Shown in pieces: positions 1 through 28,897 of a DNA stretch of 28,897 nt (within the stretch, counting starts at the first letter, position 1; every line of letters begins with the position of its first letter). This DNA comes from a virus. The DNA is taken from positions 1-28,897 of the IMG/VR virus record IMGVR_UViG_3300030060_002610, one strand, 5' to 3'. The position numbers and the translations under genes were made by a program. A model generated the notes under the pieces. That model had not been told where the DNA came from. It saw nothing but the letters and a program-made list of their open reading frames with translations, and searched no databases.

Positions 1-3
1 CGT

Positions 4-26
4 TAGGCCATGTCCCCTTTGGCCTA
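4..26. repeat. Short inverted repeat at left edge
   Basis: TAGGCCA at 4-10 is matched by TGGCCTA at 20-26, with a 9-base loop. It lies downstream of the leftward HTH gene and could form a 7-bp RNA stem. No T-run follows, and the window ends before its context can be judged. Confidence 0.4.
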
Positions 27-45
27 GCTCACTCCTAAGTGAAAT

Positions 46-76
46 CCCTCTCTGGTGTTGGTCGCACCAGAGGGGG
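46..76 (-). terminator. Stable stem-loop after the leftward early operon
   Basis: The arms at 46-57 and 65-76 pair as 8 perfect base pairs (CTCTGGTG/CACCAGAG), one G-T wobble and three more G-C pairs, around a 7-base loop. It begins 11 bases beyond the stop of the HTH gene. No run of T follows on the minus strand, so it is either a weak terminator or an mRNA 3'-end or processing hairpin. A second inverted repeat lies at 4-26. No open reading frame of useful length starts in 1-87. Confidence 0.45.
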
Positions 77-87
77 GTTACCTCTGC

Positions 88-489
88 TTACCCATCCATT
101 CTATATGGATCGTAAGGTGTATCACGGCTCTCTTGCGAGGCTTCTTGTGGCTCAGACAGCGTGACCGTCTCTGCCATGCCACTAGCGTGCGCCACTACCT
201 CTACCTCTACCGGCACTATGTCCTGCAACCTTGTGCTTACCTTTTCGGTTACAGGCTCTTGCACAGAGTAGCCGCCGAGCTTTACAAAGTCCTCGACCGA
301 CATATGAAATAAATCCGCAAGCTGGTTTACCCTGCTGTATTTCATGTCAGACCACTGTCGCCAGCGACTTACCTGTATCGGCCCTACGCCAGTGCTTTCT
401 GCGACTTGCCCATTAGTCATACCGGTGAGCTTTTGCGCCATGCGTAAACTTTGCCCGATATTAAAAGGGGATATCATCTTCTGGTACAT
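88..489 (-). CDS. Cro/CI-like (XRE) helix-turn-helix protein
   Basis: This 133-residue protein carries a Cro/CI-type HTH at about residues 10-72. A helix around TNGQVAESTGV is followed by a recognition-like helix PIQVSRWRQW and then a LADLFHMSVEDFVKLGG tail typical of the XRE fold. The C-terminal half is acidic and low in structure, and I do not recognise it. The chosen ATG is preceded by GAGAAGG, so it overlaps the ssb stop by 29 bases; an internal ATG at 477 is the alternative. It is the last gene of the leftward operon and could repress one or both of the divergent promoters at 3120-3190, which is inference. It lacks the peptidase domain of lambda-type CI repressors, so it is not evidence of lysogeny. 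Confidence 0.8.
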   Translation of the reverse strand: MYQKMISPFNIGQSLRMAQKLTGMTNGQVAESTGVGPIQVSRWRQWSDMKYSRVNQLADLFHMSVEDFVKLGGYSVQEPVTEKVSTRLQDIVPVEVEVVAHASGMAETVTLSEPQEASQESRDTPYDPYRMDG

Positions 490-874
490 CTGTTGCCTTC
501 TCCTCTACAGTTGCTGGCGCATCGGGTTCTGCTGTGTCTCGCCTTGCGCCTAATAAAACAATTTGCTTAACATTAATATCAGTGCGGTAATGTTTAACCC
601 CACCGTCATCCCATGAACGCGTTTTGAGTGCGCCCTCTGCATAGAGCTTGTCACCCTTAGCCACTCTGCCGTACACCACTTCAGCCAGCGCGTCGAAAAA
701 AACAAGTCTGTGCCATTCGGTAACGTCCTCTGACTTTTGCGTTTCCTTGTTGTACCTGTAGCCAGTGGTAGCAAGACTGCACGTAACGATGGTGGCCCCT
801 GCTTGCGTCACACGCTTCTCTGGTGCCCCGCCCACATTACCTAGCAAAGTTACTTTATTGATGCCTTTAGCCAT
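461..874 (-). CDS. ssb: Single-stranded DNA-binding protein (SSB)
   Basis: The 137-residue protein has a standard bacterial-type OB fold: start MAKGINKVTLLGNVG, central TEWHRLVFFDALAEVV, then a VAKGDKLYAEGALKTRSW strand pair. A short linker leads to the acidic tip DDIPF, which in SSBs docks partner enzymes. It coats single-stranded DNA during replication and recombination. It overlaps the putative annealing protein by 8 bases and is preceded by a GAGGG ribosome site. Placement beside an annealing protein suggests a phage recombination unit. The family call is firm. Confidence 0.96.
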   Translation of the reverse strand: MAKGINKVTLLGNVGGAPEKRVTQAGATIVTCSLATTGYRYNKETQKSEDVTEWHRLVFFDALAEVVYGRVAKGDKLYAEGALKTRSWDDGGVKHYRTDINVKQIVLLGARRDTAEPDAPATVEEKATDVPEDDIPF

Positions 875-1613
875 CTATGCCACCCTCCGCTTCTTGCTCT
901 TTGAGAAGTGCCTTTATTGTTTCTTTTGTAGGCGCATCTAACCTCGCCCAGACACTGGCCTTGCCGTTGGTGTATACCGATATTTCATCGACGAGCTGGC
1001 TCACGCCAATGCTATCGCCATTACCCGCCACACGCTCTAGCTCTACAGCATACTGGTCTATTTTTTCGTTACCGTGCGCTATCTTCTCGTTCACCTCTTT
1101 CTTGAGCGCCACCTTACTACCTTTCGGCCCACAACTGAAGTAGAAAGCTTGCTCACTTTCGTCAAGAACCTCAAACCATTCTTTAAATTCTAACGGTGTA
1201 AGGCAATGCAATAGCTGTTGCAATACGGCGTATGAGCGCGCCTTTGATTCTAGCTCTACCTGTTGGAGTATTGCATTGCCAACCTCGTCGGCAGAAGCAT
1301 ACTCATCGCTACCCGAGTAACCCATGCTCGCCAACGCCCTACCAATCGCCGATGTTTCGCAGTTTTCTAAAAAAGATGTGCTATTAACTTTCGACCGAGG
1401 GTCTGTGCGCACCTCTCTCGCTAAACCACTGCCAACCTCTTTACCATCTGGCGATGTAATAACGCATCTCACCACCGCAGTGTCTGCATCGCAAAGAGAC
1501 TTAATGGGGGTAGTGTGAATGCCCCACCCTAAACCATGCGTCTCGCGGAAATCTCTAACGCGTGCCGCTACCGTTTTGTACTGCTTACCGTGAATAGGAA
1601 CGTAATCACTCAT
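867..1613 (-). CDS. Putative single-strand annealing (ERF/Rad52-like) recombination protein
   Basis: This 248-residue protein has an N-terminal domain (about 1-125) with the motif ENCETSAIGRALASMGY near residue 85. The motif is shared by a widespread phage family usually linked to ERF/Rad52-type single-strand annealing proteins. A conserved pattern of VAARVRDFRETHG, a central GSGLAREVRTDP strand and the ASADEV end of the domain also fit. The C-terminal half is helical and charged, and I cannot assign it. The ATG at 1613 is chosen over a TTG at 1619; it overlaps the preceding stop by 8 bases. The ssb gene follows directly, which supports a recombination role. The exact superfamily is inference from motif memory. 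Confidence 0.7.
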   Translation of the reverse strand: MSDYVPIHGKQYKTVAARVRDFRETHGLGWGIHTTPIKSLCDADTAVVRCVITSPDGKEVGSGLAREVRTDPRSKVNSTSFLENCETSAIGRALASMGYSGSDEYASADEVGNAILQQVELESKARSYAVLQQLLHCLTPLEFKEWFEVLDESEQAFYFSCGPKGSKVALKKEVNEKIAHGNEKIDQYAVELERVAGNGDSIGVSQLVDEISVYTNGKASVWARLDAPTKETIKALLKEQEAEGGIDG

Positions 1614-1776
1614 TTGCAAGATGCTCCTCTACCAGCTTTGCCATGTTCTCTGGCAAATCCTCTACGTCCACAATCTGAAAGCCGGCGGGGGAGTAGACCC
1701 CTACCCGCCCATCTTCTCTAACTTGTAAGGTTAGCTTTCCCCCACCTTCTACTTCGATGTATTTGTCGCGGCTCAT
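1606..1776 (-). CDS. Small 56-residue protein of unknown function
   Basis: A 57-codon frame starts at an ATG that overlaps the upstream stop as ATGA and ends in TGA overlapping the start of the annealing-protein gene. The product begins MSRDKYIEVEGGGKLTLQV and contains a short beta-rich stretch (REDGRVGVYSPAGFQIVD) followed by an acidic helix LPENMAKLVEEHL. Its tight fit between two coupled genes, with no spare bases, is the main evidence that it is real. I do not recognise the family. Confidence 0.75.
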   Translation of the reverse strand: MSRDKYIEVEGGGKLTLQVREDGRVGVYSPAGFQIVDVEDLPENMAKLVEEHLANE

Positions 1777-2237
1777 GCTTTGCCCTCCTCTGTTACACTA
1801 GGGGCGGCAATGTCTAGCACGTGCGGCATATCTAACCAGAGCCAATGCTTTACACACTCCACGGCCTTCTGGTTGTCGCCACCAATGTGAAACTCTATTT
1901 CGGCGTTACTGCGCACCATTGCACCACCGTCGTAATGTTTCCAATCGTAGACAGTGGCCCTGACACTTTCGATAGGCTCCTCTGTTTCTGGGTCGACCAG
2001 TACAAACTTTAAATCCCAACCGTGGCTGACTTTATCGTCAGCAGAGTCGCGGTAGGTTTCTTCGCCAAAAACGCTTACCAGATCGCTGTACCGCGCCGTG
2101 ATATACCCTTGCAGGCAACACCCGTTGCTGTTGTCGTCTGCGGGTAGCCGCACGATAATTGCGTCACCTACGCTAAGGGGCGGTCTAGGTAGATGCCCAT
2201 TCTGAAGGTCGTAAACGTGCTGTCCCATCTTGCTCAT
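1773..2237 (-). CDS. Hypothetical phage protein (154 residues)
   Basis: An acidic soluble protein with no signal peptide or membrane segment. It has a beta-rich N-terminal half (SVGDAIIVRLPADD, LQGYITARYSDLVSVFG), a middle with YRDSADDKVSHGWDLKFVLVDPETEEP, and a Trp-rich C-terminal portion (CVKHWLWLDMPHVLDIA). It is preceded by AAGGGGA. An in-frame ATG three codons later (2228) is an alternative start. Its stop overlaps the next start as ATGA, so it belongs to the leftward early operon. I do not recognise a family and assign no function. Confidence 0.75.
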   Translation of the reverse strand: MSKMGQHVYDLQNGHLPRPPLSVGDAIIVRLPADDNSNGCCLQGYITARYSDLVSVFGEETYRDSADDKVSHGWDLKFVLVDPETEEPIESVRATVYDWKHYDGGAMVRSNAEIEFHIGGDNQKAVECVKHWLWLDMPHVLDIAAPSVTEEGKA

Positions 2238-2311
2238 ACTTTTTTCCCCTTGGTTTAGCCTCGTGGCTTAGATGTTAACATTGTCGGCTATTACGCCGCA
2301 GTTGTAAAGTG

Positions 2312-2584
2312 CTATTCGCCCATATTGTCTAGGGCATAATCTCGCTGTAGGTCCTGCACAATGTCCCAGCAATTCTCGCAGTACCGTGTCGGGTTGTCCT
2401 CTAGGGTATAGGTCTTGCCCCTTACATTAGCTTGGCAACTATCGCAATATGCTAGTGCTTCCCATTCTGCCGTTGACGGCTCAACGCATAAAGCAGGCGC
2501 TGGTCTAACGGGCCACGGTTGCGTAGTGATTGGTGACCAACCACCCACGCAGTTTTTGTACCAACCAAAAATTTGTTTTTTCAT
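2312..2584 (-). CDS. Small zinc-ribbon-like protein
   Basis: This 90-residue protein has two CxxC pairs near its C-terminus, CDSCQ and CENCW, about 21 residues apart. The spacing is typical of a treble-clef or zinc-ribbon fold that binds one zinc ion. The N-terminal half is Trp/Pro-rich (FGWYKNCVGGWSPITTQPW). The ATG overlaps the upstream stop as ATGA. Such small zinc proteins in phage early operons often bind nucleic acid or host proteins, but nothing here shows which. The 74 bases that follow (2238-2311) contain no gene, only the ribosome site of the next one. Confidence 0.75.
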   Translation of the reverse strand: MKKQIFGWYKNCVGGWSPITTQPWPVRPAPALCVEPSTAEWEALAYCDSCQANVRGKTYTLEDNPTRYCENCWDIVQDLQRDYALDNMGE

Positions 2585-2889
2585 GCTAGGCCATGCTCCT
2601 CAAAAAAGTCGGCTACGTCCATGCCATTGGTTATTTTGTACCCACCCCATCTCGCAGAGTGGACGCGCTCTATTTCTACCAACTCATGTACCACTGGCGT
2701 GCCGTGCATTTCGCTAATGTCGCGGTGATGCCAAACGTCATAGAGCAATGCAACATCGGTGTGGTCTACCTCTAAGGTGATATGGCGGTCATCGTCTATG
2801 TCGATAATTTCTGCGCCAGTGTCCTCAAAGGTTTCTTGGTCGTGGTATGCAATGGCGTTGTCCACTGCAATGCGGATTAGTACATTCAT
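2581..2889 (-). CDS. Hypothetical acidic early protein (102 residues)
   Basis: The start is set at the ATG at 2889, which overlaps the preceding stop as ATGA; an open frame continues to 2955 but would overlap the upstream gene by 70 bases. The protein begins MNVLIRIAVDNAIAYHDQE, is rich in Asp/Glu/His and ends MDVADFFEEHGLA. A beta-strand-rich core (GAEIIDIDDDRHITLEVDHTD) suggests a compact soluble domain. No motif that I recognise is present. Its stop overlaps the zinc-ribbon gene as ATGA. Confidence 0.75.
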   Translation of the reverse strand: MNVLIRIAVDNAIAYHDQETFEDTGAEIIDIDDDRHITLEVDHTDVALLYDVWHHRDISEMHGTPVVHELVEIERVHSARWGGYKITNGMDVADFFEEHGLA

Positions 2890-3080
2890 GCCGGTTGGCC
2901 CTCTTGTAATCGCGTGACTTGCTCTAGCGTGAGCTTTTGCGAATCGTTGCACCACTGGCTGACTTGCTGGTCTGTGGCGTGGTCATAAATAACCTCTACC
3001 GCTTCGCCGATGGCAATGGTAGTCGGCATACGATCACCAGTGGCCTTGTGGTAGCAGTAAAGCATTTGCTTGCGGTCCAT
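2886..3080 (-). CDS. First gene of leftward early operon (64 residues, unknown)
   Basis: A 64-residue soluble protein starting MDRKQMLYCYHKATGDRMP and ending in a helical tail QKLTLEQVTRLQEGQ. It is the promoter-proximal gene, with an AAGGGGT ribosome site about 5 bases before the ATG and the promoter at 3125-3153 upstream. Its leader, about 37 bases long, contains the 16-bp parS-like palindrome. I do not recognise the family. Confidence 0.75.
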   Translation of the reverse strand: MDRKQMLYCYHKATGDRMPTTIAIGEAVEVIYDHATDQQVSQWCNDSQKLTLEQVTRLQEGQPA

Positions 3081-3093
3081 GTGTTACCCCTTG

Positions 3094-3109
3094 TGTTCTA
3101 CGTGGAACA
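3094..3109. promoter_or_regulatory. parS-like 16-bp palindrome (candidate operator)
   Basis: TGTTCTACGTGGAACA is a palindrome with one mismatched pair. It differs by one base (T for C at position 6) from TGTTCCACGTGGAACA, a form of the chromosomal parS site bound by ParB/Spo0J. It sits in the leader of the leftward operon, about +9 to +24 from the predicted start of transcription. It is flanked by direct copies of GTTACCC at 3083-3089 and 3110-3116. It could be a host ParB site or simply the operator of a phage repressor. Confidence 0.5.
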
Positions 3110-3124
3110 GTTACCCTATTTGCC

Positions 3125-3153
3125 ATTTTACTAACCCTATGGGCTAATGTAAA
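3125..3153 (-). promoter_or_regulatory. Sigma70-type promoter for the leftward early operon
   Basis: On the minus strand TTTACA (3148-3153) and TAAAAT (3125-3130) each match the sigma70 consensus in 5 of 6 positions and are separated by exactly 17 bases. Transcription would start near 3118 and drive the genes from 3080 to 88. Confidence 0.75.
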
Positions 3154-3160
3154 GGCCTTT
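3151..3160. promoter_or_regulatory. Perfect 10-bp palindrome between divergent -35 boxes
   Basis: AAAGGCCTTT lies between the two divergent promoters. It overlaps three bases of the leftward -35 box and abuts the rightward one. It is a candidate operator that could control both directions at once; this is inferred from position and symmetry only. Confidence 0.4.
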
Positions 3161-3190
3161 TTGCCCTGTACTTAACCATAGTGGTATAGT
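3161..3190 (+). promoter_or_regulatory. Extended -10 promoter for the rightward operon
   Basis: TATAGT at 3185-3190 (5 of 6 consensus) is preceded by TGG, giving an extended -10 element. TTGCCC at 3161-3166 is a weak -35 at 18-bp spacing. Transcription would start near 3197. Confidence 0.65.
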
Positions 3191-3204
3191 ACGATTGTCA
3201 TATC

Positions 3205-3220
3205 GGCAGGGGGTCCTGCC
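3205..3220 (+). promoter_or_regulatory. 5'-leader hairpin of rightward transcript
   Basis: GGCAGG at 3205-3210 pairs perfectly with CCTGCC at 3215-3220 around a GGGT loop. It starts about 8 bases after the predicted transcription start and ends before the GGGGAGG ribosome site at 3231-3237. It could stabilise the mRNA 5' end. Confidence 0.5.
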
Positions 3221-3242
3221 AGCAACCAAGGGGAGGTACCAA

Positions 3243-3647
3243 ATGCACTACTGCTACAACACAGGCGGCCAAGAGGCGCACAGATCACTCAAGGGTGGTT
3301 ACTGCGGCGTCAGGGCTCTAGTCATTGCACATCCAGACTTGCAATGGCCAGAGGCCGAGGCATGGCTCAAGTCCTACACCCAGCGCGGCAAGGCGGGTAA
3401 CCGCAAGCTCTGCAAGGGTATCTACAAAGAGGACTACAGCGCCGCCTTAGCAGACCTCGGTTGGGTATGGTGCCAAGCACCTACCTTCACAGGCCGCAAG
3501 GCCAGAGCCGCCGACCTCGCAGACGAAGGCATAGTCATCGCTCGGCAGGCCGGTCACTACACCGCAGTGGTAGATGGCGTCATCAACGACATCTGGGATT
3601 GCTCACACAAGATGGTGTACGGCTTCTGGCGCTACGAGCACGGCTAA
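3243..3647 (+). CDS. Papain-like Cys-His protein (putative cysteine peptidase/transglutaminase fold)
   Basis: The 134-residue protein shows the signature of compact papain-like enzymes. A nucleophile-type Cys stands at the head of a helix (GGYCGVRALVIA, Cys21), and a C-terminal block GHYTAVVDGVINDIWD supplies His105 and an acidic partner, Asp116 or Asp119. The block ends with the GFWRY strand. Similar small phage proteins exist, but substrates are unknown. The ATG at 3243 is chosen because a strong GGGGAGG lies 5 bases upstream and because the longer frame, from a TTG at 3195, would begin before the predicted transcript does. It is the first gene of the rightward operon, so it may be made early and act on host proteins, which is inference. 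Confidence 0.7.
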   Translation: MHYCYNTGGQEAHRSLKGGYCGVRALVIAHPDLQWPEAEAWLKSYTQRGKAGNRKLCKGIYKEDYSAALADLGWVWCQAPTFTGRKARAADLADEGIVIARQAGHYTAVVDGVINDIWDCSHKMVYGFWRYEHG

Positions 3648-3653
3648 ACCCAC

Positions 3654-3669
3654 GCGCCCTTCGGGGCGC
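3654..3669 (+). terminator. UUCG-capped hairpin between genes
   Basis: GCGCCC (3654-3659), loop TTCG and GGGCGC (3664-3669) form a 6-bp GC-only stem closed by the ultra-stable cUUCGg tetraloop. Only TTCTT follows, so it is more likely an attenuator or mRNA-stability element than a full terminator. It falls 6 bases after the stop at 3647 and just before the next ribosome site. Confidence 0.6.
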
Positions 3670-3685
3670 TTCTTAGGAGACCAGC

Positions 3686-3895
3686 ATGAATATCAATGAG
3701 CTAGACAAAGAGACAGCGGCCAAGTTAGGGCTTGCCTTAGAGCACAAGAAGGCAACACGCCCGCCGCGCAAATCCAAGATGCGCAAAGACTCAGCGCGGT
3801 CCCATGCCATCAAGGTTCTTAACACCGTGGCCAACCTCACCCAAGCAGAGCGCAAACAAGTGCTTGCCTTGGCGCAACGTCTCAACGAGGTGTAG
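3686..3895 (+). CDS. Small basic hypothetical protein (69 residues)
   Basis: A helical, strongly basic protein: MNINELDKETAAKLGLAL, then a Lys/Arg-rich segment (KKATRPPRKSKMRKDSARSH), then a C-terminal helix LTQAERKQVLALAQRLNEV. It has AGGAGA 6 bases upstream. The basic centre suggests nucleic-acid or protein binding, but no family is recognised. It is the second gene of the rightward operon and is separated from the first by a UUCG hairpin. Confidence 0.75.
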   Translation: MNINELDKETAAKLGLALEHKKATRPPRKSKMRKDSARSHAIKVLNTVANLTQAERKQVLALAQRLNEV

Positions 3896-3897
3896 CC

Positions 3898-4440
3898 ATG
3901 GACTTCAAGATAGGCACAAGATGCGCTGGTTGGACTTGCAACAGCAACGGCATCGACCAGCACGGCATGAGCAAAAAGGATTTGGTTGACCACTGGCTTG
4001 CCGAGTCAGGCAAACTCAAAAAAGGTATGACCAAGAAACAGAGGCGCAAGGTTAAGCGGCTACTGCAACAACGTGTCGACCAGCTAGAGCAAGCCGAGGT
4101 CTGGTATTCGTCTGACGACCGTTACAAGGTTGTAAAGCAAACCCTACAGGTAGGTGATGGCCTTTGCCACAATGAAATGTTTAACGGCACCATCTGGCTG
4201 TCCATTCGCATAGACAATGGCGCAACCCACCTCACCGATTGGCGAGACTTTCAAGCAATCAAAAACGATCTATGCGGCGCGCACTTGCAAGCCGTAGAGA
4301 TTTACCCGCCAGAAGAAATGTTGCACGACACGGCTAATGTTTTTCATCTGTGGGTATTTCCGCCCACCATGCGCCTGCCGCTTGGCTGGCATGAGCGAGA
4401 CGTAGACTACACCGCATCAATAGAGCAAAGAGGGGAGTGA
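3898..4440 (+). CDS. DUF7694-type phage protein
   Basis: In this 180-residue protein the C-terminal half (about 97-165) matches the phage family I know as DUF7694. The matching blocks are GTIWLSIRIDNGATHLTDWRD, then IKNDLCGAHLQAVEIYPPEE, then LHDTANVFHLWVFP. The N-terminal half contains a Lys/Arg-rich helix (KKGMTKKQRRKVKRLLQQ, about 41-58). It starts 3 bases after the preceding stop with GAGGTG as ribosome site. The function of the family is unknown. The added basic N-terminus is not part of the usual domain and may bind nucleic acid. Confidence 0.8.
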   Translation: MDFKIGTRCAGWTCNSNGIDQHGMSKKDLVDHWLAESGKLKKGMTKKQRRKVKRLLQQRVDQLEQAEVWYSSDDRYKVVKQTLQVGDGLCHNEMFNGTIWLSIRIDNGATHLTDWRDFQAIKNDLCGAHLQAVEIYPPEEMLHDTANVFHLWVFPPTMRLPLGWHERDVDYTASIEQRGE

Positions 4441-4444
4441 GCGC

Positions 4445-4642
4445 ATGAAAGTAAAAATTGTTTTTGACATTAGCGACGACGACCGGCGCAACATCAACAA
4501 TTATTGGAATGGCTCGGGCAGATCGGCAAAGGCATCACACGCGGATGTAACGGATTTCATTCAAGGCCAGATAAGCACGCTTCTTGAAGCCATCAGCATG
4601 GATGATGATCAATCTGATCTTGATGTAGGAGGCGAGCAATAA
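4445..4642 (+). CDS. Small acidic hypothetical protein (65 residues)
   Basis: This short protein begins MKVKIVFDISDDDRRNINNY and has an amphipathic middle (VTDFIQGQISTLLEAISM) and an acidic tail (DDDQSDLDVGGEQ). GGGGAG of the upstream gene's last codons serves as ribosome site. It is the last clear gene of the rightward operon. I do not recognise it. Confidence 0.7.
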   Translation: MKVKIVFDISDDDRRNINNYWNGSGRSAKASHADVTDFIQGQISTLLEAISMDDDQSDLDVGGEQ

Positions 4643-4645
4643 AGA

Positions 4646-4723
4646 ATGCCTGACATACCAGAGTATGTACTGCCGCTGGTGCTAGTCACGGCGGCAAGTA
4701 TTTATTGCTTACTTTGTTTCTGA
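4646..4723 (+). CDS. Tiny membrane peptide (25 residues), tentative
   Basis: The frame MPDIPEYVLPLVLVTAASIY plus LLCF is almost entirely a single hydrophobic helix. AGGAGG lies at 4627-4632, 13 bases before the ATG, which is slightly long. It begins 3 bases after the preceding stop and runs into the convergent gene ending at 4709. It could be a membrane toxin-like or holin-like peptide, or chance. An inverted repeat TGCCGC/GCGGCA (4671-4696) lies within it. Confidence 0.4.
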   Translation: MPDIPEYVLPLVLVTAASIYCLLCF

Positions 4724-4882
4724 GTCAGGTGGCGGCGCACTCTCTGCTTCATACAATGCGGCTAGGATTTCATCATCCCTAGAGTGACCGTATTGCCAGA
4801 GCCAGCTTTTAGTTTCTTGGCGCGTAGCCTGACCCGCTTTACCATAATGGTAGTTTATTGCCCTTCGCAGTTTATCACTCAC
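4709..4882 (-). CDS. Small hypothetical protein at end of lysis cassette (57 residues)
   Basis: A longer frame is open to 5002, but that extension overlaps the membrane-protein gene at 4903-5073. The GTG at 4882 begins 20 bases after that gene's stop and gives VSDKLRRAINYHYGKAGQAT, followed by ETKSWLWQYGHSRDDEILAAL and an acidic tail. The protein is soluble and unrecognised. The start is a judgement from gene packing rather than a strong ribosome site. Confidence 0.6.
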   Translation of the reverse strand: MSDKLRRAINYHYGKAGQATRQETKSWLWQYGHSRDDEILAALYEAESAPPPDSETK

Positions 4883-4902
4883 GGCAAAAAGTATTTGCAC
4901 TC

Positions 4903-5073
4903 TCAAGAATACCGTTTCTGTATGCGCTTGAAAATTGCGTAAATCGACAAAACGTAAAACGCCAATATGCTCATGGGTATGCTGAGGTAAATCAAATCCC
5001 ACGGGTGCAAGGCCAAGATTTCCCAGACGCCATCAAGCGCAGACTCCACTTGATTAGCCGCGCACTCCTCCAT
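4903..5073 (-). CDS. Small single-span membrane protein beside endolysin
   Basis: A 56-residue frame whose ATG shares one base with the endolysin stop (TGATG). It has an N-terminal acidic amphipathic part (MEECAANQVESALDGVWEIL), one clear membrane helix (about 27-46, LIYLSIPMSILAFYVLSIYA) and a basic end (FKRIQKRYS) that should face the cytoplasm. Its position directly after the M15 peptidase suggests a lysis role such as a holin, antiholin or spanin-like partner. It has no lipobox, so it is not a typical outer-membrane spanin. It is easily missed because a longer false frame lies over it. Confidence 0.7.
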   Translation of the reverse strand: MEECAANQVESALDGVWEILALHPWDLIYLSIPMSILAFYVLSIYAIFKRIQKRYS

Positions 5074-5426
5074 CAGTACGACCAGATCGTCGGGTATGGC
5101 CTATCGTAGTCCCAATCTAAATGTATGAATCTGCCCTCACCGCGCTGGTTGACGCCAATCCTCGGACATCCATGCGCCACAGCTACCTCAATCAGTCTGT
5201 AGGCATCCGCTCGGCTTACGCCAATGTCAACTGCCTTGCCGGTCGTGTGTGCGCCTACCCTTTCCTTCTTGGCCTCTATCGGATGCTCGGGACAACGGTA
5301 GCCACTAGTCACGGGCATGGGGCCAAACTCTTTGCGTATCGCATTAAGTATCTTCAGCACATCTTTATCGAATTTGTATTCGCCACTGTGCTGGCATCTG
5401 AGCTCATCCTCGGAAAAGTAGTTCAC
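5073..5426 (-). CDS. M15-family endolysin (zinc D,D-/L-Ala-D-Glu peptidase type)
   Basis: The 117-residue protein is a full single-domain Peptidase_M15 enzyme. Visible motifs are SGYRC (41-45), the zinc-binding H60-x6-D67 in HTTGKAVDI, and the final zinc ligand in HLD (His102, Asp104). The family cuts peptidoglycan cross-links or stem peptides. There is no signal peptide, so it needs a holin for release. The GTG at 5426 is chosen because it overlaps the upstream stop as GTGA and gives VNYFSEDELRCQ, the usual N-terminus. A longer frame to 5531 would lie over the upstream membrane protein. Confidence 0.92.
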   Translation of the reverse strand: MNYFSEDELRCQHSGEYKFDKDVLKILNAIRKEFGPMPVTSGYRCPEHPIEAKKERVGAHTTGKAVDIGVSRADAYRLIEVAVAHGCPRIGVNQRGEGRFIHLDWDYDRPYPTIWSY

Positions 5427-5617
5427 TCTTTTTTCCCAAGAAACAAACCAAATGCGGCAGTTAGTGCGCCCGTCATAACACTGACCAGAGCCGCTTGCTC
5501 CGGATTCGGATCGGGCAGGGACATGAACCACTCAACGACACGATACGTCATCGCGATCATCGCAAACATCAACAGGCGCGGAATAATGCGCCACGCGTTA
5601 AGTTGTTCGGGAGTCAC
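5423..5617 (-). CDS. Putative holin, two membrane segments
   Basis: This 64-residue protein has two hydrophobic stretches, about 11-29 (IIPRLLMFAMIAMTYRVVE) and 42-60 (ALVSVMTGALTAAFGLFLG), linked by FMSLPDPNPEQAA, and ends with basic KKE. The pattern MTPEQLNAWRIIPRL and VVEWFMSLPDP is seen in small phage proteins found beside endolysins. It overlaps the endolysin GTG (GTGA) and the upstream gene (ATGA). A class II holin role is likely but not proven; the 3-TM protein upstream is a rival candidate. Confidence 0.75.
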   Translation of the reverse strand: MTPEQLNAWRIIPRLLMFAMIAMTYRVVEWFMSLPDPNPEQAALVSVMTGALTAAFGLFLGKKE

Positions 5618-5991
5618 TTACTACCCTTCAGCTTCATCAACTTATCAGCACCACGTATTCCAAAGCTAGCAGATACCGCCAGAAATAGTAGATACTGATA
5701 CCAATCTGGCAAATTATCCAAAGCAGAAAAACTATCAGAAACGCGCTGAAGAATAGCGGGGTCATCAACAATAACACTGTAACCAAGACAGAAGAGTGGC
5801 ACTGCCAATACAAGAGTCCAAAATTCGTCTTTCCAGCTACTGGCAGACGCCGCCGCCATCTTGCTTTCCCAATCAGCGTCATTCTGTATTACCTGTAATT
5901 TCGCCTGATGCTTTGCCTGCGCTTGCTCATGCTTGTTATTAAGAAAACCGCCGACAAGATTAGCAACCGGACCTATCAGAGCCTGCAACAT
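5614..5991 (-). CDS. 3TM holin-like protein (GTA_holin_3TM type)
   Basis: A 125-residue membrane protein. An amphipathic N-terminus (MLQALIGPVANLVGGFLNN) precedes a Gln/Ala/Lys-rich helix that ends in ASASSWKDEFW. That motif is characteristic of the three-helix holin family used by gene-transfer agents and many phages. Two later membrane helices follow, about 59-77 (WTLVLAVPLFCLGYSVIVD) and 97-112 (WYQYLLFLAVSASFGI). It would permeabilise the inner membrane for endolysin release. Start and stop overlap neighbours by 1 and 4 bases. Confidence 0.8.
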   Translation of the reverse strand: MLQALIGPVANLVGGFLNNKHEQAQAKHQAKLQVIQNDADWESKMAAASASSWKDEFWTLVLAVPLFCLGYSVIVDDPAILQRVSDSFSALDNLPDWYQYLLFLAVSASFGIRGADKLMKLKGSK

Positions 5992-6197
5992 TAATCTTCA
6001 TCCTTAATAAATCGACCTTTCTCATCACGCTTACGCTTGCGCCCTATAAGCTCTTGCACCGTATCGGTTTCCCAAATACGGATACCTACCCACACAATCG
6101 TGAACAATGCAGAGAGCGGCGGCAGTATGGCAGACACTGTGCCGATAACTGTTCCAAAGCTAATTACATCTACAACTTGTTTTGTTGGTTCTTCCAT
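5991..6197 (-). CDS. Small holin-like membrane protein (68 residues)
   Basis: It begins MEEPTKQVVDVISFGTVIG, has one or two hydrophobic helices (about 12-41, ending ALFTIVWVGIRIW), then ETDTVQELIGRKRKRDEKGRF, a strongly basic tail. The layout (acidic N-terminus, membrane helix, basic C-terminus) fits small phage holin-type proteins such as the T7 class. With the two other membrane proteins downstream, the cassette may hold holin and antiholin partners. The assignment among them is inference. Confidence 0.65.
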   Translation of the reverse strand: MEEPTKQVVDVISFGTVIGTVSAILPPLSALFTIVWVGIRIWETDTVQELIGRKRKRDEKGRFIKDED

Positions 6198-6671
6198 TTA
6201 TACGACACCCACTGCGGATAAAATAAACCAGATAAGGTATGAGCCTACCCCGACAAGAATAGCAATCCAGACAGATTTTACCAGTGCGTCTTTTGCTTCT
6301 TGCTGGGCATACACTTCCCGCTTTCTTTGCTCTTGCACCTCTTTCATGCAGTTCCTATATTCTTCAACACCCTCATTGCCATAGGCGTAACGTAATAGTT
6401 GCAATAGCTCTTTACGCTGGTTGTCTATGCGCTTTCTGTGCGCAAACAATTCAGCCGCTTCAGCCTCTACGGAAGATGAGAATACAATTTGCTTTAATGG
6501 GTTTGTGCGCTTCTTGTGTCGCTGGCTAGCGTACATCACATCGCTAGCATGACCCTGCCAGCGCGCAACCACTTGGAACGTGTCCTCTATGCTCTTGCCA
6601 GCCTCTATGAACGCACGCACGCCTGCGTAGGCTTTGGTCGCGGCGGCAATAGCTGTAACAGGGTCAACCAT
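6198..6671 (-). CDS. Membrane-anchored coiled-coil protein of lysis region
   Basis: In this 157-residue protein the N-terminal half is amphipathic (VDPVTAIAAATKAYAGVRAF, then IEAGKSIEDTFQVVARWQGH). A charged helical middle (EAEAAELFAHRKRIDNQRKEL) leads to a coiled coil (YRNCMKEVQEQRKREVYAQQ) and a C-terminal membrane helix (about 133-157, WIAILVGVGSYLIWFILSAV). Homologues of this layout are common in marine podovirus genomes near lysis or late genes. The single C-terminal helix is compatible with a spanin-like or virion-associated role, but neither is shown. Confidence 0.7.
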   Translation of the reverse strand: MVDPVTAIAAATKAYAGVRAFIEAGKSIEDTFQVVARWQGHASDVMYASQRHKKRTNPLKQIVFSSSVEAEAAELFAHRKRIDNQRKELLQLLRYAYGNEGVEEYRNCMKEVQEQRKREVYAQQEAKDALVKSVWIAILVGVGSYLIWFILSAVGVV

Positions 6672-6864
6672 TGCTCACCTCGTAGACAACATACGGCGGG
6701 CATACTAGCGGGCTCCACGGCACATACCATGTATACTTTTGCGGGCTGTCGCTATTTATTTCGCGATACTGGCACATCCGGTAGCCCTGCAACTTTGTGC
6801 GGCTTCCGATTTGCCAAGTGTAGATATAGGTATCCATGACTAGGTATAGGTAGATGACCTCCAC
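6664..6864 (-). CDS. Small hypothetical protein (up to 66 residues)
   Basis: The likely core begins MDTYIYTWQIGSRTKLQGYR and ends PLVCPPYVVYEVSNG; it contains two cysteines and many aromatic residues. A GTG at 6864 has the better ribosome site (GAGGCAGG), while the ATG at 6837 gives a cleaner N-terminus, so the start is uncertain. The stop overlaps the next gene by 8 bases. Similar short Tyr/Trp-rich proteins occur beside the coiled-coil membrane protein in related phages, which supports it being real. Confidence 0.6.
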   Translation of the reverse strand: MEVIYLYLVMDTYIYTWQIGSRTKLQGYRMCQYREINSDSPQKYTWYVPWSPLVCPPYVVYEVSNG

Positions 6865-6876
6865 CCATGCCTGCCT

Positions 6877-7155
6877 CTAATACCCTTTGACTAATAGCTT
6901 TTTGTAATCAGGGTCTGACAGCTTGCGTTTTACGAATGCGGCATACTCTTGCGTACCAATCTGCGCGCCGCTTTCTCTACACCACTGCTCTGCTAACACC
7001 ATCGGAATACTGCCCACCCATCGGCCTTTAGCGTCACCGTGCGCGCTAGGCAAGTGTTCCCGTATGTCGTGAATAGCGTCGAGCATCCCAGAGACCTCTT
7101 GGTCCCTTTGGATGTGCAACTTGCCATCCTCGGTAATAATTTTTTCCCGAATCAT
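6877..7155 (-). CDS. Conserved phage protein following the capsid terminator (92 residues)
   Basis: A soluble protein: MIREKIITEDGKLHIQRDQ, then MLDAIHDIREHLP, then a conserved-looking block RWVGSIPMVLAEQWCRESGAQ followed by GTQEYAAFVKRKLSDPDYKK. This last block recurs in T7-like and pelagic podoviruses, where it is unassigned. It is the first gene after the capsid-gene terminator, with only GGGTAAC before its ATG, so it depends on readthrough or on a promoter I cannot see. Function unknown. Confidence 0.75.
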   Translation of the reverse strand: MIREKIITEDGKLHIQRDQEVSGMLDAIHDIREHLPSAHGDAKGRWVGSIPMVLAEQWCRESGAQIGTQEYAAFVKRKLSDPDYKKLLVKGY

Positions 7156-7164
7156 AAGTTACCC

Positions 7165-7189
7165 AAAAAAAGAGGGGGCTTGCGCCCCC
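7165..7189 (-). terminator. Rho-independent terminator after the major capsid gene
   Basis: On the minus strand GGGGGC, loop GCAA (a GNRA tetraloop) and GCCCCC are followed by TCTTTTTTT. The stem ends 6 bases after the capsid stop. It is a textbook intrinsic terminator and would cap the late structural transcript. Confidence 0.93.
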
Positions 7190-7195
7190 GAGGAG

Positions 7196-8155
7196 TTAAC
7201 TTACGTCAGCAACTACGCCGTGTGCGGCTTCGTTGTCTACTTGCAACCCGTACTCGACAGAAATCAAGCGGCGCTCTGCGTGACCGGTGCGCGCCAGTTC
7301 TTTCTGGTTTGTCTGGGTAAGGAAGGCCATACGCGCGTAGTTCGGGTCGAGAACCAGAACATCTCGGGCGCGGCTCAAGCGTGACGGAACGATCTGCAAC
7401 TCACCAAAGTCAGACACATAAATGTCGATAGCGGTGGTCAGCTTACCGTCAGTAATGTCCTTAAACTTCGTTGCGTTGCCAGTGAACGCAGATATAAGTT
7501 GCTTCTGCGCTGATCCACAAATTACAACGCTAGGCTCTGCACCAGCAGTCCAGCAGTTTGCAATCACAGACTTAAACAGAGTTTCTGTCAGCGTTCTCTG
7601 TGTGCCGTCAGTAGCGGCGGCATTAACAAAACCCGCTGTGCCTGATCCTGATGTGGTTCCGTCTGCACCATCACTAGCGCGGTCGGCATTTGTGCGCAGA
7701 AACGCTGGCAGGCCAGCAGTCTGTCGTGCAGTGCCTGATGCCCCAGCTGATGCCGCGACATTGTCACAGATCATTTTTTCCATATCGCGCTTTAGCTCTT
7801 TGAGCTTATACGCAATCTGCTTCGCAGTTGTCTGCGCGTCAGCCGCACCCTTTACGGAGTTAGCTGTGTCAGACACTTCCACTACCTTATCGGAAATCTG
7901 CGAATAGTTTTGCTGTCGCACCGCATTGGTTGGCGTGTCATTTGATGGGGCGGCCTCGCCCTCAATCACGCGGTTATCACCCGCCGCCGCCAAGTCTACT
8001 ACACCCCACTCAAACAAAGTGTTAGTAATGTTCTTGCGACCAATGGCAGACATGACCGGAGTTTCGGTCGGTGAAATCGAAATTAACGCGTCCTGCAAAT
8101 CCTCGCGGATCGTAGTAACGTCATACGTCTCATTTGTGTTAGCTGTAACGCCCAT
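7196..8155 (-). CDS. Major capsid protein, SU10 type (HK97 fold)
   Basis: This 319-residue protein matches the SU10 major head protein family (DUF5309). The N-terminus is NETYDVTTIREDLQDALISI, followed by SPTETPVMSAIGR and the TLFEWGVVDLAAAGDNRVIEG block. The central Gly/Thr/Ser-rich loop NADRASDGADGTTSGSG is part of the variable insertion, and PSVVICGSAQKQLISAFTG plus YVSDFGELQIVPSRL are typical of the P domain. About 415 copies build a T=7 shell in related podoviruses. It is preceded by the scaffold gene and followed immediately by a strong terminator, as expected for the most abundant late product. Confidence 0.95.
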   Translation of the reverse strand: MGVTANTNETYDVTTIREDLQDALISISPTETPVMSAIGRKNITNTLFEWGVVDLAAAGDNRVIEGEAAPSNDTPTNAVRQQNYSQISDKVVEVSDTANSVKGAADAQTTAKQIAYKLKELKRDMEKMICDNVAASAGASGTARQTAGLPAFLRTNADRASDGADGTTSGSGTAGFVNAAATDGTQRTLTETLFKSVIANCWTAGAEPSVVICGSAQKQLISAFTGNATKFKDITDGKLTTAIDIYVSDFGELQIVPSRLSRARDVLVLDPNYARMAFLTQTNQKELARTGHAERRLISVEYGLQVDNEAAHGVVADVS

Positions 8156-8168
8156 TTTTCAAACCCTC

Positions 8169-9146
8169 TTAGCTTAAAAGAAATTTAGCTACGTCATCAA
8201 CGGAGCCTGACTTTTGCATCCTAGAGGCGGCGTTCTGCCGAGCTTTTGCTTTGCCAGTTTTGGTGGATTTTTTTGCACCAGCTTTTACGAACGGTTTTGC
8301 TTTCTCTGCTTTTTTGGTTACAGCGGCCTTCTTCTTGCTCATCTGGTCATAAAGCATAGCTTTGCGCAAAACCACTATGTGCCTATGGTCAACTAAATTA
8401 GCTAACTCATCTGCACTAAAACCCTCACTAGAGCCAAATGCCATAAGGTCTTTTTTGATTTCGCCTGCTTTTTCAGCGTCGGCAAAATCTGGCACTATCT
8501 GCACTAGCTTTTGCATTTCATCTCTAAGATGAATTTCTAAAGCCGCCTGCATCTGCGCGCCTTGCGCTTCCTGCGCTTCCTTAATGGCGTTTTGTTGTAA
8601 ACCCCATTGCTGTAGCTGTTCGTCGTAATCTGCCTTTGCACCCATGTAACCAATTGGGTCTTTGTCGAACAAGGCCCGATCTGGCGGTATGGGCGGAGCT
8701 ATATATCCACCGTTTTCTAACGTCTGCAGTAGCTCGTTAGTACGCTGTCTCTCTTGTAGCAATGCGTTGTAAACAGCTTCGGCCTCTTTCTTGGTTTCCG
8801 CTGTTTCCTGCATTCCCTTTTGAATGTAAGCCGTGCCACTGTATGACCGCTTGAGATCGTTAAGGGTTACTTGCTGTTCTTGGCCATCGACCTTAACAGC
8901 ATAAAGTTCCTCGGTTTGATCGGCGTCTTCAGTTTCTTCGGTTTCATCCTCATCGCTTTCCGCTTCTTCTGAATCTTCTTCAGCTTTGCTTTCGTCGATG
9001 TCTTCGTCGGTTGCCTCTAACTCCTCATCCTCTAGTTCAAGGGTTTGCTGAGTTTCGGCTTCCTCTGTAGCTTCCTCACCTACAATAAATGAGTTTGCTA
9101 CAGCGTCCATGTCGTTTGCATTAATATCAGTCGCTGGTTCTGCCAC
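8169..9146 (-). CDS. Capsid scaffolding protein
   Basis: The 325-residue protein has the usual scaffold layout. The N-terminus is very acidic (about 24-80, mostly Glu/Asp), followed by VDGQEQQVTLNDLKRSYSG. A long coiled-coil-like helix rich in Gln/Glu/Ala (about 105-225) comes next. The C-terminus is strongly basic (about 268-310, KKKAAVTKKAEKAKPFVKAG), suited to binding the inner capsid surface. The start is a GTG after AGAAGGG. It lies between portal and capsid genes, the standard place for a scaffold. Sequence similarity among scaffolds is low, so the call rests on composition and position. Confidence 0.88.
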   Translation of the reverse strand: MAEPATDINANDMDAVANSFIVGEEATEEAETQQTLELEDEELEATDEDIDESKAEEDSEEAESDEDETEETEDADQTEELYAVKVDGQEQQVTLNDLKRSYSGTAYIQKGMQETAETKKEAEAVYNALLQERQRTNELLQTLENGGYIAPPIPPDRALFDKDPIGYMGAKADYDEQLQQWGLQQNAIKEAQEAQGAQMQAALEIHLRDEMQKLVQIVPDFADAEKAGEIKKDLMAFGSSEGFSADELANLVDHRHIVVLRKAMLYDQMSKKKAAVTKKAEKAKPFVKAGAKKSTKTGKAKARQNAASRMQKSGSVDDVAKFLLS

Positions 9147-9381
9147 GGTGCTGACCCTTCTGCTTGTTGAGGAATTTCTCGTCCGTTATATAGGATTGGA
9201 GTCTTGCCTCGATTTTTGCCAATGCACAAATTACATTGTGCGCCGCTTCTCTTTCCTCAGCATTAGAGCCTTGGTTAAGAAAAACACTTACTTGCTCTGC
9301 TCTTAACTCCTCTACAGTTTCGCTGTAGGTCGGATCATTTAGCAGTGCTTTCGCCCGACTAGATCGGACAGTAATTTCCAA
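9127..9381 (-). CDS. Small portal-adjacent protein (84 residues)
   Basis: A helical soluble protein: MEITVRSSRAKALLNDPTYS, then ETVEELRAEQVSVFLNQGSN and a charged C-terminus with EAAHNVICALAKIEARLQSY. Proteins of this size and pattern (a short helix about LLNDPTYSETVEELR) commonly lie between portal and scaffold genes in marine podoviruses, without a known function. It overlaps the scaffold GTG by 20 bases and begins 10 bases after the portal stop. Confidence 0.75.
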   Translation of the reverse strand: MEITVRSSRAKALLNDPTYSETVEELRAEQVSVFLNQGSNAEEREAAHNVICALAKIEARLQSYITDEKFLNKQKGQHRGRTSD

Positions 9382-9391
9382 TTATACCACC

Positions 9392-11494
9392 TTACTGGCG
9401 ATTCACATTTTGTGCGGCCTTAATCGCCGCCACATCTACTTGCGTGCCATATTGCCCTAGTACCTTAGCGGCATCAACCAGTAAATCTTGGTCCAGCTTG
9501 TCGCGAGCCAGATCATCATCCATAGCCATCTGCTGTTGGTCTATTGACAACTCTGCCATTTTTATTTGACCGTCTTGTTGCAGTTTAGCCATATCGGTTT
9601 GGGCCTTAGCCTGCGCTTTAATTTGCTCACCCTGCACTATAGCTTGCGCTTGGGCTTGCGCTGGGTTCCCTTGCTGTTGCGCCTGCGCCGCTTGCGCCTC
9701 TTGCGCCCTCTGCAATAACAGTTGCTCTGTCTGCGGGTCCATAGGCGTGAAGTGCCTGTCGGCGTTGCGTATGCCTGCTAACGCTAACATATCGGCTAGG
9801 GTATTGCGTATTTGGGTTAAGGTTACAAGACCATTCTGTGGCCCGTAGCCCTGCATTATTTGCATCTGGAATTGTAGCGCCTGTTGTAGCAAAGCCATCT
9901 TCTGGTCATCTTTACCAGTACCCAGACCGACATTTACCGAGACATCCATGCTTGCGTTCCAGACACGCGGGTCGACAGGCACATACTTACCATTTAGCCT
10001 AACTATTTCTTCCTCTGAAACATTTTTGATTACTTCTTTAAGCATCAGTGAGTACATGCGCTTCAGCCCGCCCTCTGCCAGATTACGAGCTATTACCTCT
10101 ACCTGACCGGCGGCGGCTTGCATTGTGGCGGCTACTGCCGTTGCAGTCGTGTTTTGTAACGCGTCAGGGTTTAGCCCCATGGAGGCCCGTGACACTCCCG
10201 TTTTAGCGTCTACTTGCTCATCGAGATACTGCAAGGCTGGCAGGGTTGTTCCAGCAATAAATGGAATCGCTAGGTCTTGTATCGCGCCTGCTTGCTTGAC
10301 GCGCACAATGGCTCCGATCTCATTATTGAGAACATCATCCATATTGACTAAATCTTCGATGACTTGCTGGCGTGGATTGTTGGTTAGAGCTACGTTGTCG
10401 AGAATGCCGCGCATTACACTAGTGCACACATCTTGATCGTTCAGAATCAGGTCAGCTTGTGATCTACCGAAAAAGGCGTGCGGCTCTGGGTCAACCTCGA
10501 AAATCGCAAAAGGCACTTCATCGCACGGCATATAGTCCAGCATCTTATAAGCGTTGCCTACACAAATAACTCGGTGCAATAAGGGAAACCCATTGCCATA
10601 AACGTCGATGTGCATATAGGCTTCTGTGACCAAGATTGGTCGCATGGCTGGGTCTTTGACATTATCGTCGTTGTAGTCGTTGTAATAACCTCTGCGGGCA
10701 AACTCCTCTTCTTCCGTCATCGTGTCTTGCTCGCCTACACCAGCAAAGTCGATAACGTCATCAAACTCGTAGCCCATCTCCATTAGGTCATAAACACGCA
10801 TCTCCCGCCTGTGGGCTACGCAGTACGCGTCGTCAATAGCCCTCGCATTACGGTCTACAAAAAATTCTTCTGGCGGCACGGATTCAACGCACAGCTTACC
10901 TTTACTGGCAACGCGAGCTATTTTTAGGCTGTGGTTAGATTCGCTAACCTCTACACCCATTTCGTCCATAGCCACAACGGTTTCTTTGCTATGCTCTAAA
11001 ACCTGTACGTCATCGTCTTGCGCAAGAATTGCAAACTCATCCTCTGTGAGGTCGTTGTAGGTATAAACTTGCGCCTCACTGTAATCCTCATAGTAAACTT
11101 TTACGATTCCGGTTTTTTTAACTAGCGCATCTTGAAATACATCGCTAAGTAGCTTGAAGCCATTTGCCTCATGGAATTTGTAATGAATATATTGCGTTGC
11201 CTGCTCTGCGACTGCTACATCCTCTGGGCCTCTTGGCACAAACTCTACTGGCTTGTCTGTAGACATAAACACGCGCATAAGAGATGGCTTGATGGCGCGT
11301 ATGTTATCTCTAACCTTAGTCGCGACTACGCGAGAGCGCCCTTCTTCAAAACCTAACTCTGTCAGGCCATCGAAATACTCTTGCGACTTAATGCGGGCAG
11401 GGGTGATTTCTGATTCAATAAAATCAACAGCATCCTCTATCGCTGTGCCAGCAATGCTCTCGATTTCGTCATCTGTAAGCGGTTTGAGCTTCAT
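9392..11494 (-). CDS. Portal protein, P22 type
   Basis: At 700 residues it fits the P22-like portal family in length. Features include an N-terminal helical part with TKVRDNIRAIKPSLMRVFMS, a wing region (EEFFVDRNARAIDDAYCVAH, EMGYEFDDVIDFAG) and the stem or crown block VPFAIFEVDPEPHAFFGRS. DLILNDQDVCTSVMRGILDN and NNPRQQVIEDLVNMDD follow, then a C-terminal Gln/Ala coiled coil (about 600-690). The dodecamer forms the DNA entry channel and binds TerL and the adaptor. The P22 type points to a short-tailed phage. It starts directly at the end of the preceding gene. Confidence 0.95.
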   Translation of the reverse strand: MKLKPLTDDEIESIAGTAIEDAVDFIESEITPARIKSQEYFDGLTELGFEEGRSRVVATKVRDNIRAIKPSLMRVFMSTDKPVEFVPRGPEDVAVAEQATQYIHYKFHEANGFKLLSDVFQDALVKKTGIVKVYYEDYSEAQVYTYNDLTEDEFAILAQDDDVQVLEHSKETVVAMDEMGVEVSESNHSLKIARVASKGKLCVESVPPEEFFVDRNARAIDDAYCVAHRREMRVYDLMEMGYEFDDVIDFAGVGEQDTMTEEEEFARRGYYNDYNDDNVKDPAMRPILVTEAYMHIDVYGNGFPLLHRVICVGNAYKMLDYMPCDEVPFAIFEVDPEPHAFFGRSQADLILNDQDVCTSVMRGILDNVALTNNPRQQVIEDLVNMDDVLNNEIGAIVRVKQAGAIQDLAIPFIAGTTLPALQYLDEQVDAKTGVSRASMGLNPDALQNTTATAVAATMQAAAGQVEVIARNLAEGGLKRMYSLMLKEVIKNVSEEEIVRLNGKYVPVDPRVWNASMDVSVNVGLGTGKDDQKMALLQQALQFQMQIMQGYGPQNGLVTLTQIRNTLADMLALAGIRNADRHFTPMDPQTEQLLLQRAQEAQAAQAQQQGNPAQAQAQAIVQGEQIKAQAKAQTDMAKLQQDGQIKMAELSIDQQQMAMDDDLARDKLDQDLLVDAAKVLGQYGTQVDVAAIKAAQNVNRQ

Positions 11495-13105
11495 TTACAA
11501 TCCTTGTGCCCTTCCCATTTGGTTCAGAATTACATTACGGAACACGGGATCGGTAATTGCATTAAGCAAGCTAAGATCAGCATCTCGGCCAAGCCCTACA
11601 GACGGTGTATAGCGCGTTTCCGGTATGGTCGTTGGCACTGCCTCAGACGCCGCCTGTTGTAGTCGTCTAGCGCCGCCTACGGCCTGCCCTGCTAAATTAG
11701 AAATCTCGCCAGCAACCCTAGGACTCGCCGCTACAGCCGCGCCTGCCGCCGCTGGTATATTGCCGCTGTACATAAGATACGCTGGCACACCCCCCGCAGG
11801 GGCGCGCGCTATGCCTCTTGGTGCTACCTCGCTCAATGTCTGCCCAGCTAACCCTGCCATCATGTCTTGCGCACCAGCCTCGGCAAGCTGATCACCTAGC
11901 CTTACGCGTTGCCCATAGTTAGTTTGCACGTTATCACGCATTAACGATTGCAATTTGCGCATTGCCGTATCTACGGTAGCTTGTGGGTTCAGTGAAAGCG
12001 TGCGCTCCATCTCTTGGATAAGGTTAGTCATTTCACTGTATTCTTTCATCACCGCATCATATTGCGGCGCTTGCTTTCTAATTTCACCACCAATGGAATC
12101 GTAAATATCCTTCACTGCCCCGTAGGCATTAGGTTGATTTTTTAACGCGTCTAACTGCGCGCCAATGCTACGCTTCAACGCATCTACCCCTAAGGCCGTA
12201 TGGTATTGTGCTGGGTCTAACTCTGCCCATTGTCTAACTTTGCTACGCGCCGCTGTTACAGCCGCCTCCGCGTTAGCATCAATTACTTGGTCACCGAAGC
12301 GGCCACGTTTTTGCGCCTCTTGTACCGTAGATAAAATTGGCGACATATCAATAGTTTCTACAGCCTGCCCAACCTCTTGCATACCGGCGAGGTAATCATT
12401 GGCGCGCTGTGAGCGCAAGTTGCCTAGCGCGTTTTTAGCCATATCCAATACCGCTGTTTGGTTGCCAACGCCTGTGATGTTTTCTCTAAACGTCTGTTGC
12501 CGTGAGCCGCCTTCTGCTCCTGCGGCAAACGCCTCTTCTAGCGGCCTACGGCCCACTCCAGTGGTTACACCCGAATAACCTTTAATGGCTTCTTTCGTTG
12601 TATTGAGAGCGCCGCCAGCCGTTTTAGTGGCAAGACTCACGGGGTCTACGGCTTCCGTAGCCTTACGCAGTTTCCCAGCTATTCTCGGTGGTGCGGTTAC
12701 AGCGCCAACACCTAGAACGGTCGCCACGTCACCCATTACACCAACGGGGTCTGTTTTGATAGTTTCTTTGACATCGTCGACACTGCCATATCGATCCACA
12801 AGCATTTGGCCAACTTTATTAGCTAACTCCCTGCTGTCTTTATCCTCGCCAATAAATTGCACCACCGCCTCTGGCAGTACGTTTTGCAGAACGCCTGCAC
12901 CGAGATCGACCACTGTTACAGCCGTATCAATAGGGTTTGCTATTGCAGTGACAATACCTTCGCCCATGCGATAAGCAGAGCTAGGGATATTAGAAATAGT
13001 TTCGCCTACATAGCTTTTTGCACTTTGCTCATTTGTTGGCCCTAGCGCATCTGGGGTTCTAACTTCTGTACCGCCGTATTTTGCCGCTATTTCTTCATAT
13101 GTCAT
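11495..13105 (-). CDS. Putative internal virion/ejection protein (536 residues)
   Basis: The N-terminus MTYEEIAAKYGGTEVRTPDA leads into amphipathic or hydrophobic segments (about 33-90, YVGETISNIPSSAYRMGEGI, AVTVVDLGAGVLQNVLPEAV). A Gly/Ala/Val-rich stretch (about 118-145, DPVGVMGDVATVLGVGAVTA) follows, and then a long, mostly helical region. I see no enzyme motif. Amphipathic helices plus a long helical body beside the portal fit DNA-ejection proteins of podoviruses, but this is inference. It ends one base before the portal start and overlaps the upstream gene as ATGA. Confidence 0.65.
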   Translation of the reverse strand: MTYEEIAAKYGGTEVRTPDALGPTNEQSAKSYVGETISNIPSSAYRMGEGIVTAIANPIDTAVTVVDLGAGVLQNVLPEAVVQFIGEDKDSRELANKVGQMLVDRYGSVDDVKETIKTDPVGVMGDVATVLGVGAVTAPPRIAGKLRKATEAVDPVSLATKTAGGALNTTKEAIKGYSGVTTGVGRRPLEEAFAAGAEGGSRQQTFRENITGVGNQTAVLDMAKNALGNLRSQRANDYLAGMQEVGQAVETIDMSPILSTVQEAQKRGRFGDQVIDANAEAAVTAARSKVRQWAELDPAQYHTALGVDALKRSIGAQLDALKNQPNAYGAVKDIYDSIGGEIRKQAPQYDAVMKEYSEMTNLIQEMERTLSLNPQATVDTAMRKLQSLMRDNVQTNYGQRVRLGDQLAEAGAQDMMAGLAGQTLSEVAPRGIARAPAGGVPAYLMYSGNIPAAAGAAVAASPRVAGEISNLAGQAVGGARRLQQAASEAVPTTIPETRYTPSVGLGRDADLSLLNAITDPVFRNVILNQMGRAQGL

Positions 13106-14367
13106 TTTGGTGTCTCGGCCATCATTTCATCGTAGGCTTTTCGAGCTACATCTGGGCTCGGGAACATTATCGTCCTGCCGTTAGGAAGAGAAACCATATT
13201 ACCAATCAGTTGAGGCGATATTTCTAATTGGTTAGCGCCTCTACCCGCGCCAATGCGGAACCCTCTAATTGTATCCTCTCTGTTTTTTCGTTTTTGATCT
13301 ACCTCGGCCTCTGTATCCCCCGGTTGTGGGAAATACTGCAAATTAGCACTGACAAATTCACTTTCGGAAATCGCCGCACCTGATTCACGGCGCAGTGTAG
13401 AGTTGATAAATGTTCTCTTAGCATTAGCATAAAGTCTGTACTGCGGGTCTAATACTGGGTTAGCCAGACGGCCTAGTATCTCATCCATCATAACTTGGTC
13501 GTATTCAGTACCCATGAAATCTAATGTCTGGCCATTTTCTTGTGGCATTAACAACTGCCTATGCGAATTTAAGGTTCTGCCATAGTATGTAGTTGATTGT
13601 GCTTGGCTGTCACTGAGTGGTTTGTTTTCGTTTTGCAATTGCAAGAAGTCTTGGAACGATCCCGTATATGAGCCACCGGCTTCAGATTTTGCAAACTCAA
13701 AATTACGTTGGTCGGCTGTTCTGCCACTATCAAGCTGTAGGAAATCAATGAAGGAGCCGTCATAGCCCCCTGCTTGCGCGGCTTCGTAATCTCTTTGCTT
13801 GGTTGTGCCTTGTAGCCCTTTTTGGTTGTCTGGTATTTTTATCTGTCCAGTTAAACTGCTTTTCTGCGCGAATGTACCAGCGGGCAAGCCTAACTGCTGA
13901 ATTTCATCGGGTGTCAAATCTGTAAATGTTTCTTGATTAGCCGATGAATAAAATTCAGTCAATGCTGTTTTCCATGCAGTAGGCGTAGTTAGCACTAGCT
14001 GTGCCAAGTCGTCTCGACCTTGCGCAGAAAGGAACTGCGCCGTTCTATTAGCCGATTGAGTATCAGCACGCAAGGCTTGCGCATTTTCAAGCTGGCGGCC
14101 ATAAGCATAAGACAGCCCTCGGTCTGGCTCTAGCCGCATAGAATTTAGCGCCATTACTAGCCGCGCGCGTCTTTCATCGTCGTCTAGGTAGTTATTGATG
14201 TTGCGCCCTATCCCGCCTAAGATGCCCGTCATTCTCTCGCCAAAACCCATCGGCGCAATATAATCCGGTGGCTTCTGGGTAGGGTCTACCATTATAGGTC
14301 GCCCATAATTGTCGGTTGTCATGCTTCGATTTATAACCGGCACTGACCTTGGCGCAGGCATCGCCAT
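13102..14367 (-). CDS. Putative internal virion protein with duplicated motif (421 residues)
   Basis: A disordered N-terminus with Pro-rich segments precedes a helical domain (about 42-145, GERMTGILGGIGRNINNYLD onward). Two copies of a ~20-residue motif follow: YEAAQAGGYDGSFIDFLQL (194-212) and FEFAKSEAGGSYTGSFQDFL (223-242). The C-terminal domain contains FINSTLRRESGAAISESEF and YFPQPGDTEAEVDQKRKNRE, blocks shared with many marine phage virion-type proteins that resemble DNA-ejection proteins. Start and stop are tightly packed against neighbours. The function is inferred from family context and place. Confidence 0.65.
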   Translation of the reverse strand: MAMPAPRSVPVINRSMTTDNYGRPIMVDPTQKPPDYIAPMGFGERMTGILGGIGRNINNYLDDDERRARLVMALNSMRLEPDRGLSYAYGRQLENAQALRADTQSANRTAQFLSAQGRDDLAQLVLTTPTAWKTALTEFYSSANQETFTDLTPDEIQQLGLPAGTFAQKSSLTGQIKIPDNQKGLQGTTKQRDYEAAQAGGYDGSFIDFLQLDSGRTADQRNFEFAKSEAGGSYTGSFQDFLQLQNENKPLSDSQAQSTTYYGRTLNSHRQLLMPQENGQTLDFMGTEYDQVMMDEILGRLANPVLDPQYRLYANAKRTFINSTLRRESGAAISESEFVSANLQYFPQPGDTEAEVDQKRKNREDTIRGFRIGAGRGANQLEISPQLIGNMVSLPNGRTIMFPSPDVARKAYDEMMAETPK

Positions 14368-14369
14368 AA

Positions 14370-14747
14370 CTATTTACCTCCGAACAGGTCAAACAAGCTG
14401 GTAACGGCCTCTCTGCCTTTCCTGCCAGTTTCCACAACACGATCCGGTACATTCATAATGCGGTCGCCTAAATTACCGATACGCCCAGACAAAGAGCTCA
14501 TAGCCTCGTTATATCTTTTTACATCTGACGGATTCATCGGGTCCATGCCAGACCTTTCCATGCGCACCATATCCTCGCGGCTCATGCCGCTGACGCCCAG
14601 CTGTGTAAGCAAATCTAACAGGCCCGAATTTTCTTGGCTCTGTACTGTGCTCTGTAATGGTCGGGCATTCGTTGACCGCACAGTATCGCCATACTCAAAT
14701 TGAGTCACTGGGTCTACGTCTATTAAGCTGTTGCGCATCCTTGTCAT
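14370..14747 (-). CDS. Hypothetical late protein (125 residues)
   Basis: A Met/Arg/Asp-rich, mostly helical protein: MTRMRNSLIDVDPVTQFEYG, then LLDLLTQLGVSGMSREDMVR, then MSSLSGRIGNLGDRIMNVPD, ending in VTSLFDLFGGK. It has no cysteine and no membrane span. It sits between two long internal-virion-type genes and overlaps the upstream one as ATGA, so it is probably a virion or assembly partner of those proteins. No family recognised. Confidence 0.7.
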   Translation of the reverse strand: MTRMRNSLIDVDPVTQFEYGDTVRSTNARPLQSTVQSQENSGLLDLLTQLGVSGMSREDMVRMERSGMDPMNPSDVKRYNEAMSSLSGRIGNLGDRIMNVPDRVVETGRKGREAVTSLFDLFGGK

Positions 14748-16900
14748 ATTATGCTCGCGCCCAGTGTCAGGTAATCAAAGAGCCCCGGCTGTCTGCTGGT
14801 TGTTTGCGTCTGTTGGCCTGTCTGTGAGCCTGCAAACGCGCCTAGCGCAATCTGCAATGCCTGCGCTGGCGAGCCTGTAAACTGCCCGTACTGGCCTCTT
14901 GCCGCGTCTATCAACGCCTGCTGTGCCGCCTGTTCTATAGCGCCCTGTTGTGCTACTTGCTGATTAATGGTGTTGGCGGTATTAAACGCTTGAGCGCCGA
15001 GATCGCCCATCTGACCAGACGCCGCAAGTCTAGTGTTTGCCGCCGCTTGAGCCGCACTTTGGTTAGCAAGAGCCGCTTGTAGATTTGCGCTCTGATTAGC
15101 CAAGCCAGCACGGTTAGTCGCGTCAGCGCCAAATTGAAGCGCCTGATTGCCAGCCGCCGCATTAGCGAGAGCCACCTGAGTGCCTCTATCAGCATTTGCC
15201 ATCGCCGCTCTATTGGCCGCATCAGCTGTAAACTGCATAGCACGATTCTGTGCCGCCGCATTCTGTAGAGCCGCAACATTACTTGCTTGCGCGCCAAACT
15301 GACTAGCTTGATTTTGCGCCGCCGCGTTTTGAAGAGCCGCCACGTTAGACGCCTGCGCTCCGAATTGGCTAGCCTGATTCTGGGCGAGTGCGTTCTGTAG
15401 TGCCGCTCGGTTAGCCGCCTGTGCTTCAAATTGCGCGGCCTGATTTTGCGCGGCTTGATTCGCCAAGTTAACTTGCGTACCAAGTTGTGCATTTTGTAGT
15501 GCCGCCCGTGTGCCTAATTGTGCATTTTGTAGTGCCGCCTGTGTTCCTAGCTGTGCGTTTTGCAACGCCGCTCGATTAGCCGCCGCCGCCGTAAACTGGT
15601 TTGCTTGGTTTTGCGATGCTTGGTTTAACGCCTGCGCTTGTTGCCCTAATGTGGCGGTGGTAGTGTCTGCCTGCAATCCTGCTCTTTGATTCGCTAGGTT
15701 CGCCTGCATACGACTAGCTATGTCAGTGGTCGCCGCTTGTTGTGCCTGCTGGAAACCTTGCTGGCGTAATGCGGCTGATGACTGTGCTAATCGCTCTGCT
15801 ACGCCTCTGCCAAACTCTGATTCTGCGATTGCTTGACGCGACCCGCCGAATGCACCCGCCGCCTCTGCTTCTGCACCTATGCGGTCTAGCCCTATCTGTG
15901 CGCCACGTAAAATGTCGGCTTCGTTTGCTCGCACAACTTGGTCTATGTATGGGTTGAGATACTGGTTAATGTTTGTTGTGGCTAACTGTCCTGCGGATAC
16001 CCGATCCTCCGCTAACGGGCCTACACCAGCGATATTCTGCCCTGTGTAGCCCTGTGATGCGGCGCGCTCTGCCGCCGCTCTTTCTGCCGCCGCTCTTTCT
16101 GCCGCCGCGTCTTGTGCGGTGTAACCTTGGCTTGTTGCCCGCTCTATATCAAAACCCTGACTGCCAGCGCGCTCTATATCGTACCCTTGGGAATCTGCTG
16201 TGGCCGCGTTATAGCCTTGGCTTAGCGCCGCTTGTGCCATTGCCCTTTCTGGCGAGTAGCCCGAGCCAACTGCTGTGGTAGCCGACACATCTCGCGGTCT
16301 AAAGCCCATTGCTTGAGCGGTCCCTAGTGCAGATGTTTGTAATGCTTGCGCAGACCCCTGCGGCAACGAGGTTACGTTCCGAATATCTCGTACTGCCCTC
16401 ACCGGCCCTGCATACGGTGACTTCCCTGCGCCCTCAGAATTTGCGGGTTGCGTTGTTGGCTCTGCGCCTGTTACCGGCGTTGCATCCCCAATCATCTCTC
16501 CCTCAGTTATCCCTTGCATGACGGCAGGGCTGGCGACTGATTGTGTAGTGTTCAATAGATTATTAAATAAGTTACCCGCTCCACCGGTTGCGGGGCCAGC
16601 AATGCCAGAGTCTGGGTCAAATGCGCCTGTACCTATATTCAACAAACTATTCAAAGTAGAGCCAGACGCATTTGGGGTAAACATCCCGTTGGGATTTATG
16701 CCGCCGCCGCCTGCCGCTACCACATCGGTATAGGACTGCCCAGTGCCAGCATTTAGCGCCGTGTTGAAAACATTACTGCCGAGGTTGCCTAGTGCACCGA
16801 CACCGGTAACAGGTGTTGCTCCGCTAGTTAGCGCATTGGGGTCAGGCATTACAGGGTTGCCGCCGCCCTTACCTCCAGTTTGTGCACCACCACTTGCCAT
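14744..16900 (-). CDS. Ala/Gln/Asn-rich repeat protein, putative internal virion protein
   Basis: The 718-residue protein has several zones: a Gly/Asn-rich N-terminus (1-160), decapeptide SQGY repeats (227-291), and a more conserved block (about 300-400, YLNPYIDQVVRANEADIL, GAFGGSRQAIAESEFGRGVA). Seventeen uninterrupted 11-residue repeats follow (433-619), then a C-terminal domain ending PGLFDYLTLGASII. The conserved block is shared by a family of marine phage virion proteins. The long repeat predicts an extended helix or a right-handed coiled coil. There is no catalytic motif. A structural or ejection role, or a tape-measure-like one, is inferred from size, composition and neighbours. Confidence 0.75.
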   Translation of the reverse strand: MASGGAQTGGKGGGNPVMPDPNALTSGATPVTGVGALGNLGSNVFNTALNAGTGQSYTDVVAAGGGGINPNGMFTPNASGSTLNSLLNIGTGAFDPDSGIAGPATGGAGNLFNNLLNTTQSVASPAVMQGITEGEMIGDATPVTGAEPTTQPANSEGAGKSPYAGPVRAVRDIRNVTSLPQGSAQALQTSALGTAQAMGFRPRDVSATTAVGSGYSPERAMAQAALSQGYNAATADSQGYDIERAGSQGFDIERATSQGYTAQDAAAERAAAERAAAERAASQGYTGQNIAGVGPLAEDRVSAGQLATTNINQYLNPYIDQVVRANEADILRGAQIGLDRIGAEAEAAGAFGGSRQAIAESEFGRGVAERLAQSSAALRQQGFQQAQQAATTDIASRMQANLANQRAGLQADTTTATLGQQAQALNQASQNQANQFTAAAANRAALQNAQLGTQAALQNAQLGTRAALQNAQLGTQVNLANQAAQNQAAQFEAQAANRAALQNALAQNQASQFGAQASNVAALQNAAAQNQASQFGAQASNVAALQNAAAQNRAMQFTADAANRAAMANADRGTQVALANAAAGNQALQFGADATNRAGLANQSANLQAALANQSAAQAAANTRLAASGQMGDLGAQAFNTANTINQQVAQQGAIEQAAQQALIDAARGQYGQFTGSPAQALQIALGAFAGSQTGQQTQTTSRQPGLFDYLTLGASII
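15044..15604 (-). repeat. 17 tandem hendecad-coding units
   Basis: Residues 433-619 of the 718-residue protein read as 17 units of exactly 11 residues without an insertion or gap. Units include AALQNAQLGTQ, AALQNAQLGTR, ASQFGAQASNV and AALQNAAAQNQ. Some pairs form a 22-residue super-unit repeated almost identically (513-556). The codons differ between copies, so the protein period is better kept than the DNA period. Confidence 0.92.
16028..16222 (-). repeat. Decapeptide SQGY repeats and AERA triplet
   Basis: Residues 227-291 of the 718-residue protein contain SQGYNAATAD, SQGYDIERAG, SQGFDIERAT and SQGYTAQDAA. An AERA-AAERA-AAERAA insert comes next, then SQGYTGQNIA. This repeat is separate from the 11-residue one downstream. 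Confidence 0.9.
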
Positions 16901-16910
16901 TGCTTGCTCC

Positions 16911-17378
16911 TTAGAACCTTATATTGCCGACATTGAAATTGCCGCTAGAGTAGTATTCAGCTAATTCCTCTGGCGTCATTTCAGAAATAGGCTTATCACC
17001 TAAGCCGCCGGTTCCAACAGGGTCTATGAACCTATCCATGATTGCTTTGTATTGGTTTGGCCTTCTGGCCTCTAGCTCTGCTAATGCCTGATCGTACAGA
17101 CCGCCTGATGTGTAGCCTCTGATCCCGTCTACCTCTACCGCTTCTGGCATTGAGAAACTGCCTGCGCCCTGCATCCCAAATGCACTAGCCATGTCGTTTA
17201 CATTTTGCCTAGCCGCTACTTGCGCGTCATTGAATGCCGCCACATCTGGCCCGTAATATGGCGTGTAGCCAATTTTTGATACCTTGCGACCCTCGGCTAA
17301 ATTTAGTTTGGCTTCTCTTTCCATCCATTCTGGAATTTCCACCTTAGTTGTTGAGCTACCGCCCTTTCCACCTGACAT
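16911..17378 (-). CDS. Conserved late protein (155 residues)
   Basis: It begins MSGGKGGSSTTKVEIPEWME, followed by AKLNLAEGRKVSKIGYTPYY and GPDVAAFNDAQVAARQNVND. This block is conserved in many phage proteins encoded next to Gln/Ala-rich virion proteins. The middle is Met/Gly-rich and the end carries LEARRPNQYKAIMDRFID. In other phages the same block sometimes heads a longer protein, so here it and the next gene may be a split version. A virion-associated role is inferred; no enzyme motif is seen. Confidence 0.72.
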   Translation of the reverse strand: MSGGKGGSSTTKVEIPEWMEREAKLNLAEGRKVSKIGYTPYYGPDVAAFNDAQVAARQNVNDMASAFGMQGAGSFSMPEAVEVDGIRGYTSGGLYDQALAELEARRPNQYKAIMDRFIDPVGTGGLGDKPISEMTPEELAEYYSSGNFNVGNIRF

Positions 17379-17379
17379 A

Positions 17380-17769
17380 TCAGATCTCTTTGCTTAACGT
17401 AGTTAAAGTAGGTTCCCAATCAAACGACTCTAGCGCACGCACCCACCCTTTGCGCCCCGACAACGTCAATGCAGTGCACCCTTGCGATTTGGCCCACGCT
17501 ATAACGTCATCGTGCATATCAGTGAGTGTTTGCAATCTTCCCCCAGCTAAAAAAATATGCAAAACTTTCTTTTTCGGGTACTGCAATAATTCTGTTACGA
17601 GGCAACCATCTTCCGCAGGCCATAATTGCATTGCCCCTTCCAATATACCATACGCAACGTGCTCATAATCATGCGTACCGCCGCCATACGCAAGTGCGGC
17701 CTCTATCCATTCGCGGCAACGCGCAATCTGCACACCTACCCGATCCTGCTCTGATGTAGCCATGTTCAT
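17380..17769 (-). CDS. GNAT-like phage protein (129 residues)
   Basis: Conserved features are CREWIEAALAYGGGTHDYEH, then GAMQLWPAEDGCLVTELLQY, KKKVLHIFLAGGRL and a final SQGCTALTLSGRKGWVRALE. Proteins with these blocks are frequent in T7-like and marine podoviruses in the tail gene region and are often labelled GNAT acetyltransferase-like. The order, a strand with TELLQYP then VLHIFLAGG then a helix and GRKGW, fits a reduced GNAT fold. Whether it still binds acetyl-CoA cannot be told. Start overlaps the upstream stop as ATGA. Confidence 0.75.
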   Translation of the reverse strand: MNMATSEQDRVGVQIARCREWIEAALAYGGGTHDYEHVAYGILEGAMQLWPAEDGCLVTELLQYPKKKVLHIFLAGGRLQTLTDMHDDVIAWAKSQGCTALTLSGRKGWVRALESFDWEPTLTTLSKEI

Positions 17770-18425
17770 GCGTGGAGCCTAGTCACGCTGAGCGTGCTGG
17801 CAGGGCTGGCTGGCGCAAAGCTAGTTGCGGTATTCGCGTTCAATGTGCCATTAGTACTGCTTACTGCAAATTTCATTTCTAGATATTGGTTAGCCGTCAT
17901 GGTTAACAGATATGTGCGGGACACGACTACCGTAGAGCCGTTGCTATGCAACACCGTGGTGATTCTACTGTTTGCTTCGTTTGTTCCGTTAATCGCAGGC
18001 CATAAGTAAAACGTCACATCACTAGCAGACGCGTTTTTTAGTTCTGCTGTGAAACTGACTAAATAATCACCGTTTTCCGTAACCACTATACGTTCTGGGT
18101 TAGAGCTATCGCGGTCTACATTGTAATTGCCTGCAGGCGCGTCATAGGTAATGGAGTAGGCCGTATCTGCGGATGCGGCTGTTTGGCTGGTGGCTCGAAT
18201 AAAATGACCGTGTCCACCTTCAACAACAATTTGCCTAAACACGTTAGCATCGGAAATGACAGGATAACCGTTTGCGCTATCCCACAGCATTAACCCATCT
18301 TGCGTAGCTGATTCCGTACCAGTTTTATGCGCTAACAGACTTCTTATTGTTCCTAAATACTGGCTGAGTCTGCGCGCCCATGTTTGCCACGCATCGCCCT
18401 GCGGGTAGGGGATATATTCACTCAT
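17766..18425 (-). CDS. Putative tail protein with C1q/TNF-like jelly-roll domain
   Basis: The N-terminal part of this 219-residue protein is MSEYIPYPQGDAWQTWARRL, with a Trp-rich segment, then LMLWDSANGYPVISDANVFR. The C-terminal ~140 residues are rich in Thr/Ser/Asn and alternate beta-strand patterns (DTAYSITYDAPAGNY, ENGDYLVSFTAELKN, SDVTFYLWPAING, NQYLEMKFAVSSTNG). That is the strand order of C1q/TNF-like jelly rolls used in receptor-binding or surface proteins. It lies just after the hub-like gene with an ATGA overlap. The fold is inferred from pattern, not from an alignment. Confidence 0.65.
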   Translation of the reverse strand: MSEYIPYPQGDAWQTWARRLSQYLGTIRSLLAHKTGTESATQDGLMLWDSANGYPVISDANVFRQIVVEGGHGHFIRATSQTAASADTAYSITYDAPAGNYNVDRDSSNPERIVVTENGDYLVSFTAELKNASASDVTFYLWPAINGTNEANSRITTVLHSNGSTVVVSRTYLLTMTANQYLEMKFAVSSTNGTLNANTATSFAPASPASTLSVTRLHA

Positions 18426-19903
18426 CTGCCGCCGCCGCCTACAACGTCTATCCTGTTAATGCCTACACGCCAATCTGCGAGCCGCTGGCCCTCTACCCTT
18501 AGCCTGACTTGCCTGCCAGTAAATCGCACTGAAGTAGGCGCTGAGAGGCTATACGGGCCATGCTCAGTTTCTGCGCCATTAGGGTAAAACCGCGTTTTAA
18601 ATTTAGCTTGGACGTCTCCTTGGGTTTTTTCGTCTGGTATCAAATCAACTACCGACATCACTTGATCGCCAGCAGTAAGCATGATTGGCCCTGACTCTGC
18701 AAACGGAGTAGCCGAGCCATAATCAAACCCTAGCTCATGCTCATAAATATGGTAATTCGCTCCATCTGCCCATAACGGCTGGCGAAATGTGCCGTGATCT
18801 ACTGCGGCGGTGCGCGAAAGCTCACCTATGGCCCATGTGTTTTCAGCGTAATTCCAAGAAACGTATCTATCGTTTTCTGTAGAAGCGCCGCTTGGGTAGA
18901 ACCACCACACCTCGCTGAATCTAGCGTTTGTGGTAGCGCAAATTTTTGTTTGCTGAGATTGGTTTATGTCGCTGAAAACATAGTCCGATACGTCACACGG
19001 CACTTTCTGCACACCGCCACCGGAGTAGTTATAAAATGCTTTTCTGCCCATCCAGACAGCGCCGAGATCGGTGACCGCCGCCGCTTTTCGAGACACGATG
19101 CCACAGGCCGTACCTATGCGCTCTCTGCTGTAAACGTAGGGCGGGCCAAGATAGCTCATTGCGTGCGCGTCGGTTGTAGTCAGTATCAGGGTTTGACCGC
19201 GCACGTTCATGCCGCACATAATCTCGCCGCTGGTCTGTAGGTCTAGGTCGCCCGCTTCGTTTGTTGCGGAAGGCGTCCACTGTGTGTTGTTTTCTTTATC
19301 GCACCATTGAACCCTGCGCGGATTGCCTGCCGCGCCCAGCGCAAATAAAAATCTTTCCTCGGTTACGACCAGCCCGACATTGTTAGTCGGCGCATTAGAT
19401 ATCACAGCGGCTGGCGTTGAGTTATTTAATGTCCATTCGTACAGCTTTCCGTCATCGGCGCTACACGCCACTAGATTTTCGCCGAACGTATCTAGCGCCC
19501 ACGATGTGGCTTCTAAAATGGTCGCATTATCTGGCCGCGCTGTGCCGTAATAACCGGCGTTATATGACCCTGCGCCGTAACCAGTAAATGCAGACGCGTC
19601 GACTCTGCCCGTAGTAAAACCGGCAGGCGTTATATCAGCCTGTACGCCTGACTGCGAATATGCATACAACTTTTCATGTGTGCCAGCAACGAATCTTCTG
19701 GCGTTGCTGTTGTCAACCCAAGCGATAAGTGCGCGTATTTTGCTTGCCGCCGCCGTTTGAGATTTCTGTTCCCAGCCGCCGACAGGCCGCAACGTGCCTT
19801 CTGTCCATCTAACTAGGCTTGCATCCCGCCAACGGTTTTGACTTTGTAGGTCAGTGCCGTTCCGGTAAACGCCCGCCTGTATCTCTAACGGTACAAGCGC
19901 CAT
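18422..19903 (-). CDS. Beta-rich tail-hub/stabilisation protein, P22 gp10-like
   Basis: This 493-residue protein begins MALVPLEIQAGVYRNGTDLQ and has RWRDASLVRWTEGTLRPVGG, the classic start of the P22 gp10-like (DNA stabilisation or tail-hub) family. A series of short beta blades follows (ARRFVAGTHEKLYAYS, TFGENLVACSADDGKLYEWT, GLVVTEERFLFALGAAGNPR, RRVQWCDKENNTQWTPSATN). Later blocks, AVWMGRKAFYNYSGGGVQKV and RYVSWNYAENTWAIGE, continue the propeller pattern. Gp10-type proteins seal the packaged DNA below the adaptor. The match favours a podovirus. Confidence 0.82.
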   Translation of the reverse strand: MALVPLEIQAGVYRNGTDLQSQNRWRDASLVRWTEGTLRPVGGWEQKSQTAAASKIRALIAWVDNSNARRFVAGTHEKLYAYSQSGVQADITPAGFTTGRVDASAFTGYGAGSYNAGYYGTARPDNATILEATSWALDTFGENLVACSADDGKLYEWTLNNSTPAAVISNAPTNNVGLVVTEERFLFALGAAGNPRRVQWCDKENNTQWTPSATNEAGDLDLQTSGEIMCGMNVRGQTLILTTTDAHAMSYLGPPYVYSRERIGTACGIVSRKAAAVTDLGAVWMGRKAFYNYSGGGVQKVPCDVSDYVFSDINQSQQTKICATTNARFSEVWWFYPSGASTENDRYVSWNYAENTWAIGELSRTAAVDHGTFRQPLWADGANYHIYEHELGFDYGSATPFAESGPIMLTAGDQVMSVVDLIPDEKTQGDVQAKFKTRFYPNGAETEHGPYSLSAPTSVRFTGRQVRLRVEGQRLADWRVGINRIDVVGGGGR

Positions 19904-19909
19904 GCTGTT

Positions 19910-20419
19910 CTACGGCTTTTCTGGCCATGTGATGCTGTTTGGAAAACCGGACTGCGCTGGCACATCGCGCAATGCCTGCCTATACGTTTTCATTGCATCT
20001 GACATAGTTACATCAGACAACGCATAGTAGTCTGTTTCTTTTAATAAAGTGTTCCGTACATCTCGTTCAGCCGCTTCTCTAGTAGCCCTATCTGCGGCTA
20101 CCTTGGCATCTTTCTGGGCCTGTACAGTTACAGTAGTTTCTACACCTTCTTCATCGGTTACTGTGTACTCTTGGAACATATCTCTTTCAACCCAAGCCTC
20201 TACCCAATTTCCGTTAGAGTCTTGCACAACTCCATTTCTACCAAATACCTTGAAGTCACCACTTGGAGTAGGTTGAGGTGAAGCAAGCACAGGGTCAACA
20301 CCCAATGCGTCATACACGCTTTCTGTCCATACTTTAGGTAGAGACATATTCTTATTATCTAAACGGATTTGGCCTTGAGATTTAACCTCACCCGTTGCTC
20401 GTACTCTGTATTCGCTCAT
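19910..20419 (-). CDS. Tail fibre assembly chaperone (Phage_tail_APC type)
   Basis: The C-terminal region of this 169-residue protein shows RNTLLKETDYYALSDVTMSD, then AMKTYRQALRDVPAQSGFP, then NSITWPEKP, the hallmark of phage tail assembly chaperones. The N-terminal part (1-60) may contact the fibre. The gene directly follows the large fibre gene, as chaperones usually do, and shares that gene's lower GC content. It probably assists folding or trimerisation of that fibre and may have moved together with it. Confidence 0.87.
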   Translation of the reverse strand: MSEYRVRATGEVKSQGQIRLDNKNMSLPKVWTESVYDALGVDPVLASPQPTPSGDFKVFGRNGVVQDSNGNWVEAWVERDMFQEYTVTDEEGVETTVTVQAQKDAKVAADRATREAAERDVRNTLLKETDYYALSDVTMSDAMKTYRQALRDVPAQSGFPNSITWPEKP

Positions 20420-20430
20420 AGTTGATAATC

Positions 20431-22437
20431 CTATGCGATTGCTAAAAATAAATAGTCCCGACCACTTTTGTTCACTGCATTATTGTTAGACGAAACATTA
20501 AAGCCACTAGAATGCGGGTCAATATCGTCTCCAGTATAATTTTGGTCACCATCATTTGCGCCTAGTCGCAAAAATGGATCATTACCAGCCGTGATGCCTC
20601 TTTCGCTGTCCCAGAAATACCAGCCACCTGCGTTGTTTTTATTTTTAATTAATACAAATCTTGCGCCATTTGAAAAACCACAATCAATGTTTTGACTGCT
20701 ACCAGTTCCTGAGTAACTGCCAACTTTTGATATTCCAGAAGCTGAAGCGAATAAAAGAGCGACATAATCGTAGCCGTTGTATCCCCAAACTTCGTCTTGT
20801 CCTCCAACAGTAACTACTGAAGCAGTGGGAGTTGTACTATTCCAAAACGATGAAGCGGCTTCTGCCGCTGTAGAATTTAAGTAGAAATGTTTAGCATTAC
20901 CTGAGGGTGCGGCATAAATAGTCCAATTTTGGCTACCATCCCGTCTTTTAACAATAACAAGCTCTGGAACCACACCAAGATTATGTGCGAACGTATTAGG
21001 ATAAGTTGTATTAGAAGTGTAAGTAACAATATCAAAAAATCCACGCATACGACGAAAATAGTAACGAGCATAATCTGTATCAGTAGCGGCTGGCGCTACA
21101 TTGAAGTGGCCTCCACTAAAGTCTACAGTTACCCCATCACTATGATCTAAGAAAAATGCTCCACTGTTCGTACCTTCGGCATCAGCACTATCCGTTTTTA
21201 AATCTCCGCCTGTTTTTGTGCCTCCGGTCAATCTGGTTCCTAATACATTAGTAGCATTTGATGTTCGCTTTGTGTACAGAACAGCGTCTACAGGAAAGCC
21301 CGTAGAAATAAATGTATCACTTCCCTCTCCTGCTGATAAAACTTGTGGCTTGAACACATCAGTAGCCGCAAACTTTGATGCTGGCTTGTGGGGTCTAGCG
21401 ATAGCCATATAGATATATTCATGGGCTGTAGAGCCATCAGTATAGTTAAGATTAGAACCCTCTAAAGTAAATCCATCAGCTTCAAATCTTAAATTTTCGT
21501 CTGTTGTTTGTTCTACAATTTCATGGTTTGCGCGTAATTCACGATCAGCACCGTCCGACATAACGCCACGCATATTGTCAAATATAGACCACGATCCAAT
21601 GCCGCCACTAGATTTCTTTATCAATATCCACTGGGGCTCAAAACCCAAAGTAATTGTTTGGTCAGTGGTTGCGCTCCCTGCGCTGTTACCTGAATACTTT
21701 CCAACCTTCATAATGGCTTCGTCAGAATTTTCGCCAAACTCTTGTTCGTCGTGGGCAAATAGGTAGGCTATGTAACTATAGCTTGAGTGTCCGTTATGAG
21801 TGGTTCCAACTGTAAAATCAGTATTTGAAACTGATTTCACTTCATTGTTCATGGAAAATGCGCCGGCAGTACTGCTAAGATACATACCGGTTCCTGTTCC
21901 GTCTATTTCACCCCCAAACAAATCTTTGTGATAAAACGAAAAGTTACTTGTGCCATTTAATTCTCGTATCATCATAACGGCAGGCTTACAACCAAGCGAG
22001 TGAGAAATCGTTTTATCTCCTCCACCGTCTGTTCCGCTCCACGTTACGATGTCAAAAAATTTTTCTTGCTTAGCAAAAGTCCATGAAACGTGCGAACCGC
22101 CGTTAGCGTTCCAACTTGCAGAAGTGCCTATCGTATAGCCGTTACTGTTAAATGCTGTAAGTCCATTGCCATCTGTACCTTGAGCGTTGGTAGAATTAGT
22201 TCTGATATATGGGCTATTTGTTAACCCTCTAGCTGAGTCAACAAGATTATGGTCATTGGTGCCATCTCTATTTTTAGTCCAAACAAGGCCACCTTTATCT
22301 GCCAGATCAATGCCATTAACAATGCTTCTTGATGTTGCGTTTCCTTCATACAAAAAGCAGGAAAATATATCATCAACGTAAACTGGATCGGCAGTTGCGC
22401 CAGCCCCTGCAAGTAATTTTAAGGCCGCATTGCTCAT
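20431..22437 (-). CDS. Tail fibre with five DUF7483-like repeats
   Basis: At 668 residues it is made of an N-terminal region (1-125) and five ~100-residue repeats, about 128-230, 243-347, 366-465, 468-565 and 570-668. Each contains a strand pair such as FDIVTWSG or KVGKYSG, a central LGFEPQWILIK/LGVVPELVIVK strand, and a final YIAYLFA/YVALLFA/YLFLAIA strand. The repeats match the DUF7483 unit seen in marine phage fibres. It is the largest fibre gene here and a likely host-recognition protein. The region is AT-richer than its neighbours (about 40% GC in rows counted by eye), suggesting exchange. Confidence 0.85.
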   Translation of the reverse strand: MSNAALKLLAGAGATADPVYVDDIFSCFLYEGNATSRSIVNGIDLADKGGLVWTKNRDGTNDHNLVDSARGLTNSPYIRTNSTNAQGTDGNGLTAFNSNGYTIGTSASWNANGGSHVSWTFAKQEKFFDIVTWSGTDGGGDKTISHSLGCKPAVMMIRELNGTSNFSFYHKDLFGGEIDGTGTGMYLSSTAGAFSMNNEVKSVSNTDFTVGTTHNGHSSYSYIAYLFAHDEQEFGENSDEAIMKVGKYSGNSAGSATTDQTITLGFEPQWILIKKSSGGIGSWSIFDNMRGVMSDGADRELRANHEIVEQTTDENLRFEADGFTLEGSNLNYTDGSTAHEYIYMAIARPHKPASKFAATDVFKPQVLSAGEGSDTFISTGFPVDAVLYTKRTSNATNVLGTRLTGGTKTGGDLKTDSADAEGTNSGAFFLDHSDGVTVDFSGGHFNVAPAATDTDYARYYFRRMRGFFDIVTYTSNTTYPNTFAHNLGVVPELVIVKRRDGSQNWTIYAAPSGNAKHFYLNSTAAEAASSFWNSTTPTASVVTVGGQDEVWGYNGYDYVALLFASASGISKVGSYSGTGSSQNIDCGFSNGARFVLIKNKNNAGGWYFWDSERGITAGNDPFLRLGANDGDQNYTGDDIDPHSSGFNVSSNNNAVNKSGRDYLFLAIA

Positions 22438-23345
22438 TAACTTAGTACCTGACCAGCTGTGAATCCGTAGTATGTTGTGCCGCCATCAATAGTGAAGAAC
22501 ACAAAAACGTCGACATTGTTATTGCCCGCGCTCAGCGTAGGCGCGGTTGCCGCCGCCCAATCGACGCTTGCAGGCCATGTAATGGTTCTGGCACTGCTGT
22601 CCTGTATCACTTTCAGTACGAATAATGATGATCGACCAGACGCCGCTGGATTAGAAAATGTGTAAGTTACGTTTTCCGTTAGGTCATGCTCAAACACATT
22701 ACCATCTTGCAAGTTAATCGTAGCCGCATTAGAGCTAGACGTTACCGAGGTGACCTCTTCTATCGTTCCATTATCGAAACTTACAACGCCGTTTGCGTCT
22801 GACGTAACAATGCCTGACGCCTGTGTCAGCCCGAGCGTGTCTGGTAACTTAACCGTATACGTTGCGGTGGCGCTATGTGCTGGGCCTTGTACCGTAACGC
22901 CGTGCGAGTTGTTCTCACAGTTAAAACGTATAGCGCCAGCGTTAGTGTTGCCGTATAACTCGGTGAACCCTGTTCCGTTAGGAAACAACTGAATGTTACC
23001 GTTCGTATCAGTTGACTTAACGGCGTTTGCGTCTATCTGTATATTGTCAACGTCTAACTCATTGGCGATTAGCTGTCCCGCCGCGCCGTAGATAACGGCC
23101 TTCGAGTTGACTACGGTGTCGGCGGTACTGCCGTCCAGCAGATTGACTTCTGCGGCTGTCGATGTAACAGCTACGCCGCCAATCTTCCACGACCCTGCCG
23201 TTACATTCGGCGTAATCGCTGTTGTACCGTCAAACAGATCATCAATAGAATCTAGGTTGTTGTTCCACTTAGTACCCCAAGTGTCATCTGATGCACCGAC
23301 CTCGGGTTTAACAAGTGAAAAACTGGTGGTGTTAGTATCTGCCAT
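22437..23345 (-). CDS. Tail fibre-like structural protein (302 residues)
   Basis: The N-terminus MADTNTTSFSLVKPEVGASD followed by DTWGTKWNNNLDSIDDLFDG is a common head of phage tail-fibre and baseplate-like proteins. A repetitive beta-rich body follows (AEVNLLDGSTADTVVNSKAV, IQLFPNGTGFTELYGNTNAG, GVTVQGPAHSATATYTVKLP). The C-terminal part (HDLTENVTYTFSNPAASGRS to DVFVFFTIDGGTTYYGFTAG) resembles fibre-tip domains. It overlaps the next gene by one base. It is probably a fibre connector or fibre, with the DUF7483-like protein as the second. Confidence 0.82.
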   Translation of the reverse strand: MADTNTTSFSLVKPEVGASDDTWGTKWNNNLDSIDDLFDGTTAITPNVTAGSWKIGGVAVTSTAAEVNLLDGSTADTVVNSKAVIYGAAGQLIANELDVDNIQIDANAVKSTDTNGNIQLFPNGTGFTELYGNTNAGAIRFNCENNSHGVTVQGPAHSATATYTVKLPDTLGLTQASGIVTSDANGVVSFDNGTIEEVTSVTSSSNAATINLQDGNVFEHDLTENVTYTFSNPAASGRSSLFVLKVIQDSSARTITWPASVDWAAATAPTLSAGNNNVDVFVFFTIDGGTTYYGFTAGQVLS

Positions 23346-23347
23346 CG

Positions 23348-23929
23348 TTAATCGCCTCTATGTGCCGCCTCAGTCCAGCTGTCTGTTGGCGGTGTTCTTG
23401 GAATCCATTTATAACGCGCATCCCGTTGCGTAACCGTTGCCGCTGTCTCTCGCGTTGCGGCGAACGGCCTGATCCTAACATAAGACACGGTTGGGGATAG
23501 TTGCGGGGTTGCTGTTGCCGCACCTGTGGCGCTGTAAAACGCTTGTGCGGTAGTAGTTGCCGTAGGGTTCGGAGTAGCGCCGCTTTGTTTGACCTCGATC
23601 GCACTACACGTAGTCGTACAGGTTGCGGTCGGCTCTGCCGCACCAAATGGCCGCACACGTTCCGCAAATGCTCGGCTAACGACTGACGTAACGCTGACAG
23701 CCGCCGCGCCCTTATCAAGCGTAGATTGCCCGTATTTCGCGCGCCCGTATCTACCAGTGCCATAGCCATCCCTTAACCTATGGTCATATTCTTGCCCGCC
23801 ATAAACGTATTTCCCTGTGGCAGAGGCAGTAACAGTGGCGGTGGCTGTCGCCTGCCCGAGCACAACTTCGGCAATACCATATTTGCCAGAGTTGTAGACA
23901 CCAGTGCCATAACCTTCTCGTAAGGCCAT
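23348..23929 (-). CDS. Structural protein with YGTGxY repeats (193 residues)
   Basis: It contains two similar segments, LREGYGTGVYNSGKYGIAEV and LRDGYGTGRYGRAKYGQSTL, at about residues 3-22 and 51-71. The remainder is a low-complexity Ala/Thr/Val/Pro-rich middle and an Arg/Trp end with RYKWIPRTPPTDSWTEAAHR. Pairs of YGxGxYxxxxYG motifs occur in small phage structural proteins near fibre genes. No enzyme motif is seen. It starts a single base after the upstream stop. Confidence 0.7.
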   Translation of the reverse strand: MALREGYGTGVYNSGKYGIAEVVLGQATATATVTASATGKYVYGGQEYDHRLRDGYGTGRYGRAKYGQSTLDKGAAAVSVTSVVSRAFAERVRPFGAAEPTATCTTTCSAIEVKQSGATPNPTATTTAQAFYSATGAATATPQLSPTVSYVRIRPFAATRETAATVTQRDARYKWIPRTPPTDSWTEAAHRGD

Positions 23930-23930
23930 A

Positions 23931-24314
23931 TCAATCTAACGTAATGTCTAAATCGCCCGTGGGTATTCGGAACACATCTCCTGTCGCAATCACCTTACTG
24001 GTTGTCAGGGCGGCGTGTACTAACATATTGCCGCTACTGCTGGCGTCCATAACGCCTAAGTGCGTAATAGTGCCCCAATCAGATGTGCACGCAGGAAACT
24101 CAACAGCCCCGCTATTAGTGCCGAGATTGCCAGACACGCTGAACGTCACTGCCGTGCGCGCATAACTGCCGCCCGTAACCTCTGTGCCAGCCGCTCCGGT
24201 TTCTGTTGGGTCACTTGTGAAAAGCGCGATGTACCAGTTAGTCGGCCTTGTCACACTCGTAGTGGTGAGCGCAAATTCCAATACCGTTGTCTCAAACGCA
24301 TTTGTAAAACTCAT
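23931..24314 (-). CDS. Small conserved tail fibre-type protein (127 residues)
   Basis: The protein reads MSFTNAFETTVLEFALTTTS, then PTNWYIALFTSDPTETGAAG, GGSYARTAVTFSVSGNLGTN, SGAVEFPACTSDWGTITHLG, ending FRIPTGDLDITLD. This matches a widespread small phage family annotated as tail fibre protein, beta-sandwich-like, with the LFTSDP and ATxDWGTITHxG blocks. It overlaps the adaptor stop by one base. The name is conventional; its exact place in the tail is unknown. Confidence 0.82.
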   Translation of the reverse strand: MSFTNAFETTVLEFALTTTSVTRPTNWYIALFTSDPTETGAAGTEVTGGSYARTAVTFSVSGNLGTNSGAVEFPACTSDWGTITHLGVMDASSSGNMLVHAALTTSKVIATGDVFRIPTGDLDITLD

Positions 24315-24931
24315 CAGTAGCTCCTGATCTTCAGCTTGAGGCCAGAACCCGCGTTCCTAATACGGTGACTCTCATTGTTGATTGATGTAATGACAGTAGT
24401 GTATAGCGTACCCCAAACTTGTAGTCTTGCGTCATCTTTTAAATACGGGCTACTTTGCGCCAAAGCGCCATAAAGATACGCATCTGGATAATTTGTAAGT
24501 AACCAGTTTGTCGTATTGCTGTCGGACAGCGCAGGAATTGTTTGGTAATACATCAACTCTGTGCTGTAGGTTGTGTCCGGTGACGGGTACACCTCAAATG
24601 ATTCACCGCTGATGGCGTAGTATCTAGGCTTGCCGGTCGCGCTATTCTCGTTTCGATATTTGAGCATATCTGTGAGACTAACTAGCTCTATGATACTGCT
24701 CCGATCATCATTTACGTGGAACCGTATGGACTCTAGATAGTCAGCAGGAAAGGCAGAGTAACGCGTATCTACTTCGCCTTCAGCACGCTCTACCATGCGG
24801 TGATGCCTCACCTCTCTCTGCATCTGCACCTCTGCGAGAGCAATGAAGTCAGGGATCACGGTAGTTAGATCAGAGCGATTCAAGAAGTCAGCAATGGACG
24901 CCTTGAGATCGCTGTAGGTGGCAATCGCCAT
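24314..24931 (-). CDS. Head-tail adaptor, SU10 type
   Basis: This 205-residue, mostly helical protein matches the SU10-type adaptor family: MAIATYSDLKASIADFLNRS, then VIPDFIALAEVQMQREVRHH, then FPADYLESIRFHVNDDRSSI, a central YYAISGESFEVYPSPD strand pair, and YPDAYLYGALAQSSPYLKDD. Adaptors form the ring below the portal to which tail components attach. The pair with the SU10-type capsid protein is consistent. It follows four small basic genes and precedes the tail genes. Confidence 0.88.
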   Translation of the reverse strand: MAIATYSDLKASIADFLNRSDLTTVIPDFIALAEVQMQREVRHHRMVERAEGEVDTRYSAFPADYLESIRFHVNDDRSSIIELVSLTDMLKYRNENSATGKPRYYAISGESFEVYPSPDTTYSTELMYYQTIPALSDSNTTNWLLTNYPDAYLYGALAQSSPYLKDDARLQVWGTLYTTVITSINNESHRIRNAGSGLKLKIRSY

Positions 24932-24934
24932 ACA

Positions 24935-25120
24935 CTACCTCTTTTTGCGCTTCTTCGGCTTCTTAGCAGTCTTTGCCGCTTCTTTGAATGCGGCCGCAGT
25001 AGGCGCGCCCTTAGACCCCACCTTCCGCATTCTCTCTGGCGTTTCGCCACGCTTTTTTTGCGCCTTGATTCTTTTGCGCTTAGCGTGGATGTTTGCGTAT
25101 AAGCCGCGCTTACTTGCCAT
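24935..25120 (-). CDS. Small very basic protein (61 residues)
   Basis: It begins MASKRGLYANIHAKRKRIKA and has RMRKVGSKGAPTAAAFKEAA and a KKPKKRKKR tail; nearly half of the residues are Lys/Arg. This family (GLYANIHAKRKRI, GSKGAPT) recurs beside adaptor or terminase genes in marine phages. The charge suggests DNA or RNA binding, or packaging neutralisation. It starts 11 bases inside the tiny upstream gene and ends 4 bases before the adaptor start. Confidence 0.82.
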   Translation of the reverse strand: MASKRGLYANIHAKRKRIKAQKKRGETPERMRKVGSKGAPTAAAFKEAAKTAKKPKKRKKR

Positions 25121-25169
25121 AAGGCTTGCTCTTACGCTTTTTCTTTTTGCCTTTATGCATCCCCGGCAT
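25110..25169 (-). CDS. Tiny basic peptide (19 residues)
   Basis: The frame MPGMHKGKKKKRKSKPYGK has 10 Lys/Arg in 19 residues. GGAGG lies 6 bases before the ATG, and the gene overlaps the next start by 11 bases. Peptides of the type MPMHKGKKKKK are found at the same place in other marine phages, which supports a real gene. Function unknown; a packaging or DNA-binding accessory is an inference from charge and place. Confidence 0.65.
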   Translation of the reverse strand: MPGMHKGKKKKRKSKPYGK

Positions 25170-25171
25170 AA

Positions 25172-25348
25172 TCAACCTCCCTTCTTAGCTTTTGCCTTAG
25201 CAGTCTTGCTTAGGTCTTTGAAATGAAACAAAGGTTTACTGTTCTTGGTATGGGTCTTGCCTGAGTGCAATGAGCCATTTGGCATCTTGTGCGTGCCGCC
25301 TTTATGTTCTGTGCCGTTCCGAAAGTAATGCTTTATACCTTTCGCCAT
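25172..25348 (-). CDS. Small basic protein with His/Lys-rich sequence (58 residues)
   Basis: The protein begins MAKGIKHYFRNGTEHKGGTH and continues KMPNGSLHSGKTHTKNSKPL, then FHFKDLSKTAKAKAKKGG. The pattern KHYFxxGTEHKGGTHKMPNG and HSGKTHTKxSKPL is a recurrent small phage family. Its start follows a GAGGTC ribosome site and the TGA of the DUF5872-like gene. It belongs to the four-gene basic cluster between terminase and adaptor. Confidence 0.82.
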   Translation of the reverse strand: MAKGIKHYFRNGTEHKGGTHKMPNGSLHSGKTHTKNSKPLFHFKDLSKTAKAKAKKGG

Positions 25349-25352
25349 GACC

Positions 25353-25640
25353 TCACCACTTTACCTTGTTAGCCCAGAATGCGCGCGACATTTTGCCTTT
25401 CGCAATATTCTTTGCATGGCGGGCCTTAAAGCTCTTGCGCTTTTTCTTCATGGCCTCACTTTCACCAGCTTTCGGCTTGCCTGCTGTCTTTGCACCCTGC
25501 TGGCCGAACCTTAGGGTCTTTATCTTATCACCCTCCTTGGCAACTACAATATGCGAGCTTGTCGGGTGATTAGGGGTACGGCGGGGCTTGTTATATCCTG
25601 TTACGCCGGCTCGCGCCAGCCTTGGGTCTTTCTTGCTCAT
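25353..25640 (-). CDS. Basic protein of the DUF5872-like family (95 residues)
   Basis: The sequence MSKKDPRLARAGVTGYNKPR followed by RTPNHPTSSHIVVAKEGDK, then KTLRFGQQGAKTAG and KARHAKNIAKGKMSRAFWAN with final KVKW, matches a family in tailed phages and some giant viruses that I know as DUF5872. It is small and basic and lacks catalytic motifs that I can name. Its stable location after TerL in many phages suggests a role in packaging or virion DNA. It shares one base with the TerL stop. Confidence 0.82.
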   Translation of the reverse strand: MSKKDPRLARAGVTGYNKPRRTPNHPTSSHIVVAKEGDKIKTLRFGQQGAKTAGKPKAGESEAMKKKRKSFKARHAKNIAKGKMSRAFWANKVKW

Positions 25641-26926
25641 TACGCCAGCCCTTGTATGTTTCGCCTAATTGGCTCGTTCCAAGATTGGGTCATTGGCCGA
25701 TAGCCTACTGCTAAATACCGCATTGCATCTGCGCCGTGTGAGGACCAATCATGTAATGGCCTGCCGCGCCATGCTTTGCCCACTTCATCCCAATCGCGCC
25801 GATATTGCATGAGTGCATTTATACCACGATCACATTTCTCTTTGTCAAACCATGCCATGGGAATATTGCTACGCACTTGCTGTATGCCATCTTCGATTGA
25901 CAGCATTGGGCAGACCTCTATGTGGTGCAAGCCTAAGCCCTGTAACACCTCGAAACGGCTTTTGCCTGTGCCTAACTCTTTAACCTTAACGTCATGGGGC
26001 AAAATGTGGGTGATGTAATGGTAGCCCTTATCTGACAATACTTTTGCGTAATGGTCTAGCGCATACCCACTGGCTTCATAATAGTCTATGAGCCTTAGCT
26101 CTTTGCCCACGTATTGTGCGAACCAAATTGCCGTGCTGTCATCTATGCCAAGGTCCCATGCAGTGACTACGCCAGTATTTTTGTCGTATGGCACAGTTGT
26201 AATGCGATCTTGCTCTCTGGCCTCTGCCATTTCAACTGCATAATACGCACCTTCCCTGTATGTGAGGAAGTCGCCCTCCCAAATATGCTGGTAGGTTTCG
26301 GGCCTCTTTTGTAAATCTTCGCGCCTTTCACGCTCTAACACGACAGGAAAATATGGATTATCTCGCCAGTTCATCTCGGCAATCTTGCAAGACTCTGGCG
26401 TTTGCTCTCTGAATCTTTTGTGGGTAGCCGACTGTGTAGACTCTGGGTTATAGCTCACCCATACCTCTGAGCCTTCTTCACGCACCGTGGGGATTAGCTT
26501 GTCATATGCCTGACTGCTTACGTTTTCTGCCTCGTCTATCCAGCAGAGCAAGATGCGGCTTTTGGATTTGATGCTATCTAAGCTACGGCGCAGACCGCTA
26601 AACGTGAAATCAATATTGCCGTCCTTGCTTCTTATTAGGCGCTCACCTACTTCGTAGTAATCTGCCAGCCAATCATACTGTTGTATCGCGCCCTCTATCT
26701 CTGTAAAGCTAGATTCCCTCAGGGAGTTCATAAATTCGCGTGCGCATAGGATTTGGCCTTTCTTGCCTTCCTGACCCCACATATAACCTCGTACTGCGGC
26801 CATAATGGCGAATGATCGTGACTTGCCTGACCCCCTGCCGCCATACGCTACTCTGTAACGCGCCTCGCCGTTAAATAGCTCTACTAGCTTAGGCGGTAAC
26901 TCAATGACTCTCGTATCGCTCTGCAT
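25640..26926 (-). CDS. Terminase large subunit (TerL)
   Basis: The ATPase has a Walker A, YGGRGSGKS (about 29-36), and Walker B, ILLCWIDEAE with IDEAE at about 130-134. The motif III region is VWVSYNPES. The nuclease domain contains the acidic residue of TAWDLGIDDS (about 258), the RLIDYYEASG strand and the final HGADAMRYL Asp (about 400). It cuts concatemers and pumps DNA through the portal. The start is uncertain. An ATG at 26926 is chosen; earlier ATGs up to 26959 would extend it by 11 codons and overlap TerS by up to 59 bases. Only the ends differ, not the domains. Confidence 0.96.
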   Translation of the reverse strand: MQSDTRVIELPPKLVELFNGEARYRVAYGGRGSGKSRSFAIMAAVRGYMWGQEGKKGQILCAREFMNSLRESSFTEIEGAIQQYDWLADYYEVGERLIRSKDGNIDFTFSGLRRSLDSIKSKSRILLCWIDEAENVSSQAYDKLIPTVREEGSEVWVSYNPESTQSATHKRFREQTPESCKIAEMNWRDNPYFPVVLERERREDLQKRPETYQHIWEGDFLTYREGAYYAVEMAEAREQDRITTVPYDKNTGVVTAWDLGIDDSTAIWFAQYVGKELRLIDYYEASGYALDHYAKVLSDKGYHYITHILPHDVKVKELGTGKSRFEVLQGLGLHHIEVCPMLSIEDGIQQVRSNIPMAWFDKEKCDRGINALMQYRRDWDEVGKAWRGRPLHDWSSHGADAMRYLAVGYRPMTQSWNEPIRRNIQGLA

Positions 26927-27305
26927 CATCTTCTTCGTCATCGAAATCATCATCGCCATTATCGTGCTCGGGCAATCTTGCCGTCAGTTCTATGCGAGTC
27001 GGCGGTGCCTCTACTGGGTCGGGCGCTGTTTCTTTCCAGCCGCCTTGGGTTTTGAGATAGAAAATAGATGCGCCGAGACTACCATCCCGTGCCTGCCCTA
27101 ATAGACCTTGCGCTACAAATGCAATCGCCTTAGCTTTGCCTTTTTTATATGCGGCAGAAACTCCCTCATCACGATTCAGTATGTCCCTAAATGTTCTAGG
27201 TGCGATGCCGAAGTAATCAGCGATCTGTTGTTGGTTTAAGACAGCGGCCAGAGTTTCTACTTCTGCCACCTCTGCTTCTGTCATTTCTCGTCGGGGTCTA
27301 GCCAT
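26901..27305 (-). CDS. Terminase small subunit (TerS)
   Basis: The ATG at 27305 (MARPRREMTE) is used because an upstream open frame overlaps the methyltransferase stop. The 134-residue protein has a DNA-binding helix-turn-helix (about 25-55, LNQQQIADYFGIAPRTFRDI), a YKKGKAKAIAFVAQGLLGQA oligomerisation helix, FYLKTQGGWKE, and a very acidic C-terminus (DNGDDDFDDEEDDAERYE) suited to bind TerL. It recognises phage DNA and presents it to TerL, and it is encoded just upstream of TerL as usual. Confidence 0.88.
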   Translation of the reverse strand: MARPRREMTEAEVAEVETLAAVLNQQQIADYFGIAPRTFRDILNRDEGVSAAYKKGKAKAIAFVAQGLLGQARDGSLGASIFYLKTQGGWKETAPDPVEAPPTRIELTARLPEHDNGDDDFDDEEDDAERYESH

Positions 27306-27309
27306 AATG

Positions 27310-27972
27310 CTATTCCGGTTGCTCGTATACCCAGCCAGCAAACTCGCCAAATCTAAAGACCTCAGTGGCGCTTGCTAATCTATAATCAAAATATCTATGC
27401 GGCAATGGTCTTTGTACGCCAGCCAATGATAATTCTTTTGCCACGATCTCGTCATGTGGCGTTCCTGACGCGGCCTTGCCTGCTATGGTTGCTCTGTGCA
27501 TCACCGTAGACAAGTAGCCCCCTGTCATTTGTGTCTTGTCCACTATTATCAAACAGCCGCCTCTTTTAACCGCTTTGCGCAATTTCTCTATGAGTTTCTG
27601 CCGGTTGGCAGGGGAGAGAAACATCAGCACCAAAAAGCATACGGCTACATCGTACATTTCGTATTCTACGTCTTGCGCGTCTGCTATCTGGACTTCTGCC
27701 GCCCCTCTGTACAGCGTACTCATCTCTGGGCTGTTATCTATCGGCACTAGGGTTGCGCCTCTACCTTCTAAAACATCGCCGAGAGCCGCCTCTAAATTGC
27801 CTGTCGAACAGCCTATATCGTAAAGTAAACCGCCCTCAGGCAGATAATGCCGCACTATATGCGCGACTAGCCCTGTAGCCAAATCGTACCAAGGCAATTG
27901 CTGGCGAACGTGGTAATCGAATTCATCTGCCACGTGCTGGTTTTTGAATGTCCAATCGCTAGGTATGTCCAC
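27310..27972 (-). CDS. Class I SAM-dependent methyltransferase, CmoA-like
   Basis: The 220-residue protein has motif I, LLYDIGCSTGN (about 49-59), the acidic loop VPIDNSPEM (about 76-84), and ADAQDVEYEMYDVAVCFLVL with MFLSPANRQKLIEKL (about 97-131). The layout, including N-terminal VADEFDYHVRQQLPWYDLAT, resembles CmoA, the bacterial carboxy-SAM synthase, more than other small-molecule methyltransferases. Similar proteins occur in marine phages without known function. The C-terminal helix HRATIAGKAASG (about 159-170) holds an Arg that could correspond to CmoA's substrate residue, but the alignment is uncertain. It overlaps the C5 methyltransferase by 14 bases. Confidence 0.82.
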   Translation of the reverse strand: MDIPSDWTFKNQHVADEFDYHVRQQLPWYDLATGLVAHIVRHYLPEGGLLYDIGCSTGNLEAALGDVLEGRGATLVPIDNSPEMSTLYRGAAEVQIADAQDVEYEMYDVAVCFLVLMFLSPANRQKLIEKLRKAVKRGGCLIIVDKTQMTGGYLSTVMHRATIAGKAASGTPHDEIVAKELSLAGVQRPLPHRYFDYRLASATEVFRFGEFAGWVYEQPE

Positions 27973-28897
27973 CGATAAGCCCTTGCTGGTATATGTTATC
28001 TGCCACTGCGCGCATCATAAAAGGGGCGACCATTCTGCCTAGGCGCTCTGCTTGCTTTGCGTAGTTGCCGGTTAATATGTAGTCATCTGGCACGCTGAAA
28101 ATTCGTTTGAGCTCGGCAATAGTGAACGACCTATTGTCCCAGTGACATGGTTTAGCGCCACCGTTTGCCGCCGTAGCTAAATGGCATGGGCTCGGCTGAT
28201 GTGGCGAGCATTTCCATAAACCAAAGCGCACTTTGTCTTGCTGGCCTGCGGCGAGTCTGACCAGCCGCTCATATACTGCATATTTTGTTAGGTTTGTTTC
28301 TTCTGCGTCCTCTGTAGTAAACTCTAAACCAACGAATGCATCTTTTAACGGCACCTTATACTTAAATGGTTTAGGGTGCGTCTTGCCCTCTAGGTTTTCT
28401 CGCCATAGGTCTCGCCGTATGCCTACGAAAATAACTCTAGGCCGAGACTGCGGTACACCTAAATATTGCGCGTCTAATAGTCTGCACCTGACCTCATAGC
28501 CGCAGTCCGTGAGTCCTCGCAGTATCTCATTTAGGTAACCTTTAGCCTTGCCTTTGGCTAACCCACTTACATTTTCTGCTACGAATACTTTGCTTTGCAC
28601 GCCTTTGAGTAGGCGCATATACTCGAAAAACAAATCTTCCACGTTAGCCTGCGTGGTATCACTATAGGTTTTTGTCTTGCCCCAATTCTTTTCTGCCTTG
28701 CCCGCTGTACTAAAAGCAGAGCAGGGCGGCGACCCATCGAATATATCTAGCTCGCCCTCGGCTACAGACGCGGCGGCCAATATATCTTCTGCGCCAATAT
28801 CCCTTACATCGTTAGGTAACACGACCGTGTCAGGCCAATTAGCCGTATAGGTTTTTACGGCCTCGGGTATGAATTCATTGACGGCCAATACTTTGCC
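27959..28897 (-). CDS. C5-cytosine DNA methyltransferase, N-terminus cut by window
   Basis: The frame is open to the window end, so motif I and the true start lie outside. Visible motifs are DGSPPCSAFSTAGK (catalytic Cys in motif IV), VFVAENVSGL (ENV, motif VI), GVPQSRPRVIFVG (QxRxR, motif VIII) and RLGRMVAPFMMRAVADNIY (motifs IX-X). The enzyme methylates cytosine at C5 in a short site that cannot be told from here. No restriction endonuclease gene is visible. A likely role is protecting phage DNA against host restriction. The visible part is about 312 residues. Confidence 0.94.
   Translation of the reverse strand, partial: GKVLAVNEFIPEAVKTYTANWPDTVVLPNDVRDIGAEDILAAASVAEGELDIFDGSPPCSAFSTAGKAEKNWGKTKTYSDTTQANVEDLFFEYMRLLKGVQSKVFVAENVSGLAKGKAKGYLNEILRGLTDCGYEVRCRLLDAQYLGVPQSRPRVIFVGIRRDLWRENLEGKTHPKPFKYKVPLKDAFVGLEFTTEDAEETNLTKYAVYERLVRLAAGQQDKVRFGLWKCSPHQPSPCHLATAANGGAKPCHWDNRSFTIAELKRIFSVPDDYILTGNYAKQAERLGRMVAPFMMRAVADNIYQQGLIGGHT

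Follow-up and report, generated by a model that had tools for sequence, protein, structure and literature searches.

The window analyzed here, that is the whole stretch of DNA of 28,897 bases, is a fragment of an IMG/VR record with a GC content of 49.8%. It encodes capsid and adaptor proteins of the SU10 type as well as a terminase, and its portal protein is a relative of the Octadecabacter Antarctic DB virus 2 portal (49% identity). The site of interest is a palindrome within the divergent gap at 3081-3242, and the features of the locus are the following:

88-489, minus strand: helix-turn-helix protein at the end of the leftward operon (weak match to the repressor family phrog_7950 and to HTH_23)
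461-874, minus strand: single-stranded DNA-binding protein of the leftward operon (phrog_44, PF00436)
867-1619, minus strand: leftward early gene, 250 aa (match to phrog_11717, function not known; no Pfam match)
2886-3080, minus strand: first gene of the leftward operon, 64 aa, no known family
3083-3089, no strand: GTTACCC repeat 1, overlapping the leftward Shine-Dalgarno sequence
3087-3092, minus strand: Shine-Dalgarno sequence AAGGGG of the leftward operon; the ATG at 3080 follows after 6 nt
3094-3109, no strand: parS-type palindrome TGTTCTACGTGGAACA, identical to a recF-located chromosomal parS of one gammaproteobacterial family
3095-3101, plus strand: changed half-site GTTCTAC (C-to-T), read from the sequence
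3102-3108, minus strand: intact half-site GTTCCAC, read from the sequence
3110-3116, no strand: GTTACCC repeat 2, directly adjoining the palindrome
3125-3153, minus strand: predicted leftward sigma-70-type promoter TTTACA-17-TAAAAT (consensus match only, 10/12)
3161-3190, plus strand: predicted rightward extended -10 promoter TTGCCC-18-TATAGT (consensus match only)
3243-3647, plus strand: first gene of the rightward block, 134 aa, an ORF with no assigned function

Transcription from the predicted leftward promoter (3153 to 3125) would start at about position 3118 and thereby place the palindrome at approximately +10 to +25 of the predicted leader, where it is followed by the Shine-Dalgarno sequence and then by the next start codon, the ATG at 3080. 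This agrees with the sequence-only reading, which had located the palindrome in the leader of a leftward early operon. The direct GTTACCC repeats that it had pointed out on either side of the palindrome are present as well, and two repeated 7-mers within the divergent gap are not clearly above what chance would produce. No match to ParB or ParA was found among the scanned ORFs of the 28.9-kb fragment. As a separate observation, the starts of the two divergent genes form a 22-nt inverted repeat (3047-3068 against 3240-3261, 86% complementary), and a similar M-x-Y-C-Y-[HN] motif is present in both translations, as though one of the two starts were an inverted copy of the other.

The palindrome is found exactly as first quoted, in a single copy. 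TGTTCTACGTGGAACA is 16 bp long, reads TGTTCCACGTAGAACA on the minus strand, and differs from TGTTCCACGTGGAACA by a single transition at half-site position 6, which converts GTTCCAC to GTTCTAC. Of the two GTTYCAC half-sites of a chromosomal-type parS, one is intact here, and the other reads GTTCTAC. When the window was searched for TGTTNNACGTGNAACA with zero or one mismatch, 3094-3109 was the only match in the 28.9 kb. Computed from the dinucleotide composition of the window itself, 0.0009 sites per window are expected within one mismatch of the four canonical parS forms, and 0.000015 exact sites of the TGTTCYACGTRGAACA family, and one was observed in either case.

It had been questioned whether a site with a mismatch in the CACGTG core of one half could be a parS site at all. 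In bacterial genomes, where we kept the other half fixed, 162 sites in 118 stretches read CC in 90 cases, TC in 67 and CT in two, with GA, GC and AC found once each, and it is clear that the CT form carried by the window is rare on chromosomes in general. Counted by class, it was present in one of 289 genomes in the class of the alphaproteobacterium G051, and in three of 274 in the class of the gammaproteobacterium G053. The picture is different in the family of G374, a group of streamlined Gammaproteobacteria, where the 16-mer of the window or its fully changed sibling TGTTCTACGTAGAACA is the sole parS-like sequence in 18 of 21 genomes; those using this variant have 35-40% GC. Each genome carries one or two sites, mostly two, at a distance of 624-630 bp. 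In G374 they lie inside recF, beside dnaN and dnaA, and in the other 17 site-bearing genomes they are likewise inside recF-homologous sequence. RecF is 38-75% identical to that of G374 across the family, yet the 16-mers are constant. At the recF sites 35 of 42 match, against approximately one of 42 (about 2%) expected from the codon usage outside the sites with the amino acids held fixed; since the codon counts inside the sites are fixed by the selection of the sites, the evidence is the frequency of 35/42 only. Genes for both ParA and ParB are present in G374, the sole family member checked. The 16-mer of the window matches a parS found in bacteria that have a ParB gene.

Other gammaproteobacterial groups have canonical parS forms at similar spacing, and the CT form therefore looks like a lineage-specific drift of parS. 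Our assumption that the C-to-T form was specific to viruses was overturned by these whole-genome searches, which identified it as the native parS of a bacterial family. Judged by this comparison, it is very probable that the exact sequence of the window serves some ParB as a genuine parS. The window site stays eligible despite its mismatch, the same change being native in that family and compatible with ParB binding there, and a parS form should not be discarded just because it deviates. A further deviant form was seen in G072, a 0.6-Mb alphaproteobacterial genome in which about 14 parS-like palindromes, mostly TGTTCCACATGGAACA and TGTTCCATATGGAACA, occur at G072:C1:537401-570061 (L548, L549). 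We considered these CACATG-type palindromes as a dispersed repeat and rejected this, as all copies lie within one 33-kb stretch; dnaQ and a coaE-like gene are located in this stretch, so the copies resemble a parS cluster at an origin, apparently one with a changed central CpG.

The distribution of the palindrome among viruses was quantified in IMG/VR against a scrambled control palindrome of the same composition with CACGTG kept. TGTTCCACGTGGAACA occurs in at least 120 stretches, and the control in 12 in the whole collection, so that viral contigs are at least 10-fold enriched for the parS palindrome. In a scan with TGTTCTACGTNGAACA, the variable base among the matches listed was G in 75, A in 33, C in 4 and T in 7 cases, and clustering these matches by the similarity of their flanks left 52, 14, 3 and 4 clusters, respectively. 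The 16-mer of the window accounts for at least 75 occurrences in at least 52 clusters, against at least 4 and at least 7 occurrences of the neighboring variants in the same scan, and is thus enriched in viral contigs as well; as the excess survives clustering, redundancy is not the explanation. All enrichment counts are lower bounds, and the variant spectra are samples. Exact parS palindromes are genic in 57% of cases, compared with 87% of random positions when an identical ORF caller is applied and with 10 of the 12 control palindromes, which corresponds to a non-coding placement of approximately 43% against 13% for random positions. A 20-mer spanning the palindrome had matches in 159 records of sequenced phages, whereas a scrambled 20-mer had 7, all of them Aeromonas phages. 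The 159 records include phi29-like phages (in the connector gene), phiPsa374-like Pseudomonas phages (in the terminal repeat), mycobacteriophages and Microviridae. Collectively, the parS resemblance that had been proposed came out stronger than claimed, on account of the native bacterial variant and the viral over-representation. HTH_ParB was matched in only one of 50 site-bearing viral records, suggesting that the binder would normally be that of the host. Some Klebsiella phages also carry exact parS palindromes. Since Enterobacterales, to our knowledge, lack chromosomal ParABS, some occurrences must have another cause.

Two phage groups showed arrangements of their own. In phiPsa374 and its relatives the palindrome is located in the direct terminal repeat, at positions of about 370-410, so both ends of each linear genome would carry one. 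In L164, L138, L141, L142 and L155, TGTTCCACGTAGAACA is found 13 nt before the start of the connector gene, in a Shine-Dalgarno context nearly as in the window; these connectors share about 60% identity with the connectors of the group of Pelagibacter phage HTVC010P, and cultured relatives are without the palindrome. Cultured relatives of the site-bearing groups are in fact mostly without it, which means that its presence varies between related phages.

The most plausible alternative to a host ParB site, and still the main rival as it was in the sequence-only reading, is an operator for a dimeric regulator encoded by the phage, most simply the helix-turn-helix protein at 88-489, which would autoregulate the leftward operon and leave the likeness to parS incidental. 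The position between promoter and Shine-Dalgarno sequence is a classic one for an operator, and the protein is encoded in the same operon. Several such palindromes in intergenic gaps, as a phage regulator needs, are known from the phages of G031 and G046: L455 (G031) and L453/L454 (G046) contain five parS-type palindromes per record, most of them between a stop codon and the next gene, and the G031 and G046 records gave no match to HTH_ParB. The window, however, has a single copy within one mismatch in its 28.9 kb, with no degenerate relatives, and no homologue of the helix-turn-helix protein was found in the other site-bearing phage loci compared. Furthermore, the occurrence of the same 16-mer in unrelated phages is easier to reconcile with a conserved host factor than with numerous independent phage repressors. 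We regard a phage operator as possible, at a probability well below that of a host site.

A chance resemblance, meaning a random palindrome without a dedicated binder, appears improbable. Many windows were screened, so a one-in-a-thousand event can turn up, and the records of the relatives of the window have no such site. L004, the only close relative (95% DNA identity), spans positions 1-1406 of the window and ends before the palindrome; L002 and L003 have nothing but the rightward gene in common with it (51%) and carry no such palindrome. Searches that used the rightward gene, the 250-aa early gene or the first two genes of the leftward operon taken together found no relative covering the palindrome locus, and neither DNA searches of phage records nor the rightward protein detected phages sharing it. 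Against chance stand the approximately 0.001 sites expected per window, the share of about 7% that chance takes of the exact 16-mer in IMG/VR (calculated from the neighboring variants among the matches listed), and the non-coding location of the site at a predicted promoter.

The palindrome could also act as an RNA hairpin of the leftward leader, stabilizing the mRNA or tuning access to the Shine-Dalgarno sequence in a manner comparable to the Mu-gpT-DE RNA. In the best-sampled phage group the palindrome follows the terminator of a gpT-type capsid gene and precedes the next start, and the relatives of this group have unrelated stems at the same place; the element is the Mu-gpT-DE RNA (RF03012), and in this one phage group the 16-mer is its inner hairpin, of which relatives keep the stem with quite different sequences. 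In the gpT-type group the 16-mer is therefore an RNA hairpin, with a possible further role as a DNA site. For the same reason a sequence identical to parS is no proof by itself, which limits this part of the original proposal. In site-bearing phages the palindrome is also often directly before a Shine-Dalgarno sequence. In the window, however, the transcript strand UGUUCCACGUAGAACA has a C-A mismatch at the loop, its stem reaches only -2.7 kcal/mol, shuffled sequences fold at least as well as the leader (z = +1.4 and +0.8), and no Rfam family, RF03012 included, matched the window at the gathering score. The asymmetric variant moreover shows no strand preference relative to transcription (11 clusters in the U-G against 9 in the C-A orientation), which suggests a double-stranded DNA site. 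For the window we rejected the RNA hairpin as very unlikely on the weak fold and the missing strand preference.

Elsewhere, in L079, L095, L037, L170, L206, L223, L468, L471 and L475, the inner hairpin of the Mu-gpT-DE type is an exact parS palindrome or a host parS variant, and sister phages of this set have unrelated stems; it is possible that one sequence doubles as RNA hairpin and ParB site in such leaders.

Returning to the host ParB site, our estimate that the palindrome is a host-type parS, serving as a nucleation site for the chromosomal ParB of the host, is evenly balanced between yes and no. If so, it probably damps the early operon or attaches the phage genome to host segregation. 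Host ParB-CTP clamps would load at the palindrome soon after entry of the genome, and clamps at about +10 to +25 could hinder RNA polymerase in leaving the leftward promoter, making early expression dependent on free ParB. The same clamps may attach the incoming genome to the segregation machinery of the host, in the way reported for phi29 with Spo0J. Of these proposals we would put most trust in the binding by host ParB itself, and which way ParB would regulate the leader is a guess. Precedents exist for both binding and repression: ParB proteins from several species, P. aeruginosa among them, bind the half-site GTTCCAC (PMC10419367, PMC7022226), and P. aeruginosa ParB represses genes beside the intergenic parS3 and parS4 sites (PMC7022226). 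The 49.8% GC of the window differs from the 35-40% of the genomes using the variant, and consequently no host was matched. More generally, and only tentatively, we suggest that phages of many lineages without a ParB of their own carry single parS sites in the dialect of their host lineage (including CTACGTGG and the CACATG forms), and rely on host ParB for timing their early transcription or for segregating and protecting their genomes; the window would be one such case, at an early promoter.

Compared with known systems, the likeness to the Mu-gpT-DE RNA (RF03012) lies in an inner hairpin that in some members is exactly TGTTCCACGTGGAACA or the variant of the window, whereas the window has neither the element nor an upstream gpT-type capsid gene, and its RNA stem is weak. 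With the recF-located parS of Gammaproteobacteria it shares the identical 16-mer, the dyad symmetry and the half-site GTTCCAC. Chromosomal parS, however, is present as one or two copies close to dnaA on a replicon that also carries parAB, and the window has a single phage copy and no parAB found in the fragment. Phages of Alphaproteobacteria place sites for the host cell-cycle regulator CtrA in their promoters, described as lytic deferment (PMC9437464). Both cases have sites for a host cell-cycle DNA-binding protein in phage promoter regions, but CtrA is a response-regulator transcription factor, whereas ParB is a CTP-dependent clamp and mainly a segregation protein. As for the exploitation of host ParB by a phage, we know of only one well-studied example. 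The virulent Bacillus phage phi29 is described as using host Spo0J (ParB) for spore entrapment (Meijer et al. 2005, as cited in PMC9437464). The likeness is that the fate of the phage genome would be tied to host ParB here as well, and that a parS-type palindrome is found in the connector gene of phi29-like phages. In the latter the match is in coding sequence and the role is spore entrapment, whereas the site in the window lies in an early leader and is known from its sequence; the window carries the parS-type site, and its lack of ParB holds for the 28.9-kb fragment. Should host ParB bind here, the phi29/Spo0J case would be extended to phages of non-sporulating bacteria and phage early gene control would be tied to the chromosome segregation machinery, and since parS dialects differ between bacterial lineages, such sites would also provide a signal for host prediction.

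What the first reader, a model, noticed from the sequence alone, without database searches (positions are those of the whole stretch)
27310..28897. C5 methyltransferase paired with a CmoA-like enzyme: possible carboxymethylated DNA
The two genes overlap by 14 bases. CmoA makes carboxy-SAM, and an engineered C5 methyltransferase is known to use carboxy-SAM to form 5-carboxymethylcytosine. A natural phage pair could do the same to evade restriction. A simple methyl-mark plus an unrelated small-molecule methyltransferase is the cautious alternative.
Basis: inference. Interest (0 to 1): 0.65.

Follow-up and report, generated by a model that had tools for sequence, protein, structure and literature searches.

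The report
Phage carboxymethyl-cytosine DNA modification gene pair
This phage carries two neighbouring genes that very probably attach an acidic (carboxymethyl) group to cytosines in its DNA, a modification first reported as natural in another phage in December 2025, here in a group of phages that seems to lack the usual follow-up enzyme.

Summary
Window 27959-28897(-) is a cytosine-C5 transferase cut by the contig end. Window 27310-27972(-) is a CmoA homologue. They overlap by 14 bases. The transferase's best solved relative, by sequence and by fold, is SpCmoX (8yf3), the 5-carboxymethylcytosine-forming enzyme of Synechococcus phage S-B43 (Yang et al. 2025, PMC12783734). It keeps the diagnostic Arg (SpCmoX R350, Asn304 in ordinary M.HhaI) that binds the carboxylate of carboxy-SAM. 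Across phage C5 enzymes that I collected without reference to CmoA, this Arg and a CmoA gene go together: 25/26 Arg-type against 0/82 Asn/Met/other-type (90% dereplicated, p about 1e-23). Relatives, including Moraxella prophage Mcat8, repeat the order ParBc-CmoX-CmoA-TerS-TerL. A near-identical contig (L068) overlaps both ends of the window and supplies the missing genes. Neither they nor 15 lineage records hold the Asn-synthase-type ligase (CmoY) that converts 5cxmC to its glycyl amide in S-B43. I therefore predict bare 5cxmC as the final base in this clade; that step is inferred. No biochemistry was done and the target sequence is unknown. Verdict: a new member of a known kind, with a testable ligase-free twist.

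The parts
27310..27972 (-). cmoA: predicted carboxy-SAM synthase, 220 aa, GTG start
   Evidence: TIGR00740 E 8.8e-19; PDB 4gek E 1.5e-14; AlphaFold model pLDDT 90, best fold match 4iwn, E. coli CmoA with its SAM derivative, TM 0.84
27959..28897 (-). cmoX: predicted DNA cytosine C5-carboxymethyltransferase; 5' end (41 codons) cut by the contig end
   Evidence: PF00145 E 2.5e-41; 8yf3 (SpCmoX) E 1.1e-65 against 6e-13 for the next PDB hit; model of the full-length L068 copy matches 8yf3, E 2.4e-34, TM 0.83/0.88
27959..27972 (-). 14-base overlap of the two reading frames
   Evidence: 14 or 17 bases also in Mcat8, L011, L013, L117 and others
28034..28036 (-). Arg codon (AGA; residue 288 of the fragment, 329 of full-length L068), equivalent to SpCmoX Arg350 / M.HhaI Asn304, the carboxylate-binding residue
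   Evidence: alignment to 8yf3; invariant in A3; codon read
28721..28723 (-). catalytic Cys codon (TGC) of the SPPC motif, equivalent to SpCmoX Cys98 / M.HhaI Cys81
26901..27305 (-). terminase small subunit directly downstream of cmoA (context)
   Evidence: phrog_309 E 7e-14; same neighbour in 29 lineage loci
25640..26959 (-). terminase large subunit (context)
   Evidence: PF04466 E 5.9e-29

Best explanation
The two genes form a CmoA-CmoX DNA modification cassette. CmoA converts SAM, with host prephenate, into carboxy-SAM. CmoX, a C5 cytosine transferase whose cofactor pocket carries an Arg in place of the usual Asn, transfers the carboxymethyl group to C5 of cytosine at a short, unknown DNA motif, giving 5-carboxymethylcytosine (5cxmC). 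In this phage clade the cassette is ParBc-CmoX-CmoA next to the terminase genes and has no recognisable amide ligase, so 5cxmC is more likely than not the final base in the virion, where it would block host restriction enzymes. Shown here: homology, key residues, gene linkage, absence of the known ligase family. Inferred: both enzyme activities, the final base, protection from restriction, and the role of ParBc. The confidence given is for the CmoA-CmoX-5cxmC step; for 5cxmC being the final, unamidated base I would say about 0.6.
For: CmoX: nearest solved protein is SpCmoX 8yf3 by sequence (E 1.1e-65) and by fold (E 2.4e-34, next best 2e-21). The SPPC Cys and the R350-equivalent Arg are invariant in 24 relatives. 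The paper shows that R350 contacts the carboxylate, that wild-type SpCmoX accepts only Cx-SAM, and that its product blocks HhaI (PMC12783734). CmoA: family, fold and conserved cofactor residues. Linkage: among C5 enzymes collected without reference to CmoA, Arg-type with CmoA 25/26, Asn/Met/Leu/Ile/Asp-type 0/82 at 90% dereplication, p 1.2e-23; 16/16 against 0/37 at 70%; 6/6 against 0/15 at 50%. Whole-record search of 14 phages found CmoA in the 3 Arg-type records and in none of the other 11. Ligase absent from the window and from Mcat8 and from 15 lineage records. L068 overlaps both ends of the window at 95% identity and fills the gap.
Against: No biochemistry. Window CmoA is remote from proven enzymes (22% identical to SpCmoA) and below the curated CmoA cut-off. 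E. coli Arg199, which holds the product carboxylate (PMC3663124), is Glu here; but it is Glu in 86 of 103 phage homologues, including the active SpCmoA. A ligase of an unrelated family or from the host cannot be excluded. The ligase argument leans on L068, a 95%-identical relative, not on this exact genome.
Confidence: 0.88

Rival explanations
1. The C5 enzyme is an ordinary 5-methylcytosine methyltransferase and the neighbour is an unrelated small-molecule methyltransferase.
For: The generic Pfam hits of the neighbour are to methyltransferase domains; its CmoA score is below the curated cut-off.
Against: Arg instead of Asn in the methyl pocket, as in SpCmoX, which accepts only Cx-SAM; 0 of 82 non-Arg C5 enzymes have the neighbour against 25 of 26 Arg-type; CmoA is the best fold match.
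Confidence: 0.04
2. 5cxmC is only an intermediate: a host enzyme or a phage ligase of an unrecognised family, possibly the ParBc partner, derivatises it further. (This rival accepts CmoA and CmoX and disputes only the end product.)
For: In S-B43 only the glycyl amide, not free 5cxmC, was found in virion DNA; a relative (L014) carries a CmoY-type ligase between ParBc and CmoX; ParBc adjoins CmoX in 42 of 44 loci.
Against: No PF00733 ligase in the window, Mcat8 or 14 other lineage records; no other recurrent gene in the neighbourhood besides ParBc and terminase.
Confidence: 0.3
3. CmoA acts apart from CmoX, for example to alter host tRNA or to drain SAM, and the pairing is incidental.
For: CmoA's ancestral role is tRNA wobble modification; the paper raises SAM depletion as a possibility.
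Against: Overlapping frames, the Arg-to-CmoA association, and no recurrent CmoB-like neighbour in the cassettes.
Confidence: 0.03

Closest known systems
CmoA-CmoX(-CmoY) system of Synechococcus phage S-B43 (Yang et al. 2025, PMC12783734; PDB 8yf3)
   Same: Same two enzymes, same catalytic Cys and carboxylate-binding Arg, neighbouring genes, same predicted product 5cxmC.
   Different: S-B43 also encodes CmoY, which converts 5cxmC to its glycyl amide; the window clade has no such ligase and instead an adjacent ParBc gene. CmoX is about 40% identical, CmoA 22%.
Moraxella catarrhalis prophage Mcat8 (KR093632)
   Same: Same ParBc-CmoX-CmoA-TerS-TerL order with a 14-base CmoX/CmoA overlap; CmoX 59%, CmoA 46% identical.
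   Different: A prophage classified as siphovirus-type (PMC4619438); these genes are annotated only as hypothetical proteins.
E. coli CmoA (tRNA cmo5U34 pathway; PDB 4gek, 4iwn)
   Same: Fold and most cofactor residues (Tyr39, Asp62, Gly64, Asp89, Asn90, Lys185, Lys198).
   Different: Arg199, which binds the product carboxylate, is Glu; the C-terminal part is shorter; the partner is a DNA enzyme, not CmoB.
Engineered M.MpeI N374K carboxymethyltransferase
   Same: A basic residue in the pocket of a C5 methyltransferase allows carboxy-SAM use (as described in PMC12783734).
   Different: Man-made, Lys rather than Arg, CG motif.
M.HhaI and other 5mC methyltransferases
   Same: Overall C5-transferase fold and motifs.
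   Different: Asn304 in the methyl pocket instead of Arg; the Asn-type phage enzymes collected here have no linked CmoA.

Membership tests
CmoX (DNA cytosine C5-carboxymethyltransferase) | C5 methyltransferase fold with SPPC catalytic motif | tested here: met
   PF00145 E 2.5e-41; SPPC invariant; fold match 8yf3
CmoX (DNA cytosine C5-carboxymethyltransferase) | Arg equivalent to SpCmoX R350 (HhaI Asn304) | tested here: met
   alignment to 8yf3, codon 28034-28036, invariant in A3
CmoX (DNA cytosine C5-carboxymethyltransferase) | CmoA encoded in the same genome | tested here: met
   adjacent gene 27310-27972
CmoX (DNA cytosine C5-carboxymethyltransferase) | transfers carboxymethyl from carboxy-SAM to cytosine in DNA | not testable with these tools
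   needs expression and mass spectrometry
CmoA (carboxy-SAM synthase) | sequence and fold of the CmoA family | tested here: met
   TIGR00740 is the best NCBIfam hit; 4iwn is the best fold match
CmoA (carboxy-SAM synthase) | score above the curated TIGR00740 cut-off (193.3 bits) | tested here: not met
   68 bits; proven phage SpCmoA also fails with 115.6 bits, as do the four other phage homologues tested, so the cut-off is set for the bacterial tRNA enzyme
CmoA (carboxy-SAM synthase) | Arg199 that binds the product carboxylate (E. coli) | tested here: not met
   Glu180 here; Glu in 86 of 103 phage homologues including active SpCmoA, so not decisive for the phage branch
CmoA (carboxy-SAM synthase) | makes carboxy-SAM from SAM and prephenate | not testable with these tools
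   needs an enzyme assay
Complete CmoA-CmoX-CmoY hypermodification system | CmoY amide ligase (Asn-synthase family) | tested here: not met
   no PF00733 in the window, L068, Mcat8 and 13 other lineage records
Ordinary 5mC methyltransferase | Asn at the HhaI 304 position | tested here: not met
   Arg

The most novel reading that the evidence does not exclude
In this clade the ParBc protein is a functional third member of the cassette: an NTP-using partner (compare DpdB, a ParB-like ATPase of the 7-deazaguanine DNA system, PMC12839542) that drives CmoX or activates the carboxylate of 5cxmC, so that the phage carries either bare 5cxmC or a new derivative made without an Asn-synthase-type ligase.
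Probability: 0.15. Interest if true: 0.65.

Novelty: new member of a known kind. Interest (0 to 1): 0.42.

Why it matters
It extends a DNA modification reported in December 2025 to a phage clade with a minimal three-gene cassette that includes a Moraxella prophage. In the one native phage studied, 5cxmC was found only as a glycyl amide. A ligase-free clade makes it testable whether an acidic, unamidated base can be the final form in a virion and whether that suffices against restriction. The Arg/CmoA association supports a sequence rule for telling carboxymethyl- from methyltransferases.

Tried and rejected
A scan of viral contigs with a broad C5 alignment failed for lack of a conserved stretch; I replaced it with four single-protein scans. 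A genome-contig scan with CmoX found no bacterial relative, and a megablast of the window against phages found none, so the host stays unknown. Arg199 conservation was tried as a CmoA test and dropped, because it fails for the proven SpCmoA too. Met-type C5 enzymes were checked for a partner gene that would suggest another SAM analogue; none recurs in most of them. Neighbourhood clustering for a substitute ligase found only ParBc and terminase genes as common neighbours.

Full report
Observation. The minus strand at the right end of the window carries two overlapping genes. The downstream one, 27310-27972, encodes 220 aa; the upstream one, 27959-28897, runs off the contig end with 312 aa visible. 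The overlap is 14 bases. The record is an IMG/VR fragment that consists of the window alone. A second contig, L068 (IMGVR_UViG_3300030060_001890, 7757 bases), matches the window at 95.4% over 1-1406 and at 95.3% over 27773-28897, in an order that joins the two ends of the window. It supplies about 5.2 kb that the window lacks, including a full-length 353-aa C5 enzyme and, just upstream, a ParB-N-domain protein of 164 aa. The genome of this virus group is therefore about 34 kb (inference from that overlap).

What the C5 enzyme is. Pfam gives DNA_methylase. In the PDB, the first hit is 8yf3, SpCmoX of Synechococcus phage S-B43, at E 1.1e-65; the second, M.HaeIII, is at 6e-13. An AlphaFold model of the full-length copy (pLDDT 90) again has 8yf3 as best match (E 2.4e-34, TM 0.83/0.88), well ahead of all ordinary methyltransferases. 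Yang et al. (PMC12783734) showed that SpCmoX makes 5-carboxymethylcytosine from carboxy-SAM, that Arg350, in place of M.HhaI Asn304, contacts the carboxylate, that the wild type accepts only carboxy-SAM, and that the R350N mutant accepts neither donor. The window protein has Arg at this position (codon 28034-28036) and the catalytic Cys (codon 28721-28723); both are invariant in 24 relatives.

What the partner is. It scores best with the CmoA models of NCBIfam, below the curated cut-off. The proven S-B43 CmoA is also below it. Its first PDB relative by sequence is E. coli CmoA. The AlphaFold model (pLDDT 90) has E. coli CmoA with its SAM derivative as first match, TM 0.84-0.87; the next family, CysG(N-16)-type methyltransferases, follows closely in E-value but with TM about 0.78. 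Arg199, the residue that holds the product carboxylate in E. coli (PMC3663124), is Glu in the window and in 86 of 103 phage homologues, including the active SpCmoA, so it does not discriminate. My inference, not shown: since tight product binding is thought to limit E. coli CmoA (PMC4482062) and SpCmoA is ten times faster, loss of this Arg may be how phage CmoA releases its product.

Association test. I collected C5 enzymes by C5 queries only, from four different starting proteins plus the window and from annotated phages, typed the residue at the HhaI-304 position by alignment, and looked for CmoA. At 90% dereplication, Arg-type enzymes had CmoA in 25 of 26 cases (the exception, L155, is cut by a contig end) and Asn/Met/Leu/Ile/Asp-type in 0 of 82 (p 1.2e-23). 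At 70%: 16/16 against 0/37. At 50%: 6/6 against 0/15. Limits: most contigs were searched only in their flanks (up to 10 kb), two of the starting proteins were themselves Arg-type, a few Gly-type enzymes also have CmoA (left out of the Fisher table), and related sequences are not fully independent even after dereplication.

Clade and ligase. In 44 loci of the window lineage the conserved neighbours are ParBc (42 loci), CmoX, CmoA, then terminase genes. Mcat8 has the same order and a 14-base overlap. The CmoY family (PF00733) is missing from the window and Mcat8 and from 15 lineage records, including Mcat8 and four others of 33-36 kb. One relative, L014, has a CmoY-like gene between ParBc and CmoX, so ligases come and go. 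Pfam found no other ligase among the ten genes tested in L068.

Mechanism. Most likely: CmoA makes carboxy-SAM; CmoX flips out cytosine, attacks C6 with the SPPC Cys, and transfers carboxymethyl to C5; the Arg selects carboxy-SAM. The result, 5cxmC, would block restriction, as shown for HhaI with SpCmoX. The role of ParBc is open; ParB-like ATPases accompany other DNA modification systems such as Dpd (PMC12839542).

Verdict. The chemistry and system are already published, so this is a new member of a known kind. The ligase-free cassette is the part worth a bench test, because unamidated 5cxmC has not been reported as the final base of a native virion in the paper I could read; the paper counts fewer ligases (2251) than CmoX candidates (5615), so ligase-free contigs as such were visible to its authors.

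Noticed in passing
L005:5690-6688, L006:6497-7504, L158-L161 (Staphylococcus SPbeta-like and related phages): C5 enzymes with Gly at the R350/Asn304 position that nevertheless have CmoA nearby (and a CmoY-type ligase in L006, L160). The published search required R350 and would miss them; they may bind carboxy-SAM by another residue.
   Followed up: partly
L122:2881-4986 (Erwinia phage pEa_SNUABM_5): An Arg-type C5 enzyme of 701 aa is interrupted at its catalytic SPPC motif by an insert with Hint and intein-splicing domains; CmoA lies about 18 kb away.
   Followed up: partly
L123 and L175-L254: A large group of phage C5 enzymes has Met at the Asn304 position, no CmoA and no partner gene common to most of them.
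   Followed up: partly
phage CmoA alignment: E. coli Arg199, the product-carboxylate ligand, is replaced by Glu in 86 of 103 phage CmoA homologues; possibly linked to faster product release.
   Followed up: no
window 7196-8155 and 9392-11494: Major capsid and portal proteins match the SU10 families (PF17236, PF23899), suggesting a podovirus-type phage.
   Followed up: no
window 3195-3647: A 150-aa protein without a Pfam match, on the opposite strand to most genes; by eye it resembles a small cysteine peptidase (GGYCG ... GHYTAVVDG).
   Followed up: no
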